Shown here: piece after piece, positions 1 through 64,000 of the stretch
How positions within the stretch are numbered: position 1 is the first letter of the stretch
How the letters are laid out: each line of letters begins with the position of its first letter
DNA from: Bacteroidales bacterium
GTDB taxonomy: Bacteria; Bacteroidota; Bacteroidia; Bacteroidales; UBA6680
Reading direction: 5' to 3'
Assembly: GCA_025210735.1 (NCBI GenBank)
Contig: JAOARD010000034.1
Coordinates: forward strand, 1-64,000
DNA: 64,000 nucleotides
Made by a program: the position numbers and the translations under genes
The notes under the pieces: model-generated
Told to the model about the DNA's origin: nothing
Database searches by the model: none
Seen by the model: the letters and a program-made list of their open reading frames with translations, nothing else

Positions 1-268
1 ATATGTGATTATTTTTTAATTCTCAAAATTATTTTTCAACTTTTTTTCATCGCTCAATCTGTTAAAAACAGACCAACCTCAAAAGCTATAATCACCTATC
101 AACCACCATGTTATTCAATCAACGTGTGCCTCTCTCAAAGCGGGTGCAAACATAGAGCTCTTTTGTTGTGTTTCCAAATAAAAACAGCTCTTTTTTTGAA
201 CTTTTTTAACAGCTAAAAAGTAGTGCATTGATAATCACAGTAATAAAATTTCAGAAAAAATTATCCCT
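1..268. other. Intergenic edge, no gene seen
   Basis: AT-rich stretch downstream of the minus-strand tex gene and open to the window edge. A short CTGTT/AACAG hairpin near 57-75 is the only structure noticed. No open reading frame with normal codon use and no clear intrinsic terminator was found. Confidence 0.5.
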
Positions 269-2401
269 TTACTGATCTACACCACGCATTGTAAGCTGAA
301 TCCTTTTTCTTCCGTAATCAATATCCAAAACTTTTACTCTTACATGCTGATTTAACTGCACCACATCGGCCGGATTACTAATAAAGCCCTCCTTCAGTTG
401 CGATATATGCACTAACCCATCCTGCTTTACTCCTATATCAACAAAAGCCCCAAAGTTGGTAATATTGGTTACTATTCCCGGCACTTCCATTCCTGACTTA
501 ACATCATCTATAGAGAATATATTCGGATCAAACTCAAAAACCTTTATAAACTCTCTAGGATCTCTTCCGGGTTTATCTAACTCATTCACAATATCTGTAA
601 GTGTTGGTACTCCGTATTTACCAGACACATATCTTTTAATATCTATCTTATCTCTTACCAATTTATCTTTTAACAGTTCATCTACTGAGGAGTTAAGATC
701 CGTTGCCATCTGCTTAACAACAGAGTAGCTTTCAGGATGAACTGCGCTATTATCCAGTGGATTGTCAGCATCCGGTATCCTCAGGAATCCTGCTGATTGC
801 TCGTACGCCTTATCACCAAGCCGCGGTACCTTTTTTATCTGTGTTCTGGATTTAAAAGCACCATTCTCTGCTCTGTAGTTTACAATATTCTGTGCAAGCT
901 GCGGACCTAAACCAGACACATATGTAAGCAGATGTTTACTTGCTGTATTTATGTTTACCCCAACCTTGTTTACACAACTCTCTACCACAGCATCAAGCGA
1001 TTGTTGCAATTTCTTCTGATCTACATCGTGCTGATACTGCCCAACACCTATTGATTTAGGATCTATCTTAACCAGCTCTGCCAGTGGATCCATAAGCCTG
1101 CGACCAATAGAAACTGTTCCTCTTACTGTTACATCATACTGCGGGAACTCATCACGAGCAGTTTTTGATGCGGAGTAGATTGACGCTCCACTCTCATTTA
1201 CTATAAACACCTGAATATCGCTCTTAAACTTTATTCGTCTGATAAACGATTCTGTCTCCCTACTTGCTGTTCCGTTTCCAATACCAATAGCTTCAATATT
1301 GTAGGCATCAACCAGCGATGCTATTTTTTTCTCTGCAATACGGCTCTCTCGCTGTGGTGGATGCGGAAAAATAGTTTCGTTATGCAACAAATCTCCTGTT
1401 GCACTAAGGCACACAACTTTACATCCGCTTCTGAATCCCGGATCAATTGCAAGTACCCGCTTCTGCCCTAATGGCGAAGCAATAAGCAACTGTCTGAGAT
1501 TATCTGTAAATACCTCTATAGCCTCATCATCTGCTTTCTCTTTTGCCATAGACATAAACTCATTCTCTATAGATGGCTTAATCAATCGTTTAAATGAGTC
1601 AACTATTGCTTTCTCTATATGCGGCTGCCCTTCGCTTGGGTATTTAATCAGTATATTGTTTATATCATCAATTGTGATATCTGCATCAACCGATACTGAG
1701 AGGCGTAAAAAACCCTCTGCCTCTCCCCTACGCATAGCAAGAAGTCTGTGCGAAGGGCATCGTTTCAGCGGCTCTGAGTGCTCAAAGTAATCTTTATACT
1801 TCTCTCCTTCCTCTTCTTTACCTTTAACAACCTTTGATTCTATAATTGCATTATACTTGAATTTGTTCCTGACCATATCACGAACACGTTGATTTTCACT
1901 AACCCACTCGGCAATGATATCACGTGCTCCGGCAAGTGCTTTATCTGAATCCTCAACACTATCGTTTATAAATCGCTCTGCAAATATGTCGAGATTGGTA
2001 ACCTGCTGTTTCATTATTGTTCCGGCAAGAGGCTCAAGCCCATTCTCTCTTGCAATGGTAGCTTTTGTGCGGCGCTTTGGTTTATATGGCAGGTAGATAT
2101 CCTCCAGTTTAACCATATCCCATGTATCCTCTATGCGTTTCTTAAGTTCAGGGGTAAGCGCATCCTGCTGTTCAATAGTTTGCAGAATTGTCTCCTTACG
2201 TTTCTCAATCTCAGCAAGTTTATCTAAAGCTTGTTTTATATCGTATATGGCAATCTCGTCAAGACTTCCGGTTGCCTCTTTTCTATATCTGCTTATAAAT
2301 GGTACTGTAGCACCCTCATTAAGTAGTTTAGCTGTTGCCTCAACCTGATGTTCAGCAATATTCAGCTGGCCACTTATAATTTTAATAAATTGATTGTTCA
2401 T
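269..2401 (-). CDS. tex: Tex-family RNA-binding transcription accessory protein
   Basis: The 710-residue product has the full length and domain order of Tex: an N-terminal helical region, a YqgF/RNase H-like fold beginning near the stretch VLAIDPGFRSGCK, helix-hairpin-helix repeats around INTASKHLLTYVSGLGPQLA, and a C-terminal S1 RNA-binding domain (PGIVTNITNFGAFVDIG to about residue 706). Tex proteins bind nucleic acid and associate with transcription; the molecular role in Bacteroidota is not settled. The start follows an ACATACAG-ATG context, a motif shared with several neighbouring genes, and is preceded by a copy of the dispersed leader element (2402-2467). It lies 259 bp after cbiA on the same strand and is probably not part of the cobalamin pathway. 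Confidence 0.95.
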   Translation of the reverse strand: MNNQFIKIISGQLNIAEHQVEATAKLLNEGATVPFISRYRKEATGSLDEIAIYDIKQALDKLAEIEKRKETILQTIEQQDALTPELKKRIEDTWDMVKLEDIYLPYKPKRRTKATIARENGLEPLAGTIMKQQVTNLDIFAERFINDSVEDSDKALAGARDIIAEWVSENQRVRDMVRNKFKYNAIIESKVVKGKEEEGEKYKDYFEHSEPLKRCPSHRLLAMRRGEAEGFLRLSVSVDADITIDDINNILIKYPSEGQPHIEKAIVDSFKRLIKPSIENEFMSMAKEKADDEAIEVFTDNLRQLLIASPLGQKRVLAIDPGFRSGCKVVCLSATGDLLHNETIFPHPPQRESRIAEKKIASLVDAYNIEAIGIGNGTASRETESFIRRIKFKSDIQVFIVNESGASIYSASKTARDEFPQYDVTVRGTVSIGRRLMDPLAELVKIDPKSIGVGQYQHDVDQKKLQQSLDAVVESCVNKVGVNINTASKHLLTYVSGLGPQLAQNIVNYRAENGAFKSRTQIKKVPRLGDKAYEQSAGFLRIPDADNPLDNSAVHPESYSVVKQMATDLNSSVDELLKDKLVRDKIDIKRYVSGKYGVPTLTDIVNELDKPGRDPREFIKVFEFDPNIFSIDDVKSGMEVPGIVTNITNFGAFVDIGVKQDGLVHISQLKEGFISNPADVVQLNQHVRVKVLDIDYGRKRIQLTMRGVDQ

Positions 2402-2467
2402 CTGTATGTTTTTCTTTTCAATTGTCAGATTAAACTCGCACTATAATAATTTTCATGCTCGTTTCAC
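2402..2467 (-). repeat. Dispersed 5'-leader element, copy D
   Basis: Read on the minus strand, this begins GTGAAACGAGCATGAAAAT, continues through TAGTGCGAGTT and ends ATCTGACAATTGAAAAGAAA followed by ACATACAG immediately before the tex start codon. It aligns with copies in front of cbiA, cbiH-cbiC, cbiE-cbiT, cbiG-cbiF, the YgjP-like gene and the LtaS-like gene. It is one base shorter than the other copies in the GAAACGAAGCATG part. Confidence 0.65.
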
Positions 2468-2660
2468 AATATTGTCTCTTCTGTTATTATAATAAATACA
2501 AAAGAGAAATCTCTATTGTCTGATTATAAAAATAGATGTTTTTTACTTTATAACGGCACAAACAGATCTGATGTTTTTAACATCTATTTATATGATGGGT
2601 ATTCTGATATCTGATCAGCAATATCCAATAAAAGTCTCATACAACCTAATTATCAATATC

Positions 2661-3953
2661 TTAAAACAGGTCATCAATGCTTTTTTCACCCCAATAGAGA
2701 TGAAAATAGGATGCTATTACATTTTCTTTTCTGAATACCTTTGTCTTTACCTCTTTTCCGGATGCATTACATGCATTACCTGCTATATCGGCGGTACCCT
2801 CATATGTATATTGTGAGTAATGAAACTCATGTCCTCTGATATTAAAGTTACCGATAGATATATCACGATATCCTAATGTAAGTTTCCTGTTCTCCATTGA
2901 TGTTTTATAATCAAACAGATCTACCATTTGGTATAGTTCGCCATTAGCATCGGTTATTGAAGAACCCAGATACATCATACCACCACATTCGGCAAGTATT
3001 TTACCGCCAGAGTTACCAAACTGTTTTATAGATTGCAGCATGGCTTTATTCTCCGACAACTGTTTTAGATAAAACTCAGGGTATCCTCCTGCAAGGTAGA
3101 GTATATCAGTATTATCAGGAATCTCTTTGTCTGATATAGGACTAAAGAATGTCACATTGCCCAGTTCCTTCAATCTGTTTATGTTCTCGCGATAAAAGAA
3201 GTTAAATGCATCGTCTGATGCTATTGATATATTCAGAGAACCTTTGCCTGAGCCTTTACTCTCTGTTTCTGTGTAACCAACGGATGTTATATCTATAAGT
3301 TTATCTATATCAATACATTTCTCTATATGATCTGCTGCCTCTGATACTATTGCTTCATACTGATCTTTCTCATCAACTTTAAGCCCCAGATATCTGGACT
3401 CTATCTTTACAGAATCATTTGGTGGTATATAACCCAACGACTCTATTCCTACATCTGCTGCTGCATCTTTAAGAAAGCTGTAGTGCGATTCTGTTTTTAC
3501 AAAGTTGAAGATTACACCTGCAATATTTATCTCCGGATCGAAATGTTTAAACCCGTATAGCAACGGTGCAGCAGAATATGCCATTGCTCTGGCATCTATT
3601 ACCAATACAACAGGAATATTAAGCGTTTTTGCAATATGAGCAGCAGAGCCTACAGAGCGTTTGGCTCCGTCAAACATTCCCATTGCACCCTCTACAACAG
3701 CTACGCCCTCTTGTTGCATCTCTCTGTTAAAGATATATTTCACATGGTCTTCAGAGGCCATATATGCATCAAGATTATAGGAGTATCTTTTTGCAGCAAC
3801 CTCGTGATGAAACGGATCAAGATAATCGGGCCCGCACTTAAATGGCTTAGGATTATCTCCTCTTCGGTATAGTGCTCTGAGCAGACCAATGGTTACGGTT
3901 GTTTTTCCTGAGCCGCTATATGGTGCAGCTATAACAAATGCTGATCTTTTCAT
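2661..3953 (-). CDS. cbiA: Cobyrinate a,c-diamide synthase
   Basis: CbiA amidates the a and c acetate side chains of cob(II)yrinate using glutamine and ATP. The 430-residue protein starts with the P-loop (APYSGSGKTT), followed by the dethiobiotin-synthetase-like domain with GPDYLDP and EGAMGMFDG, and ends with a type 1 glutamine amidotransferase domain whose nucleophile Cys lies in LAECGGMMYLG and whose His lies in SYFHLYWG. Length is close to the usual 450. It is the last cobalamin gene of the minus-strand run, 100 bp after cobT; the gap carries a leader element copy. The start follows CATAAACGG-ATG. Confidence 0.96.
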   Translation of the reverse strand: MKRSAFVIAAPYSGSGKTTVTIGLLRALYRRGDNPKPFKCGPDYLDPFHHEVAAKRYSYNLDAYMASEDHVKYIFNREMQQEGVAVVEGAMGMFDGAKRSVGSAAHIAKTLNIPVVLVIDARAMAYSAAPLLYGFKHFDPEINIAGVIFNFVKTESHYSFLKDAAADVGIESLGYIPPNDSVKIESRYLGLKVDEKDQYEAIVSEAADHIEKCIDIDKLIDITSVGYTETESKGSGKGSLNISIASDDAFNFFYRENINRLKELGNVTFFSPISDKEIPDNTDILYLAGGYPEFYLKQLSENKAMLQSIKQFGNSGGKILAECGGMMYLGSSITDANGELYQMVDLFDYKTSMENRKLTLGYRDISIGNFNIRGHEFHYSQYTYEGTADIAGNACNASGKEVKTKVFRKENVIASYFHLYWGEKSIDDLF

Positions 3954-4018
3954 CCGTTTATGATTATTTTTTTGTTGTCAGATGCAACTCACACTATTCT
4001 CATGCTTCGTTTCATCTG
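3954..4018 (-). repeat. Dispersed 5'-leader element, copy C
   Basis: On the minus strand it reads ATGAAACGAAGCATGAGAAT, then AGTGTGAGTTGCATCTGAC, then an A-rich stretch ending in CATAAACGG directly before the cbiA start. The first part could be read as a short peptide (MKRSMRIV and a stop). Compared with the copies before cbiH-cbiC and the LtaS-like gene it lacks roughly 25 internal bases. Confidence 0.65.
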
Positions 4019-4053
4019 AAATATATCTTCTGTTAAATCAAATTAATATCTGT

Positions 4054-5112
4054 TTACAATGCACACGCCTTGTTTCTTGTTGTATTGTATATGCCTCCGT
4101 CTTCAAATGAGGTCATCTTATTTATCATCTCAATGGCTCCCTGAATTATAGGGTATACAATTGCTGCTCCGGTTCCCTCACCTAACCTAAGGTCAAGATT
4201 TACCAGGGGTTTACCTTTCATAAACTCTATCATTTTAATGTGTGCATGTTCATTAGATTGATGAGAGAATATAAAGTACTCTGCAACAACAGGGTTTATC
4301 ATATATGCGGCCAGTGCTGCTGATGTTGTAATAAAGCCATCAACAATTACCATCATCTTGTTTTTTGCTGCCTGCAACATTGCTCCTACTATTGTAGCAA
4401 TCTCTAATCCACCATAACGACACAGATTCTCAAAAGGGTCTTCTGATATGCCATGTTTTTTAATCGCATTCTCAAGTACTCTTCTTTTATTATCTACACC
4501 GTCTTTATCTAATCCAGATCCCGGGCCTACACAGTCGGCAACAGGCACATTACAATATACCGATAACAGAGCTGTAGCGGGCGATGTATTACCTATTCCC
4601 ATCTCTCCGAATCCGACAATGTTTGTGCCTCTTTCGTAGAAATGGTTTACAATATCACGTCCGTTCTCAATTGCTTTTGTACACTCATCAGAGGTCATTG
4701 CATGTTCTTTGGCAAAGTTTCTTGTACCCTTTCTCACTTTTGCCTGAATAAGATTCGGATGCGATTCAAAATTACAATCCACACCTGCATCAACAACATA
4801 CAGATCAAAACCATATAGGTTTGAGAAGAGTCCAATACCTCCACCTCCTTCTATAAAGTTCAGACACTGCTGCCACGTCATTTTTGGCGGACACGGGCTT
4901 ACGCCTTCATCTGTTATTTTGTGATCTGCAGCTACGGTTAGCATAACAGGTTTTTTCAGCTTTGGATATATTGTATTCTGAACCAACCCAATTTGCATAG
5001 CCAGTTCCTCTAGTCTGCCTAATGAGCCACGAGGTTTACTTTTATTATCGAGTATATACTGAATCTCACTCTGCAACGATTTATCAACTGGTTCAATATC
5101 TATCTTGTACAT
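4054..5112 (-). CDS. cobT: Nicotinate-nucleotide:dimethylbenzimidazole phosphoribosyltransferase
   Basis: CobT makes the alpha-ribazole phosphate lower ligand from a benzimidazole-type base and nicotinate mononucleotide. The 352-residue length is standard. Recognisable blocks are NKSKPRGSLGRLEELA near the N terminus, the glycine-rich VGFGEMGIGNTSPATAL, and the C-terminal DLRLGEGTGAAI, which carries the family's catalytic glutamate. It sits 11 bp after cbiB and 100 bp before cbiA on the same strand, so it is very likely co-transcribed from the riboswitch-controlled promoter. The start context is AACAGAT-ATG. Confidence 0.96.
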   Translation of the reverse strand: MYKIDIEPVDKSLQSEIQYILDNKSKPRGSLGRLEELAMQIGLVQNTIYPKLKKPVMLTVAADHKITDEGVSPCPPKMTWQQCLNFIEGGGGIGLFSNLYGFDLYVVDAGVDCNFESHPNLIQAKVRKGTRNFAKEHAMTSDECTKAIENGRDIVNHFYERGTNIVGFGEMGIGNTSPATALLSVYCNVPVADCVGPGSGLDKDGVDNKRRVLENAIKKHGISEDPFENLCRYGGLEIATIVGAMLQAAKNKMMVIVDGFITTSAALAAYMINPVVAEYFIFSHQSNEHAHIKMIEFMKGKPLVNLDLRLGEGTGAAIVYPIIQGAIEMINKMTSFEDGGIYNTTRNKACAL

Positions 5113-5123
5113 ATCTGTTATGA

Positions 5124-6068
5124 TTATACATATTTTACAAAAACAACTACAGCGGCAATAATAACCCCAATTACAGCTACCATTCTACTTACAAACAGAG
5201 CTTTTTTCAGCTCCTTTTCCCCTGGTTCTCTATCGGTTATTCCAATATAGGGTTTTTCTATCAGTTTATTATGGTATATATTTGGTCCACCGAATCTACA
5301 ATCTATTATTGCAGCCATTGCCGATTCCGGAAAACCTGCGTTTGGACTTGCATGTGATTTACTATATCTGAGTATAAAATCGGACACTCTTTTTTTAGGA
5401 ACCACTATAAACATAAAAAGGGCTGTTAATCGTGCCGGAATATAGTTTGCAATATCATCTATATATGCGGCTACTCTGCCAAACAGAAAGTATCGCTCAG
5501 ATTTATAGGCAATCATTGAATCGAGTGTGTTTATCATTTTGTATGCAAACATACCCGGAATACCGGCAATTGCAAACCAGAACAGTGGTGCCACAACCCC
5601 GTCAGACAGATTTTCTGCCAGAGTCTCAAGCGCAGCAATCTTAATCTTTTTACTATCAAGCTGAGATGTATCTCGTCCTACAATACGAGCAACCTGCAAT
5701 CGTCCTGCCTCAATGCCTCTATCTTTAAGAACTTTAAACACATCCCGAACCTCATTTATTAGTGTACGCGATGCTATTCCGAAGAAGAACAGTATTACAG
5801 AGACTGTAATATATATATAGAAATTCTGTTGCCAGATATAGTTTAGCAAAACATAAAACAACAGATATGCAAATGCTATCAGCATAACCGACATTACCGC
5901 TCCTTTAAATATTCTATACTTGCCTCTGTTCAGCAGTTTCTCTAATTTATAGATGGCTGTCCCGAACAGTGCTATAGGGTGAAACCTTCCGAAAGGATCG
6001 CCAAACAGAAGATCCAGCAGAAATCCAGCTAATGGAACAAGTGTTATTATTACTATCTGCAACTCCAT
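5124..6068 (-). CDS. cbiB: Adenosylcobinamide-phosphate synthase (membrane)
   Basis: CbiB joins (R)-1-amino-2-propanol O-phosphate to adenosylcobyric acid. The 314-residue protein is hydrophobic with several membrane segments (residues about 1-20, 60-105, 160-185, 210-230 and the C-terminal 290-314) and the family blocks LLFGDPFGRFHPI, ETLAENLSDGVVAPLFW and SKSHASPNAGFPESAMA. Its start overlaps the end of cobD by 16 bp, which suggests translational coupling with the enzyme that supplies its substrate. Confidence 0.95.
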   Translation of the reverse strand: MELQIVIITLVPLAGFLLDLLFGDPFGRFHPIALFGTAIYKLEKLLNRGKYRIFKGAVMSVMLIAFAYLLFYVLLNYIWQQNFYIYITVSVILFFFGIASRTLINEVRDVFKVLKDRGIEAGRLQVARIVGRDTSQLDSKKIKIAALETLAENLSDGVVAPLFWFAIAGIPGMFAYKMINTLDSMIAYKSERYFLFGRVAAYIDDIANYIPARLTALFMFIVVPKKRVSDFILRYSKSHASPNAGFPESAMAAIIDCRFGGPNIYHNKLIEKPYIGITDREPGEKELKKALFVSRMVAVIGVIIAAVVVFVKYV

Positions 6069-7081
6069 TGCTTAAGAGCGGTTATTAGTTTTTTGTTATT
6101 ATCTCTGTTTTGCGTTGCAACCCTGATACAAGAGCTGTCAAGCAATCTGAAATTAGATGCATCACGCACAAGTATATCATGTTTATCTATAAGATAGCTT
6201 TTCAGATCTTTTGAATCTGCCGATGCTATCTCTATAAGAAAAAACGATGCATCGGTTTTATGTGCTCTGAAACCATCTATTTCATTAATCTCACTAATAA
6301 GATCAGTTGTATCTCTAAGCAAAGCATCAGTATCTATCTTAAAATCATCTATATTATCAAAATAGTACTCTCCGGCTTTCAGTGCAAGTGTATTTACAGA
6401 CCATGGTTGTATTCGATCCAACAAACCTTCAACTATATAGTCTGATGCAATAATATAACCAAGTCGTAGTCCGGGAATTGCAATATTCTTTGTAAGTGAT
6501 CTAACAACAATTACATTGCTATATCTATCTATATATGGTATTACAGAGTTCTTATCTCTCTCTGCTGTAAAATCTATATAAGCCTCATCAATTACAAACT
6601 GTACCGATGGATTCTCAGATACTCGCTTTATAATACTATCTGCACTTAACAGCTTTCCGTCAGGATTGTTTGGGTTACACAACCAAACCATATCTTCAGG
6701 CATAAGCTCTGTTGTAATAAATTTATCTCTGCTAATAAACTCTATATTGTGCTGATTAGCATTGCAGGCATCTTCATACTCTGCAAACGATGGTGAGAAT
6801 ATTGTAGATTGACCTCCTGCAAATGTCTGTGCAATAAGATAGAATGCAGAAGTTGCACCTGATGTAACAACAACATTTTGCTCTTTAACTCCGTGATATG
6901 CCGCAATCTTTTTAATTACAGTCTCTCCTATAACCTCAGGGTACGATCCTATAAGATCTAATGCCTCAATAAGATGCTGTTTCAACCCCTGGTTTAACCC
7001 GCCATAATAAACATTGCTGCTAAAGTTTATGCAGCTCTTTTTATTATACATATATGCATCGTCGCCATGTCCGAACAACAT
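6053..7081 (-). CDS. cobD: Threonine-phosphate decarboxylase (PLP enzyme)
   Basis: A class I/II aminotransferase fold protein of 342 residues. It is assigned as the CobD decarboxylase, which yields aminopropanol phosphate, rather than histidinol-phosphate aminotransferase, because it lies between cobQ and cbiB with a 1-bp gap and a 16-bp overlap. The PLP lysine is in RSLTKNIAIPGLRLGY; the N-terminal FSSNVYYGG and WLCNPNNPDGK blocks fit the family. The family's usual length is about 340-360. A histidinol-phosphate aminotransferase function cannot be excluded by motif alone. Confidence 0.9.
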   Translation of the reverse strand: MLFGHGDDAYMYNKKSCINFSSNVYYGGLNQGLKQHLIEALDLIGSYPEVIGETVIKKIAAYHGVKEQNVVVTSGATSAFYLIAQTFAGGQSTIFSPSFAEYEDACNANQHNIEFISRDKFITTELMPEDMVWLCNPNNPDGKLLSADSIIKRVSENPSVQFVIDEAYIDFTAERDKNSVIPYIDRYSNVIVVRSLTKNIAIPGLRLGYIIASDYIVEGLLDRIQPWSVNTLALKAGEYYFDNIDDFKIDTDALLRDTTDLISEINEIDGFRAHKTDASFFLIEIASADSKDLKSYLIDKHDILVRDASNFRLLDSSCIRVATQNRDNNKKLITALKQWSCR

Positions 7082-7082
7082 A

Positions 7083-8558
7083 CTATTCAGATTTTAATAT
7101 TTTATAAATCATATCCATATCGCAATAGCTTCTTACATGTGCTGCCAACTTATCGTACTGCTCCTGCTTATATTTATCGTGATTATATAGTACAGGTTTA
7201 ACGCTAAAGCCCGATAGCAGATCGTTTATAACATCGTCGTTATCGAATATCCCGTGTATATACGATCCCCAACATTTTTCTGACACCATACAACCTTCGC
7301 TTCCACGATTGTCTATAACATTTACATGTTCTGATTTATCTGTAAACTGAGTGCTTCCCATATGAATCTCATAACCATATGATCTGTTACTGCTGCCTTT
7401 ATAGTAGAATGTACACTGCTCTGTAACCTTACTGGTCTCTAAAACCGTAACGGCAGGTAACAGACCTAATCCTTCTACACGTTCAACATCACCCTCAACA
7501 CCATTCGGATCAAGTATCTCTTGTCCCATCATCTGGTAACCACCACATATACCAACTATTTTTTTACCGCTCTCTTTTGCTTTCAGTATCTCCTTAACAA
7601 AACCACGCTTGCGTATATCAATAAGATCGGCAATAGTATTCTTTGATCCTGGCAGAATAACTATATCGGCATTCTGCAACTGCTCAGGTGCCGAAGCATA
7701 AAACAGGTTTATTGACGGATTGCGCTCCAGTACATTAAAATCTGTAAAGTTCGACATATGATTTATATGTACCACAGCTATGTTTATTTTATCGGCACAG
7801 TAATCGTTTGATTTTTTAGACAGAGCTACAGAGTCCTCCTCCTCAATATAGATATCCTTATAATAAGGAATAACTCCTACTACCGGAACGCCCGTAATCT
7901 CTTTTATTATCTTCCTGCCCTCTTCAAACAGCGATATATCTCCTCTGAACTTATTTATTACAATACCCTTTATCAGTTTACGATGATTCTCAGGCAATAA
8001 CATTACCGAGCCATATACTGATGCAAATACACCTCCACGATCGATATCAGCAATAAGAAATACGTTGGCATTTGCATATTCTGCCATACGCATATTTGTT
8101 ATATCTCTGTCGTACAAATTAAGTTCTGATATACTTCCTGCCCCCTCTAAAACAACCGGGCTGTACTCCTGATTAAGCCTGTCGAACGCTCTCTTTGCTT
8201 CATTAAACAGCTCTTGTTTATTGTTCTTAAGAAAATAATCAGCGGCACTCATGTTTCCAACTGGTCTACCATTTAGTACAACCTGCGATTTGTTTCCGCC
8301 GTATGGCTTCAGCAATACCGGATTCATGTCTGTTGTACACTGTAGCTTACACGCCTCTGCCTGAACAGCCTGTGCTCTTCCTATCTCAAGTCCGTCTGGT
8401 GTTGCATAGCTATTTAACGACATATTCTGCGCCTTGTAAGGAGCAGGATTATATCCGTCTTCTAAAAATATTCTGCAAAATGCAGTATTAACTATGCTTT
8501 TACCAACATCAGAACCTGTTCCTACAAACATTATTGGCTTTAATACTTCCTGAGCCAT
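7083..8558 (-). CDS. cobQ: Cobyric acid synthase
   Basis: CobQ (CbiP) amidates the b, d, e and g side chains of adenosylcobyrinate a,c-diamide. The 491-residue product has the N-terminal ATPase domain (FVGTGSDVGKSIVNTAFC, then YKAQNMSLNSY) and a C-terminal glutamine amidotransferase domain with the nucleophile Cys in VGICGGYQMMGQ and a His in GSYIHGIFDN. Length matches the family. It is 29 bp downstream of the ABC ATPase gene and 1 bp upstream of cobD in one transcription unit. Confidence 0.97.
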   Translation of the reverse strand: MAQEVLKPIMFVGTGSDVGKSIVNTAFCRIFLEDGYNPAPYKAQNMSLNSYATPDGLEIGRAQAVQAEACKLQCTTDMNPVLLKPYGGNKSQVVLNGRPVGNMSAADYFLKNNKQELFNEAKRAFDRLNQEYSPVVLEGAGSISELNLYDRDITNMRMAEYANANVFLIADIDRGGVFASVYGSVMLLPENHRKLIKGIVINKFRGDISLFEEGRKIIKEITGVPVVGVIPYYKDIYIEEEDSVALSKKSNDYCADKINIAVVHINHMSNFTDFNVLERNPSINLFYASAPEQLQNADIVILPGSKNTIADLIDIRKRGFVKEILKAKESGKKIVGICGGYQMMGQEILDPNGVEGDVERVEGLGLLPAVTVLETSKVTEQCTFYYKGSSNRSYGYEIHMGSTQFTDKSEHVNVIDNRGSEGCMVSEKCWGSYIHGIFDNDDVINDLLSGFSVKPVLYNHDKYKQEQYDKLAAHVRSYCDMDMIYKILKSE

Positions 8559-8587
8559 ATCCTAAAATAAATATATTCACTAATCTG

Positions 8588-9607
8588 TTACCTGTTGAGT
8601 CTATCTATTACAACGCGCGTAATCTCCTCAACAGAGTCGGACTTACTAAGCAGTTCATCACCTTTTCTGAAACTGAATCTTGTTACATCCTCATGTTCAA
8701 TCTCAACAACATATTCACATGTCTCTCTTCCATCAACACCAATGCCCGATCGCATTAGCGCAGTCTCTATAAGTCCGTATTCAAACCCTTTTCCTATAAG
8801 GTGTATATTGTTTTTTATATCGTTCTTTATCCTGAACAGACCGGTTTTGTAGTCAAATCGTATTCCATCGCGCTCAAAGAAACGTGTAAAGTCTCTGTTC
8901 ATAAGCAGATCTTCCGGACTACCAGTCCATAATGTCTCCTCTCCTGCAAGTACCCATATCTTATCTGCCATCTGAAGCGCAAGCTCCATATCGTGTGTAG
9001 ACAAAAATATCAGTTTATTATGCTCACGTGCAAGTTTGTGCAACAGGTGCATTATCTCAACCTTACTTGGCAAATCTAAGAATGCAGTAGGTTCATCAAG
9101 AAAGATAACCGGCGTTTGCTGAGCAAGAGCCTTTGCTATCATAACCTTCTGTTTCTCGCCATCGCTAAGGCTTAACCACTGCCTCTCTCTAAGATTGTTT
9201 ATCCCTGTTTTATTTATGCAATCAGCAACAACAACTTTGTCATCAGTTGTTAGCTTTCCTAAAAAACCGGTATACGGACTTCTGCCCATACCAACAACCT
9301 CATAAACCGATATATTTGGTATAGAGGGACGTTCTGTTAATACAACACTAACTATTCTGGATAGTTTATGAGGGTTACAATCTTTTAGATTTACACCATC
9401 AATTATTATATTACCTGTAATAGATTGCTGAAAACCACACAGTGTTTTCAGAAGAGTTGACTTACCCATCCCGTTAGGACCTAAAAGACAGGTAAGTTCT
9501 CCTCTGTATAGATCCGCATTGAGCTTTGCGGTTACCAATTTCTTATGTCTGCCTGATATATATCCGGTAGACAGGTTATTTAACCTGATATAAGATTGTT
9601 GTATCAT
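8588..9607 (-). CDS. btuD: ABC transporter ATPase, cobalamin/siderophore type (BtuD-like)
   Basis: The first 250 or so residues form a canonical ABC ATPase: Walker A in LGPNGMGKSTLL, signature LSDGEKQKVMIAKAL, Walker B VIFLDEPTAFLDL, and the H-loop in STHDMELAL. About 90 extra residues follow (from about 250), a C-terminal extension often seen in FecE/BtuD-like ATPases of Bacteroidota. It is the first large gene after the cobalamin riboswitch and heads the cob run, so B12 or corrinoid uptake is the likely substrate. No permease or binding-protein gene is present next to it, so it must use partners encoded elsewhere. Confidence 0.88.
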   Translation of the reverse strand: MIQQSYIRLNNLSTGYISGRHKKLVTAKLNADLYRGELTCLLGPNGMGKSTLLKTLCGFQQSITGNIIIDGVNLKDCNPHKLSRIVSVVLTERPSIPNISVYEVVGMGRSPYTGFLGKLTTDDKVVVADCINKTGINNLRERQWLSLSDGEKQKVMIAKALAQQTPVIFLDEPTAFLDLPSKVEIMHLLHKLAREHNKLIFLSTHDMELALQMADKIWVLAGEETLWTGSPEDLLMNRDFTRFFERDGIRFDYKTGLFRIKNDIKNNIHLIGKGFEYGLIETALMRSGIGVDGRETCEYVVEIEHEDVTRFSFRKGDELLSKSDSVEEITRVVIDRLNR

Positions 9608-9611
9608 TTAC

Positions 9612-9800
9612 TCAAAAAATTTGGGAATGGATAAGGCTGTAAATATCACAATTATTGTTACTAACCAAATTATAACCGGATTTTACAGATATAACAGAAA
9701 CAGAGGTATCTGCATAGCAACAAGTTGTAGCTAATGAAATACCGCTAATCCCCGAATACGGGTTTGTGAAAAAAGACCTATTAAAATCAAAACCTACCAT
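9612..9800 (-). CDS. Doubtful 62-codon ORF between riboswitch and btuD
   Basis: An open frame that begins 40 bp after the riboswitch aptamer and stops 4 bp before btuD. Its ATG is preceded by GGAGATGGAGTT, a ribosome-binding-site-like sequence that is unusual in this window. The translation is Ser/Asn/Cys-rich, matches no family I recognise, and has no signal peptide or membrane segment. It could be a leader peptide coupling riboswitch control to btuD, the scar of a deleted permease or receptor gene, or chance. Not shown to be expressed. Confidence 0.3.
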   Translation of the reverse strand: MVGFDFNRSFFTNPYSGISGISLATTCCYADTSVSVISVKSGYNLVSNNNCDIYSLIHSQIF

Positions 9801-9840
9801 AACTCCATCTCCCGAAAGTATTTGATATTTATTTACATAA

Positions 9841-9996
9841 GCAAGGTTTTCCGACTCTCCCGAATGCTACACCTTCCCGTCTCTTAAACAGAAATAGTGG
9901 TATTTTGTAGCAAACATATCCCCAAAACAGGAATAGGATTTACGGCTGCGGGTACAGTTCCGGATTTGCACCGGATTCCCTTTTCTAATGCCTTGC
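9841..9996 (-). promoter_or_regulatory. Cobalamin (adenosylcobalamin) riboswitch
   Basis: On the minus strand the stretch is closed by the pair GCAAGG (9996-9991) and CCTTGC (9846-9841). It contains the conserved GGGAATCCGGTGCAAATCCG, then ACTGTACCCGCAGCCGTAA, and later GGGAAGGTG and GAGTCGGAA, the standard B12-aptamer blocks. It lies 40 bp upstream of the small ORF and 234 bp upstream of btuD. No terminator hairpin with a U-run was seen between aptamer and gene, so translational control is the likelier mode. It should repress the btuD-cobQ-cobD-cbiB-cobT-cbiA run when corrinoid is plentiful. Confidence 0.95.
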
Positions 9997-10180
9997 AAAT
10001 ATTGCTATTTATTTTTGTTTATCTTATAAAATAGTAAAAAAGTTACTCCTTTTTAAGTTTTTAATTTATTACTCAAGTCTATATATGAGCTAATTAAGTT
10101 AATAGGATGATATTTTATTGCAGAATAGCAGATATTTTGCCTTAGGTTTTATAAAACTTATGTATAAAAGCTGGTTAAGG

Positions 10181-10460
10181 AGCCTTTTCCCTATGGGAAA
10201 AATCATGAGAAACGAAAAAATATGGCAATTCCCCGTGGGGAATGAGATGTTTTATCGGTTTTTCATCGAATTTCTCGTGGGAAATTCGATCATTTTTCAG
10301 TTTTTCATCGAATTCCCCGTGGGAAATAAGATCACTATTCAGTTTCTCATTGAATTTCCGATGGGAAATAAGATCACTATTCAGTTTCTCATCTAAATCC
10401 TTATGGGAAATTCTGGTTTCTACCAGTTAAAAATACTTTCCCCAATAGGAATTTTGAATA
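10181..10460. repeat. Seven-copy 42-bp tandem array of short hairpins
   Basis: The marker GTGGGAAAT/ATGGGAAAT recurs at exactly 42-bp steps at 10193, 10235, 10277, 10319, 10361, 10403 and (degenerate) 10445. Most units carry an imperfect inverted repeat of the kind GAATTTC-n-GGAAATTC centred on the marker. Middle units are nearly identical (TAAGATCACTATTCAGTTTC); the outer units diverge. Because 42 is a multiple of 3, two frames stay open through the array, but the resulting 14-residue repeats look like by-products and not a gene. It lies between the divergent halves of the cobalamin locus. Confidence 0.85.
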
Positions 10461-10607
10461 TTTTCCGGAAAGACAGCCCTTACCTCTCCTAAAAAAAGGG
10501 TCTGTAATCTGATAACAAGCATATTATATAAAGATTATCAAAAAACATTGTTTTTATTTAGGATGTTAAATTTTTTTATCTCTAATTTTACGCAAATTTT
10601 TACATGT

Positions 10608-11321
10608 ATGAGTAGTTCAAAAATTTATGCGGTCTCTTTAGGACCGGGCGACCCGGAGCTTGTTACAATTAAAGCATTGAAATACCTAAATAAATGCTCA
10701 GTTATATTCTATCCACAAACAGTTGGTTCATCGGGTGATATAAAGAGTCATTCGGGCAGTATACTTAATTGTCTGGATATAGATAAATCTAAGATGCAAG
10801 GGTATACTGTGCCAATGAAAGTTGACAGAGACGATGCTTTAGCAGCATACAGAGATGTAGCTATACAGGCATCTGATTTATGCAAAAAAGGTAGTGATAT
10901 ATGCATTGTGGCAGAGGGCGATATATCTTTTTATAGTACATTCTCATACATGACAGATGTTTTTAATGACAACAATACCGATTATGAGGTTGTTCCTGGT
11001 ATACCGGCTTTTATTAATGCCGGAGCTGTTGGTCAAATTCCAATATCGTTACAACAGGATAAAACTCTTATCATTACAGGGTTCTCTTCTGACTCCGAGA
11101 TTGAGGAATCTGTAAGTAATAATCACACCGTTGTGGTTATGAAACCCGCAAGAAAGAAGAATCAGATTTGTGATATTATAGACAAACTGGACAAAAGCTT
11201 TATTTATGCCGAAGGGGTTGGTACCGACAGGGAGTTTATTACAAACTCTACAGATGTTGTACGGGAAAGAGAGAAGACATATTTTTCGATATTTATAATA
11301 AATAACTACCCACAGAAATAG
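10608..11321 (+). CDS. cbiL: Cobalt-precorrin-2 C20-methyltransferase
   Basis: A SAM-dependent tetrapyrrole methylase of 237 residues, the usual size. The SAM-binding loop is at the start (SLGPGDPELVTIKALKYL), with later blocks VAEGDISFYSTFSYM and VVPGIPAFINAGA. It methylates C20 of cobalt-precorrin-2. I place the start at the ATG at 10608, because the frame before it (from a TTG at 10548) is low-complexity and conserved homology begins right after MSSSKIYAVSLGPGD. There is no Shine-Dalgarno sequence. It is the first gene of the plus-strand corrin operon, 167 bp ahead of cbiH-cbiC. Confidence 0.93.
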   Translation: MSSSKIYAVSLGPGDPELVTIKALKYLNKCSVIFYPQTVGSSGDIKSHSGSILNCLDIDKSKMQGYTVPMKVDRDDALAAYRDVAIQASDLCKKGSDICIVAEGDISFYSTFSYMTDVFNDNNTDYEVVPGIPAFINAGAVGQIPISLQQDKTLIITGFSSDSEIEESVSNNHTVVVMKPARKKNQICDIIDKLDKSFIYAEGVGTDREFITNSTDVVREREKTYFSIFIINNYPQK

Positions 11322-11387
11322 AACTTACAACTCTCTGTTATCTGAACAGAATAAAACAGAGTGATAAGACAAGGAAGATTATAGCGT

Positions 11388-11488
11388 ATGAAACGGAGCA
11401 TGAAAATGGTTATTCGCACACAAGAATGATTATTATGCTAAGCTTCATCTGACCATTGAAAAGAAAGAATAAACAGATAAAATAAGAT
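11388..11488 (+). repeat. Dispersed 5'-leader element, copy A, with 13-codon mini-ORF
   Basis: It starts ATGAAACGGAGCATGAAAAT and ends with ATCTGACCATTGAAAAGAAA followed by GAATAAACAGAT, 12 bp before the cbiH-cbiC start. The first 42 bases (11388-11429) can be read as the peptide MKRSMKMVIRTQE with a stop. The copy at 45500 has a mini-ORF of the same length with conservative replacements. A separate CTCTGTT/AACAGAG hairpin lies just upstream (11333-11361). Confidence 0.6.
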
Positions 11489-12886
11489 ATGAACGGAAAT
11501 ATTATAGTTGCAGGACTGGGACCGGGAGATAAAAAGCATATTACACCAGCAGTAACAGCTGCTCTTAAAGCGGCTACAGCAATAGTAGGATATAAATACT
11601 ATTTTGAGTTTCTTGACAAAGATCTTACTGATGGTAAGCAGTGTATTGATACCGGAATGAAAAAGGAGATTGAGAGAGCAGCTATTGCTTTTGATCTTGC
11701 AAATAAAGGAGAGCGTGTTGTTGTTATTAGCTCAGGCGATTCAGGTATATACGGTATGGCTCCGTTAATTATTGAGATGCAGACAAAAGAGAACAGCAAT
11801 ATTGATGTTGAGATACTTCCGGGAATAAGTGCTTTTCAGGCAGCTTCGGCAGCACTTGGTGCAGCTATAAGTCACGATTTTTGCGCTATATCATTATCTG
11901 ATCTTTTAACTCCATGGGAGAAGATTGAGAAACGTATTGAGGCTGCTGCTATAGCAGATTTTGTTACAGCTATATATAATCCTAAATCAAAAGGGCGTTA
12001 CTGGCAGTTAAACAGACTTGTTGAGATATTCCTGCAACACAGAGATGGAGATACTCCTGTAGGTGTTGCCAGACAGGTAGGAAGAGAAGATCAGCAGGTT
12101 ACAATAACCACTCTTAACAAGATAGATATTGACTCAATTGATATGTTTACCACTCTTGTTATAGGAAACAGCCAGACATACACCAGCAATAATAAGATAA
12201 TAACTCCGCGAGGGTACTACAAACCTGCCGAAGAGGATAAAAAGCCGGGACAGAAGATTATGTCTGAGAGTTTCAGAACTATACTTGATAAGATGAAATC
12301 TACTGACCATGAGATAGGAAAGCTGTGGACTCTTCTGCATTGTATACATACATCGGCCGATTTTGAGATGGAGGATATACTTGTATGTAACGATGGTGTA
12401 ATAGAGAGTATTCATAACCAAATTATTAAACCTGGCAGTGTAATTATTTCTGATGTTACAATGGTACAGTCTGGTATAAGAAAAGGTGCCCTTGAACGAC
12501 TTGGCATTGAGACAAAATGTTATCTGAATAATCCTAAAACAACCGAGCTTGCAAACGAGAAAGGTATTACAAGAACTCAGGCAGGAATAAGACTGGCAGT
12601 TGAGGAGCATCCGGATGCGCTGTTTGTTTTTGGTAATGCCCCAACCGCGCTAATAGAGCTTACTGATTTAATAAGAAAAGGTAAAGCTAAGCCTATGGGT
12701 ATTGTTGCTGCTCCTGTTGGGTTTGTAAATGTAAACGAATCTAAGCACAGGGTTAAATGCTTTAACGATATTAATAGTGTAATAATTGAGGGTAACAAAG
12801 GAGGCTCTACACTGGCAGCAACTATAGTTAACTCCATTTTATGCTATGATGATGCTCAGGAGATTAATCCGGGAAGAGATCTTTAA
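11489..12886 (+). CDS. cbiH-cbiC: Fusion: cobalt-precorrin-3 C17-methyltransferase and precorrin-8X methylmutase
   Basis: A 465-residue two-domain enzyme. Residues 1 to about 245 are a tetrapyrrole methylase of the CbiH/CobJ type (VAGLGPGDKKHITPAV, SGDSGIYGMAPL, LPGISAFQAASAALG, IYNPKSKGR), catalysing C17 methylation with ring contraction. Residues about 260-465 are CbiC/CobH, which moves the C11 methyl to C12 to give cobyrinate; its key histidine lies in LHCIHTSADFEME, and GNAPTALIEL and APVGFVNV are typical. Each half has its normal length, so the fusion looks functional. It is preceded by the leader element and followed by a 92-bp gap before cbiE-cbiT. Confidence 0.95.
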   Translation: MNGNIIVAGLGPGDKKHITPAVTAALKAATAIVGYKYYFEFLDKDLTDGKQCIDTGMKKEIERAAIAFDLANKGERVVVISSGDSGIYGMAPLIIEMQTKENSNIDVEILPGISAFQAASAALGAAISHDFCAISLSDLLTPWEKIEKRIEAAAIADFVTAIYNPKSKGRYWQLNRLVEIFLQHRDGDTPVGVARQVGREDQQVTITTLNKIDIDSIDMFTTLVIGNSQTYTSNNKIITPRGYYKPAEEDKKPGQKIMSESFRTILDKMKSTDHEIGKLWTLLHCIHTSADFEMEDILVCNDGVIESIHNQIIKPGSVIISDVTMVQSGIRKGALERLGIETKCYLNNPKTTELANEKGITRTQAGIRLAVEEHPDALFVFGNAPTALIELTDLIRKGKAKPMGIVAAPVGFVNVNESKHRVKCFNDINSVIIEGNKGGSTLAATIVNSILCYDDAQEINPGRDL

Positions 12887-12922
12887 TATACATTATCAAA
12901 AATAAATTATAACAGATAAAAC

Positions 12923-12978
12923 AAGAATGGCTAAATTATTCTGTTTCTATCTGACAAATAAGAAATAATTATAAACAG
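12923..12978 (+). repeat. Dispersed 5'-leader element, copy F (3' part)
   Basis: Begins AAGAATGGCTAAATTATTCT and continues through TTTCTATCTGAC to an A-rich stretch ending TTATAAACAG directly before the cbiE-cbiT start codon. It aligns with the second half of copy A; the GAAACGnAGCATG part is absent. Confidence 0.5.
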
Positions 12979-14157
12979 ATGAAATACACTGTAGTTGGCA
13001 TTCCGGATAAGTTGATTGATATAAACAGAGAGGTATCTGACACTATAGCGTCTCACAAATATTTTAGTGGCGGGAAACGACACTACAATATTGTGAAGCA
13101 TATTTTACCGGAGAATCATATATGGATAGAGATAACTGTACCTATCGACGGGCTTATTAAGAGATATAGTGAGATAGATAGCGATATGGTTGTTTTTGCT
13201 TCTGGTGATCCGCTATTCTACGGTTTTGCAAACACATTACTGAGCCGTATACCTGATGCTGATGTTGTTGTTAAGCCATATTTTAATAGCTTACAGATGT
13301 TGGCACACAGAGTACCTATGCCATATCAGGATATGAAGATTGTAAGCTGCACCGGACGTCCGTGGAAGGAGCTGGATAATGCCCTTATAAGAGGCGAAGA
13401 GAAGATTGGTGTTCTTACAGACAGAAAAAAAACACCTGATGTTATTGCAAAGAGGTTAATTGAATTTGGCTATACCAACTATAAAGTTATTGTTGGCGAA
13501 CAACTTGGCAACGATAATGAGGCTATACATCATCTGAGTCTTAATGAAACATCTGACAGAACATTCTCTGACCTTAACAATCTTATTTTAATTAAGGAGC
13601 ATAATCGTATCAAATATTTTGGGATTCCTGAAACAGAGTTTAATATACTTGATGGCAGACCTAAGATGATTACAAAAATGCCCGTAAGGTTAACCACTCT
13701 GGCAATGATGGAGCTAAACAGAAGAGAGGTTTTTTGGGACATTGGATTCTGTACCGGATCGGTATCAATTGAGGTGCGTTTACAGTTTCCTCATCTTGAT
13801 ATTTTTGCATGGGAAAAAAGAGCCAATTCAGAACAGCTTATATCAAGTAATATTATTAAATTCGGTGCTCAAGGGATTGACTATTGCGAAGCAGATTTCA
13901 TAAATAGTAATTTGGATAGTATAAAACAGCCGGATGCCATTTTTATTGGTGGTCATGGTGGTAGAATGAGAGATATTTTTACCAAGGTGTACAACAGGTT
14001 AAAAACTGGTGGTGTACTTGCTATAAACTCTGTTTCTGAAAGTAGCAAACAGGAGTTCCGTACACTAACACAAGAGTTTGGGTTTAAATCAGTAAATGAG
14101 CAGATTGTTCAGAGTAATGATGATAATCCTATAACCATAATTGTTGCAACAAAATAG
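12979..14157 (+). CDS. cbiE-cbiT: Fusion: cobalt-precorrin-7 C5-methyltransferase and C15-methyltransferase (decarboxylating)
   Basis: A 392-residue CobL-type fusion. The N-terminal half (1 to about 205) is the CbiE tetrapyrrole methylase with FASGDPLFYGFANTL. The C-terminal half is the Rossmann-type CbiT methylase, with SAM motif WDIGFCTGSVSIEV and later AIFIGGHGGRMRD. Together they methylate C5 and C15 and decarboxylate the C12 acetate. In the CbiT motif a Cys stands where many homologues have Ala or Gly (DIGxGTGS). The start follows TTATAAACAG-ATG. Confidence 0.95.
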   Translation: MKYTVVGIPDKLIDINREVSDTIASHKYFSGGKRHYNIVKHILPENHIWIEITVPIDGLIKRYSEIDSDMVVFASGDPLFYGFANTLLSRIPDADVVVKPYFNSLQMLAHRVPMPYQDMKIVSCTGRPWKELDNALIRGEEKIGVLTDRKKTPDVIAKRLIEFGYTNYKVIVGEQLGNDNEAIHHLSLNETSDRTFSDLNNLILIKEHNRIKYFGIPETEFNILDGRPKMITKMPVRLTTLAMMELNRREVFWDIGFCTGSVSIEVRLQFPHLDIFAWEKRANSEQLISSNIIKFGAQGIDYCEADFINSNLDSIKQPDAIFIGGHGGRMRDIFTKVYNRLKTGGVLAINSVSESSKQEFRTLTQEFGFKSVNEQIVQSNDDNPITIIVATK

Positions 14158-14164
14158 CAGATTA

Positions 14165-14200
14165 ACTCTGTTATAGTATTGAAAAAGAAAAAATAAACAG
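14165..14200 (+). repeat. Dispersed 5'-leader element, copy G (3' end only)
   Basis: Only the last part of the element is present: ATTGAAAAAGAAAAAATAAA followed by CAG and the start codon of cbiG-cbiF. The ATCTGAC part is replaced by other sequence (CTCTGTTATAGT). Confidence 0.4.
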
Positions 14201-16012
14201 ATGGATAATATAGCATTTATTGCACATTCCGATGCTGGTGTAGAGCTGGCTAAGGTTGTAAAGACTGAGATACCTGAGATATCAATATTCTCAGTACGCG
14301 AGAGTGAATCGGTTACAAAAATTACATCTACATCTGAGTGGCTTGACGATAATTTTAATAACTACGATGCTATTGTTTTTGTAGGAGCTCTTGGCATATG
14401 TATAAGAAGCATAGCAAAACATATTGTAGACAAAAAGAGCGATCCGGCAATTATTAGTATTGATGTTAACGGATATTATGTACAGTCTGTACTGTCTGGT
14501 CATGTTGGAGGAGCTAATGAGTTTGCAAAAAGGGTTGCCAGAATAACTGGTGGCGAAGCTATTATTACAACGGCTTCAGACTCTATGAATCTATGGTCGT
14601 TAGATACTATTGCAGAGAAATACAATTGGAAAACAGATATATACAACACCTCGCTTAATGAGATTATATCGTTGTTTGTAAATGGCGAGAAGACTGCGTT
14701 GGTACTTGAGGCAAAAGATAATGGTTCAGAGAAGCTTCTGAGAACCGTTCCTGACTTTGCCGATGTATATTACTCATCAAACGAGTTTAACCACGGCGAT
14801 TATAAACTTATTATTGCTGTATCACATAAAATTATCGATACAAAAACACCATGTATAGTTTATCGTCCGGCTATTCTTCATGTTGGCATTGGTTGCAGAA
14901 AAGATATAGATAAAGATACGTTTGTATCTGATTTTATTACAAAGTTTAACAGCGCCGGATATAGTGAGAAATCTGTTGCATCGGTAAATAGCACAACAAT
15001 AAAGGAGAAAGAGGAGGCTATTATAGCTCTTGCTAAATACCTTGGTGTAGATTTTAACTGCTACAGTAACGAACAACTGAACAGCATTACCGAGGCAGAA
15101 CACTCTGATAAGGTTTATGAGAATACCGGTTTACATTCTGTTTCTGAAGCATCGGCTATGTTTAGCGCAAAAGCAGATAAGCTTACTATTGACAAACAGA
15201 AGGAGACTTTACCTGATGGGTTACAGTATACATACGCAGCAGCTATAAATGTGTTTAACGAGTATAACGGCCATGTAGAGATTGTAGGTGCAGGTCCGGG
15301 CGATCCTGAATTGGTATCGGTAAGAGGTAAAGAGTTTCTTAAACGTGCCGATCTTATACTATATGCTGGTAGTCTTGTACCCGAAGAACTTACACATTAT
15401 GCTAAACCGGGTGCAACAGTTCGTAGCTCTGCCCCTATGAATCTTCAGGAGCAGGTTGAGATTATGAAGGAGTTTTATGACAAAAAGAAACTTGTTGTAC
15501 GTCTGCATACCGGAGATCCTTGTATATATGGTGCTATTCAGGAACAGATGAGATACTTTGACGAATATGGATGGAGTTATGCTATTACCCCTGGTATATC
15601 ATCGTTTCAGGCAGCAGCATCGCGTCTGAAAGCTCAGTTTACTATTCCGGGAGGTACACAAACAATTATACTTACCCGTGGCGAAGGGAGAACCCTTATG
15701 CCTGACTCAGAGCAGTTAGAAGAACTGGCTCAGTCAAAGAGTACTATGTGTATATATCTTAGCGCAACCCTTGCCGATAAGGTACAGGAGAAGCTGCTTA
15801 CACACTATCCGCCGGAGACTCCTGTTGCTGTATGTCATAAGCTTACATGGAAAGAGGAGAAGATATTCAAAGGTCAGTTAAAGGATCTTGCTAAGATTGT
15901 AAATGAGAACAAGCTTACGCTTACAACAATGATGGTTGTTGGTGATGCTATTGAGAACAGAGAGGGCGACTCAAGACTATACGCTCACGATTTTAAACAT
16001 CTATACAGATAA
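14201..16012 (+). CDS. cbiG-cbiF: Fusion: cobalt-precorrin-5A hydrolase and cobalt-precorrin-4 C11-methyltransferase
   Basis: A 603-residue fusion. Residues 1 to about 230 are the CbiG N-terminal region (FVGALGICIRSIA, then VLSGHVGGANEFAKRVA) and about 230-310 the CbiG C-terminal domain (LHVGIGCRKDID). After a linker, about 355-603 form the CbiF methylase (VEIVGAGPGDPELVSVRG, LHTGDPCIYGAI, TPGISSFQAAASRL). CbiF methylates C11 and CbiG opens the ring lactone with loss of acetaldehyde. The presence of CbiG marks the anaerobic, early-cobalt route. It ends 3 bp before cbiJ-cbiD, so the two are coupled. Confidence 0.96.
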   Translation: MDNIAFIAHSDAGVELAKVVKTEIPEISIFSVRESESVTKITSTSEWLDDNFNNYDAIVFVGALGICIRSIAKHIVDKKSDPAIISIDVNGYYVQSVLSGHVGGANEFAKRVARITGGEAIITTASDSMNLWSLDTIAEKYNWKTDIYNTSLNEIISLFVNGEKTALVLEAKDNGSEKLLRTVPDFADVYYSSNEFNHGDYKLIIAVSHKIIDTKTPCIVYRPAILHVGIGCRKDIDKDTFVSDFITKFNSAGYSEKSVASVNSTTIKEKEEAIIALAKYLGVDFNCYSNEQLNSITEAEHSDKVYENTGLHSVSEASAMFSAKADKLTIDKQKETLPDGLQYTYAAAINVFNEYNGHVEIVGAGPGDPELVSVRGKEFLKRADLILYAGSLVPEELTHYAKPGATVRSSAPMNLQEQVEIMKEFYDKKKLVVRLHTGDPCIYGAIQEQMRYFDEYGWSYAITPGISSFQAAASRLKAQFTIPGGTQTIILTRGEGRTLMPDSEQLEELAQSKSTMCIYLSATLADKVQEKLLTHYPPETPVAVCHKLTWKEEKIFKGQLKDLAKIVNENKLTLTTMMVVGDAIENREGDSRLYAHDFKHLYR

Positions 16013-16015
16013 AAC

Positions 16016-17866
16016 ATGATATTACTTTTTGGCGGAACAACAGAGGGGAAGGATGTGGCTGAGTTACTCAGCATAATGAAATTAGATTTTATCTACTCAA
16101 CCAAAACCAAGTGCAATTTTGTACCGCCAGAAGGTTCTATGTACAGGTTCGGCGACCTTGATGCAAGAAGGATATCTGATTATATATCAAAAAACAGCAT
16201 AGATCTTATTATTGATGCTGCACATCCGTTTGCTGAGAATCTACATAGTAATATTGCTCTGGCTGCTAAAGATACTGATACTAAGGCTATCCGTTTTATA
16301 CGGAAATTCCCGCCACGTCAGCATAAAAATGTAATATACAAAGACTCTATTGATGAGATTATTGAGCACTTGAACAAATCGCATCTGCATAGAAATATTC
16401 TTGCCCTTACCGGAGCAAATACACTGTACAAGTACAAAAAACTTTCTGATGTTAAGGTTGTATACTACCGTACACTAAATAGTATTGAGTCTATAGCCAA
16501 AGCAATAGCTATTGGAATTCCTGAGAACCGTCTGTTTACGCTTGATAAGAGAGAGACAGTTGAGTCGGTTTGTGACATTATAAACAGTACCAAAGCCGAT
16601 GCAATTATTACCAAAGAGAATGGTTTTAATGGGTATATGGAAGAGAAGATAGAGGCTGTAAATAGAAAGAATATTGATCTGTTTGTTGTAAAACGCCCTA
16701 AGATTGACGATATATTTATCACTATCAATCAGCTTACAGGGTTAAAGCACTATCTTGAGGTTATGTGTACACGTGTTAAGGATGAGAGTAATCTGCGTAC
16801 AGGATACTCAACCGGAGCATGCGCAACTGCTGCTGCAAAAGCTGCTGCCATATCGTTAATGGAGCAGAGAGAGGTTCAGAATATCGATATCACAATTCCG
16901 AATGGAACAAAAGTAAGGTTTAAAACCTTGTACTCTCATTTTGAATTTGACACAGCCATATGCACAGTACTTAAAGACGGCGGCGACGACCCGGATATTA
17001 CTCATGGCTGCGAGATTGGATGCAAAACACTTATATCGTTAAATCAGGGAGAGTTTGTTGCAGCAGGAAAAGGTATTGGAAAGGTTACACTACCGGGGTT
17101 ATCGGTACCTCCTGAAGGCGATGCAATAAATCCGGTACCACGCAAAATGATACTATCTGAACTGAGTATTATCAGGAAAGAGCATCAGTTTAAACAAGGC
17201 TTAATAGCTAAAATATTTGCTCCTGAAGGCGAGAAGATTGCCAAAAAGACATTCAATCCCAGAATAGGGATTGTTAACGGAATATCCATAATTGGAACAA
17301 CAGGTATTGTAAAGCCGTATTCTTCTGAGGCTTTTACGGCATCTATAAAACAGAATATTGATGTAGCCTCTGCCAACAACGAGAATCATGTTATATTAAA
17401 TTCCGGAGGACGCAGTGAACGCTACCTGAAAGCAATATTCAGCAACTATAAAGACATTGCTTTTGTACAGTTTGGTAATTATATTGGCGATACTCTTGGA
17501 TTTATAAACCGAAACAGTAATATAACCAAAGTAACATTAGGTATAATGCTTGGCAAGGCAGTTAAACTTGCCGAAGGGCATCTTGATACACATAGCAAAA
17601 AGGTTGTAATGAACCGCGATTTTTTATCTGCCATTGCAGAGAGCTGTGGATTACATAAAACCAAAGTATCCAGAATAAACTCTATTAATATGGCTTCTGA
17701 ATTAACAGATATAGAACCTTTTAACAGCAGTTCACCACTCTACAATCGTATTATAGAACTTTGTCATCTTCACTGTATAAATGTTCTTAGCAATAATATT
17801 CTGTTAAATATTGTTCTTATGAACTCTACAGGCAACTATATAATGAAAGATGATGAGATACTGTAA
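16016..17866 (+). CDS. cbiJ-cbiD: Fusion: cobalt-precorrin-6A reductase and cobalt-precorrin-5B C1-methyltransferase
   Basis: A 616-residue fusion. Residues 1 to about 245 are CbiJ/CobK (ILLFGGTTEGKDVAELL, IIDAAHPFAENLHSN, ALTGANTLYKYK), which reduces cobalt-precorrin-6A with a nicotinamide cofactor. Residues about 255-616 are CbiD, beginning with the signature LRTGYSTGACATAAAKAA and containing DGGDDPDITHG. CbiD methylates C1. CbiD, like CbiG, is diagnostic of the anaerobic route. It starts 3 bp after cbiG-cbiF and ends one base before the stop codon of a convergent small gene. Confidence 0.96.
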   Translation: MILLFGGTTEGKDVAELLSIMKLDFIYSTKTKCNFVPPEGSMYRFGDLDARRISDYISKNSIDLIIDAAHPFAENLHSNIALAAKDTDTKAIRFIRKFPPRQHKNVIYKDSIDEIIEHLNKSHLHRNILALTGANTLYKYKKLSDVKVVYYRTLNSIESIAKAIAIGIPENRLFTLDKRETVESVCDIINSTKADAIITKENGFNGYMEEKIEAVNRKNIDLFVVKRPKIDDIFITINQLTGLKHYLEVMCTRVKDESNLRTGYSTGACATAAAKAAAISLMEQREVQNIDITIPNGTKVRFKTLYSHFEFDTAICTVLKDGGDDPDITHGCEIGCKTLISLNQGEFVAAGKGIGKVTLPGLSVPPEGDAINPVPRKMILSELSIIRKEHQFKQGLIAKIFAPEGEKIAKKTFNPRIGIVNGISIIGTTGIVKPYSSEAFTASIKQNIDVASANNENHVILNSGGRSERYLKAIFSNYKDIAFVQFGNYIGDTLGFINRNSNITKVTLGIMLGKAVKLAEGHLDTHSKKVVMNRDFLSAIAESCGLHKTKVSRINSINMASELTDIEPFNSSSPLYNRIIELCHLHCINVLSNNILLNIVLMNSTGNYIMKDDEIL

Positions 17867-17867
17867 G

Positions 17868-18023
17868 CTACTCCTCTGTAATAGTATTGGTTTCAATCTT
17901 CTCTATTCTGTCCTTCAAACGCTCTATCTCAGTATAAAGCTCATTAACAATCTTTTCGTGTCTCCTCTCCTGTTCGTCTAATCTCTCTTTTAGTCTGAAT
18001 ATATCGTCCTGAAATTGAAGCAT
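17868..18023 (-). CDS. SlyX-like short coiled-coil protein
   Basis: A 51-residue frame on the minus strand starting MLQFQDDIFRLKERLDEQER and ending in ITEE. The first 45 residues show a clear heptad pattern of Leu/Ile among Lys/Glu/Arg, as in SlyX-family proteins; the function of that family is unknown. Its stop lies one base from the stop of convergent cbiJ-cbiD. Upstream on the same strand is a consensus TAAATTTG -7 box at 18084-18077, about 55 bp before the start. The identity as SlyX is by size and pattern only. Confidence 0.65.
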   Translation of the reverse strand: MLQFQDDIFRLKERLDEQERRHEKIVNELYTEIERLKDRIEKIETNTITEE

Positions 18024-18076
18024 ATTTACTGCAAAATTTTAATGGTATTTAGCGTAAAAACTATTTTGTAATGCAA

Positions 18077-18084
18077 CAAATTTA
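18077..18084 (-). promoter_or_regulatory. Candidate Bacteroidota -7 promoter box (TAAATTTG)
   Basis: Matches the TAnnTTTG -7 consensus of Bacteroidota sigma factor exactly, oriented toward the SlyX-like gene. No TTTG -33 element was found at the expected distance, so this is a one-box prediction. Confidence 0.35.
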
Positions 18085-18117
18085 GTTATATTTAATATAA
18101 ATTAGAAACATAGAGAT

Positions 18118-18396
18118 ATGAAGATAAGAGATTTAAAAAAGGATGTTAACTACATATTCAGTCACATAATTGATGAATGTTATTCGAGTTTATACTACTC
18201 GCCTGAAATATATCAGGAGCATGTTATATCTGTTATGGCTGATGCGTTAGAGAAGAAGAGTGAGTTTCTGAATTTGATAAACAAAACTCAAAGTATTGAG
18301 AATGGAGAGAAGAAAAAGTATCTGTCAACAATTACTACTGATATATTTGAGACCAGTACAGAACTAATTGACAGATTAAATGATTTTCCGTTGTAG
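18118..18396 (+). CDS. Conserved hypothetical small protein
   Basis: A 92-residue, mostly helical, charged protein (starts MKIRDLKKDVNYIFSHIIDE) with no signal peptide or membrane segment. I do not recognise a named domain; similar short proteins with the same opening occur in Bacteroidota to my recollection, but this is unverified. It stands alone between the divergent SlyX-like gene and the convergent S4-domain gene, whose stop lies 7 bp away. Confidence 0.7.
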   Translation: MKIRDLKKDVNYIFSHIIDECYSSLYYSPEIYQEHVISVMADALEKKSEFLNLINKTQSIENGEKKKYLSTITTDIFETSTELIDRLNDFPL

Positions 18397-18403
18397 CTTA
18401 TGA

Positions 18404-18607
18404 CTATACTATATCAATAGTTGTTCCTTCAACAGTTATAGAGTCTCCTTTTACAAGTTTAGCTCTTTTGCGCATCTCTACTTCTCCGTTTCTAATCACA
18501 CTACCCGACTCTATAATAATATTTGCGTGTCCGCCTGTTTGAGCAACTCTTGTTATTTTTAACAGTTTATTAAGTTCAATATATTCTGTTTCAAGTTCAA
18601 ATTTCAT
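18404..18607 (-). CDS. S4-domain RNA-binding protein (YbcJ/YaaA type)
   Basis: A 67-residue protein that is essentially one S4 RNA-binding domain: IELNKLLKITRVAQTGGHAN followed by SGSVIRNGEVEMRKRAKLV and a closing VEGTTIDIV strand. Small stand-alone S4 proteins are thought to bind structured RNA, with roles suggested in ribosome function. Its start overlaps the stop of the upstream YgjP-like gene by 4 bp (ATGA type), so the two are translationally coupled. Confidence 0.88.
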   Translation of the reverse strand: MKFELETEYIELNKLLKITRVAQTGGHANIIIESGSVIRNGEVEMRKRAKLVKGDSITVEGTTIDIV

Positions 18608-19335
18608 ACCTTCTCCAGTGTTACATTTAGTGAATAATTTTTGAGTTCTTTATCAACCTTTTTTGCATCTGGCACATACTTGTTAAGTGTATTCCAGAAC
18701 TCAGCTGAATGGTTCTTTACCTTTGTATGAACCAGTTCATGCAAAATTACATAATCTGTTAAATAATCGGGTATATTCATCAGAAACAAATTCAGGTTAA
18801 TATTATTAACCGCAGAACATGAACCCCATTTTGATTTAAGGTTCTTAATAAATACCTTATTGTAACTGAAACCGTATTCTGTAGCCAGTTCAAATACTCT
18901 ATATGTTAACACTTTCTTTGCCTGAAATCTCCACAGTTCAATAACACAATTTGATATAGTCTCCTGTAAATAATCACTATCATTTTCCCTCATCGATATA
19001 GGATAACTTATCAAGGCTTTATCTCCATCAATGTTAAATGTAATGTCACGAACATGCAATCCTTTTATCTCAAGCTGATGATATTTTGTTTTATATACAC
19101 CATCTTCTATAATAAATGTATCTTTACTCTCTATCTCTTTTATTTTTATTAGTGCATTATCCATCCACTGCTCTTTAGAGGCTATAAATTCGTTTACCTC
19201 ATTCACAGGAACTCCATACGGAACATTCAGTCTGAAATCAGAGAAAGGTTTTATTCTTAACGATAAACTCTTTAAGTTCCTTCTCTTCGTTACAATTATA
19301 TTACGGTCTTTAAATGGTATTACTAAGTCCTTCAT
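18604..19335 (-). CDS. YgjP-like zinc metallopeptidase-domain protein
   Basis: A 243-residue protein of the YgjP/DUF45 family. The zinc site HELVH lies in YVILHELVHTKVKNH, where the later NHSAEFW supplies the third histidine; KSKWGSCSAVNNINLN is the family's other conserved block. These proteins resemble the WSS1/SprT metallopeptidase fold but most are uncharacterised. It is co-transcribed with the S4 gene. A copy of the leader element (19336-19386) precedes the start. Confidence 0.88.
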   Translation of the reverse strand: MKDLVIPFKDRNIIVTKRRNLKSLSLRIKPFSDFRLNVPYGVPVNEVNEFIASKEQWMDNALIKIKEIESKDTFIIEDGVYKTKYHQLEIKGLHVRDITFNIDGDKALISYPISMRENDSDYLQETISNCVIELWRFQAKKVLTYRVFELATEYGFSYNKVFIKNLKSKWGSCSAVNNINLNLFLMNIPDYLTDYVILHELVHTKVKNHSAEFWNTLNKYVPDAKKVDKELKNYSLNVTLEKV

Positions 19336-19386
19336 CTATCTGTTTTTTCTCAATGGTCAGAAGGAATCATCTATTACAATCATCTT
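19336..19386 (-). repeat. Dispersed 5'-leader element, copy E (3' part)
   Basis: On the minus strand: AAGATGATTGTAATAGATGA, then TTCCTTCTGACCATTGAGAA, then AAAACAGATAG directly before the YgjP-like start. It matches the second half of copy A closely (CTGACCATTGA is identical). Confidence 0.5.
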
Positions 19387-19423
19387 GGTGTAAAGAAAAA
19401 TCGTTACCCACAATTTTTTTCAT

Positions 19424-19450
19424 AAAAAAGCCTCCTGAAATCAGGAGGCT
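19424..19450 (-). terminator. Intrinsic terminator after the HU-SPOR gene
   Basis: On the minus strand a perfect 10-bp stem AGCCTCCTGA / TCAGGAGGCT with a two-base loop is followed by TTTTTT. It lies 24 bp after the stop of the HU-SPOR gene. This is the strongest terminator in the window. Confidence 0.92.
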
Positions 19451-19474
19451 AATATAGCTATTTTATAAAGTATT

Positions 19475-20623
19475 TTAATATCTATACAACCATAAATCGT
19501 GTTGGCGTTTTCTGAAGATAAGAAGGTTTGCTTTAGCTTCTGTATATCCCGGATAACTCTTCATTGATACTGAATAGATGTTATTCTCTTTCAGGATTAC
19601 ACGTCCTTCATATCCTTGTCTTTTCATCTTTCTTGAGAATCGGTAAGCATTACTCTTAATCCTGAAACTACCTGCTATAATATAATAGCGCATCAGTTCG
19701 CCGGTTTTAGGATTAATATCTGTTGGCATCTTAAGCTCTTTACCCTCTTTGGCTTCAGTACTACCATCAGAGGTAATGTCTTTAGGCTCATCATCCTTAC
19801 TCATCTCGCTATCGGTCTGCTCTATAGCTACAGGTTCTATCTCAACCTTATCTTTTCCGCCAAATATATTTATTACATCAAGCTGATTAAGTATTACCAG
19901 AATAACTATAATAAACACTAATGCTATTGCCGAATTTATCAATATTTTCTTACGCCTGTTCCCTTCGTCCAAATCTAATGTATCATCATAGTCGTCGGCA
20001 TCTGCATCATACGACATTGAGAAAGGTTTCTTTTCTGTTCCCGGGCTTGAATATAATGGCGATGATGTTGTAACCTTTGAGGCACCCGGCTTAGGTCTTA
20101 CCGGCTCTTTTGGTTTAACATCTTCTTTTTTGTCCGCTTCTGGTTTCTCTTCTTTTTTTGCAGTAGCTCCGGGTACAACAGTTTTCTTTACCGGATCTGT
20201 TTTTACTGGTGGTACTACCGTTTTACTCTTGTCGTCGGGTTTTGCAGCAGCAGGCTTTGTGCTTGCAGGCTCTTTCTTCTCTTCGGGCTTTGCTCCTGCC
20301 CCAACCTTAGAGAACGATACATTTCCTTTATCATCAACTTTAAACTCTCCTAACCCTTCAACCGGGTATTTCTTATCCTTATTAAGCTTATCCTTAAGCT
20401 CATCAACAAAGGTCTCTATCTTCTTCTGAGCTTCATCCTTCGGAATATCCTCCTTCTTAGCAATATACGACACTAACAAACCATCGTTATATTTTAAAAA
20501 CGGGCTAAACGTAACTGTTGAGGCCTCTGGAGACAGACCTTCTCTTTTTATAAGCGCACCAAACCCAGGAATTATAATCCTGTTATTTGTGTTAAAAAGG
20601 CTTATTATATATTTCTGCATCAT
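19475..20623 (-). CDS. HU-like (CCDC81-type) and SPOR-domain membrane protein
   Basis: A 382-residue protein with three parts: an N-terminal HU/CCDC81-like domain (1 to about 115, with IIPGFGALIKREG and LGEFKVDDKGNV), a Lys/Pro/Ala-rich linker (about 115-205), one membrane segment (ILINSAIALVFIIVILVILN, about 228-250), and a C-terminal SPOR domain (about 305-382, YYIIAGSFRIKSNAYRF). SPOR domains bind denuded septal peptidoglycan, so the protein probably marks the division site from the inner membrane. This architecture is typical of Bacteroidota. It is monocistronic with a strong terminator. Confidence 0.9.
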   Translation of the reverse strand: MMQKYIISLFNTNNRIIIPGFGALIKREGLSPEASTVTFSPFLKYNDGLLVSYIAKKEDIPKDEAQKKIETFVDELKDKLNKDKKYPVEGLGEFKVDDKGNVSFSKVGAGAKPEEKKEPASTKPAAAKPDDKSKTVVPPVKTDPVKKTVVPGATAKKEEKPEADKKEDVKPKEPVRPKPGASKVTTSSPLYSSPGTEKKPFSMSYDADADDYDDTLDLDEGNRRKKILINSAIALVFIIVILVILNQLDVINIFGGKDKVEIEPVAIEQTDSEMSKDDEPKDITSDGSTEAKEGKELKMPTDINPKTGELMRYYIIAGSFRIKSNAYRFSRKMKRQGYEGRVILKENNIYSVSMKSYPGYTEAKANLLIFRKRQHDLWLYRY

Positions 20624-20712
20624 AACAATTAAATTTCAAATTAAGACATAATAGTGAACCGCTTTGTGTTTAACGTTAGTGTGGTTAATAGGTTGCAAAA
20701 TTGCATGTTTTT

Positions 20713-21078
20713 TTACTTATATCTATCTATCATTTTCTGAATTTTATCAATTGAGTAGGGTTTTACCATAAGATCGTTAAATCCAACTTTAGCAAACATA
20801 TGTGCAAAGCTGTTTGGATTATGTGCTGTAATTGCAATTATTGTTGTATTGCATTTAGGTTCCGGCATCTGATTTCTAATATATTTAGTAGCATCAAGTC
20901 CGTTCATTTCAGACATCTCAATATCCATAAATATAATATCAAAATCATCGTTCTGTAGTTTCTTTATTGCCTCCTTGCCGTTCTCAGCCTCTTTTATAAC
21001 CACTCCGGCAAATTTCTTTAATATCTCCTTTAGTAAAAGTCTGTTTACCAATATATCATCAACAACTAATATTTTCAT
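20713..21078 (-). CDS. Single-domain response regulator (CheY-like receiver)
   Basis: The 121 residues form only a receiver domain: acidic pair in ILVVDDILVN, phospho-acceptor Asp in IIFMDIEMSEMNG, Thr in IAITAHN and Lys in LMVKPYS. No output domain is present. Receivers of this type follow hybrid kinases or act in phosphorelays. It lies 2 kb from the chemotaxis operon, on the opposite strand, and its sequence is closer to hybrid-kinase receivers than to the CheY of that operon. Confidence 0.9.
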   Translation of the reverse strand: MKILVVDDILVNRLLLKEILKKFAGVVIKEAENGKEAIKKLQNDDFDIIFMDIEMSEMNGLDATKYIRNQMPEPKCNTTIIAITAHNPNSFAHMFAKVGFNDLMVKPYSIDKIQKMIDRYK

Positions 21079-21379
21079 TCTTCTCGTAATTTGTAATTAA
21101 TGTATAAAAACATCAATCTTACATACTTAGTTACGCAGTATATATTTAATATATATATACCACAATATAAAACATATGTATGCTCAATATTTAATAGTTT
21201 GTGTGTGTGATTTATCTGAAATTGGCGTCAAATAATTACAAGCGTCTGTAATTACTTAAAATCAATAACGTATTTTATTAAAATTTATTATCAATAATAT
21301 CTATTTTAATTAAACAAAAAGTATATTACTATTAAGTTAAACTAAAAATTAATGAAAATCAAATATATACAAAATCAAA
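21079..21379. other. AT-rich intergenic region, 301 bp
   Basis: Lies between the receiver gene and the 3' end of the Crp/Fnr gene, both on the minus strand. It is very AT-rich with runs of TATA. A GTGTGTGTGATTTATCTG stretch near 21200 resembles half of the Crp-type operator found at 22107. No gene and no terminator hairpin were seen. Confidence 0.4.
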
Positions 21380-22045
21380 CTATCCTAATTTACTTAATGT
21401 CTTTACAATTTGAACACTCTCTATGGTTATTCTTTTACCACTAAGAGTTATTATACGGTCGTTCTTAAATTCAGTAAGAGTTCTTATAAAGCTCTCTTTT
21501 GTTGTCCCCGCTATCTCTGCCAGCTCTTGTCTTGATAAAGGAAACGAGAACGTATAGTCTCCGTATATCTGCTCGGCAAAATATAACAATACATCTGCAA
21601 TACGTCCGGGCAGTTGTTTATAAGTAAGACTTATTAATCTGTCATTGGTAGCATTATTTACATCTGTAACCTTGCGTAGTACAGCCGATGTATATTTACC
21701 ATTACCTTCAAATATATCTCTTATTACATCAACATCAACATGTACTATCTCACAATCTTCAAGAGCAACACATGAGTAGCAGTGCTGTTTTTTAGAGAAC
21801 ATCTCAAGTATACCAACAAAATCGCCTTTTGATCCAATACGCAATATATGATTCTTCTCCTGACGCCCCTCTTTGTAAATCTTTATGAGACCCGAATTAA
21901 TAAACATAATATCATTTATCTTTCCATACTGCTTAAAAATAAGATCCTTCTTATTATAAGATGCAGTATAACTATTGCTGTTTATAATTGATATCTCTTT
22001 ATTTGATAAACTATCAAAAGAGGGAATTTTACAGTTCATAGCCAT
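21380..22045 (-). CDS. Crp/Fnr-family transcription regulator
   Basis: A 221-residue protein with an N-terminal cyclic-nucleotide-binding-like beta roll (about 20-135) and a C-terminal winged helix, whose helix-turn-helix is LSRQELAEIAGTTKESFIRT. There is no N-terminal Cys cluster as in Fnr; scattered Cys residues (HCYSCVALEDC, about 88-98) do not form a known Fe-S motif. The effector is unknown. It is divergent from the chemotaxis operon, and the intergenic region holds a GTGA-N6-TCAC palindrome, so it probably regulates itself and that operon. Confidence 0.92.
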   Translation of the reverse strand: MAMNCKIPSFDSLSNKEISIINSNSYTASYNKKDLIFKQYGKINDIMFINSGLIKIYKEGRQEKNHILRIGSKGDFVGILEMFSKKQHCYSCVALEDCEIVHVDVDVIRDIFEGNGKYTSAVLRKVTDVNNATNDRLISLTYKQLPGRIADVLLYFAEQIYGDYTFSFPLSRQELAEIAGTTKESFIRTLTEFKNDRIITLSGKRITIESVQIVKTLSKLG

Positions 22046-22106
22046 ATTTTAAAGTAAAATAATAAACCTTAACTATATTAAATATACAAAAAAAATTTAA
22101 CATAAA

Positions 22107-22122
22107 GGTGATTTATATCACC
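22107..22122. promoter_or_regulatory. Crp/Fnr-type operator palindrome
   Basis: GGTGATTTATATCACC is a perfect inverted repeat (GGTGAT, four-base centre, ATCACC) and contains GTGA-N6-TCAC, the Crp half-site arrangement. A further half site TATATCACC lies at 22136-22144. It sits 62 bp upstream of the Crp/Fnr start codon and about 56 bp before the -7 box of the divergent operon, an arrangement suited to autoregulation and to activation of the chemotaxis genes. Confidence 0.75.
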
Positions 22123-22177
22123 AAATCTATTATCCTATATCACCGCACATTACAACTGCTATAATAACTTTTAGCCG

Positions 22178-22185
22178 TATCTTTG
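22178..22185 (+). promoter_or_regulatory. Candidate -7 promoter box of the chemotaxis operon (TATCTTTG)
   Basis: Exact match to TAnnTTTG, on the strand of the chemotaxis operon, downstream of the Crp-type palindrome and 63 bp before the first small ORF. No good TTTG -33 element is present at the usual distance, as expected for an activator-dependent promoter. Confidence 0.5.
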
Positions 22186-22248
22186 AAACCACGTTAGACT
22201 GTATTTGATTTTATTAAAACAAGTGTATAACTCTAAAACTAATTTATT

Positions 22249-22386
22249 ATGCTTACTATTTACTTGAACAACACATCTTCTGATTTTGAATTTGGAGTAG
22301 TATACTATATAAAAGTAGTGGGACTATCAAAAAAGATGAATTTCATAAGTATAAATAATAAAGTAAATAACCCTTTAACCAGATAA
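22249..22386 (+). CDS. Possible 45-residue small protein ahead of the STAS genes
   Basis: An open frame starting MLTIYLNNTSSDFEFGVVYY and ending NNPLTR, lying between the candidate promoter and the first STAS gene, 6 bp before its start. It has no recognised domain. Its position directly inside the operon leader argues for translation, but coding evidence is weak and a chance ORF in AT-rich DNA is equally possible. Confidence 0.3.
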   Translation: MLTIYLNNTSSDFEFGVVYYIKVVGLSKKMNFISINNKVNNPLTR

Positions 22387-22392
22387 GAAACA

Positions 22393-22716
22393 ATGAAAGA
22401 GTCGTCGTTTTCGGTAAATCATACGGTAAAAAAAGGGACAAAGGTTGCTACCATTGTAATAAAGGGCTATGTTTCTGAGAAAAGCGTTGAAACACTAAAC
22501 CAATTTTTTCACAGAAATGGCTCAAACTACGAGGAGTTTGTAATAAAATTTACAAACATTAAGAACTTTGATTTCACTCTTATAAATGTAATTGAAGCCC
22601 TGAAAAAACTAAGTATAAGAATGAACAAAAAGATCAAGTTCAATATGGATTTCTTTGAATCTAACACTGAAGTACTTGAAAACACAGGTTTTTTCTATTA
22701 TAACATTCAAAATTAA
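22393..22716 (+). CDS. STAS-like protein 1 of the chemotaxis operon
   Basis: A 107-residue protein with the alternating strand/helix layout of STAS domains. The segment VIKFTNIKNFDFTLINVIEA corresponds to the strand-loop-helix that in anti-sigma factor antagonists carries the phosphorylated Ser; a Thr stands there. STAS proteins pair with serine kinases or scaffold larger complexes. It is 5 bp before a second, related STAS gene and heads the chemotaxis operon. Divergence from known STAS families is considerable. Confidence 0.65.
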   Translation: MKESSFSVNHTVKKGTKVATIVIKGYVSEKSVETLNQFFHRNGSNYEEFVIKFTNIKNFDFTLINVIEALKKLSIRMNKKIKFNMDFFESNTEVLENTGFFYYNIQN

Positions 22717-22721
22717 AACAT

Positions 22722-23033
22722 ATGGAAACTCTACCATATAATATAAAAACATCGTTAAAAGACAATGTCATGTTTGTTGAGTTAAGCGGCGATTTATCTA
22801 TACGGTACATTGATCAGGTTTATCTTATGCTTAAGAAAAGCCTTATGAATAAGAATAAGGTAAAGATCTCGCTAAACAACATCAAAAAAATAGACTTGTC
22901 GATAATTAACCTTGTAATAAGCCTTAAAAATTCATTGAAAAAAGAGGATTTATGGGGAGGAGTCTCCTTTGATATCTGCACCGAAGATAAAGATTTACTT
23001 AAAAAAGTAGGTCTGTACAATATACTAACCTGA
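22722..23033 (+). CDS. STAS-like protein 2 of the chemotaxis operon
   Basis: A 103-residue STAS-like protein (VMFVELSGDLSIRYIDQVYL, then ISLNNIKKIDLSIINLVISL). The Ser in KIDLSIIN falls at the site phosphorylated in SpoIIAA-type proteins. It follows STAS-like protein 1 at 5 bp and precedes cheY by 160 bp, with a stem-loop in that gap. Its role in a chemotaxis operon is not established; STAS partners are known in some non-motility chemotaxis-like systems. Confidence 0.72.
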   Translation: METLPYNIKTSLKDNVMFVELSGDLSIRYIDQVYLMLKKSLMNKNKVKISLNNIKKIDLSIINLVISLKNSLKKEDLWGGVSFDICTEDKDLLKKVGLYNILT

Positions 23034-23093
23034 CCACGTTTAAAAATCCTATAAACCACAATAAACCAAACATACATTTAGCCTAAACAATTT

Positions 23094-23129
23094 TATACCA
23101 GACAATACTTTAAATAAACATCTGGTATA
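23094..23129 (+). promoter_or_regulatory. Perfect 9-bp stem-loop between STAS 2 and cheY
   Basis: TATACCAGA (23094-23102) and TCTGGTATA (23121-23129) form a perfect 9-bp stem with an 18-base loop. No T-run follows, so it is not a classical terminator. It could stabilise or process the mRNA between the STAS pair and the cheY-cheA segment, or be an operator. Confidence 0.55.
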
Positions 23130-23193
23130 CTATAATTAACAATATATAATCTGACAATACAGAAGACTACCTCTGTATAAAAGGTTATTTATA

Positions 23194-23577
23194 ATGATAA
23201 ATTCTAAACGTATGAAAAAAACGGTTTTAGTTGTGGATGACTCTGAAAGCATTCGCGAAGTTGTAAAACTAACCCTTGAAGATGAAGGCTTTAACGTTAT
23301 TACTGGTAACGATGGAGTTCACGCACTTAATGTTATTGAAGGAAAATCTGTAGACCTTATAATTACCGATCTTCATATGCCTAATCTGGATGGCATTGGA
23401 TTTATAAGAAGAATTCGTGAACAGAAATCGTTTCTCGGAATTCCAATCCTTTTTCTTACCACAGAGAGTCAGCTTGAGAAAAAAATGGAGGCAAAAGATG
23501 CCGGAGCAACAGGATGGATTGTTAAACCATTTATGCCAAAAAAATTACTTAACGCTGTAAACAGAGTAGTACGATGA
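23194..23577 (+). CDS. cheY: Chemotaxis response regulator CheY
   Basis: A 127-residue receiver domain protein (VLVVDDSESIREVVKLTLED; phospho-acceptor Asp in LIITDLHMPNLDG; Thr in LFLTTESQ; Lys in WIVKPFMPKKL). The start may instead be the ATG at 23212, since homology begins at MKKTVLVVDD. Its stop overlaps the cheA start by 4 bp, so CheA and CheY are produced together. Downstream motor target unknown; no flagellar switch gene is present here. Confidence 0.93.
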   Translation: MINSKRMKKTVLVVDDSESIREVVKLTLEDEGFNVITGNDGVHALNVIEGKSVDLIITDLHMPNLDGIGFIRRIREQKSFLGIPILFLTTESQLEKKMEAKDAGATGWIVKPFMPKKLLNAVNRVVR

Positions 23578-25613
23578 TTGAAGAGTTAACCGAAAAATTC
23601 AAATCGGAGGCACTGGATTATATAACTACTATTGAGTCTAACCTCATGAAACTTGAAAAAGACTCGTCTGACAAGGAATTGGTTAGAGAAGTATTCAGAT
23701 TTATCCATAACCTTAAAGGAAACAGTGCTATGTTTGGCTTTACAAATATAGACAGACTTTCGCATGTACTGGAGACTCTGTTTGACAAGATAAGAGAGGA
23801 TAAGATAGAAATTACCTCTGAGCTTATCAGCTCCGTACTAAACTCAATGGATCATTTGAGAGTACTTTTAGACAAAGATGATCATTGCGACGAACACGAT
23901 TTGACAATACACGAAGAACTGATAAAAACAATTACGGCTATGTCTTCAGGTACAGATACAAATACGCCAAAGACAAAACCAACATACGCAAACACACCTA
24001 AATACAAATCATATTACATATATCTTGAATCGCTACCTGATCTGCTTAAGAATGGAACCAACCCAATATTCCTTATTGAAGAGATAGCAGATATGGGAGA
24101 AAACTGGATTCATCCAATAACCAGTAAGGTACCGGAATGGAATACCATAAATCCTGAACAGAGTTATATAGCCTGGGAAATTCTTGTATACACAGATAAA
24201 AACAAAACAGAGATAGAAGAGGTATTCATGTTTGTTGAAACAGAGATAAATATTGAGATTGTAAATATTACAGATGATAATATTTTTGAAAATCAATCTG
24301 TTCAGAATCTTATAATAAACAGTATTAATAGTGAGAATAAACTCGGGCTTGAGAATATTGAGAAACACCTCATCTCTAAAAAGCCTGAGAGCAAAACTAT
24401 TGAGACCAATACGGCGTCTGGTTCAAAAATAATAAAGAGCGTAAGGGTTACATCAGAAAAACTTGACCATCTAATGAATCTTGTTAGCGAACAGGTAGTT
24501 CTTCAGGCAAGACTACTATCAAATGCCGAAGAGAAAAAAGATCCTGAACTATTCTACATCTCTGAAAATATAAATAAGATAACCCGTCAGCTTAGAGATG
24601 TGGCCTTCTCTCTGATACTAATACCTGTAAAGAGTCTGTTCTCAAGATTCCAACGAATGGTCAGAGACATCTCTGTTGAACTGGAAAAAGATATAAATCT
24701 TGAGGTTATTGATAACGATACAGAACTTGATAAATTTATCATTGAGGGGCTATCTGATCCTCTGCTTCATATTGTAAGAAACTCTCTGGATCATGGTATT
24801 GAGAGTAAGTCGGAACGAATAGAGATAGGTAAAAACCCTACCGGAAAACTAACACTAAAATCGTACTACTCAGGTGCGCATGTGGTAATTGAGGTAAGCG
24901 ACGACGGAAGAGGTATTGATCCGGACAAGGTTAAAACCAAAGCTGTTGAAAAAGGACTTATAAGTGCAAACGAGACTCTCACAGAGAAACAGGTAATGGA
25001 GCTTCTGTTTACGCCCGGTTTCTCAACATCCGATAGTGTAACCGAACTATCAGGAAGAGGTGTTGGAATGGATATAGTATACAAAAGAATATCTGATCTG
25101 CGTGGCGATATTGTAATTAACTCGCAAAAAGGTATAGGTACTACAATAAAACTAAAATTACCTGTTACACTATCAATTATCGATGGTCTTCTTGTACAGG
25201 TAAAAGATGAATCGTATATAATACCTCTGTTCAGTGTATATAAGATATATCCTGTTACATACTCGCAATATTCAGAGAGTTTTCATGGTACAATAAAAAT
25301 TGATAATGAACGACTCCCCTACTACGATATAATAAAAGAGTTTTATGATGACTATACACCAGAAAATGATAAAGCACAGGTTATTATTGTAGAAAATGAG
25401 GATGATAAGTTCGGGCTGATTGTTGAGAATATAATTGGTGAATATCAAGCCGTTCTGAAACCTCTGGGCTATGTATATGAGAACAAAGATTTCTTCTCAG
25501 GAGCCTCTATACTGGGCAACGGAAGCATTGCACTGGTTCTTGATGTAAGCAAACTGATACGTAAGATACAGGCGCATCAGAAAACAAAACAGTTAAACTT
25601 AAATACTACATAA
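23574..25613 (+). CDS. cheA: Chemotaxis histidine kinase CheA
   Basis: 679 residues with P1 (phosphorylated His45 in FIHNLKGNSAMFGF), a P2-like middle domain (about 140-255, KSYYIYLESLPDLLKNGTNP), P3 dimerisation (SVRVTSEKLDHLMNLVSEQV), the P4 kinase domain (N box HIVRNSLDHGIES, G1 VSDDGRGIDPDKV, G2 LSGRGVGMDIV) and a C-terminal CheW-like P5 domain. All catalytic motifs are intact. The middle domain resembles the one found in CheA of several environmental lineages, not the enteric P2. Confidence 0.96.
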   Translation: MIEELTEKFKSEALDYITTIESNLMKLEKDSSDKELVREVFRFIHNLKGNSAMFGFTNIDRLSHVLETLFDKIREDKIEITSELISSVLNSMDHLRVLLDKDDHCDEHDLTIHEELIKTITAMSSGTDTNTPKTKPTYANTPKYKSYYIYLESLPDLLKNGTNPIFLIEEIADMGENWIHPITSKVPEWNTINPEQSYIAWEILVYTDKNKTEIEEVFMFVETEINIEIVNITDDNIFENQSVQNLIINSINSENKLGLENIEKHLISKKPESKTIETNTASGSKIIKSVRVTSEKLDHLMNLVSEQVVLQARLLSNAEEKKDPELFYISENINKITRQLRDVAFSLILIPVKSLFSRFQRMVRDISVELEKDINLEVIDNDTELDKFIIEGLSDPLLHIVRNSLDHGIESKSERIEIGKNPTGKLTLKSYYSGAHVVIEVSDDGRGIDPDKVKTKAVEKGLISANETLTEKQVMELLFTPGFSTSDSVTELSGRGVGMDIVYKRISDLRGDIVINSQKGIGTTIKLKLPVTLSIIDGLLVQVKDESYIIPLFSVYKIYPVTYSQYSESFHGTIKIDNERLPYYDIIKEFYDDYTPENDKAQVIIVENEDDKFGLIVENIIGEYQAVLKPLGYVYENKDFFSGASILGNGSIALVLDVSKLIRKIQAHQKTKQLNLNTT

Positions 25614-25718
25614 AATATGATGCGTTGACACTAAACTGATATCAGAGGCATATATAGAGAGATTATATGTTTCTGCATAATCAAAAACTTTTAACAGATG
25701 CAAATAAAAACATAAACG

Positions 25719-26195
25719 ATGAAGTCAGATATCAATTCTTACCTAATTTTCACACTCGGAAAAGAGAGGTTCGGAACACATGTAAGACATGTGTTAAGTA
25801 TTATTGAGCCCGGAAGCATAACCCAGATACCTGATTCCCCTAAATTCATAAAAGGAATAATAAACCTAAGAGGTATGATTCTTCCTATAATGGATCTTAA
25901 ACAAAAAATGGGCATTGGAGAGGTTATAAACGATCAGGACACATGTATAATTGTTCACGAGGTTGAGATAAACAACGAATCTGTGAAAATTGGAGTCCTT
26001 GTTGACAGTGTTATTTCAGTAGTTGAAATACACCCAAACAACATTAAAGAGGTTACAGCATACGGTACCGCAATCGCCCCCGATTATATCACAGGTACCA
26101 TTGAGATAGACAGCAAATTCGTTATGCTAATTAACGAATCTGTAATATTTGAGAAAGAGGCTAATAATATTGAAAAAGCTCTTAACGAAGTATAA
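25719..26195 (+). CDS. cheW: Chemotaxis coupling protein CheW
   Basis: 158 residues spanning a single CheW domain (YLIFTLGKERFGTHVRHVLS, PKFIKGIINLRGMILPIMDL, VDSVISVVEI). It links the receptor to CheA P5. It lies 105 bp after cheA and 18 bp before the receptor gene. The spacing after cheA is the longest within this part of the operon. Confidence 0.95.
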   Translation: MKSDINSYLIFTLGKERFGTHVRHVLSIIEPGSITQIPDSPKFIKGIINLRGMILPIMDLKQKMGIGEVINDQDTCIIVHEVEINNESVKIGVLVDSVISVVEIHPNNIKEVTAYGTAIAPDYITGTIEIDSKFVMLINESVIFEKEANNIEKALNEV

Positions 26196-26213
26196 ACTAA
26201 AAAACCACATATC

Positions 26214-28274
26214 ATGACATTTTTTAATAACATAAAACTCAGAGCAAAGTTGCTCCTTGGCTTTGGTCTGATACTGTTTATTGCAATGATTTCGCAGGTA
26301 TTTATCTATATAGATATGTATAAAGTAGATAAAGCATCTGAAGTTCTTAAAGATCAATATGCAAATGGCGTTAGTGTTGCAACAAATATAGAGCGACACT
26401 TTAAAGAATCGATAAATCATTATAAGCACTTTGAACAGACCCACGATCAGGAGTCGCTGCAAAAGAGTGTTAATAATTACAATGAGATAATGAGAAATCT
26501 GGATTTTGCACAGAGTCTTATTATTGACCCGGAGAGACAAAAAGAGACTCAGGATCAGATAACCACAGCAAGGAATATTGCTGAGAAGTATAAAAGCATA
26601 ACAGATAAGAACATAACACTGATTGATCGTATTAACGACTCAAGAATTATATATGCTACAGCTACAACAAAATTCCGCGATCTGTTTGTACGTTACAATA
26701 AACGAAACCGCGATATAGCAGAAAGAGATATAAACAGAAACAAGCTATCCAGCAACAGATTCTACGCCATAGTATGGTCTAACGAGATTATAAACAGAGT
26801 TGACGAAGTCACAAAGTTAACATATCAGGCAAGAATAAGAAACAGTCTTGTTGAAGCAGAACCAATACTCAACAATGTAAACACTATAAGACAGATTATT
26901 GATAAACTGGCAATGTTTGATACCGATCCGGAACTACAAACCGCTGTTAGTTACCTTGATACTATTGAGAAAGAGATGAATAAGGTAAAAGACGACAGGG
27001 TTATTCTTGAAAAAGCAGATCAGGAGAGAGACAGAGTTGTTGCTCAGGCCATAGAGATATCATATAGTGTTGCAAAAAACGGACTTGAGGGTACAAAAGA
27101 GATGGCCAACTTTATAAGCAAGCTTATTGGCAATGCTACAAATACATTAATTGGTATAATGGTAGTAGTTACAATATTCCTGTTTATAGTAGCATTCTAT
27201 ATAACTCAGTCTACAACAGCCGGATTAAAACGTAGTATACACGTTACCGAATCAATAGCCAAAGGCGACCTTACTGTTAACATAAGTAACGATTTTCTAT
27301 TAAGAAAAGATGAAGTTGGAATGCTTGCCAGAGCAATGCAAAAAATGACAGAGACACTTCGTGATATGGTATCTGGCATACGCGAGACTGCTGATCATAT
27401 ATCTGATGCCAGTACGGAACTAAGCATGGCTTCACAGAAACTTTCACAAGGAGCTAATGAACAAGCTTCGTCTACAGAGGAGGTATCATCATCTATGGAA
27501 GAGATGACCTCAAATATTCAGCAGAACACAGATAATGCAAGACAAACAGAGAGCATTGCCGTTGCTGCCGCAAAAGAGATAAAACAAAATAACGAATCGG
27601 CAAGTGTTGCTACAGGATCAATGAAAGAGATAGCAGACAAGGTAACTGTTATTGGCGATATTGCTTTCCAGACAAATATACTTGCACTTAATGCTGCTGT
27701 TGAGGCTGCAAGAGCAGGAGAACAAGGAAAAGGATTTGCCGTTGTTGCATCAGAGGTAAGAAACCTTGCTGAACGTAGTAAAAAAGCTGCCGACGAAATA
27801 AATATAGTATCTACAACAGGTGTTGAAATTGTAGGTAAATCGGTAACTAAACTTGCAGAGATTGTCCCTGAAATAGAGAAAACATCAAAACTTGTTCAGG
27901 AGATTACAGCAGCATCGGTTGAGCAGAATCTTGGTGCTAACCAGATAAACGTTGCAATACAGCAACTTAATAAAATAACTCAACAAAACGCCGCAACATC
28001 AGAAGAGATGGCTGTTTCATCAGAAGAGATGTCAAGACAGGCAGAGCAGTTAAAGCATATGGTATCGTTCTTTAAGGTAAAAGAGAATAGCTTCTTTAAA
28101 GATGCCCTATCGCCTATATCTGAAACAAAAAGACCATATGAACCTATGCCTTCGAAACCAGAGAATCTTGGTTCGCAGACAACAGAGATGCAAAATGGTA
28201 AAGCAGCCGACAAAAACAAGGGTGTAGAGCTAAATCTCTATGATGAGGATGACGATCAATACGAAAAATTCTGA
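26214..28274 (+). CDS. Methyl-accepting chemotaxis protein
   Basis: 686 residues: membrane segment 1 (about 7-30), a periplasmic helical sensor of roughly 270 residues, membrane segment 2 ([20 protein letters not shown], about 307-328), HAMP, and a signalling domain with the conserved hairpin tip ([20 protein letters not shown]). Glu/Gln-rich EEV and EEM runs flank the tip as methylation helices. The extreme C terminus, QYEKF, fits the tethering pentapeptide pattern x-aromatic-x-x-aromatic, and cheR follows 2 bp later. The ligand is unknown. Confidence 0.94.
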
Positions 28275-28276
28275 TT

Positions 28277-29134
28277 ATGACATTTAACGAGCTTAAACAG
28301 ACGCTTAATACAAATGAACTGAGATACTCCGATTTTGATAAAATACGAAATCTGGTTTATGACCTGTCAGGCATATCCCTATCAGACAACAAACTGGTAA
28401 TGGTATACGGGCGTCTGGCTAAGCGTTTAAGAGCACTTAAGCTTAAGACATATAACGAATATGTTGATTATCTCTTCTCTAAAAAAGGGCAGACAAATGA
28501 AATACAACATCTGCTAAACTGTGTTACCACAAACAAAACAGACTTCTTTAGAGAAGAGAATCACTTCAGATATATTGAGACCAATGCCATAAATGAAGTT
28601 TTACAGAAAACAAATAATGTAAACATATGGAGCGCTGCCTGCTCTACCGGAGAGGAGGTATATTCACTTGCAATAACATTCAGAGAATTACAAGATAAAT
28701 ACAACTTCGATTTCTCTGTTATTGGAAGCGATATTGATACAAATGTACTTGAACGGGCATCAAAAGCAATATACCTTGCTGAGAAATCGGAAGATATTAA
28801 TTTTGAAATAAAGAAGAAGTACTTTTTAAGAAGCAAAGACAGGAAAAATGTTAAGATTATCCCGGAAATACGACATAAGGTAAATTTTAAATACATTAAC
28901 CTTACAAGTACTGAACCTGTATTCAACAACAGATTCGACATTATTTTTCTGAGAAATGTACTCATCTACTTTGATATAGAAACACAAAAACAGGTAATAA
29001 ACAATATACTCAGATACCTTAAACAAGATGGTTTTCTGTTTCTGGGCCACTCAGAATCGCTCTTAATGAGAGATATTGATCTGGTTCCTGTAAGTTCTTC
29101 AGTATATAAATATTGTAAAAACAATAAACTATGA
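28277..29134 (+). CDS. cheR: Chemotaxis protein methyltransferase CheR
   Basis: 285 residues with an N-terminal helical domain and a C-terminal SAM-dependent methyltransferase domain (NIWSAACSTGEEVYSLAITF, FSVIGSDIDTNVLERASKAI, FDIIFLRNVLIYFDIE, FLFLGHSESL). It methylates receptor glutamates. It starts 2 bp after the receptor gene and ends overlapping the HK-like gene by 4 bp. Confidence 0.95.
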   Translation: MTFNELKQTLNTNELRYSDFDKIRNLVYDLSGISLSDNKLVMVYGRLAKRLRALKLKTYNEYVDYLFSKKGQTNEIQHLLNCVTTNKTDFFREENHFRYIETNAINEVLQKTNNVNIWSAACSTGEEVYSLAITFRELQDKYNFDFSVIGSDIDTNVLERASKAIYLAEKSEDINFEIKKKYFLRSKDRKNVKIIPEIRHKVNFKYINLTSTEPVFNNRFDIIFLRNVLIYFDIETQKQVINNILRYLKQDGFLFLGHSESLLMRDIDLVPVSSSVYKYCKNNKL

Positions 29135-30021
29135 TACATCTATCAGATAGCGAACTCTTATCTGAACTCAAAAGAAGATTTTCAGAAAAAGATGAAGCTC
29201 TAAAACAATTAAAAGAGCTGAACATAGAGTTAGAGAAGGTGAATAATAAATTAAAAGAGTCAGAGTCTCTTAAAAGTCACTTTATCTCAAACATTGCAAA
29301 TGAAATTGTAAATCCTTTTGCCTCAATAATAGGTCTGGCACGCAATATTATAAACACCGATATTGCAACCAAACCAGACGCTGTACTTAATATTGCAAAA
29401 CTCATTTACAACGATGCTCAGTCACTTGACTTTCAGCTAAAAAACATCTTTATGGCTGCAAAACTAGAAGCCGGAGAGTTTGAACCATTCCAATCTAAAA
29501 TATACATCCCATCTGTTATTGATGAAATTAATGATGACTTTAGTGTTGAGATAGCCGAAAAAAATGTGAACCTTGAATATATACAAGCAGAAACATTTGA
29601 TGGATTTGTTATCTCAGATAACGATGCATTTAAGCTAATACTTAGCAATTTGATAAGCAATGCAATAAAATTCAGCGACAACAACGAAACAATTGAGGTT
29701 ATATCAGATAAAAACACAGAATTCTGGTCTGTAAAAATATTAAATACAGGACAATGTATCTCAACTGAAGATAAACAGAAGATATTTGAGAGATTCCATA
29801 AAGCAGAAAAATCTGTTCACTCATTAAATAAAGGACAGGGACTGGGGTTATCTGTAGTTCAGGAAATAACATCGCTGTTTGGTGGTTCAATTGATCTGTT
29901 TGAGACAGATAATGCAATTGTTTTTGAGTGTAAACTACCTGTTGAAGACGAAAATGTTTACGATATTTCACTAAGTGGTAACGAGGTTTTATTTAACTAT
30001 CCGGATGAACAACTGTTTTAA
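29131..30021 (+). CDS. Histidine-kinase-like protein lacking the phospho-histidine
   Basis: 296 residues: an N-terminal coiled coil (about 5-50), a HisKA-like helix pair, and a HATPase domain. In the H box, Asn57 stands where the phosphorylated His is expected (SNIANEIVNPFASI against the usual S-H-E-I-R-T-P). The ATPase domain keeps the N box (LILSNLISNAIKFSD), an F box (IFERFHKAE) and a G2 box (GQGLGLSVV), but the G1 Asp is Asn (LNTGQCI). It may bind ATP but cannot autophosphorylate in the normal way; a scaffold or regulator of CheA is possible. No membrane segment. Confidence 0.85.
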   Translation: MIHLSDSELLSELKRRFSEKDEALKQLKELNIELEKVNNKLKESESLKSHFISNIANEIVNPFASIIGLARNIINTDIATKPDAVLNIAKLIYNDAQSLDFQLKNIFMAAKLEAGEFEPFQSKIYIPSVIDEINDDFSVEIAEKNVNLEYIQAETFDGFVISDNDAFKLILSNLISNAIKFSDNNETIEVISDKNTEFWSVKILNTGQCISTEDKQKIFERFHKAEKSVHSLNKGQGLGLSVVQEITSLFGGSIDLFETDNAIVFECKLPVEDENVYDISLSGNEVLFNYPDEQLF

Positions 30022-30490
30022 CAATACTATACAGACAAAAAATCACTATCTGTACCCATCAACAATATTTGTGGGTATAGAACCAACACAAATATCTACA
30101 ATACTAGGATCGTGTGTTGCAGTTTGCCTGTGGGATAAGAAACGTGAGATTGGAGGTATGAACCATTTTTTACTTCCATACTGGAACGGCGACGGGTTGG
30201 CCTCGCCAAAATATGGCAATATTGCTATCGAGAAACTTATTGACAAAATATCATCAACAGGATCGAGAAAAAAAGATATTGTTGCCAAGGTATTTGGCGG
30301 TAGCGAGATGTTTGATACAAAAAATTTCTCATTCAATATAGGATTAAGAAACATTGATCTTGCAAGAAAGATAATAACTGAATTAAACATACCAATTGTT
30401 GCAGAGAGTGTAGGTGGTAAAAGAGGACGACGAATTATATTTAATACATATACGGGCGAGGTACGATTAAAATTAATACAATCAAATTAA
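30005..30490 (+). CDS. cheD: Receptor glutamine deamidase CheD
   Basis: About 161 residues when started at the ATG at 30005, which overlaps the HK-like gene by 17 bp; an upstream in-frame ATG at 29975 also exists but extends further into that gene. The catalytic Cys and His are in ISTILGSCVAVCLWD and GGMNHFLLP, with the family's VFGGSEMF and ESVGGKRGRRIIFNT. CheD deamidates receptor glutamines and in some species interacts with CheC, which is absent here. Confidence 0.93.
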   Translation: MNNCFNNTIQTKNHYLYPSTIFVGIEPTQISTILGSCVAVCLWDKKREIGGMNHFLLPYWNGDGLASPKYGNIAIEKLIDKISSTGSRKKDIVAKVFGGSEMFDTKNFSFNIGLRNIDLARKIITELNIPIVAESVGGKRGRRIIFNTYTGEVRLKLIQSN

Positions 30491-30492
30491 GG

Positions 30493-31584
30493 ATGGATAC
30501 TAATATTGGTGTTTTAATAGTTGATGACTCAACACTTGTCAGACAGGTTCTTACAAACATTGTAGAGAAGAATCCAGACATGTATGTAATTAAAGCTGTA
30601 AAAAATCCTGTTGAAGCTGTTGAGATAATGCGTAAGCAGAAACCCGATATAGTTCTGCTTGATATAGAGATGCCCAAAATGGATGGGCTAACATTTCTTA
30701 AACGAATAATGAAGCAGCACCCAATGAACGTTATTATAATATCATCACTTGTTTCATTAAGCGACAAAGTAAAAGAAAAAGCTTTTGAGACCGGTGCACG
30801 CGATGTTATAGAGAAACCAAAGTTTAATAATCTTAACGGATTGGGTGAGTTTGAAAAAAGACTGTATGCATCAATTACAGGCAAAACAAAGCCTGTGAAA
30901 AGAAATAAACAAACTAAAAAAACAGATAAGAATACAGACGATAATAATATAAAAGCAGTTCCAAAACAGACAATTGACGAGATACTTCCTCTGAATAATA
31001 CTATAAAGTTCAGCAATATAACAGATCCTTTAATTGTTATGGGAGCATCAACAGGAGGTATTGTTGCAATGGAAAAGGTTCTGCAATATGTAAACATGAA
31101 CACCCCACCTATTGTTGTGGTACAACATATTCCGGCAAACTTTACATCGCCGCTGGCACAAAGGCTGAACTCTATATATGATATTAATATAGTTGAAGGC
31201 GAATATGAAACAGAGCTTACACGCGGTACAGTATATATTGCTAAAGGCGGTTTTCATTCGCGCATAACAAGAAGATTCAATAAATACTATATATCGCAAT
31301 ATGATAACCTACCTGTAAACAGACATAAACCATCAATCGACGTTCTGTTCAGATCAGCTTCAATATCATGTGGTATAAACTGTATTGCCATTCTGCTAAC
31401 TGGTATGGGCGACGACGGAGCAAGAGCTATGTTAGACATAAGACGGAATGGTGGAGTAACTATAGCTCAGGACGAAAAGACATCTGTTGTATGGGGAATG
31501 CCACGCAGAGCAATTGAGATTGGCGCAGCCGATAAAGTATTATCAATTGACGAGATAGGTGAATATATTCATGGGTTATCATAA
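30493..31584 (+). CDS. cheB: Protein-glutamate methylesterase CheB
   Basis: 363 residues: a receiver domain (VLIVDDSTLVRQVL, Asp in VLLDIEMPKMDG), a Lys/Asn-rich linker (about 130-160), and the methylesterase domain with catalytic Ser in MGASTGGIVAME, His in VVVQHIPANFT and Asp in LLTGMGDDGARAM. It removes receptor methyl groups. It begins 2 bp after cheD and closes the chemotaxis operon; 94 bp separate it from the GAF/PAS gene. Confidence 0.96.
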   Translation: MDTNIGVLIVDDSTLVRQVLTNIVEKNPDMYVIKAVKNPVEAVEIMRKQKPDIVLLDIEMPKMDGLTFLKRIMKQHPMNVIIISSLVSLSDKVKEKAFETGARDVIEKPKFNNLNGLGEFEKRLYASITGKTKPVKRNKQTKKTDKNTDDNNIKAVPKQTIDEILPLNNTIKFSNITDPLIVMGASTGGIVAMEKVLQYVNMNTPPIVVVQHIPANFTSPLAQRLNSIYDINIVEGEYETELTRGTVYIAKGGFHSRITRRFNKYYISQYDNLPVNRHKPSIDVLFRSASISCGINCIAILLTGMGDDGARAMLDIRRNGGVTIAQDEKTSVVWGMPRRAIEIGAADKVLSIDEIGEYIHGLS

Positions 31585-31678
31585 ATAAAATGAATTATTA
31601 AATGATTTTTTGTCTATTTTTAGTCATCTTTTTTAAAATATTGGCTACTTTAGACGATGAAAAAAAATCATTTTAAAT

Positions 31679-33961
31679 ATGCAATCAGAAGCTCAAATTA
31701 AAGGTCGGTTAAACCGCATGACGTTGATTGGCGTGGGAGTTGGTTTATTACTCCCGTTATCGGCTTATTTTTTCGATTTTCATTTTAAAGGTATTGGCGT
31801 TTCGCTATCTAAAATTGTGTATCTGCATCAGCATAATTATTATCTGTTTGTACTTGATCTAATGCCTGTTATAATGTACTTTGCTACACGATTCTTTGGC
31901 AGAAAGTTTCTAATAAACAATGCAGAATACGATAACTATGTAAAGAGATCAAACGATAAAACTGATATATACTACAACTACGTTGTTGACATGACAAAAG
32001 GTGATTTTGGAAATCTTAACAACGAAGAAAACGATAAGCTTACCAACTCTCTTATTGAACTTGGAAAAAATCTTAGCAAAGCTAAAGATGAAGAGGATAA
32101 GAGACGTAAAGAGGATGAGCAGCGCAACTGGGAAGCTCAGGGTATTGCCAATTTCTCTGAGATAGTAAGAAATTACAGTAATAGTATATCTGACCTATCG
32201 TATCAGTTAATCAGTAATCTGGTAAAATATACCGATTCTAATCAGGGAGGAGTATATATACTTAACGACGAAGATAAAGCAAACAGATACTTTGTTCTGG
32301 AAGGAGCATATGCCTATAGTCGTAACAAATATTGCGACAGACAAATTCCGTGGGGCGAAGGATTAATAGGATCGTGTGGTATTGAGAGAAACCGCATATA
32401 CATAAAGAAGGTTCCAGATACATATATTGATATTACATCTGGTTTAGGACATGCTGTACCTAAAGTACTGCTTATTGTACCAATGATATCTAACGATGAG
32501 ATGTTAGGTGTTATTGAGATTGCAGCATTTGACGAGCTTGAAGAGTACAAGATCAGATTTGTTGAGAAGGTAGCAGAGATTGTTGCATCATCACTATCTA
32601 ACGTAAGAATAAACGCCATTACATCGTCGCTGCTTGAAGATTCGCAACAGCAACATGAGGCTATGCTTGCGCAAGAAGAGGAGATGCGCCAGAATATGGA
32701 AGAGCTGCAAGCTACACAAGAGGAGATGGCAAGACAGAGTAATCAGTTTATAAGCTTCTCAAACTCGGTAAACCATACAATGATCAGAGCAGACTTCTCT
32801 ATAGAAGGAACGCTTCTGTATGCAAATACCAAATTCATAAACAAACTGGGATATTCACGCGCTGAGGATGTTGAAGGAAGACACATTACAACATTCCTTG
32901 CCGATAAGGATAAAGATTGGTTTAAAACAATATGGCAGGGATTATCTGTTGGAGGTAAACACTTTGAGGGATATATGAAACATATCACTGCAAATGGTAC
33001 TGATTTGTGGACTATATCGACATATACATGTGTAAGAAACACAGAGGGTGTTGTAGAGAAGATACTATACCTTGCTATTGACGATACTGAGCAGAAAAAA
33101 CTTAGTCTCGATTACAAATCGCAAATTGAAGCATTCTCACAAATGAATGTTAAAATAGAGTTCACTCCTACCGGAGATCTTATATCGGGTAACGAATATT
33201 TTGAGACATGCTTCGGAAAAGAGGTTATTGAAAAAACTGATAAAACAATATTTGCACTATTTAAGAACTCAGGCATTGATCTTGAGAAAATATGGGACGA
33301 TATTGTTAACGACATACCTTACACTGGTAACTTTAAAGTTATAAACTCAGACAAAGTAGAACGATGGTTACGCGGAACAATAACTACTGTTAAGGATATG
33401 TACGGAAGCATAGCCAAGGTTTTGTTTGTTGCTAACGATATAACCATTGAGAAACAGATGGAGTTAAGAACAGAACTTCAGAATCAGAGATTAGAAGAGC
33501 AGAAAAAGATGCTATCTGAATCAGAAGTAATTCTTAACAAGAAACTTAAAGAGGCTAAAAACGAGATCAAACTACAATACAAAGAGCTTGAAAAAGCCGG
33601 ACAACGTTTCCAGAAACTACTTGAAAACTCACTTGATGGTATCATCATATTTAAAGGCGATACAGGTATGGTTGAGTTCTGTAACAATGCTGCTTCAAGT
33701 ATCTGGAAATTAGACAAAGCTGACTTAAGTAAATCTAATGTAAAAGATCTGTTTGACGCTAAAGACATCAAGAAATCGGAATTCCTTGCTACACTTACAG
33801 ATCCTGTAAAACGCAAAATCGTTGGAAAACGACTCGAAATTCCAATACTTGACAAAGAGGGTAATAAGAAAGAGTATATTGTACACCTTACAGAGACAAG
33901 AGTATCTAAAGAGCTGTCATATACAATGTTTATACAAGACCTCTCTGTAGATTTTTTCTAA
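31679..33961 (+). CDS. Membrane GAF/PAS sensor protein without output domain
   Basis: 760 residues. Two hydrophobic segments (about 14-35 and 52-72) are followed by a coiled region, a GAF domain (about 150-315), a long Gln/Glu-rich coiled coil (EEEMRQNMEELQATQEEMAR), and three PAS domains (about 355-475, 485-600 and 640-760). No kinase, cyclase, methyl-accepting or phosphatase domain follows. It ends in a strong terminator and probably shares regulation with the chemotaxis operon. The output is unknown; direct coupling to the che proteins is one possibility. Confidence 0.85.
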   Translation: MQSEAQIKGRLNRMTLIGVGVGLLLPLSAYFFDFHFKGIGVSLSKIVYLHQHNYYLFVLDLMPVIMYFATRFFGRKFLINNAEYDNYVKRSNDKTDIYYNYVVDMTKGDFGNLNNEENDKLTNSLIELGKNLSKAKDEEDKRRKEDEQRNWEAQGIANFSEIVRNYSNSISDLSYQLISNLVKYTDSNQGGVYILNDEDKANRYFVLEGAYAYSRNKYCDRQIPWGEGLIGSCGIERNRIYIKKVPDTYIDITSGLGHAVPKVLLIVPMISNDEMLGVIEIAAFDELEEYKIRFVEKVAEIVASSLSNVRINAITSSLLEDSQQQHEAMLAQEEEMRQNMEELQATQEEMARQSNQFISFSNSVNHTMIRADFSIEGTLLYANTKFINKLGYSRAEDVEGRHITTFLADKDKDWFKTIWQGLSVGGKHFEGYMKHITANGTDLWTISTYTCVRNTEGVVEKILYLAIDDTEQKKLSLDYKSQIEAFSQMNVKIEFTPTGDLISGNEYFETCFGKEVIEKTDKTIFALFKNSGIDLEKIWDDIVNDIPYTGNFKVINSDKVERWLRGTITTVKDMYGSIAKVLFVANDITIEKQMELRTELQNQRLEEQKKMLSESEVILNKKLKEAKNEIKLQYKELEKAGQRFQKLLENSLDGIIIFKGDTGMVEFCNNAASSIWKLDKADLSKSNVKDLFDAKDIKKSEFLATLTDPVKRKIVGKRLEIPILDKEGNKKEYIVHLTETRVSKELSYTMFIQDLSVDFF

Positions 33962-33981
33962 AACAAAAACACTATTAAATA

Positions 33982-34011
33982 AGAAGGTTGCCAGATAAAT
34001 GGCAACCTTCT
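33982..34011 (+). terminator. Intrinsic terminator after the GAF/PAS gene
   Basis: A perfect 12-bp stem, AGAAGGTTGCCA and TGGCAACCTTCT, with a six-base loop, followed by CTGTTTT. It lies 21 bp after the stop codon and ends the chemotaxis/sensor region. Confidence 0.88.
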
Positions 34012-34046
34012 CTGTTTTAATATATATTAATACAATATTTTGGTAT

Positions 34047-34058
34047 ATTGTGAGGTTA
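34047..34058 (+). promoter_or_regulatory. Repeated ATTGTGAGGTTA motif before the TonB-dependent receptor
   Basis: ATTGTGAGGTTA lies 51-62 bp before the receptor start and recurs at 36917-36928 upstream of the peptide locus. Each copy is preceded by ACAAT, so that ACAAT...ATTGT forms an inverted repeat. This may be a shared operator or promoter part. Confidence 0.35.
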
Positions 34059-34108
34059 CTTATATTGATATAAAAGCGGTACAAAACAGAAAAAAGAGAC
34101 CACAAATA

Positions 34109-36559
34109 ATGAATATACTTCTGAAACAACTAACACTGATACTTACATTACTAACTCTATACACATTTTCAACTGCACAAGAGAACATTATAAAAGGACG
34201 CGTAACCGATATTAAAGGTAACGGAATTCCTATGGTACAGATAGCCAAACTAAACAGTACAATTGGCTGTATTAGTAACGATGATGGCTATTTTGACCTT
34301 GAGCTTAAAAAAAATAGAGATACAGTTGTAAGAATAATTGTTACCTACCTTGGTTATAAAGATGAGTACCGTAATGTAAAACTTATAAATGGTAAATATC
34401 CGTTTCAGAAAATCACACTTAAAGAGGAGACCTATGAGATAGAGAATGTAATTGTATCTGCACAAAAACGTGATCCGTCTGCTCTGCGTATGGTTAAACT
34501 GGAAGGTATTGGCTACTCCCCTATCTCAATTGGAGGTGTTGAAACACTAATAAAGACATTGCCGGGTGTATCTGCCAGTAACGAGTTATCGTCTCAATAT
34601 ACAGTAAGGGGTGGAAACTACGACGAAAACCTTATATATATAAATGGTATTGAGGTATACAAACCATTCCTGATACGATCTGGTCAGCAGGAAGGATTAA
34701 GCGTAATAAATCCTGATCTTGTTAAAAGTGTTGAGTTCTCAGCGGGAGGATTTAATGCAGGATATGGCGATAAATTATCATCGGTTCTGGCAATAAAATA
34801 TAAAAAACCAGAAGAGATGCAGGCCGGAGTATCACTGGGGTTGTTAAAATCAAGCGTATATGTTGGTGGAGCTACACCAAACAAAAAACTGAATGTAATT
34901 GCCGGAGCACGATACAAAACAACACGATTCCTACTGGGAACACTTGATACAAAAGGTGAGTACAAACCAAATTTTGTAGACGGACAGTTATTTGCAGACT
35001 ATAAGTTATCAGAAAAAGTAAGCATTAACCTGTTCGGTAATTTCTCTTCAACAGAGTTTAACTTTAAACCAAAAGACAGAGAAACTACATTCGGGTCATT
35101 AAATCAACAACAGATACTTAAGATATACTTTGAGGGACAAGAAGAAGATAAATTTCAGACATCGCAGATAGCACTTGGACTAAACTGGCGTCCGATATCT
35201 AATCTTAACCTGAGAACATTTGTATCCGGCTTCTATACAGATGAGTCTGAAACATACGATATCCTTGGTCAGTACTGGCTGCACGACATGTTTACCGACG
35301 AAAATACATCTGGAGCAAACGGTGTTGGTTCATATCTGGGACATGCCAGAAACTATATGAAAGCAAAGGTACTTGAGGTTAAACATAAAGGGACATACAG
35401 CGGAGTAAACTCATCTCTTAGCTGGAGCCTGGCATACAAACTACAAGATTTTGATTACCAGACAAAGGAGTGGAAGATGCTTGATTCAGCAGGCTACTCT
35501 GTACCATACTCTGATAATAAAATAGAACTTGAGTATCTGGTAAACAGCAAACAAAAACGTACAAACAACATATTTGAAGCAGGACTGTCATACATACATA
35601 ACTTTGAGACAACAGACGGATCAGAGATAAAAGTAAATGCTGGTATAAGAGCTTCGTACTCATCAATAAACAACGACTACTTTATAAGTCCGCGAGTAAG
35701 CATTGCTTATCTGCCTATATGGAATGATAACCTACAGTTCACACTATCAGGAGGATCATATAACCAACACCCGTTCTTTAAGGAGATGGTTAACCGACAA
35801 GGTCAGTGGAATTCAGATGTAGTATCGCAAAAATCGTGGCATCTGGTACTCGGAAATGCATACTACTTTAAATGGTGGGGACGACCATTTAAGTTAAACA
35901 GCGAGTTATACTATAAATATATGTACGATCTGGTACCATATAAGATAAACAATGTTCAGGTAATATATGAGGCACAAAACAATGCTAAAGGGTATGCATA
36001 TGGTGCAGAAATTAAGTTAAACGGAGAATTTGTTGAGGAGTCCGAATCATGGGTTAGTTTATCTATAATGCAAACAAAAGAGGACAGAGAGAATGACTAC
36101 TGGCTTGATAAAAACAACCAAAAGGTATTTATTGGTTACTACCACAGACCTACCGACAGGCTGTTTAATTTCAGTATGTTCTTTCAGGACTATCTGCCAA
36201 TGTTACCAACATGGAAGGTAAACCTTACAGCGTTCTACGGAACAGGTACACCGCAAAGTATCCCGCATTCTGAGAGAAACGACAACTACTTCCGACTTCC
36301 GGACTATAAACGAGTTGATGTTGGATTTACAAAGGTATTTAAACAGAAAGATCAGGTTGAATCAAGCTGGAAATTACTTAAGAACATAGATAGTTTCTGG
36401 GTAAGTGCTGAGGTTCTGAACCTGTTAAACATCAGAAATACAATATCGCATATCTGGATTAAATCTGTAAGCTCGCAAAACGGCGAGCAAGGATACTACG
36501 CCGTACCAAACTACCTTACAGGCCGGATGTTCAACATTAAAGTAACCGCAAAGTTCTAA
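34109..36559 (+). CDS. TonB-dependent receptor with carboxypeptidase-like N-terminal domain
   Basis: Started at the ATG at 34109, the 816-residue protein has a signal peptide (MNILLKQLTLILTLLTLYTF, cleavage near STAQ), a carboxypeptidase regulatory-like domain (about 25-105, NIIKGRVTDIKGNGIPMVQI), a plug domain (SSQYTVRGGNYDENLIYING) and a beta-barrel ending in an aromatic residue (FNIKVTAKF). The frame upstream of this ATG lacks homology and overlaps the promoter region. It imports an unknown substrate; there is no SusD partner, so a SusCD pair is unlikely. Confidence 0.92.
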   Translation: MNILLKQLTLILTLLTLYTFSTAQENIIKGRVTDIKGNGIPMVQIAKLNSTIGCISNDDGYFDLELKKNRDTVVRIIVTYLGYKDEYRNVKLINGKYPFQKITLKEETYEIENVIVSAQKRDPSALRMVKLEGIGYSPISIGGVETLIKTLPGVSASNELSSQYTVRGGNYDENLIYINGIEVYKPFLIRSGQQEGLSVINPDLVKSVEFSAGGFNAGYGDKLSSVLAIKYKKPEEMQAGVSLGLLKSSVYVGGATPNKKLNVIAGARYKTTRFLLGTLDTKGEYKPNFVDGQLFADYKLSEKVSINLFGNFSSTEFNFKPKDRETTFGSLNQQQILKIYFEGQEEDKFQTSQIALGLNWRPISNLNLRTFVSGFYTDESETYDILGQYWLHDMFTDENTSGANGVGSYLGHARNYMKAKVLEVKHKGTYSGVNSSLSWSLAYKLQDFDYQTKEWKMLDSAGYSVPYSDNKIELEYLVNSKQKRTNNIFEAGLSYIHNFETTDGSEIKVNAGIRASYSSINNDYFISPRVSIAYLPIWNDNLQFTLSGGSYNQHPFFKEMVNRQGQWNSDVVSQKSWHLVLGNAYYFKWWGRPFKLNSELYYKYMYDLVPYKINNVQVIYEAQNNAKGYAYGAEIKLNGEFVEESESWVSLSIMQTKEDRENDYWLDKNNQKVFIGYYHRPTDRLFNFSMFFQDYLPMLPTWKVNLTAFYGTGTPQSIPHSERNDNYFRLPDYKRVDVGFTKVFKQKDQVESSWKLLKNIDSFWVSAEVLNLLNIRNTISHIWIKSVSSQNGEQGYYAVPNYLTGRMFNIKVTAKF

Positions 36560-36568
36560 CAATATCAC

Positions 36569-36600
36569 ATGGCGATGTAACTAAAACATCGCCATTTTTA
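36569..36600 (+). terminator. Intrinsic terminator after the TonB-dependent receptor
   Basis: ATGGCGATGT and ACATCGCCAT form a perfect 10-bp stem with a seven-base loop, followed by TTTTTA. It lies 10 bp after the stop codon. Confidence 0.9.
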
Positions 36601-36640
36601 TTTCTTAGCAAACCACAAATAACAACTTCTGTAATACATT

Positions 36641-36794
36641 TATAATGCAACTTTACTAAAAGTATAATGAAACTCTGACTAAAGTATAACGCAACTTTGC
36701 TAAAAGTATAGTGAAACTCTGATCAAAGTATAACGCAACTTTACTAAAAGTATAATGAAACTCTGCTCATAATATAATGTAACTTCACACAAAT
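36641..36794. repeat. Seven 22-bp iteron-like direct repeats
   Basis: Seven contiguous 22-bp units begin at 36641, 36663, 36685, 36707, 36729, 36751 and 36773. All begin TATA(A/G)(T/C)G followed by nAACT. Odd units carry GCAACTTT(A/G)CTAAAAG, even units GAAACTCTGnTnA, so the array alternates two forms with a 44-bp super-period. Odd units contain a small ACTTT/AAAGT inverted repeat. The 22-bp spacing puts each copy on the same face of the helix. No gene lies within 400 bp downstream. Confidence 0.88.
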
Positions 36795-37201
36795 CCTGCA
36801 GCATAAACTGTAGTTATTAGATAAAAAGCAGATACCTCTCCCCTGTCAGTTTTATCATCTCTCTTTTTATCAATAATCAAAAAAAACGACTATAACTGTG
36901 CTGATAGTTTACAATAATTGTGAGGTTATTTATAGAGTATTTACACAACAACTATACGTTTACTTTACAAACACTTTATAGAGTATAACTTTTTTTGACA
37001 TTAACTACTCTTTATTCCAATGGTTTAGCCCAACCGCCTGTTTTTACAACAAAAAAACAGACTATAACACACTACACCTTATTATATATAGTTATATATT
37101 TACAATCAGTTAAGAGAGCTTAATAATACTAATAATTCCTTTTGCGCATAAGGAGTAGCAGTAACAACAATATATTCTGTTACACATTGAATATCTGATT
37201 T
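36795..37201. other. AT-rich intergenic region with second ATTGTGAGGTTA motif
   Basis: Follows the 22-bp array and leads to the peptide locus. It contains the second ATTGTGAGGTTA copy (36917-36928), preceded by ACAATA, and a ACAAAAAAACAG stretch near 37059. No gene was found; nothing else could be supported. Confidence 0.4.
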
Positions 37202-37333
37202 ATGGATAATATATTTTTTATTATCTCCGGCCTGTTAAAGGAGAGCAACTACAGAGTGCCGGAGTATAAACTTAAAGAGAGATTATATAGCGACCCAAAC
37301 AGTTTGGTTATAGCAATAATAAATTCCACTTAA
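37202..37333 (+). pseudogene. 43-codon ORF, possible remnant of a C39-type/VKOR peptidase-domain gene
   Basis: The frame begins MDNIFFIISGLLKESNYRVP and continues EYKLKERLYSDPNSLVIAII before a stop. The pattern of an N-terminal helix with LLKE, then K(x)LK(E/x)RL..(D/H)P.(S/Y).SL..I, recalls the start of C39-like domains in Bacteroidota peptide-processing or VKOR-fusion proteins. Only the first about 40 residues are present and no continuation in other frames was found. It lies 80 bp before the HTH gene of the peptide locus. It could equally be a genuine small protein. Confidence 0.3.
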
Positions 37334-37413
37334 AGCTATTGTACCATGATATTTTAATGTAAAAATAGTTGAGTAGACATTCTACAGATTAAAAACAATC
37401 AAAACCTTTAAAA

Positions 37414-37650
37414 ATGACATTTATTGAACGATTAAATAAAATTGAACGAATAGATCAGTTGATAAAGCTCAAAGCAACAGGGAATATGATCGAGTTATCA
37501 AGAAAAATAAAACTATCTGAACGTCAAACATGGCGATATATTGATGATTTAAAAAATATGGGCGCAGAGATAGAATATTCAAAAGAATTAGACTCTTATG
37601 TGTATAAGAATGATTTTTACTATAGTTTAGGAATAGCAAAAAAAGTTTAG
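37414..37650 (+). CDS. Small HTH regulator of the peptide locus
   Basis: A 78-residue protein that is nearly all winged-helix/HTH_11-like: IERIDQLIKLKATGNMIELS, then KLSERQTWRYIDDLKNMGAE, with EIEYSKELDSYVY forming the wing. It resembles the DNA-binding part of DeoR/WYL regulators without their effector domain. Small proteins of this kind are found next to GG-leader peptide genes in Bacteroidota to my recollection. It precedes the precursor peptide by 160 bp on the same strand and is its likely regulator. Confidence 0.75.
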   Translation: MTFIERLNKIERIDQLIKLKATGNMIELSRKIKLSERQTWRYIDDLKNMGAEIEYSKELDSYVYKNDFYYSLGIAKKV

Positions 37651-37755
37651 AATGTAATTTTTTTTGCACACTGACAAAAAGTGGCAGACCAACATCTTAC
37701 TTTTATTGTCGATAATTAAAAAATCTAATTCGCGATGCTAATTTAATGAGTTATT

Positions 37756-37774
37756 ACAGGAAGCCCTAACCTGT
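37756..37774 (+). promoter_or_regulatory. Small inverted repeat in the precursor-peptide leader
   Basis: ACAGG and CCTGT pair around AAGCCCTAA-type sequence, 37 bp before the precursor start. It is short and may be a regulator site or chance. Confidence 0.25.
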
Positions 37775-37810
37775 GAAAAAACAAGGATTTTTTAAACAAA
37801 AGACATTAAA

Positions 37811-38050
37811 ATGAAAAAGAAACTTCAATTAAGCAAGGATACAATTGCTGATTTAACAGAGAAAGGGATGAGTGAAATAAAAGGAGGTACTGGAGGAGCT
37901 GGTACTTTTAGTTGCTATACAGGTTGCAAATGCTTTACAGACACATGTGAAGAGATAAAGCCAGATAAGCCATCTGAAGCAGGGAACTGTTACTCTGTAG
38001 TGCATACACATTGCAATAACTGTAATGAAAAAGTAACATGTCAACCATAA
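37811..38050 (+). CDS. RiPP precursor peptide, Bacteroidetes GG-leader type, Cys-rich
   Basis: A 79-residue peptide. The leader (1-26, MKKKLQLSKDTIADLTEKGM then SEIKGG) matches the Bacteroidetes GG-type leader of class I lanthipeptide-like precursors, with the double glycine at 25-26. The 53-residue core has eight Cys (35, 39, 41, 46, 60, 68, 71, 77) among many Ser/Thr, such as SCYTGCKCFTDTC and CNNCNEKVTC. With a LanC gene downstream, lanthionine rings are possible; disulfides are the alternative because no dehydratase is encoded here. It is followed by the S41 peptidase gene at 101 bp. Confidence 0.85.
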   Translation: MKKKLQLSKDTIADLTEKGMSEIKGGTGGAGTFSCYTGCKCFTDTCEEIKPDKPSEAGNCYSVVHTHCNNCNEKVTCQP

Positions 38051-38151
38051 ATAAGGTAGAAATCTTTTGACTAATCCAAGCCTGATTAATAATTGGGCTT
38101 GGACATTTATAACAGTTTTATTGTGAAAACAAATACTTTACTTTTATCAGT

Positions 38152-40401
38152 ATGAAACCAATATACCAAATCTCATTACTATTACTTATAGCATTATCAG
38201 TTGGTTGTAAAGAGGATAACAATCAGGTTAAAAATATAGAGGCTTTTACTAAGGTTTATGGTTATGTACGTTGGTTTCATCCTAGTGATGAAGCACAAAC
38301 AATAGACTGGAATAAATTTGCTGCTTATGGAGTAAGCAGAGTAAAAGAAGCTAAATCATCTAAAGCCTTACGTGATACTATATTAAGGTTGTTTAAACCA
38401 ATTGCTCCAACTTTAAAAATCTCATTAGAGGCGGATTACTATGAGTTTGATAAAAACGCATTAATACCGGAGGATACAAATATTAACAGATGTATTGCAT
38501 GGCAACATTTTGGTGTAAAACTGGATGATCTTGGTTCTGAAACATATAAAAGTATCAGAACCAATAGAGTTAATGTTGATACAAAGCCCAATAAATATCA
38601 GATTTATTATGTAATAGAGTCTGAAATATTTAAATATAATAACCTCCGATTATCTTTTAATTCTAAATGTAATGAAGGTGGTAAGGTTAATGCTTTTATT
38701 GCAGCAGGGTCAAAGCTTTCACTATTTACAAAGCCTGAATTAATACATTGCACCGAATTTTCTAATAATTCATGGCGAACAAACCAGATATCTACATATT
38801 GTGGCAATAATACAATTGTTATGTTTGGAGTATCTAACCGTAGTGATGCAGAGATATTTGTTGACGATTTTTTGCTTGAAGTACAAACAAATAGCGGCTG
38901 GCAGGTAGTAAAAATAGATAATGCAGATCTGAATATTGTTTCAGAATACAACATTCCAAAGGGATTCCTCACTAAGAGTGACAATCTTTATCATACCTCA
39001 TCAGTAAAACGAGATTCTGCAACTAACAACTTTTGTCTGTCTATTAAACCATTTGTAAAAAACACAATGTTTGATCAATACCCGAATGTAGGCGAAGTTA
39101 TTAATAAAGACCTGCCTCGTGGATTAAAACTCACAATGCCTGTAGCTCTATACGGTAATGATGAAACTACATACCCTATTGCTGATAAGGCATTATTAGA
39201 TAAGTTAAAATATAGTTTGTCTCAACCTGTAAGTAAAACAGACAAAGAGCTTGGAGCTATAGTTATAACATGGAATGTATTTCAACATTTTTATCCATAT
39301 TTTAATGAGGTTAGTGTAGACTGGAACAGAGAATTAATAAACACCATATCTGAATATTGCCAGGCAGATAATAAGGAATCGTTTGTTGATATATTGAGAA
39401 AGTTAACAGCAAAACTTAACGATGGTCATATCCGGGTAATTTCAGAAAAGGACAACCGTAATAATGGCTATTTACCATTAACATGGGAGAGGGTTGAAAA
39501 CAAGTTAGTAGTTACATCTGTACTTGACAAAAATGTGATGATTAAGACAGGTGATATAATTACAAATATTAATAACACCAACGCAGAAAACTTTATTGAT
39601 AAAGAGAAAAAATATATATCTGCAGCAACATCAGGATTTCTAAAGAATCGTAGTGAACTGTATTCTCTCAGAAGACCACTTAATACAGAGACAACACTAA
39701 CTATTATCAATAGCAACAAAGAGAAATCAAAGATAAAAATAGCTAACACCTCTAATCTATCAGCTATATATAGAAGTAATACCAATAAAACAAAATTTAA
39801 AAGACTAGGCGATAGTATATTTTATATCAATCTTTCTCAGGTTAATATGCAGGAATTTAATAGCCTATTACCAAAGTTAAAACAGTGTAAGGGGATAATT
39901 TTTGATCTTAGAAGATATCCGAAATGCAGTCCTGAGTTTTTATCATATCTGATAACACAGAATGATACAGTAGGTAACTGGATGCAGATTCCAAAATATA
40001 TCTATCCCGATCAGAAAGATATTGTTGGTTACGATAAGTTTGGTTGGAATATAACCCCAAAAGAGCCTCAATTAAAAGCACCAGCTGTTTTCTTAACAAG
40101 ATCAAATGCTATAAGTTATTGCGAGAGTATTTTGGGCATAGTAAAATATTATAAACTGGGACTAATTGTTGGAGAAAATAGTGCAGGAACAAATGGTGAT
40201 GTTAATATATTTAGCTTGACTGGTGGTTATAAGTTATATTTTACAGGCATGAAGGTAACAAAACTGGATGGTACAAGGTTTCATGGTATTGGCATCTCTC
40301 CGGATTATGAGGTTCATAAAACTATAGAAGGAGTTAGGGCAGGTAAAGATGAGTTTATGGAGAAAGCTGTAGATGTAATAAAGTATATGCAACAGAATTG
40401 A
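38152..40401 (+). CDS. S41-family lipoprotein peptidase
   Basis: A 749-residue protein with a lipoprotein signal peptide (lipobox LSVGC, Cys at about 19), then a region typical of Bacteroidota S41 peptidases (KVYGYVRWFHPSDEAQTIDW), a jelly-roll-like middle, a PDZ-like stretch (LVVTSVLDKNVMIKTGDIIT) and the S41 domain (GIIFDLRRYP; nucleophile region SNAISYCESILG; GENSAGTNGDVN). It should sit on the outside of the inner membrane or on the outer membrane. Placed between precursor and LanC, it may remove the leader or degrade the product. There is no cognate transporter nearby. Confidence 0.88.
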   Translation: MKPIYQISLLLLIALSVGCKEDNNQVKNIEAFTKVYGYVRWFHPSDEAQTIDWNKFAAYGVSRVKEAKSSKALRDTILRLFKPIAPTLKISLEADYYEFDKNALIPEDTNINRCIAWQHFGVKLDDLGSETYKSIRTNRVNVDTKPNKYQIYYVIESEIFKYNNLRLSFNSKCNEGGKVNAFIAAGSKLSLFTKPELIHCTEFSNNSWRTNQISTYCGNNTIVMFGVSNRSDAEIFVDDFLLEVQTNSGWQVVKIDNADLNIVSEYNIPKGFLTKSDNLYHTSSVKRDSATNNFCLSIKPFVKNTMFDQYPNVGEVINKDLPRGLKLTMPVALYGNDETTYPIADKALLDKLKYSLSQPVSKTDKELGAIVITWNVFQHFYPYFNEVSVDWNRELINTISEYCQADNKESFVDILRKLTAKLNDGHIRVISEKDNRNNGYLPLTWERVENKLVVTSVLDKNVMIKTGDIITNINNTNAENFIDKEKKYISAATSGFLKNRSELYSLRRPLNTETTLTIINSNKEKSKIKIANTSNLSAIYRSNTNKTKFKRLGDSIFYINLSQVNMQEFNSLLPKLKQCKGIIFDLRRYPKCSPEFLSYLITQNDTVGNWMQIPKYIYPDQKDIVGYDKFGWNITPKEPQLKAPAVFLTRSNAISYCESILGIVKYYKLGLIVGENSAGTNGDVNIFSLTGGYKLYFTGMKVTKLDGTRFHGIGISPDYEVHKTIEGVRAGKDEFMEKAVDVIKYMQQN

Positions 40402-40433
40402 TTATTTAATTCTTGAAAAACTATTATAATCAG

Positions 40434-41633
40434 ATGTGGAAAGCTGTAAAAAAGAGCAATAAACAGATAGATAATAAACTATCAGAGATAGCCAAGATAT
40501 TATGCAGTTATAGATATGAGAGTAGTTACACAGGTTTAATGGGAGGAAAAACAGGTGTAGCTTTGTTTCTATTCTATTACTATAAGTATACTAATAATAT
40601 TGAGTATCTGAATAAAGCAAATGAGTTAATCTATGCTGATTTTGACTGTATAAATGAAGGTTTCAGGATACCTTCATATGCACAGGGTATTTCGGGTATC
40701 CTTTTTACTCTTTCTGTATTAAAAAAGGAGAAACTCATAAGTTTTAATGACGATGAGGTTATAACACCTTTCTATCCATCATTACAAAGAATAATTGAAA
40801 AAGATTTTGGTAATGGTAATTACGACTACCTTCATGGAGCACTTGGCTATGGTATTAATTTTATAAAAGGAGAAGATAACACAGATATATGCAACTATAT
40901 TTTAGAAGAACTTGAAAAAAGCGCAGAAGATTTTAATGATAAAGGGGTTTCATGGAAGTCTTCGAATCCAGTTACCGGACAAACAGGATATAACCTGAGT
41001 CTTTCTCATGGTATTTCAAGTATTATATACTTCCTGAGTAGTTTGTACATTAAAAGTTCTGATAAAGATAAAGTCTATAACCTGTTATCAAAAACTGTAA
41101 AATACTTAAAAACTAATATTCAGCCTTTTGATAAAGTAGGATCGTATTTTCCTTCATGTGCTAATGATAATAATGAAACAGAAAAGAGTAGATTAGCATG
41201 GTGTTATGGAGACATGGGAATCGCTATATCGCTTTGGCAAGCTGGTAACAAAACAAACACACAGGAGTGGAAGAATCTTGCTGAGGAAATAATGCTATAC
41301 TCAACAACCAGAAGAAATATTGATAACGAATATGTTAAAGATTCAGGACTGTGCCATGGTTCAAGTGGTTTAGGGCTAATATTTTCTCGGATGTATAATT
41401 ATACTGGCATATCTGAGTTTAAAGAGGCTGCTAATTATTGGCTTAATATAACTATGGAATTTGCAAACAATGAAGATGGCTTAGCAGGTTTTAAAACATA
41501 CAGGGCAGCAAATAGTTCTGACTATATTAACGACCCATCTTTTCTTGAAGGAGTATCTGGTGTTGGACTTTTTATGATATCAGCAATTTCAGATATAGAA
41601 CCTGTTTGGGATACAACAATATTGCTTAGTTAA
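40434..41633 (+). CDS. LanC-family lanthionine cyclase
   Basis: 399 residues from the ATG at 40434, which has the local ATCAG-ATG context; a TTG at 40413 is an alternative. The alpha-toroid LanC fold is evident from repeated G-x-x-G motifs. The zinc ligands are the Cys of RLAWCYGDMGIA and the Cys-His of LCHGSSGLG; the acid/base residues fit the His of LSHGISSI and Asp of YDYLHGALG. It would add Cys thiols to dehydrated Ser/Thr. No LanB or LanM dehydratase is encoded in the window, so either it works with a distant enzyme or acts differently. Confidence 0.9.
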   Translation: MWKAVKKSNKQIDNKLSEIAKILCSYRYESSYTGLMGGKTGVALFLFYYYKYTNNIEYLNKANELIYADFDCINEGFRIPSYAQGISGILFTLSVLKKEKLISFNDDEVITPFYPSLQRIIEKDFGNGNYDYLHGALGYGINFIKGEDNTDICNYILEELEKSAEDFNDKGVSWKSSNPVTGQTGYNLSLSHGISSIIYFLSSLYIKSSDKDKVYNLLSKTVKYLKTNIQPFDKVGSYFPSCANDNNETEKSRLAWCYGDMGIAISLWQAGNKTNTQEWKNLAEEIMLYSTTRRNIDNEYVKDSGLCHGSSGLGLIFSRMYNYTGISEFKEAANYWLNITMEFANNEDGLAGFKTYRAANSSDYINDPSFLEGVSGVGLFMISAISDIEPVWDTTILLS

Positions 41634-41739
41634 TAGGAATAGAAAGTAGTCTGTCTAAATGTGATATCCAGTAAAATGACTAATTCTTTTGAGATAACCT
41701 TAAAAATGATTGGCGGTACCATAAATGTTACAAGCATTT

Positions 41740-41825
41740 GTTAGTTCTCCCTAACTGTTTTCTGCCTGCAACCAACAGGCATAATAGCAAGGTCACGGCG
41801 TGACCTTATCAACATACAGTTAGGC
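41740..41825. repeat. Branched palindrome (three-stem structure)
   Basis: Outer stem CCTAACTGT (41750-41758) with ACAGTTAGG (41816-41824) encloses two hairpins: TGCCTG/CAGGCA (41763-41781) and the near-perfect palindrome AAGGTCACGGCGTGACCTT (41789-41807). A GTTAG/CTAAC mini-hairpin (41740-41755) competes with the outer stem. The right end, GTTAGGC, fits the attC R' pattern, but the branched centre is not attC-like. An RNA element or the end of a non-autonomous mobile element is possible. Confidence 0.6.
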
Positions 41826-42024
41826 AGATAACCACATATATACTGATAGTTGATATTACCATAGATTATGATTGTTTTATGGATTAGATCAATAATTAAT
41901 TTTAAAGAAACAACTCATTTTTTTCTAATAGGTTGTGTGTAATTTTTAAATAATATCAAATCATCCTCAATGAATAAACTTATACCGTAGTTGTTTTTGA
42001 TAAAAATTAAAGGATTTTCAATAA

Positions 42025-42052
42025 GGAAACAGCAGCTTATACTACTGTTTCC
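42025..42052. repeat. 8-bp inverted repeat
   Basis: GGAAACAG (42025-42032) and CTGTTTCC (42045-42052) with a 12-base loop. No T-run follows on either strand, so a terminator is unlikely. Confidence 0.35.
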
Positions 42053-42976
42053 GGTTGATTACAAGTGGTTGTTTTGTAGCCAAAAGGCACTTTTGTTAAA
42101 GTAAAAGTACATAATGTTTACATGCTCTTTGTAACATATGGACTGTTTTTATCATATTATTTTTTTATAGAGACCTTTTTTTTACACTCAGGCCACTCAA
42201 ATTTCACAATTCATCTGTATAAATATCAGAGTAGAAATACCTGATAATGGCAATAAGGTATTTTTACTAAAGAATTAAAGTCCCGTATAGTAACTACAAA
42301 TTAAACATACAAAACATCATATAACAAAGTCCAAAATATATCTGATTATTCTATATATTATAATTTGTTATGCTATATAAATTGCATTTCCTCAACTCCT
42401 AAGTACAGTATTGTAATAGCAGTTTAGCTAAGTAATCAGTTATCAGAATAGTGTTTTCAGTTATCAAACGGCTCAACACAAATCATATAATCTGCATGTA
42501 AACAGAGACTTTACAAAAGTATTAAAGCAACAAAAAGGTAACAGATACACCTAATTTGCTTCTTGTATAAAATGTGCATGTTATCATTTTATAGTTACCT
42601 GTTCTCACATTTTTTTGTCTCAAATCAGGACATAGGGTATCATTGCAGTGTTGATTTAGTAGTTAAAGGAAAGCTTATAATTTTTTTTAGAGATAACGAC
42701 CTAACCCGTTTTAATTGTCGATACATACTCCTATTTAACTACAAAACAAGATTGTATAATTAAAGCATTTATATGGTATTTTTTTAACAGTTTACTATTT
42801 GGGAGTAATGCTTGTAGCTCACAACCAACGAAAAACAGCCTATTTGATCTGATATTTTAATTATCTGATAATTTATATGTGTCAAAAGCATTGATAATAT
42901 AATATCTGGTTACAGGCATTCTCCCATTTTCACAGAGTAACAGAATTTCACAGGACATCTAATTTATCATTAAAAC

Positions 42977-45496
42977 ATGAAACTATTTAAAAGTACGCAC
43001 TTTAGAAATATTATACTGTTCACCATAATTCTTATGGGAACAACTCTGAGCAATGCCTTTGCAGCTCAAAAAAAGATAAAAGGTATTATATATGACTCTA
43101 ATACCCATGAGTTACTCCCATTTGTAAGTATCTGGATAAAGGGTACAACAAAGGGTACAACCTGTAATGAGAATGGAGAGTTTGATCTTACAGCTGACAT
43201 ATCAGATAAATCGGTAATTGTATTTAGTTATCTGGGGTATAAAAACAAAGAGGTACTATACTCTACTGTTAAGAATCAGAATATTATTAAGGTGTATATG
43301 ACAGAAGAGACCCTTGAGATAGAGGAGATTGTTGTAAAACCTGATAACTCGCAAGCACGTGCACTTGTAAGAGCAATAATAAAGAATAAAAAGCATAACA
43401 ACTTTGAGGATTATGATATTGCAGACTACAAAGAGTATACAAGACGCTCAGTATTTCTTTGTAATCTGAATAAAGATATAACCGAACGCAAAATATTCAA
43501 AAGCAGTGCCGATGCATTTATAATGCAATCTGACTCTACTGTAGCAATGCCTATTTTCCTGTCTGAACAGCACATTAGCCATAAAGTAGATAAGAATCAG
43601 GATCTGGATAAACATGAAATCTTAAAGAAGAAAGCAGAGTGTGTTATGCCTCAGCTTCAGAATGTTGTTAATACTGTTGTTTCAAGAAAAATAACCTCTG
43701 ATATTAACTTCTACAATAATCAGATTGTTATTATGCAGAGAGGTTTTCCTAGTCCTGTTGCATGGAACAATCAGCTATTCTATAATATATATCTTACAGA
43801 TAGCACAGTTGTAAATGGAGTAAAACGATATAAGTTAGACTTCTATCCAAAGAGTTACAGAAGCACTGCTTTTAAAGGACACCTGTGGGTTGATAGCAAA
43901 ACATATGCAATAACAGAGATACACGCTAAACTGCCAAACAGTGCCAACGTAAACTTTGTGAATGAGTTTGAAGCACATATATTCTATAAACAATTAACTC
44001 CAAACAAGTGGTTTCCTAAACTTCAGAAGATTAAATCGAGATTAACGCTATCTAAATCAGAGAAGAAGAAAAAGACAAAGCTGAATTTCACAGTACAGAA
44101 GATTACAGATTACCACGACATTGTGGTTCCTGAGAACAGAATGAACTATATGCAGAGTATAAAGAACATTACAAACAAATCTGATCTTGAGCAGATAGAG
44201 AGCTATCAGATTATTCCTTACGATTCGCTTGAGGTGCTTGCATATAATGGTATAAATAAGCTTAAAGACAACAAGACAATAAAGCATATAAGCCGATTCT
44301 CAGATATGACATTGAACGGATACTATAATCTTAACAAGATTGATATTGGTTCATATATGGACATATATCGCAGAAACGAGATTGAAGGAAACAGACTAAC
44401 CCTGCCAATGCGTACAAGCGAAAAACTATTCAAAAACTTCTCTGTAGGGGGATACATAGGATACGGGTTTAAGGATAAAGCATTTAAGTATGGAGGTAAG
44501 TTAAACTATAAGCTGAATACAAAAGCCTCATCAACAATAGCACTTAAGTATGACTACGATTACTACTCGCTAACAAACGACAGGTTTGTAGAATTTATAA
44601 GAGAGAATCCTTACGAAGCAGGTGGTGGTAATGTAATATCATCGATTACAACACGTGTACCTAACCCATATATGATAAAGCAACAGAAAATAAGCTTTAC
44701 TTATGAATCGCAATTTAATAACGATATAGGTCTGCTGTTAAGACCATTTTATGGTACATACTATCATAACCACTATATTCCGTTTATCCACAACGGAACA
44801 AGTATAAGTAAGTTTAACAATTACGGATTACTGGCAGATGTAAGATTCTCATTTGGTCAACCATTTGACGAAGGATTCTTCTATAAGATATACTATGGTA
44901 ACGATAAACCAGTAATACACTTGTCTGCAATTGTGGGTAATGCTTCATTTAAGTATAAAGGAAAAAACATTAACAAAACATATGCAAATATAAATGCGTC
45001 AATGAAGTCGAGGATAAATATAGGTCCGGCATTCATCAAAGCAATGCTAAACGCCGGTTATATTATGGGCGATGTCCCCTACCCTCTTCTTCACGCATCA
45101 AGAGGTACACGCGATCTTGGTTTTGCACGATATCACTACAACCTGTTACACAATACATCATTTGTATCAGACCTGTATACAAATGTGCATATAAGTCTTA
45201 ATGGCGGTGGTACTCTGTTTGGTAAACTACCTCTTATAAAGAAACTGAACCTGAGAGAAACACTATCGTTCAAAAGCTTCTGGGGTAAATTGCGTAACGG
45301 ACATAAATCAGCATTTGATATCCCTCACTTTGTTACTGAACCAACAACAGTACCATACATGGAAGTTGGAGCTGGTATCACAAACATATTTAAGGTGATA
45401 AGGGTAGAGTATATAACACGTATTAACAGCGGCGATATTTACAATAAGTTCTCATCAAAACATGGTGTAAGACTACGTATTGAGGTAAGCTTCTAA
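42977..45496 (+). CDS. DUF5686 family protein with carboxypeptidase-like regulatory domain
   Basis: 839 residues: signal peptide (about 1-31, cleavage near AFAAQ), carboxypeptidase regulatory-like beta-sandwich (about 32-115, KKIKGIIYDSNTHELLPFVS), and a long C-terminal region of the DUF5686 type rich in strands, ending in an aromatic RLRIEVSF as outer-membrane barrel proteins do. The family is Bacteroidota-specific and its function unknown; an outer-membrane location is inferred. It is followed at 104 bp by the LtaS-like gene, with a leader element in the gap. Confidence 0.85.
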   Translation: MKLFKSTHFRNIILFTIILMGTTLSNAFAAQKKIKGIIYDSNTHELLPFVSIWIKGTTKGTTCNENGEFDLTADISDKSVIVFSYLGYKNKEVLYSTVKNQNIIKVYMTEETLEIEEIVVKPDNSQARALVRAIIKNKKHNNFEDYDIADYKEYTRRSVFLCNLNKDITERKIFKSSADAFIMQSDSTVAMPIFLSEQHISHKVDKNQDLDKHEILKKKAECVMPQLQNVVNTVVSRKITSDINFYNNQIVIMQRGFPSPVAWNNQLFYNIYLTDSTVVNGVKRYKLDFYPKSYRSTAFKGHLWVDSKTYAITEIHAKLPNSANVNFVNEFEAHIFYKQLTPNKWFPKLQKIKSRLTLSKSEKKKKTKLNFTVQKITDYHDIVVPENRMNYMQSIKNITNKSDLEQIESYQIIPYDSLEVLAYNGINKLKDNKTIKHISRFSDMTLNGYYNLNKIDIGSYMDIYRRNEIEGNRLTLPMRTSEKLFKNFSVGGYIGYGFKDKAFKYGGKLNYKLNTKASSTIALKYDYDYYSLTNDRFVEFIRENPYEAGGGNVISSITTRVPNPYMIKQQKISFTYESQFNNDIGLLLRPFYGTYYHNHYIPFIHNGTSISKFNNYGLLADVRFSFGQPFDEGFFYKIYYGNDKPVIHLSAIVGNASFKYKGKNINKTYANINASMKSRINIGPAFIKAMLNAGYIMGDVPYPLLHASRGTRDLGFARYHYNLLHNTSFVSDLYTNVHISLNGGGTLFGKLPLIKKLNLRETLSFKSFWGKLRNGHKSAFDIPHFVTEPTTVPYMEVGAGITNIFKVIRVEYITRINSGDIYNKFSSKHGVRLRIEVSF

Positions 45497-45499
45497 AAG

Positions 45500-45596
45500 A
45501 TGAAACGAAGCATGAGAATGATCATTCACACACGAAAATGACTGAAATGCGAGTTCCATATGACCTTTAAAGGACAAATTTAGACATATAAAAAAC
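45500..45596 (+). repeat. Dispersed 5'-leader element, copy B, with 13-codon mini-ORF
   Basis: Begins ATGAAACGAAGCATGAGAAT, continues through AAATGCGAGTTCCATATGAC and ends just before the LtaS-like start. The mini-ORF 45500-45541 reads MKRSMRMIIHTRK, the same length and stop position as in copy A (MKRSMKMVIRTQE), with conservative replacements. The 3' part has diverged (CCTTTAAAGGACAAATTTAG). Confidence 0.6.
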
Positions 45597-47336
45597 ATGA
45601 ACAGATTAATAAAATCAATTATAAGAGTAGCAATTGTTATCATAATATTCCAGATATGCAGAATACTATTTATGGTAAGTAACAGCTACTTTTTTACCGA
45701 CACATCTTTTACCGATACTCTGGGTTTAATATGGGGCGGGTTCAGATACGATATAGCAATTGTTCTGCTTATAAATTTGCCATATATCTTACTATCTGTA
45801 ATAAACAGTAACAACAGGGCTATTACAATAATAAGCAAAACGCTGTTTATAACAATAAACCTTCTGGCTATAATATTTATAGCTATTGATATACTGTACT
45901 TTCCTTATACATTAGAGCGTTTAACTTTTGGTTTCTTCGGATATCTTGAGACACAAAAGAATCTGGATATACTTCTGTGGCGTTTTATGGGTGACTTTTG
46001 GTATGCACTATTCCTGTTTATAGGTTTAATATGGCTTATTGTAAGAGGATATAACAGTATTGACAAAATAAAACTATCATTCATAAAGAGCCTTAATAGA
46101 AAAACCACTCTATATTCCTCTATAATAGTTGTAGCTCTATATCTATTTAGTACAACACTATTCTGGATAAAAGATGGCAGGGTACTATCTGTAAACGACG
46201 CATGGAGTGTTGCTCAAACACCTTTTGAGGTAGCTGCAACTACAAATACTCCGTACAATATGTTATCTGAATTAATATACAGCACAGAGAGTATCCACAT
46301 TAAAGAGGTAAATAGCTTAACCTATAAACCAGATACAACAAAGCAGTTTAATCAGAAGAATATTGTTGTAATAATACTCGAAGGGTTTACCCGCGAAGCT
46401 TCTGCTCTGCTAAACCCGGATCTTGAAAATGGAAAGTACAAAGGTTATACTCCTTTTCTGGACTCTCTTATGCAGCAAGGCATGTACTTTACAAATGCAT
46501 ACGCAAACGGAAGAAGAAGCATTGATGCTGTTCCGGCTGTATTGGCATCAGTACCGGCAATTACAAGAGGTAACAGAGACAAAGCTGACAATATAGTTTC
46601 GCTACTTAAGAAATACAACTATACATCACAGTTCTTTCATGGTGCTCATAACGGATCTATGCATTTTGACCAATACTGTACAGCTATAGGAGTTGATGAG
46701 TATCACGGACTGAATGAGTTTAACAATATTGATGAGTTTGATGGAACATGGGGCATCTGGGACGAACCATTCTTTCAGTATATGGCACAAAAGCAGAACA
46801 AAACAAAGCAGCCATTTATATCTGTTGCTTTCAATCTATCATCGCACAACCCATATGTACTGCCAGATAAATATGAAGGTAAAATTGAAGAGGGTATAGA
46901 TCCAATCTGCAAATGTATACAGTATTCAGATATTGCTCTCAAAGAGTATTTCAGCACAATATCTAAATCTGAATGGTACAAAAACACTGTATTTGTATTC
47001 ACTGCCGACCATGCTATAATACCATGGCATAACGAGTACAAAGGCAGCAGAGAAGCCTTTGCTATTCCTATGTTCTTTTTTACACCTGATGGCAGCATGA
47101 AAGGTATAAACAGTAATACAGCACAACAGATAGATATTATGCCAACACTGTTAAGTTACCTTAACTACCCTGCTGAATTCATCTCAGCAGGAAACAATCA
47201 GCTAAACAAAGATAGTCATCACAGAGCTGTTACATCAATTGTACGAATACCACAGATTATAGACAATAAAGACAATGTAACATGGGTGAAATCTGATGGC
47301 AATACAGTTAGCACAGAAGAACAACAAAATTTATAA
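45597..47336 (+). CDS. LtaS-like membrane phosphoglycerol/phosphoethanolamine transferase
   Basis: 579 residues: about five membrane segments (1-180), then a periplasmic alkaline-phosphatase/sulfatase-fold domain (about 250-540). Visible motifs are VVIILEGFTREA (metal ligand Glu), NGRRSIDAVPAVLAS (nucleophile region, Ser or Thr), FFHGAHNGSMHFD and FTADHAIIPWHN (Asp-His metal ligands). Enzymes of this family move phosphoglycerol or phosphoethanolamine from lipids to an acceptor. Immediately followed, at 72 bp, by ceramide-synthesis-like genes, it might modify sphingolipids; that substrate is inference. Confidence 0.88.
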   Translation: MNRLIKSIIRVAIVIIIFQICRILFMVSNSYFFTDTSFTDTLGLIWGGFRYDIAIVLLINLPYILLSVINSNNRAITIISKTLFITINLLAIIFIAIDILYFPYTLERLTFGFFGYLETQKNLDILLWRFMGDFWYALFLFIGLIWLIVRGYNSIDKIKLSFIKSLNRKTTLYSSIIVVALYLFSTTLFWIKDGRVLSVNDAWSVAQTPFEVAATTNTPYNMLSELIYSTESIHIKEVNSLTYKPDTTKQFNQKNIVVIILEGFTREASALLNPDLENGKYKGYTPFLDSLMQQGMYFTNAYANGRRSIDAVPAVLASVPAITRGNRDKADNIVSLLKKYNYTSQFFHGAHNGSMHFDQYCTAIGVDEYHGLNEFNNIDEFDGTWGIWDEPFFQYMAQKQNKTKQPFISVAFNLSSHNPYVLPDKYEGKIEEGIDPICKCIQYSDIALKEYFSTISKSEWYKNTVFVFTADHAIIPWHNEYKGSREAFAIPMFFFTPDGSMKGINSNTAQQIDIMPTLLSYLNYPAEFISAGNNQLNKDSHHRAVTSIVRIPQIIDNKDNVTWVKSDGNTVSTEEQQNL

Positions 47337-47408
47337 ATACAACAACAACAATTATTAACAGAAATATATAGATATAGATTTCTTAAACGAACTGAAAAAC
47401 TGGAAATT

Positions 47409-48620
47409 ATGAGACTAAATAAGATTATTGAGAGAGGCGGAATTGTAGATCAGGCAAGATTATTAAAGAGCAACGATCTATATCCGTACTTTAATGCAGT
47501 AAACTCAACCCAGTCAGCAACTGCTGTATTTGGTAATGATGAGGTACTTATGTTCGGTTCAAACAACTATCTGGGACTATCTGGTCATCCATATATTAAA
47601 GAGGCTGTTAAAGAGGCTATTGATAAATACGGGACATCATGTACCGGAAGTAGATTTATGAACGGAACAATTGAGTTACATCTGGAGTTAGAGAACGAGC
47701 TTAAGACCTTTCTTAACAAAGATGGTGTAGTAATTTTTCCTACAGGTTTTCAGGTTAATACAGGAGTTATTCCTGCCGTAACCGATAAAAACGATATAAT
47801 ATTAATTGATGAGCTAAACCATGCATCGATAATTGACGGATGCCGAATGAGCTTTGCCAGAAGGGTTAAGTACAAGCACAACGATATGGACGATCTTTGT
47901 CAGAAACTGGAAAGCTTTAAAGACAAGAAGGATATAAACAAGCTGATAATCACAGATGGTATTTTCTCTATGGATGGTGATATTGCAAAGCTTGATCAGA
48001 TAACCTGGCTTGCTAAACGATACGATGCAATGGTTATGGTTGACTGTGCTCACTCTCTTGGAGTAATTGGCGATCATGGTGCAGGAACAGCATCGCATTA
48101 CAATATTACAAATGATGTTGACCTAATTGGAGGAACCTTTAGTAAATCGTTGGCATCGGTAGGTGGATTTGTGGCAGGAAGCAAAGAGATTATTGAATAT
48201 CTGTGTCATGCATCAAGATCGTATATGTTCAGTGCCAGTTTACCTCCTGCATCAACAGCAGCGGCATTAGCAGCACTACGAATTATAAAAAGCAGCGATG
48301 AGCTAAGACTTAAACTGTGGGATAATACACATTATGCTATACGTATTATGAGAGAGGCCGGACTTGACATCGGAAACGCAGAGACTCCAATTATACCGGT
48401 ATACATTCGTAACTCGCTAACCACATTCAAGATTGCAAAAGAGTTATTACAGAATGGCATTTATGTTAACCCTGTTGTTGCTCCGGGAGTAAAAGAGACA
48501 GATGCTCTGCTACGTTTCTCATTAACTGCACAACATACAAAAGAGCAGATAAACTTTGCTGTTGAAAAAATAGCTGAGATGGTAAAAAAACATTGTAAAA
48601 CACCATCGGTATGCATATAG
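47409..48620 (+). CDS. spt: Alpha-oxoamine synthase, likely serine palmitoyltransferase
   Basis: 403 residues, fold-type I PLP enzyme. The PLP lysine is in GGTFSKSLASVGGF, with LMFGSNNYLGLSGHP, GSRFMNGTIELHLELE and VDCAHSLGVIGDHGAG. In the last block a Cys replaces the second acidic residue usual in this motif (D-E/D-A-H). It condenses serine with a fatty acyl thioester to 3-ketosphinganine, if the neighbours are read as ceramide genes; KBL or 8-amino-7-oxononanoate synthase are the alternatives. Its stop overlaps the next gene by 10 bp. Confidence 0.85.
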   Translation: MRLNKIIERGGIVDQARLLKSNDLYPYFNAVNSTQSATAVFGNDEVLMFGSNNYLGLSGHPYIKEAVKEAIDKYGTSCTGSRFMNGTIELHLELENELKTFLNKDGVVIFPTGFQVNTGVIPAVTDKNDIILIDELNHASIIDGCRMSFARRVKYKHNDMDDLCQKLESFKDKKDINKLIITDGIFSMDGDIAKLDQITWLAKRYDAMVMVDCAHSLGVIGDHGAGTASHYNITNDVDLIGGTFSKSLASVGGFVAGSKEIIEYLCHASRSYMFSASLPPASTAAALAALRIIKSSDELRLKLWDNTHYAIRIMREAGLDIGNAETPIIPVYIRNSLTTFKIAKELLQNGIYVNPVVAPGVKETDALLRFSLTAQHTKEQINFAVEKIAEMVKKHCKTPSVCI

Positions 48621-49732
48621 AGGTAAAACAGGTAAAAAGAAAAAGCGATATGCGCCGGTTTATTAGGTTCTACACTAATCTGTATAAGAACAATAGCTGT
48701 GTAGCATTTCCGCCTCATCTTGATGAATCAGATACACTTAATAAACAGAAAAACCCCGCAATGGCACACTGTAGTGCAGAGTATTGGATTGCATATTCTA
48801 ACGGAAAAGTTGTTGGGCGTATTGCTGCAATAATAAACTATCTTGAATGCATAAAACTGAACAAGTCTATAGGTCGTATAGGCTGGTTCGATTTTATTGA
48901 TGATAAAAGTGTATCAGAGGCTCTAATAAACAGAGCTACAGAATGGCTAAAATCAAATAATATTGATACTGTACACGGACCACTTGGTTTTACCGATCTA
49001 GATAAACAGGGTTCTTTAATTGACGGTTTTAACGAACAAGGCACATATGCTACCAACTATAATTTTGAGTACTATAAAGATCATTATGAAAATATTGGTT
49101 TTACCAAAAGTACTGATTGGGTTGAGTTTGAATTAAAGATTAGCGATCAGGGGTTAAATAAAATGAACCGTATATCTGAGTTTGTAAAACATAAATATAA
49201 TGTTCATGCAATTGAAGCTAAATCTAAAAGTGCTATTAAAGATTATGCACCAGATATATTTCAGTTAATGAATGAGTGCTACAAAGATCTGTATGGTTAT
49301 ATACCGTTAAATACTGACCAGATGGAGAAGTACACAAAAATGTTTATTGGACTAATAAACCCAGAACTTATAGGTTTAGTAGCTGATAGTAATAACAAGC
49401 TTATAGGGTTTGGTATTTCAATGCCATCGTTTACCGAAGCTGCAAGAAAAGCAAGGGGTAAACTTATTCCTACAGGCTGGATGCACTTTCTTAAAGCATT
49501 AAAAAAGAATGATACATTAGATCTGTATCTGTTAGCAGTTGCTCCTGAATATCAGAACAGAGGTGTAAATTCAATAATTATGTCGCAGATTGTAAATAAT
49601 GCCATAAAGTTTGGCATCACAAAAGCTGAAACAAACATTGAGTTAGAAGACAATAGTAAGGTGCAGGATATGTGGAAGTTTTTTGACAGCAGAATGCACA
49701 AACGCAGAAGGTGTTATATTAAAAGTATATAA
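48611..49732 (+). CDS. GNAT-fold acyltransferase, candidate bacterial ceramide synthase (bCerS-like)
   Basis: 373 residues with the size and opening of GNAT-fold proteins found with spt (FIRFYTNLYKNNSCVAFPPH) and a C-terminal acetyltransferase core (LYLLAVAPEYQNRGVNSIIM, where QNRGVNS is the acyl-CoA loop). The block GPLGFTDLDKQGSLIDGF is typical of these long GNATs. In Caulobacter the N-acylation step of ceramide synthesis is done by a GNAT-fold enzyme. The 10-bp overlap with spt supports a joint pathway; direct identity needs a search. Confidence 0.75.
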   Translation: MHIEVKQVKRKSDMRRFIRFYTNLYKNNSCVAFPPHLDESDTLNKQKNPAMAHCSAEYWIAYSNGKVVGRIAAIINYLECIKLNKSIGRIGWFDFIDDKSVSEALINRATEWLKSNNIDTVHGPLGFTDLDKQGSLIDGFNEQGTYATNYNFEYYKDHYENIGFTKSTDWVEFELKISDQGLNKMNRISEFVKHKYNVHAIEAKSKSAIKDYAPDIFQLMNECYKDLYGYIPLNTDQMEKYTKMFIGLINPELIGLVADSNNKLIGFGISMPSFTEAARKARGKLIPTGWMHFLKALKKNDTLDLYLLAVAPEYQNRGVNSIIMSQIVNNAIKFGITKAETNIELEDNSKVQDMWKFFDSRMHKRRRCYIKSI

Positions 49733-49736
49733 GCAT

Positions 49737-50744
49737 ATGGGTAATATATTAATAACCGGAGCAAGTGGGTTTATAGGCAGTCATATTGCAGAGCGTTGTG
49801 TAGTTGAAGGGCACAATGTATATGCAGTCTTAAGAGAGTCCAGCAGCAAGGAGTACCTTAATATTCCGGGTATAAACTTTATCTATATAAAGCTTAACAA
49901 CAGAGCTGAGATTGTAAATAAACTAAGAGTTATAAAGAGTAATATTGGCAAATTTGACTATGTTATACATAATGCAGGAATAACACAGGCAAAAAATGCC
50001 AGCGACTTTGATAATGTGAACTTCTTATATACACGCAATATTGTTGAGGCACTCTATGAATCAGGCAATATACCAGATAAGTTTATATTTATGAGTAGCC
50101 TGGCTGCATGTGGTCCGGGAGATGAACTCTCTATGAAGCCTATAACAGATAACTCTGAACAGTGTCCTATAACAAACTATGGCGCAAGTAAACTAAAGGC
50201 AGAGAAGTATCTGAGAGAACAGAACAAGTTAGATTATGTAATTATCAGACCTACGGGAGTCTATGGCCCCAGAGACAAAGATTACTTTCAGTATATTAAA
50301 ACTATACTAAAGAATATAGAGGTATATATTGGAGGTAAAAATCAGCTCTTATCTTTTATTCATGTATATGATCTGGCAAATATTGTAACAAGAATATTTA
50401 ATAGCAATGTTGTAAATACCACACTATTTGCAACAGATGGCGGTACTTATACAAGTAAAGAGTTTGCCGGCATTGTTAAGAGTGTTACAAATAAGAGAAC
50501 CATAAAGGTTGTTATTCCTAAATGGTTATTCAGAGCAATTACTTATATGGCTGAAACAATATCTGGCTTATTCGGAAAAACAGCTCTGTTAAACAGCGAT
50601 AAGTATAAGGATCTGACAAGTAAAAACTGGTCATGCAATGCCGACACAACATTCCGGTTACTTGAGTACAAACCAGAATATACATTGCATAAAGGGATTC
50701 AGAATACATATGAATGGTACAAAACACACAGATGGATTAATTAA
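49737..50744 (+). CDS. NAD-dependent epimerase/dehydratase, candidate ceramide reductase (CerR-like)
   Basis: 335 residues from the ATG at 49737, just before the Rossmann motif ILITGASGFIGSHIAER; an upstream in-frame start at 49683 lies within the previous gene. The extended-SDR catalytic set is present: Ser in FMSSLAACG, Tyr-Lys in NYGASKLKAEKYL, and RPTGVYGPRD. Bacterial ceramide reduction is performed by an extended SDR next to spt in Caulobacter, so this assignment follows from the gene order spt, GNAT, SDR. A sugar-nucleotide epimerase is the alternative. Confidence 0.78.
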   Translation: MGNILITGASGFIGSHIAERCVVEGHNVYAVLRESSSKEYLNIPGINFIYIKLNNRAEIVNKLRVIKSNIGKFDYVIHNAGITQAKNASDFDNVNFLYTRNIVEALYESGNIPDKFIFMSSLAACGPGDELSMKPITDNSEQCPITNYGASKLKAEKYLREQNKLDYVIIRPTGVYGPRDKDYFQYIKTILKNIEVYIGGKNQLLSFIHVYDLANIVTRIFNSNVVNTTLFATDGGTYTSKEFAGIVKSVTNKRTIKVVIPKWLFRAITYMAETISGLFGKTALLNSDKYKDLTSKNWSCNADTTFRLLEYKPEYTLHKGIQNTYEWYKTHRWIN

Positions 50745-50800
50745 ACATAACTACTACAAAAACAGTGATTAATAAAGAGATAATTTAACTATTTAAGCCT

Positions 50801-51310
50801 ATGAGATCGTTAGTAGTGTTAATAATATTTTCTTTCGGGATTGCTTATTCAGCTATTGCAAATCAGAAAAATAAGGTTCTGTTCTGTATACAAAGAAATC
50901 TGAACCGCAATAAAATAATATACGAAGCCAACTTTGATAAAAATGGTATGCTCAATAAAAACAATCCTATAAAGGCATACTGGGTTATGGTTGAGGAAGA
51001 TGGCCAGAAAGAGAACCTGAACTATGTTGAGAAGAAGATGGCTTACGGTTTTAAAAGTAAGAAGATAAATAACAGGAGATATATCATCAGATTGAATGCA
51101 TATAAATCTAAAAAGCTTACTCTGGTTCAAAAAGAGCCGTTTGAAGCAACAATATATACATATATAAATGGTGTAAGATCTAAGTTAAACAGGCTTTATA
51201 TTAATGCCGATAACTCATCGTTCTGGCCAAAAGTTGAGTATATAAAGATTGAAGGAATGCAAAAAGATAATAGTATATATATAGCAGAAAAGATACTGGT
51301 TAAGAAGTAA
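50801..51310 (+). CDS. DUF4833-like secreted protein
   Basis: 169 residues with a signal peptide (MRSLVVLIIFSFGIAYSAIA, cleavage near IAN) and a compact domain with KVLFCIQRNLNRNKIIYEAN, NNPIKAYWVMVEEDG and NYVEKKMAYGFK. These blocks fit DUF4833, a periplasmic or surface domain of unknown function in Bacteroidota, as I recall it. It lies 56 bp after the SDR gene and 62 bp before the sensor kinase gene. Confidence 0.7.
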   Translation: MRSLVVLIIFSFGIAYSAIANQKNKVLFCIQRNLNRNKIIYEANFDKNGMLNKNNPIKAYWVMVEEDGQKENLNYVEKKMAYGFKSKKINNRRYIIRLNAYKSKKLTLVQKEPFEATIYTYINGVRSKLNRLYINADNSSFWPKVEYIKIEGMQKDNSIYIAEKILVKK

Positions 51311-51372
51311 TATTTTATAGTTTTACAGGTATTTAGAATCACTAACGTTCACTTTTAACGTACAATTGCACA

Positions 51373-52425
51373 ATGATAAGTACAAAGATATTTAAGAAAA
51401 GATGGTTTGCCACAATTGTAATTATTATGCTGTGGTTATCGCACTTTGGCGATATACTTGAGCATAACTCAACATGGCTTTTCATTATTTATGCATCTAT
51501 AAATACTCTTGGTCAGATTGCTGTATTCTACGCTTGTAAACTATACTATCTGTCTGAAGATAGCCACAAACGAAACAAGAAGAATCTGTGGTGGTGGTTT
51601 ATTATAATTACGCTTACGCTTGCAGTATCTGATACTGTACATATGATAAATACAGAGAGTGATATAAATTGGCTTCTGGAACCTAATATTATTATAATTG
51701 AAGCTGTTATAAGTATTATTGACACTGCTCTGTTTGTTGCTTTTACTCTGATAATAAGCATGGCTTATGTATATTTTCAGAAAGACAAACAGAACAAGGT
51801 TGCTATTGCTAAGCTTGAAACATTAAACAAAACAACTGAACTTAATGCTCTTAAGAGTCAGATAAACCCGCATTTTCTGTTTAATGCACTAAGTAACATA
51901 TACTCTATTGCTTACTTTGGCGATAAGGAGACTCCCACCAAAATTGGTCAGTTATCCAGAATGTTAAGGTATGTTTTATATGAGTGCAGTGCAGACAAGG
52001 TAAGACTTGAGCAGGAGATAAACTATCTTGAGGAGTATATAGACTTTCAGAAGTTTAAGATAAAGACTGAACAGCACATAAACTTTAATCACTCAAAATG
52101 TAACCAGAGTATTAAAATTGCTCCTATGATTCTGTTACCATTTGTTGAGAATGCATTTAAACACAGTCACTCTGGTGTAGATAAAAATGCAAGAATAGAT
52201 ATTGATATAAGAACCGATAAAACACATTTTATATTCATTGTAAAGAACACAAAATCGCACAAAAAACAAGAGATAATGGTAAGCTCTGAAGGAGGTATCG
52301 GGCTAAGTAATATTCAGAAACGGCTTGATATGATATATGGCAAAAACTACACCTTAAATATAGAGAATAAAGACACATTTAAAATTGAACTAAAAATTGA
52401 ATTACAAAGATGGGAGAAAAGATAA
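51373..52425 (+). CDS. LytS/YehU-type membrane sensor histidine kinase
   Basis: 350 residues: four membrane segments in the first about 150 residues, then a His_kinase domain with the phosphorylated His in LKSQINPHFLFNALSNIYSI, and a HATPase domain (LLPFVENAFKHSHSG, then EGGIGLSNIQKRLDMIYG). Kinases of this type pair with LytTR regulators. It overlaps the following regulator gene by 16 bp. The signal is unknown; the membrane part has no large periplasmic loop. Confidence 0.93.
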   Translation: MISTKIFKKRWFATIVIIMLWLSHFGDILEHNSTWLFIIYASINTLGQIAVFYACKLYYLSEDSHKRNKKNLWWWFIIITLTLAVSDTVHMINTESDINWLLEPNIIIIEAVISIIDTALFVAFTLIISMAYVYFQKDKQNKVAIAKLETLNKTTELNALKSQINPHFLFNALSNIYSIAYFGDKETPTKIGQLSRMLRYVLYECSADKVRLEQEINYLEEYIDFQKFKIKTEQHINFNHSKCNQSIKIAPMILLPFVENAFKHSHSGVDKNARIDIDIRTDKTHFIFIVKNTKSHKKQEIMVSSEGGIGLSNIQKRLDMIYGKNYTLNIENKDTFKIELKIELQRWEKR

Positions 52426-53108
52426 AATGCGTTATCATAGAGGATGAGCAGCATACTTCCAGACTTATGGAGGACTACGTCTCTAAAATTAAACAATTAG
52501 AGCTTATGGGTACCTTCATTTCACCAATAAGCTTGCTTAACTATGATAAATTAGATGAGATACAATTAATATATCTGGATATTCAGATGCCGGAAATGAC
52601 AGGTATAGATTTCCTTAAATCGATACCAACAAATGCTGAGATAATTCTTACCACAGCATACTCTGAATATGCACTTCAGGGTTATGAGCTTAATGTAACT
52701 GATTATCTGCTTAAACCTGTTGAGCTAGGAAGATTTATTGCAGCAACAAATAAGGCTATTGAGAACATAAAACTAAAACAATTAAGAGATACAAAGAGTG
52801 GCGACGATGAGTATATTATTGTAAAGGTTGATAAGAAACATGTTAAGATAAATATTAAGGATATTGTATATATTCAGTCAGACTGGAACTATATGAATAT
52901 ATATACTACCAAAGAGAAACATATGGTACTTGGTACGCTTAAGAGTATTGAAGAGACACTATCTGCCAAGAATTTTGTCCGTATTCATAAATCATATCTT
53001 ATAAACCTGTCGCATGTTGAGTTTATTGAAGGTAATCAGGTACAATTAAACGGTATTAAATTGCAGATAAGCAGAAACTATAAGAACACACTATTGGATA
53101 GACTTTAG
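52410..53108 (+). CDS. LytTR-family response regulator
   Basis: 232 residues: receiver domain (CVIIEDEQHTSRLMEDYV, phospho-acceptor Asp in LIYLDIQMPEMTG, Lys in YLLKPVEL) and a LytTR DNA-binding domain (about 130-232, YIIVKVDKKHVKINIKDIVY, FVRIHKSYLINLSHVEFIEG). LytTR proteins bind imperfect direct repeats upstream of their targets. It forms a two-component system with the overlapping kinase gene. Two hairpins close the unit. Confidence 0.94.
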   Translation: MGEKIKCVIIEDEQHTSRLMEDYVSKIKQLELMGTFISPISLLNYDKLDEIQLIYLDIQMPEMTGIDFLKSIPTNAEIILTTAYSEYALQGYELNVTDYLLKPVELGRFIAATNKAIENIKLKQLRDTKSGDDEYIIVKVDKKHVKINIKDIVYIQSDWNYMNIYTTKEKHMVLGTLKSIEETLSAKNFVRIHKSYLINLSHVEFIEGNQVQLNGIKLQISRNYKNTLLDRL

Positions 53109-53128
53109 TAATAGACTGTTTAAATATC

Positions 53129-53158
53129 CACTTAACAAACACAATTAAGTGTTTTGTT
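53129..53158 (+). terminator. First hairpin after the LytTR regulator
   Basis: CACTTAA and TTAAGTG form a 7-bp stem around a nine-base loop, followed by TTTTGTT. It lies 20 bp after the stop and is weak alone. Confidence 0.55.
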
Positions 53159-53164
53159 AAAACT

Positions 53165-53201
53165 AAGATTGGCTCTAACATAACTGAGTCAATCTTTTTT
53201 T
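53165..53201 (+). terminator. Second hairpin after the LytTR regulator, with T-run
   Basis: AAGATTGGCTC and GAGTCAATCTT form an 11-bp stem with one G-T pair, followed by TTTTTTTAT. In tandem with the preceding hairpin it should end the kinase-regulator transcript. Confidence 0.8.
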
Positions 53202-53230
53202 ATTGATATTTATTTAAAAAAGATTGGATT

Positions 53231-53434
53231 TTAGTACTCAAAAAGTTTAGGGTGATCGTTCTCAAACTTATGTAAAACCTCAGCAATAATAGCTTCACGC
53301 ATAAATTTAGATCTGTTCTTAATCTTATATTTCTTGCAATAACGATCAATAGCCTCCATCTCTGCGTCATTAAACAGCATCGATTTACGGTGACGTCTTT
53401 TAAGTTTATCGTTATTAAAGCCTGGTCTCTTCAT
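53231..53434 (-). CDS. Small ribbon-helix-helix-like protein
   Basis: 67 residues, very basic at the N terminus (KLKRRHRKSMLFNDAEMEAI), followed by DRYCKKYKIKNRSKFMREAI. The strand SMLF then two helices, with an N-R-S-K-F turn, is the layout of ribbon-helix-helix DNA-binding domains. It is divergent from sucD, 279 bp away. Its targets are unknown, and assignment is by pattern. Confidence 0.7.
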   Translation of the reverse strand: MKRPGFNNDKLKRRHRKSMLFNDAEMEAIDRYCKKYKIKNRSKFMREAIIAEVLHKFENDHPKLFEY

Positions 53435-53642
53435 TAGTTATACATAAATTGTGCTCATTTTATATCACTTAACACTTAAAAATGGTGAGAAATATTAACG
53501 AGCATTTTGAAGCCGAAAAATACAACCTTTTTTTGTAGAATTGGTTTAAAACAGTGAGATTTTTACAAAATATCTATATTCTAATAGGTTTATCATATGC
53601 ACTAAATTAGATGCTTAACAAATTTGCTGAACAGAACTGTAC

Positions 53643-53650
53643 TAATTTTG
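53643..53650 (+). promoter_or_regulatory. Candidate promoter of sucD (TAATTTTG, with TTTG upstream)
   Basis: TAATTTTG matches the TAnnTTTG -7 box. A TTTG lies at 53623-53626, 16 bp upstream, slightly closer than the usual -33 spacing. The start codon is 63 bp downstream of the box. Confidence 0.5.
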
Positions 53651-53713
53651 TTATGGTTAGTAGATTATTAATTTGAATTCAGAAATTACAATATCCCTAT
53701 AAAAATAAAACAG

Positions 53714-54589
53714 ATGAGTATACTTGTTGATAGAAATTCAAGAGTTATTGTTCAAGGAATAACAGGAAGCGAAGGTAGTTTTCATACCTCACAGATGATT
53801 GAGTACGGAACAAATATTGTTGGAGGTGTTACTCCGGGCAAAGGAGGTACAAAGCATCTTGACATTCCGGTATTTAATACTGTAAGTGATGCTGTTGAAA
53901 ACGTAAAAGCAAATGTATCTGTAATATTTGTACCGCCACTATTTGCAGCCGATGCTATTATGGAAGCTGCCAATGCAGGTATAAAAGTAATTGTAGCAAT
54001 AACTGAGGGTATTCCTGTTGCAGATATGGTTAAGGTTAAAGATTACCTTAACAGTTACAGAGATGATGTTACATTGATAGGCCCCAACTGTCCGGGAATA
54101 ATTACACCTGACGAAGCCAAGATAGGTATAATGCCAGGTTTTATATTTAGAAAAGGTAATATTGGGGTTATATCAAAATCAGGAACATTAACATATGAAG
54201 CTGTTGACCAATTATCAAGAGAAGGGCTTGGGCAATCTACAGCAATTGGTATTGGGGGCGACCCTATAATTGGTACATCTACTCTTGATGCCGTTAAGCT
54301 ATTAATGAACGACGATGAAACTAATGGTATTGTAATGATTGGCGAAATTGGCGGCGATATGGAGGCTGAGGCCGCAAGATGGATAAAAGAGAATGGTACC
54401 AAACCTGTTGTTGGATTTATTGCAGGACAAACAGCACCAAAAGGTAAACGTATGGGACATGCCGGTGCTATTATTGGAGGAAAAGATGATACTGCACAGG
54501 CAAAGATGAAGATAATGAGAGAGTGTGGAATAACTGTTGTTGAATCGCCTGCAGAGATTGGCGTAATGATGAAAAAAGCTCTACAATAA
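53714..54589 (+). CDS. sucD: Succinyl-CoA ligase alpha subunit
   Basis: 291 residues, normal length. CoA-binding Rossmann part at the N terminus ([20 protein letters not shown]), then [20 protein letters not shown], and the phosphorylated His in [15 protein letters not shown]. It makes or splits succinyl-CoA with its beta subunit SucC, but sucC is not in the window; in most genomes the two are adjacent. It is monocistronic, with its own promoter-like box and a hairpin after the stop. The start context is AAAACAG-ATG. Confidence 0.96.
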
Positions 54590-54595
54590 ATATAC

Positions 54596-54627
54596 CTAAG
54601 GAAGATACAAAATAGTATCTTCCTTAG
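54596..54627. terminator. Hairpin between convergent sucD and the small membrane protein gene
   Basis: CTAAGGAAGATAC and GTATCTTCCTTAG form a perfect 13-bp stem with a six-base loop, 7 bp after sucD and 12 bp before the stop of the opposite gene. T-runs are poor on both sides, but position and strength suggest a shared bidirectional terminator. Confidence 0.8.
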
Positions 54628-54638
54628 ACTATCTTAAA

Positions 54639-55082
54639 TTAATCAATTTTCGCTTGCTCTTTTGTACAAAGTCTTCTGTTTAGTACAAATCCAATAAAAA
54701 AGAGTCCGAAACCAACATATGCTAATGTTGTTGGCGGATCACCATCGGTATTTAATCTTACAACATAAGTAGCATATATAATTATTGTAGCAATCAGTGT
54801 TCCTATAACAAATATAATATTAGCAATCCATGCCAGTTTATGTTTTCTGAATTTAAACTGTAACACTACAATTGCCACAAACGATACAAAAAAGCCTCCG
54901 CTTACAGCTCTCATAAGAGCCAGAATAAGGTATCGTGTACTCTCCTCAATACTGCTCCACTCCTGATTAACTGCATCTGAATGGTAAGGCATAAAGCTAT
55001 CCTTCATAAAATATGTTACTCCAAAACCAAGCAACATTAGTGCTCCCAGATAATTAGGAAGCGTTGTAATAATTTTCTTCAT
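54639..55082 (-). CDS. Small integral membrane protein, unknown function
   Basis: 147 residues with four predicted membrane segments (about 10-28, 52-72, 83-108 and 118-138). A hydrophilic loop (KDSFMPYHSDAVNQEW) lies between the first two. I recognise no named family; the four-helix layout with R-N-L-T-D-G-D loop resembles other small unknown membrane proteins of Bacteroidota. It stands alone, with 131 bp of AT-rich DNA before the next gene. Confidence 0.75.
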   Translation of the reverse strand: MKKIITTLPNYLGALMLLGFGVTYFMKDSFMPYHSDAVNQEWSSIEESTRYLILALMRAVSGGFFVSFVAIVVLQFKFRKHKLAWIANIIFVIGTLIATIIIYATYVVRLNTDGDPPTTLAYVGFGLFFIGFVLNRRLCTKEQAKID

Positions 55083-55213
55083 ATGTTTATAATTGTTTTT
55101 TCATTTGCCGTACGGAACTAACATTTGTAATCATTCACATGTATGTAAAACTATTTCCAATGCTTTGTTCATATGTCATAATTATTTGGGGTTATAATTA
55201 ATTATATACTTGT

Positions 55214-55705
55214 TTAGTAGAGCGACAGGAACTCATAACCTGCTCCACTCCATTCTATAAATTTCATAAAATCACCTGATGATATTATAAGGGTTGCTCT
55301 GCTATCGTTAGGATGAAAACTAACACGTTCTGCTTTTAATATGTTATTATCAAGAAACATATATACATGTCTCTGATCGTCGTTTATTATACCAAAAGGT
55401 GATACAGAACCCGGCTTTAATCCAAGATATTTCTGCATACGTTTCTCTGATGCAAACGATAATTTTCCCTGCTTTAGCTTCTGTTCAAGATCACTAATCA
55501 TTAGATTGTGTTTATGATCAAATACTGCAAGATAGTGTCGGTTACCTTTGTGGTTTCTCAGAAATATGTTCTTGCAAAACATAGCATCCATCCACGACTT
55601 GTGTTTTATAGCCTCTTCAATAGTGTCTAATGGTGGATGTTCGTGGTACTCATACTTTATATTAAGCTCTTCCAGTACTCTATATATATCACTCTGTCCT
55701 AACAT
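55214..55705 (-). CDS. YbaK/ProX-type aminoacyl-tRNA editing domain protein
   Basis: 163 residues with one YbaK/EbsC-type domain: YEYHEHPPLDTIEEA, then KNIFLRNHKGNRHYLAVFDH, and GLKPGSVSPFGIINDD, the last being the family's GxxPGxVxPFG. Free-standing ProX-like proteins hydrolyse mischarged Ala-tRNA(Pro) or related species. It lies 4 bp after the FAD/Fe-S oxidoreductase gene on the same strand. Confidence 0.92.
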   Translation of the reverse strand: MLGQSDIYRVLEELNIKYEYHEHPPLDTIEEAIKHKSWMDAMFCKNIFLRNHKGNRHYLAVFDHKHNLMISDLEQKLKQGKLSFASEKRMQKYLGLKPGSVSPFGIINDDQRHVYMFLDNNILKAERVSFHPNDSRATLIISSGDFMKFIEWSGAGYEFLSLY

Positions 55706-55709
55706 TCTA

Positions 55710-58628
55710 CTATTTTTTTAATGCATTATATAATATCTCTGCCGGATGTAGTGCTGTACGTCCTGTACCATCCTTAATCTGGTGTCTGCAACTTGTTCCC
55801 GGAGCTGCAATCAAAGTCTGCTCACCTGCCTCTCTTACCGCCGGAAATAGTACAAGCTCACCTATTTTCATTGATAACTCATGGTGCTCCTTCTCATAAC
55901 CAAATGATCCTGCCATACCACAACATCCGGAATTAATCTCCTCTACACTATAATTTTCAGGATAACTAAGCACAAATATTGTTGAAGCTGTTGTTGTAAT
56001 AGCCTTCTGCTGACAGTGCCCGTGTAGTTTTATATCTACCTTCTCATTACTGAACATATCGCGCGTTACTCTTCCCTCTTTTATCTCATGCTCAATAAAT
56101 TCCTCTATCAGAAACGATCTTTTAGCCAGTTTCTCTGCTGCATCAATATTCCTCTCCTCTGCCAAATCAGGATACTCATCTCTGAAGCTAAGTATTGCCG
56201 ATGGCTCTACTCCTATTATCGGAGACTCTTCTGTTACAATATCTTTTAACAAATCGATATTTGTATTTGCAATGCGCTTTGCTGTGCGTACAAATCCTTT
56301 TGACAGGTATGTCCTTGCACTACATTTATGTTTTGGGAATATAACCCTGTAACCAAGCTCCTGTAATAACTTTACGGCACTCTCCCCTATAGTTGCATCG
56401 TTGTAGTTTGTAAACTCATCATTAAAAAAGTATACTGTTCTTCCATCTGGTCTGTTTCCTCTACTACCCTTTTTATACCATCTGTTTAGTGTTTTGGGTG
56501 AATACTTAGGCATACGTCTGGTTGAGTTAAATCCGAACATACGCATAAACACTGGTGCAGTAATATTGCTCTGCATAAAGAAGTTTGCAACAGATGGCAT
56601 TACCGATGCTAATCTGTTTACAAGTACAATGTTTGCTATCAGTTTTGATCTGAACGACGATCCGTTTGCATCATAATAGTGTTGTAAAAATTCAGCTTTA
56701 AGTTTTGCCATATCAACACTAGACGGGCACTCACTCTTACACCCTTTACAAGAGAGACACAAATCGAGTATCTTATATATCTCTTTGCTGTTAAACGGAT
56801 TTATATTGTCTGAATTTGATATTACCTCACGTAACACATTTGCACGTGCACGTGTAGTATTCATCTCATTACGCGATGCCATAAAACTTGGACACATTGT
56901 TCCGCCTATATCAGAGGTCTTACGGCAGTCGCCTGATCCATTACACTTCTCAACTGCCCGCATATAACCTCCAACAGCCGAAAAGTTAAATATGGTATCA
57001 ATCTCTTTTGTCTTTACCCCAGGAGTATATCTCAGGTTTCTGTTCATCTGTGGAGTATCAACAATCTTATTCGGATTAAACAAATTGTTCTTATCCCAAC
57101 ACTGTTTAAGTTGTTCTAAAACAGCATATATTTTTTCGCCAACCATAAGCGGGATAAACTCTCCACGTAATCTTCCGTCGCCGTGCTCGCCACTTAACGA
57201 TCCTTTATATCTTTTAACAAGTTTAGCAACATCTGTTGCTACAGTTCTGAATAACTCTACATCTCTTGAGTCCTTAAGATTAAGAACCGGACGCAGATGA
57301 AGTTCTCCTGTACCAATATGTGCGTGGTAAACACAATCAAGATTGTACTTGTCGAGTACCATTTTAAAATCCTTCATGTATTCAGGCAGTAGTTCCGGAA
57401 GAACTGCTGTATCCTCAATAAGCGATACAGGTTTAGCATCGCCTTTTATATTAGAAAGAAGCCCAAGTCCTGCTTTTCTGAGATTCCATACCTTATTGGT
57501 ATTCTTACCGAATATCAACGGAAAAGCATATCCCATCCCTTCATTAAGCATATCCTCTTTTACAAGGTTTGCAAGTCTGGTTATCTCTTCCTGAGTATCT
57601 CGCCTGAACTCAATTATAAGGATAGCTTCCGGTTCACCCTCAATAAAGTATCTGTTGCTCTGCTGTTCAATATTCTCTTTTGTACACTCTATGATAATGT
57701 TATCCATCATCTCAACTGCACCAGGATTATATTTCAGAGCAACAAGATTAGCTTTAAAAGCCTCCTCTTTGGTCTTAAAATGAGCACACAGCACCCCTAT
57801 CTCTTTTGGTGGAATATCTACAAGATTTAGCTTTATTGCTGTAATAAAACATAACGTACCTTCTGACCCGGCAATAAGCTTACACATATTAAATGCCTCA
57901 TCATTATCGCTGAATATATTGCTTCGTAACAGAAGATCCAGAGCATATCCGGTATTACGTCTTCTCAAATCAGGATGTGGGTATTCGTTAAGAATATCGT
58001 TAGCAAGATCTTTATCAGACAATACCTCATTTATATGGCGGTATATATCGCCTTCAAGAGTATTCAATTTACACTTATCATCAAACTGTTGTTTTGTAAT
58101 ATCTCCGAATATAACCTCTGAGCCATCACTTAAAAATGCAGTTATCTCAAGTGTATGATCACGTGTACTACCATACAACAAAGAGTGCGATCCGCAAGCA
58201 TTATTACCTACCATTCCCCCTATCGTACATCTGTTTGCTGTAGATGTCTCTGGCCCAAAAAAGAGATTATGTTGCGCCAGATATTTATTAAGCTCATCTA
58301 ATACTACTCCGGGTTGAACCTTAACCCATTTTTCTTCAGTATTAAGCTCAATTATATTCTTAAAGTTCTTAGATATGTCTACAACAATACCTTTACCAAC
58401 AACCTGTCCTGCAAGTGATGTACCTGCCGCTCGTGGTATAATTGATTGTCCGGTATCAGATGCATATTTCAACAAACTCTTTATATCATTATTACTCTCA
58501 GGTATTGCTATAATACCAGGAGTTTCTTTATATGCAGAAGCATCTGTTGAGTATATTGTTTTGTGTATAAAATCGGTATATATGTTCCCTTTAAAATCAG
58601 GAATAGAAAACTTACTGTTTGCAGCCAT
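55710..58628 (-). CDS. GlcD/GlcF-type FAD-linked oxidase with Fe-S domain
   Basis: 972 residues from the ATG at 58628 (MAANSKFSIPDF); an upstream in-frame start at 58685 would add an unusual hydrophobic tail. The N-terminal half is an FAD-binding PCMH oxidase (IIPRAAGTSLAGQVVGKGIV, CTIGGMVGNNACGSHSLLYG, HAHIGTGELHLRPV). Then come a 4Fe-4S region (LDLCLSCKGCKSECPSSVDM) and a CCG domain (HGHCQQKAI, NSGCCGMAGSFGYEKEH). It resembles D-lactate/D-2-hydroxyacid dehydrogenases of the YdiJ type, feeding electrons to the quinone pool. Substrate not determined. Confidence 0.9.
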   Translation of the reverse strand: MAANSKFSIPDFKGNIYTDFIHKTIYSTDASAYKETPGIIAIPESNNDIKSLLKYASDTGQSIIPRAAGTSLAGQVVGKGIVVDISKNFKNIIELNTEEKWVKVQPGVVLDELNKYLAQHNLFFGPETSTANRCTIGGMVGNNACGSHSLLYGSTRDHTLEITAFLSDGSEVIFGDITKQQFDDKCKLNTLEGDIYRHINEVLSDKDLANDILNEYPHPDLRRRNTGYALDLLLRSNIFSDNDEAFNMCKLIAGSEGTLCFITAIKLNLVDIPPKEIGVLCAHFKTKEEAFKANLVALKYNPGAVEMMDNIIIECTKENIEQQSNRYFIEGEPEAILIIEFRRDTQEEITRLANLVKEDMLNEGMGYAFPLIFGKNTNKVWNLRKAGLGLLSNIKGDAKPVSLIEDTAVLPELLPEYMKDFKMVLDKYNLDCVYHAHIGTGELHLRPVLNLKDSRDVELFRTVATDVAKLVKRYKGSLSGEHGDGRLRGEFIPLMVGEKIYAVLEQLKQCWDKNNLFNPNKIVDTPQMNRNLRYTPGVKTKEIDTIFNFSAVGGYMRAVEKCNGSGDCRKTSDIGGTMCPSFMASRNEMNTTRARANVLREVISNSDNINPFNSKEIYKILDLCLSCKGCKSECPSSVDMAKLKAEFLQHYYDANGSSFRSKLIANIVLVNRLASVMPSVANFFMQSNITAPVFMRMFGFNSTRRMPKYSPKTLNRWYKKGSRGNRPDGRTVYFFNDEFTNYNDATIGESAVKLLQELGYRVIFPKHKCSARTYLSKGFVRTAKRIANTNIDLLKDIVTEESPIIGVEPSAILSFRDEYPDLAEERNIDAAEKLAKRSFLIEEFIEHEIKEGRVTRDMFSNEKVDIKLHGHCQQKAITTTASTIFVLSYPENYSVEEINSGCCGMAGSFGYEKEHHELSMKIGELVLFPAVREAGEQTLIAAPGTSCRHQIKDGTGRTALHPAEILYNALKK

Positions 58629-58744
58629 TTTTATTACTTTATCTAAATAGAGTATAAAAATAGTGCATTTAAGCCAGAAATACATTAAAAAATCTGTTAC
58701 GATAGATAATGTAAAGTCTGATCTTAAATATCAGATGTATTAGT

Positions 58745-58772
58745 AAAAAAATCGGGCGGCAAAAGCCACCCG
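58745..58772 (-). terminator. Intrinsic terminator after the AP2-domain gene
   Basis: On the minus strand CGGGTGGC and GCCGCCCG form an 8-bp stem (one G-T pair) with a TTTT loop, followed by ATTTTTTT. It lies just after the stop of the AP2-domain gene. Confidence 0.9.
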
Positions 58773-58778
58773 AAAATA

Positions 58779-59693
58779 TTAGTTGTAGTTAATCTCTTTC
58801 TTGAAGGTAACAAAATCTTCTGAAGAAAGTCCCTCCTCGGCTCTTTTAAGCCAACGTTCTCTGGTTTTCTGTAATTGCGCTTTATTAAAATAACGTATAT
58901 AATCAGGTAACTTTCTGTTGTACTGCGAACGTACTTTAAGAACTTCCTGATATTGGCGCTTTGTGAAATACATAGTAAAAACATCATTATCTGACAAATA
59001 GTCTACTCTATAGACTTTCTGACGTCCTCTGTGTGTTTCTAAGCGTCCTACACATAATTTAAAACCACTTACATACTTACCCTCAGCCTTTTGGTGTGGC
59101 ATTTTACGTATTTTCCTGCCCTCATCAAGAGTAAATTTTCTAACACCCTTCTCTAAATAGTGAGGAATGTTGTGTGCATAGGTAGATTTTGCTTTATTAA
59201 CTCTATTTGTAGCAAACTCTTCTCCAAATAGTTCAGCAGCTTTTTTATTGTATGCCATTGCAGCATCTTCTGCTGTTTCAAAATCGGTACCTAAAATGTG
59301 GACCTTGTTGTCATAATAAATCTGTGCTAAGAATTTACTTCCTGACACAGCTACACCTTTATAACCTGTTTTGTTGTAATAACTCTGAAGTCTTGTCTTC
59401 TCTGAGTTATTAATTCTTCTAAGGTTAGAAAGTCTACAGTCAAGTTTATTGCCATTCATGAAATAAACTAGTTTACGCTCAGGATCTTCCGGAATAAAAT
59501 TATCTGCAATCAGTTTGTGCAGATATACGGTTGTCAGAACACCTTTATTCCATTTCTGATAAAATGCATATCCCTGCTCATGTGCGCGTAGGTTCGATAC
59601 AATGTGTGGATAGTTTTTCTCCAAAAACTCGTACACGTTGGTGTCTACTAGAGCCAACGTGTTGTTGTTCTTTAGTGGAATTTGTACTTGCAT
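58779..59693 (-). CDS. AP2-domain protein with degenerate HNH motif
   Basis: 304 residues. Residues about 55-95 align with the HNH region of phage-type AP2/HNH endonucleases (VYLHKLIADNF then VYFMNGNKLDCRLSNLRRIN), but Phe78 replaces the central catalytic His and Asn80 the usual Asp-type residue. Residues about 109-163 are an AP2/ERF DNA-binding domain (GYKGVAVSGSKFLAQIYYD, LGTDFETAEDAAMAY, AAELFGEEFATN). The last 140 residues are basic and unassigned. The Shine-Dalgarno AGGAGGA at proper spacing is unique in this window. A domesticated homing-endonuclease acting as DNA-binding regulator is likely; nuclease activity is unlikely. Confidence 0.88.
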   Translation of the reverse strand: MQVQIPLKNNNTLALVDTNVYEFLEKNYPHIVSNLRAHEQGYAFYQKWNKGVLTTVYLHKLIADNFIPEDPERKLVYFMNGNKLDCRLSNLRRINNSEKTRLQSYYNKTGYKGVAVSGSKFLAQIYYDNKVHILGTDFETAEDAAMAYNKKAAELFGEEFATNRVNKAKSTYAHNIPHYLEKGVRKFTLDEGRKIRKMPHQKAEGKYVSGFKLCVGRLETHRGRQKVYRVDYLSDNDVFTMYFTKRQYQEVLKVRSQYNRKLPDYIRYFNKAQLQKTRERWLKRAEEGLSSEDFVTFKKEINYN

Positions 59694-59699
59694 GTTGGG

Positions 59700-59706
59700 T
59701 CCTCCT
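59700..59706 (-). promoter_or_regulatory. Strong Shine-Dalgarno sequence of the AP2-domain gene
   Basis: AGGAGGA on the minus strand, six bases before the ATG. Other genes in this window start without any Shine-Dalgarno sequence, so this is exceptional and suggests very efficient translation or recent acquisition. Confidence 0.85.
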
Positions 59707-59738
59707 GTTATTCCCGTTGGAATAACTAATAATTAGTT
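59707..59738 (-). promoter_or_regulatory. Two adjacent palindromes in the AP2 gene leader
   Basis: GTTATTCC-CGTT-GGAATAAC (59707-59726) is a perfect 8-bp inverted repeat directly next to the Shine-Dalgarno sequence, and AACTAAT-A-ATTAGTT (59724-59738) is a perfect 7-bp one overlapping it by three bases. The first can form an mRNA hairpin; both could be operators for autoregulation. Confidence 0.65.
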
Positions 59739-59750
59739 GTTTTTGTTATT

Positions 59751-59756
59751 ATTATA
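59751..59756 (-). promoter_or_regulatory. TATAAT box upstream of the AP2-domain gene
   Basis: TATAAT on the minus strand, 58 bp before the start. It is the classical -10 box of the E. coli type and not the Bacteroidota TAnnTTTG type. No TTGACA was found upstream, so it may be chance in AT-rich DNA. Confidence 0.25.
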
Positions 59757-60191
59757 CAGTCATATCGATGTAAATATATAAAATGATTTTTACTAATTGA
59801 AAATTTTTTACACTTTGTTGTAACATTTTTATTTCCACTGTACTTGCGCTGTTATCTAACCTCTTTTTCAGAAAATATATTCCCTGAAATATAATTAAAT
59901 CAATGTTTAATAAATAGCACTTTATAAAACAACCCATAATAACCACACAACAAACTCGTAACCAACACAATAAATCCGTAAACCGTAACAAGATTCAGAT
60001 ATTACAACATACCAGATGGGACTACAGATTTAAAATAACACATAAATACCTGTATAAGATATTGTTCAGGATTACTGAGATAACAGATAAAAACACCTCA
60101 AAAATTATTGATTTACAGGAGTAAATTCAGAATAATAGCAATATGAATATTTTATGAAAACACAAATTACGTGTATAAACGTCATATATTA
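59757..60191. other. AT-rich intergenic region, no gene seen
   Basis: Between the AP2 gene leader and the tlpA-like terminator, both on the minus strand. An open frame at 59752-59991 exists but gives a low-complexity, Cys/Leu/Ile-rich translation and overlaps the AP2 promoter. Nothing else was supported. Confidence 0.45.
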
Positions 60192-60239
60192 CTCCGGTTT
60201 ATCATTACCACTGTTAGATTAACAGATAACAAACCGGAG
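60192..60239 (-). terminator. Nested hairpin after the TlpA-like gene
   Basis: CTCCGGTTT and AAACCGGAG (9-bp stem, 60192-60239) enclose a second hairpin CTGTTA/TAACAG. It begins 15 bp after the stop of the TlpA-like gene. There is little T-run on the minus strand, so it could be a terminator or mRNA-end stabiliser. Confidence 0.6.
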
Positions 60240-60254
60240 CAATTTTAGTTAAAA

Positions 60255-60854
60255 TTACTCTTTTGAGAGCTTTGTAAGTAGATTTACTATATCATCTCCA
60301 CTCCATTTATAGGCTCCAACCTTATCAAGCTTTATTACACCACTTTTATCAATTATAAACGTAGACGGAATAGATGACTTTCTAATATTTGCAGGTACCA
60401 CTGACTGCTGAAAATAGTACTTAAATGAATATCCTTTATTATTCATAAAATTATCTATCTTCTCATTAGATTCAGATACAATAGTTATTACCTCTACATC
60501 TCTGTTATCAGCCATTCTTTTGGTCAGTTTCTCAATATATGGTAGCTCTGCAACACACGGAGGACACCACGTTGCCCAAAAATTTATAAAATATACTTTA
60601 TCCTTTTGCAGATTAATAATCTCGCCGGAAGCTGTCTTCAGTTTCCAGTCATAAAACTCCTCACCTACAGTTAACTCATCTGTTTCATTCATTCCAGATG
60701 GCGTTATACCCAACTCTATTATCGCCTGCTGAAACAGTGGTCTGGTAGACGGATTTATCACCATAACTAATAATGCTATTAGCAATACATCTAATATTTT
60801 AGCTATAAGAGATTTCTTCTTATATTTTTCCCAAAAATTTTTAAAAAACTTCAT
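60255..60854 (-). CDS. Membrane-anchored TlpA/ResA-like thioredoxin
   Basis: 199 residues. An uncleaved N-terminal anchor (LIAKILDVLLIALLVMVINP, about 17-37) is followed by a redoxin domain with the active site WATWCPPCVAELPYI and cis-Pro region SSIPSTFIIDKSG. It should be a periplasmic thiol-disulfide oxidoreductase, for example for apocytochrome c or secreted proteins. Start context TTATAAACAG-ATG. It follows the ArsC-like gene by 18 bp. Confidence 0.92.
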   Translation of the reverse strand: MKFFKNFWEKYKKKSLIAKILDVLLIALLVMVINPSTRPLFQQAIIELGITPSGMNETDELTVGEEFYDWKLKTASGEIINLQKDKVYFINFWATWCPPCVAELPYIEKLTKRMADNRDVEVITIVSESNEKIDNFMNNKGYSFKYYFQQSVVPANIRKSSIPSTFIIDKSGVIKLDKVGAYKWSGDDIVNLLTKLSKE

Positions 60855-60872
60855 CTGTTTATAATTTCCCTG

Positions 60873-61223
60873 TTAAATACTATTCTTAACTGCCTCAACA
60901 ACTTTCTTTGAATTGCCTAAAAATACACTATCCTCTATAATAAACAATGGTCGTTTAATCAGAGTATAATTATCCAGTATAAGTTGTTTAATCTCTTTTT
61001 CAGTATAGTTAAACCCATCTTTTGATAACTCTCTGTACAGGATAGCCCTCTTATTCAGTACTTTTTCCACAGATCCTTCATTATTAATCACGAAATCAAG
61101 CGTTTCAGAATCTATATTAGTCTCTTTCAGATCTATTAATTCAAACTCATCTCTGTTAAACTCAATCTCGTTCAGTATTCTTTTACATGTTGTACACGTA
61201 GACAGATAATATATTCTCTTCAT
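60873..61223 (-). CDS. ArsC/Spx-family protein
   Basis: 116 residues with a thioredoxin-like ArsC fold: CTTCKR near the N terminus (STCTTCKRILNEIEF), LNKRAILYRELS and the later LIKRPLFIIEDSVFLG. The CxxC pair resembles Spx and YffB more than the single-Cys arsenate reductases. Function may be arsenate reduction or redox regulation. It is co-transcribed with the TlpA-like gene. Confidence 0.85.
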   Translation of the reverse strand: MKRIYYLSTCTTCKRILNEIEFNRDEFELIDLKETNIDSETLDFVINNEGSVEKVLNKRAILYRELSKDGFNYTEKEIKQLILDNYTLIKRPLFIIEDSVFLGNSKKVVEAVKNSI

Positions 61224-61423
61224 ATCTTAAATAATAATTGTTTCCTGTTTTTATCCGTAAATAGTTATATTCCTTATGTTATTAATTGATAAAGATAATA
61301 TCTTAAACACACTGTTTAATCATACACTATTTATCACCTCTCAAAATTACTTATCAATATGAAATGTTAAAATATAAGAAATATTATTTTTGTTGCATTA
61401 GTATTAACAATAGAGCACATACA

Positions 61424-62041
61424 ATGTTTCAAAACAAAATAAGTAACATTAAGGTTAAGCCAAAGGATATAGTAATAATTGTGGTTGTTGCACTTGTTCT
61501 TGCAGCTACATACTTTATTCCTGACAGAAAAAAAGAGGTTACAGAAGTTAATAATACTGCTGACACAGAGATTACAATTACTGATAAAGAGATAACAGAA
61601 CCAAACAGCAGAAATTCCAGAGACAATAATTGGATTCAGTTTGTATTATGGGCTGGTGTATTAGGTGCTTCATTATACTATATGAACAGGGTAAGAAAGA
61701 GAAACGACATGGGTTTTATTAAAACATCTGTTAAACCCATTAATGGTTTTAGAAAACTAAAAATTGTTGTATACAATCTTAGCAAAAAAGATATAACCAT
61801 AAATGCACCAATAATTGTTTTTAGTAAAGGTTCTGAAGAGAGGAAGTTTAAGATAACAAACGTAGCCAATCATAGTATATATCCACTTGTTGTGAGAGAG
61901 AAGACTGGACATCTGTTAAATACAGATTTAAATATTTTCACAAACAGAATACCTGAACTAAACAGCTTCACACATTTTAGAATAGAGTGCGAAACAACAA
62001 GCGGAAAAAGCTTAAAGTCAATTAAACGAAGAATTAAATAG
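61424..62041 (+). CDS. Membrane protein of unknown function
   Basis: 205 residues from the ATG at 61424, which fits the start of conserved sequence; an earlier in-frame ATG at 61364 adds a Tyr/Cys-rich tail. Two membrane segments (IVIIVVVALVLAATYFIP, and WIQFVLWAGVLGASLYYM) flank a short charged loop; the rest is a soluble beta-rich domain (KIVVYNLSKKDITINAPIIV). I recognise no named family. It ends directly against the stop of the convergent patatin gene. Confidence 0.7.
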   Translation: MFQNKISNIKVKPKDIVIIVVVALVLAATYFIPDRKKEVTEVNNTADTEITITDKEITEPNSRNSRDNNWIQFVLWAGVLGASLYYMNRVRKRNDMGFIKTSVKPINGFRKLKIVVYNLSKKDITINAPIIVFSKGSEERKFKITNVANHSIYPLVVREKTGHLLNTDLNIFTNRIPELNSFTHFRIECETTSGKSLKSIKRRIK

Positions 62042-64000
62042 TTACCATAATCTGTAACCAACAGAGAAATATAGTTTTGGGGTATCTGAATCTGTAAGTT
62101 TTGCCACATGAAGTTCAATAGGGCCAAACACAGAGTTATACCCCACAGCTATTCCGCCTCCACCAATCCAATCGTTAAACTTAAATAATCTATCTCCCAA
62201 CTGGCTACTCTCGCTACTAAAGTAACCTGCATTAAAGAATGCTGATACAAAGAAATCTTTATATACCTCAGACTGCAACTCAATCTTATTATATATTACA
62301 TTATTAGACATAAATGCATTCTCTCTGTATCCTAAAAAAGGAACACTATTATCAAGATAAGCATGTGCACCACCAATTCTGTATTGCTGATTATAATTAT
62401 CGCTTCTTGATGATATTCCTAAAAAAGCAGTGTGTTTATACACCAACAGGTCTGAGAATATCCTTACATTATATTTAAAACGTGTATCAAATGTAAAGTA
62501 CGCAGGTCTGTTACTATTTACTGTTTTTAATCCACCTGTTTGTCCTATAGGTTTATAGGTATCCATTTTTATCTTGTACCTGTTATCGTAATAGTAGTTA
62601 AGGTTAGTTTTTATCATAAAACCTCTTGTTGACCAATACGGACGATCAAGGGTATTAAATTTAAAGCTTAATGTAGTATACAGATAACTTATATACATCT
62701 TACTGTAGTTAGCATACAACTCTGAATTCATAAATGTATATCCTTTACCTGTTCTGAGGCCTATAGACATTGATGATTCAGGATATACCTCTGCTCCTAA
62801 ATATAATTTTGCTGTACGTATGCTGTTTATCGACATTATACGCGAATTGTTATAACCTTTAATTTTTGCAGAATTATACTCCCCTCCTCCAATAATATTT
62901 ATACTCTGTTTTGCTCCTACATATTTAGAGAATTCTGTACGTAACGATGGCAACTCTGATATATTAAGTATTGTAGACCATTTAGATGCTTTTAGTATTG
63001 AATTTCTTAGTGTAAGTCCTACAAGTACTCCTCCTTTTGTCTCATTATTGTAATTTAAAGAGGCACTCAGCATTGTGTTGTACTTCTCCTTAAATATCAT
63101 AGTAAGCAGTGCTCCGTCTTTATCTGATGTAATTCTGTATTTAATTTTATCAAAATAGAGAGTCCCATAAAGTCTAGATATAGACTCCTCAATATCTTCT
63201 GCCGAATACCAATTCTCTGGTTTAAGATTCAGTTTACCCGTAACCAGTTTATGCGATACATTCTCTAACCCTACGTACTCTACATGTTTTATCTTTATCT
63301 TCTCTATTGACACAAGGTCACTTTTTTCATGTTCGTGCAGTTCAATATCCCGACTTCTGTAATTAATGCTATCAATAAGACTTTTAAGATTCTTTTTCAT
63401 TTTTCTTGCCGCAATCTCTCCTCGATCAATTATAGAGTCGGCATTATAGAAATCGGCGGGACTATACTCTCCTAAATCAGGTTCTATAAGAACATCGCAC
63501 AGTGGTTTATTCTCTTCAGAATCCATTACACTTAACAACATTGTACTCTGCTTTAATAACGATACCATACTGCTAAGTTGATCCCTGCTCTTCATCTCTG
63601 CACCTACATAACTTCCTATTATTATATCAGCACCTCTATCAATGGTCTCTTTAACCGGAAAGTTTCTAACCAAGCCGCCATCAACAATATATCTATCATC
63701 AATACTAACAGCTGTAAATATTGTGGGAATAGCCATACTTCCTCTCAAAGCCTCAGCCATATCACCCTGATCGAATATTACAGCTTGTCCGGTTGTTATA
63801 TCAGAACCAACACAAAAAAACGGAATTGGGAAATCGGCAAACGTCTCGTACTGATACGATGGCCAGCAGTATCTTGTAAGTACTTGTGATAGTTTTTGTC
63901 CTTCAATAATACCCGAAGGCAGTTCTATTCCCTGACTTGATATTTTGAAATCTGCTACATAGTGTTTGTACTCATCTTTCTCATTTATGTTTACCTCTTT
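62042..64000 (-). CDS. Patatin-like phospholipase with Omp85/BamA-type barrel (5' end outside window)
   Basis: The reading frame stays open to the window edge, so at least the first part, holding the GxSxG serine, is missing. What is seen: the end of a patatin domain (ALRGSMAIPTIFTAVSIDDR, then the catalytic Asp in VDGGLVRNFPV), a POTRA-like segment (IKHVEYVGLENVSHKLVTGK), and a C-terminal surface-antigen/Omp85 barrel ending VGYRLW. Proteins of this type (PlpD-like, type Vd) present the phospholipase domain at the cell surface. An internal ATG at 63760 is not the true start. Confidence 0.9.
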   Translation of the reverse strand, partial: KEVNINEKDEYKHYVADFKISSQGIELPSGIIEGQKLSQVLTRYCWPSYQYETFADFPIPFFCVGSDITTGQAVIFDQGDMAEALRGSMAIPTIFTAVSIDDRYIVDGGLVRNFPVKETIDRGADIIIGSYVGAEMKSRDQLSSMVSLLKQSTMLLSVMDSEENKPLCDVLIEPDLGEYSPADFYNADSIIDRGEIAARKMKKNLKSLIDSINYRSRDIELHEHEKSDLVSIEKIKIKHVEYVGLENVSHKLVTGKLNLKPENWYSAEDIEESISRLYGTLYFDKIKYRITSDKDGALLTMIFKEKYNTMLSASLNYNNETKGGVLVGLTLRNSILKASKWSTILNISELPSLRTEFSKYVGAKQSINIIGGGEYNSAKIKGYNNSRIMSINSIRTAKLYLGAEVYPESSMSIGLRTGKGYTFMNSELYANYSKMYISYLYTTLSFKFNTLDRPYWSTRGFMIKTNLNYYYDNRYKIKMDTYKPIGQTGGLKTVNSNRPAYFTFDTRFKYNVRIFSDLLVYKHTAFLGISSRSDNYNQQYRIGGAHAYLDNSVPFLGYRENAFMSNNVIYNKIELQSEVYKDFFVSAFFNAGYFSSESSQLGDRLFKFNDWIGGGGIAVGYNSVFGPIELHVAKLTDSDTPKLYFSVGYRLW

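Follow-up and report, generated by a model that had tools for sequence, protein, structure and literature searches.

A nuclease-dead HNH-AP2 protein family in Bacteroidia, probably domesticated as an abundant DNA-binding protein

The presence of an HNH-AP2 protein, built like a homing endonuclease but with a replaced catalytic histidine, in the chromosome of a Bacteroidales bacterium raises the question of what such a protein does for the cell. An earlier note on the window (the whole stretch of 64,000 nucleotides of contig JAOARD010000034.1 that was analyzed) had proposed a domesticated selfish gene, now serving as a highly expressed and possibly autoregulated DNA-binding protein. Considering domain structure, distribution, selection and control signals together, we give a probability of roughly 0.6 to the reading that the product is an abundant, nuclease-dead DNA-binding protein of the nucleoid-associated or global type, from an HNH-AP2 family that was domesticated in Bacteroidia. 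The features of the locus are listed in Table 1.

Table 1. Coordinates of the HNH-AP2 gene, its protein domains and its putative control signals in the window.
Feature	Position	Strand	Basis or remark
Predicted nuclease-dead HNH-AP2 protein gene, 304 aa	58779..59693	-	ORF; stop codon included
Degenerate HNH domain, residues 55-105	59379..59531	-	Pfam HNH_3; model match to I-HmuI (1u3e); alignments
Tyr77	59463-59465	-	stands at the I-HmuI D74 position
Phe78	59460-59462	-	stands at the I-HmuI H75 position
Lys99	59397-59399	-	stands at the I-HmuI N96 position
AP2 DNA-binding domain (predicted), residues 108-166	59196..59372	-	structure matches and profile matches
C-terminal extension, residues 165-304, net charge +16	58782..59201	-	restricted to this genus (three genomes) among genomes searched
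Shine-Dalgarno AGGAGG	59701..59706	-	7 bases before ATG; ranks first among the 46 window ORFs
Inverted repeat, 8-bp stem, 4-base loop, presumed leader	59707..59726	-	partly kept in third species (G001)
AT-rich inverted repeat, 7-bp arms	59724..59738	-	broken in G001
Presumed promoter and leader block	59694..59855	-	about 160/162 bases identical in sister species (G002)
Intrinsic terminator with T-run	58745..58773; also placed at 58752-58773	-	stem conserved in G002
TATAAT	59751-59756		E. coli-type motif, may not be a promoter here

The 304-aa protein matched the Pfam model HNH_3 at residues 56-99 (28.4 bits, above the gathering score of 24.8) and the HNH endonuclease group PHROG 99 in the PHROGs collection (E 1.6e-20). 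Its AlphaFold model was confident over residues 1-165, and domain-wise alignment superposed residues 18-103 on I-HmuI (1u3e) with a Z of 7.4, so that both the fold and the sequence profile of HNH homing endonucleases were recovered. Residues 108-166 matched the plant AP2/ERF factors TEM1 (Z 9.1), WRI1 (Z 8.0) and AtERF1 (Z 7.0), reproducing the three-stranded sheet plus helix of all three AP2 structures, and the family profile also reached plant AP2 structures (E 2e-8 to 2e-5). The AP2 fold is retained, in agreement with the earlier note, though the Pfam AP2 model PF00847 found no match in the protein or anywhere in the genome. Because a Foldseek search with the whole 304-aa model gave nothing at E 0.001 or below, the fold assignments rest on domain-wise alignment and sequence profiles. 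The protein shares its first fold with I-HmuI but carries AP2 as its second domain, and shares the AP2 fold with the plant factors but has it fused to a dead HNH domain.

The catalytic residues of I-HmuI are D74, H75 and N96 (PMC12724721), and all three tested positions are replaced in the window protein, by Tyr77, Phe78 and Lys99. The loss of the central His described in the earlier note was therefore borne out and extends to the equivalents of D74 and N96, leaving no intact catalytic site at the positions tested. Viral HNH-AP2 relatives show the spacing DH...N(+12)...N(+21), with distances taken from the His, which is that of I-HmuI; the window protein retains the +12 Asn (Asn90), and the combination of Asp-His with a downstream Asn that marks HNH homing endonucleases is absent from it. 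Reading the members individually (21, plus four, three of f125 and one of f54, plus 18), the His was absent in 43 of 43, replaced mostly by Phe, Leu, Ile or Val and in a few by Ala, Cys or Asn, while Asp-His was present in 135 of the 153 viral relatives having those columns aligned, a comparison set that includes some duplicates and a few degenerate proteins. The free-standing HNH-AP2 endonucleases of phages (PHROG 99, 959, 4578) resemble the family in HNH-then-AP2 order and core sequence, but keep the Asp-His and downstream Asn that this chromosomal family has lost. As judged from these alignments, inactivation of the HNH domain is family-wide and old rather than the private decay of one gene, which makes the idea of a nuclease turned DNA-binding protein stronger than first stated. 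It is very improbable that the protein remains an active nuclease or nickase through other residues, perhaps in DNA repair or defence: His38, Arg36 and Lys47 are invariant in a 20-member alignment and could be candidates for such activity, but the three I-HmuI equivalents are gone, the His mostly to a hydrophobic residue, and in the first HNH strand Gln or Asn can likewise stand where the His is expected.

A core of about 178 aa with the same catalytic loss was found in the chromosomes of 22 of the 393 genomes sampled in the order (178-aa core profile, E below 1e-50), and family members occurred in 36 of 395 genomes sampled in the class (E below 1e-20), where families f176, f182 and f216 supply many species each. 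With a tenth or less of the sampled genomes carrying it, the presence of the protein is patchy and it is therefore not essential to the class. In a FastTree phylogeny, 25 members formed a single clade (support 0.99), and members from the same host family grouped together in nearly all cases. Gene order with housekeeping genes was conserved and reading frames were intact in the members read; the neighbors common within families include CorA, a PPIase-TPR protein, an OmpA protein and a TonB receptor. Phage-type neighbors were recognized neither in the window nor at the other loci checked, which led us to reject a prophage context and argues against a gene confined to prophages. In addition, the family had no plasmid match and no member among the viral loci examined; a viral scan with the full-length protein as query also gave no match, the viral relatives being reached by profile instead. 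The members are chromosomal and syntenic within families, and so lack the mobility of HNH homing endonucleases. Neither an NCBIfam name for the family nor, in a literature search, a paper describing a nuclease-dead chromosomal HNH-AP2 family was found. Altogether, these proteins appear to form an old, unannotated, chromosomal family across Bacteroidia, descended from virus-type DNA-cutting enzymes.

The nearest outsiders on the tree were a chromosomal protein (L037) and the viral-contig proteins L089 and L123 (support 0.85). The latter two are AP2-domain proteins encoded near serine recombinase genes (L123, 4847-5563; L089, 4521-5393), in which Phe likewise replaces the HNH His; nuclease-dead forms thus appear to occur on mobile elements too. 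Since the nearest outsiders include viral-contig proteins with Phe, loss of the His may predate domestication, and could conceivably have started in a mobile ancestor. Separately, a second chromosomal HNH-like family was observed (L167, from 5114 onwards on contig C74 of G000; L171; L039; L074-L076), with an HNH part followed by a helix-turn-helix-like end and with VDHI changed to VIHL, so that the His is still there but the Asp is not; this may represent another domesticated HNH protein.

Comparison with the sister species revealed 4 nonsynonymous and 54 synonymous changes in the gene (dN/dS 0.015), with a dS of 0.37 against 1.2 and 1.7 for the flanking genes; on the same scale, HU showed 0.37, ribosomal genes 0-0.27, EF-G 0.14 and ordinary genes 0.6-2.0. 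In another family, the protein was 96% identical between two species, and its seven syntenic neighbors 40-72%. The gene is under strong purifying selection and changes at a pace nearly as slow as that of core genes. If the gene were instead the leftover of a prophage or of a homing endonuclease gene in decay, this would agree with the origin from an HNH-AP2 nuclease gene and with the prophage-like loci among the closest non-family relatives found, but this explanation, which we consider extremely improbable, is already contradicted by the dN/dS, the intact frames and the conserved order with housekeeping genes. The computed evidence supports the earlier suggestion of a domesticated selfish gene to the extent that a gene of nuclease type, its catalytic site gone, is now maintained like other conserved genes of the cell. 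Moreover, the codon usage of the gene is the most ribosomal-type of the 46 window ORFs, yet lies under that of every ribosomal gene tested. Recent transfer of the block from one species to another could partly account for the low dS, although the codon score points to expression as its main cause, and together codon bias and low dS suggest the high expression that had been proposed.

The Shine-Dalgarno sequence has a predicted pairing energy of -10.9 kcal/mol, compared with -6.8 for the next best of the 46 window ORFs and a median of -0.9, so it is indeed the strongest of the window. Ribosomes of Bacteroidia sequester the anti-Shine-Dalgarno, and such sequences mark regulated genes in this class (PMC9976891), for which reason it is better read as a sign of regulation than of strength. 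Its use as a plain strength sign was rejected, given that the lineage normally ignores these sequences and that they are strong in rplE and missing in rpsU. In the ribosomal region, rplE (uL5; L163, 13296-13853) has the sole strong one (-13.5 kcal/mol) and rpsU has none, in a lineage where they are as a rule missing. AGGAGG is kept in the sister species; the third species has lost both it (-3.8 kcal/mol) and the AT-rich palindrome, and retains part of the hairpin. The upstream block that is nearly identical in the sister species has a sharp far border, against a dS of 1.2-1.7 in the flanking genes. The terminator is real, its stem being preserved in the sister species through a paired change from GGC/GCC to GAC/GTC, and the TATAAT box is present. 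Perfect inverted repeats with stems of 7 or more numbered 48 in the window against 42.4 expected, and an abutting pair occurred once against 0.2 expected, the expectation coming from only 10 first-order Markov sequences; the fold of the leader had a z of -1.4. The palindromes are thus present and abutting, as noted before, but lie within chance, and conservation does not reach past the closest species; for these reasons they were rejected as operators, and the description of the signals as phage-like or autoregulatory was not supported.

These signals also bear on whether the protein might instead regulate the transcription of a few targets in a sequence-specific way, its AP2 sheet reading a motif and the upstream palindromes perhaps forming its operator. 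Plant AP2 domains bind specific DNA motifs, and the roughly 160 upstream bases nearly frozen between two species would suit a regulator of this kind. There is also the precedent of WhiA of Gram-positive bacteria, a homing-endonuclease relative acting as a transcription factor (PMC3781837), which resembles the role in cellular DNA binding proposed here but combines a LAGLIDADG-family domain with an HTH, folds unrelated to HNH-AP2. We regard this explanation as unlikely, though as the most serious competitor: besides the chance-level palindromes and the broken AT-rich repeat in the third species, the apparent high expression, the extreme constraint and the histone H1-like tails of relatives better fit an abundant protein.

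Most family members end shortly past the AP2 domain. The 140-aa extension (+16) was present in all three genomes of the genus and in no other genome searched. As described earlier, these basic residues are without assignment, no Pfam family matching at cut-off; their predicted fold, a beta-sheet/helix followed by three helices, was of low confidence (pLDDT 59 when modeled alone), and a known domain was rejected on both grounds. In two species of another genus, the tails have at least 76 aa (the contig ends there) and 142 aa, with KKVVAKKAVAKK repeats, and the tails of L063 and L062 match Pfam HC2 (histone H1-like) with E 4.5e-19 and 2e-12, respectively. These two loci (L063, 5642-6592; L062, 6080-6832) encode an HNH-AP2 core fused to the H1-like tails. 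The Lys-rich HC2 repeat, of Lys/Ala/Val composition, occurs in both but not in the window tail, and a third lineage (L067) has a Lys/Arg-rich tail of 72 aa. Net charge of the core was +3 in the window protein and +7 to +17 in members outside its genus. The nucleoid reading follows mainly from this recurrent gain of basic tails; as most members are without a long tail, the argument covers few lineages. Furthermore, a short paralogue adjoins the HU gene in genomes G000 and G002, and is divergent from HU in the genome of the window gene, a linkage seen in this genus alone. The dS of the gene is similar to that of the nucleoid protein HU, but the HNH-AP2 core fold differs.

Taken together, these observations favor an abundant DNA-binding protein, for which we propose the following course. 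An HNH-AP2 nuclease gene would have been domesticated long ago in Bacteroidia, losing its nuclease and keeping its fold, and the protein, probably abundant, would bind DNA without cutting it, by way of its AP2 sheet and perhaps also of the former HNH surface. Basic tails that differ between lineages (140 aa in this genus, H1-like Lys repeats elsewhere) would add non-specific DNA contacts, giving core and tails a nucleoid-associated or global DNA-binding role, and the Shine-Dalgarno probably makes translation respond to the state of the ribosomes. More tentatively, and at somewhat less than even odds, the whole family may be nucleoid-associated, with H1-like tails in some lineages and AP2 as a bacterial chromatin domain.

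It has been proposed that the AP2/ERF domains of plants descend from HNH-AP2 homing endonucleases. In the present family, bacteria would provide a second instance of the step from HNH-AP2 nuclease to DNA-binding protein, with nuclease-dead members in many host families and the nuclease form still available for comparison in viruses. Overall, it would add to Bacteroidia a predicted DNA-binding protein that is still without a name in NCBIfam.
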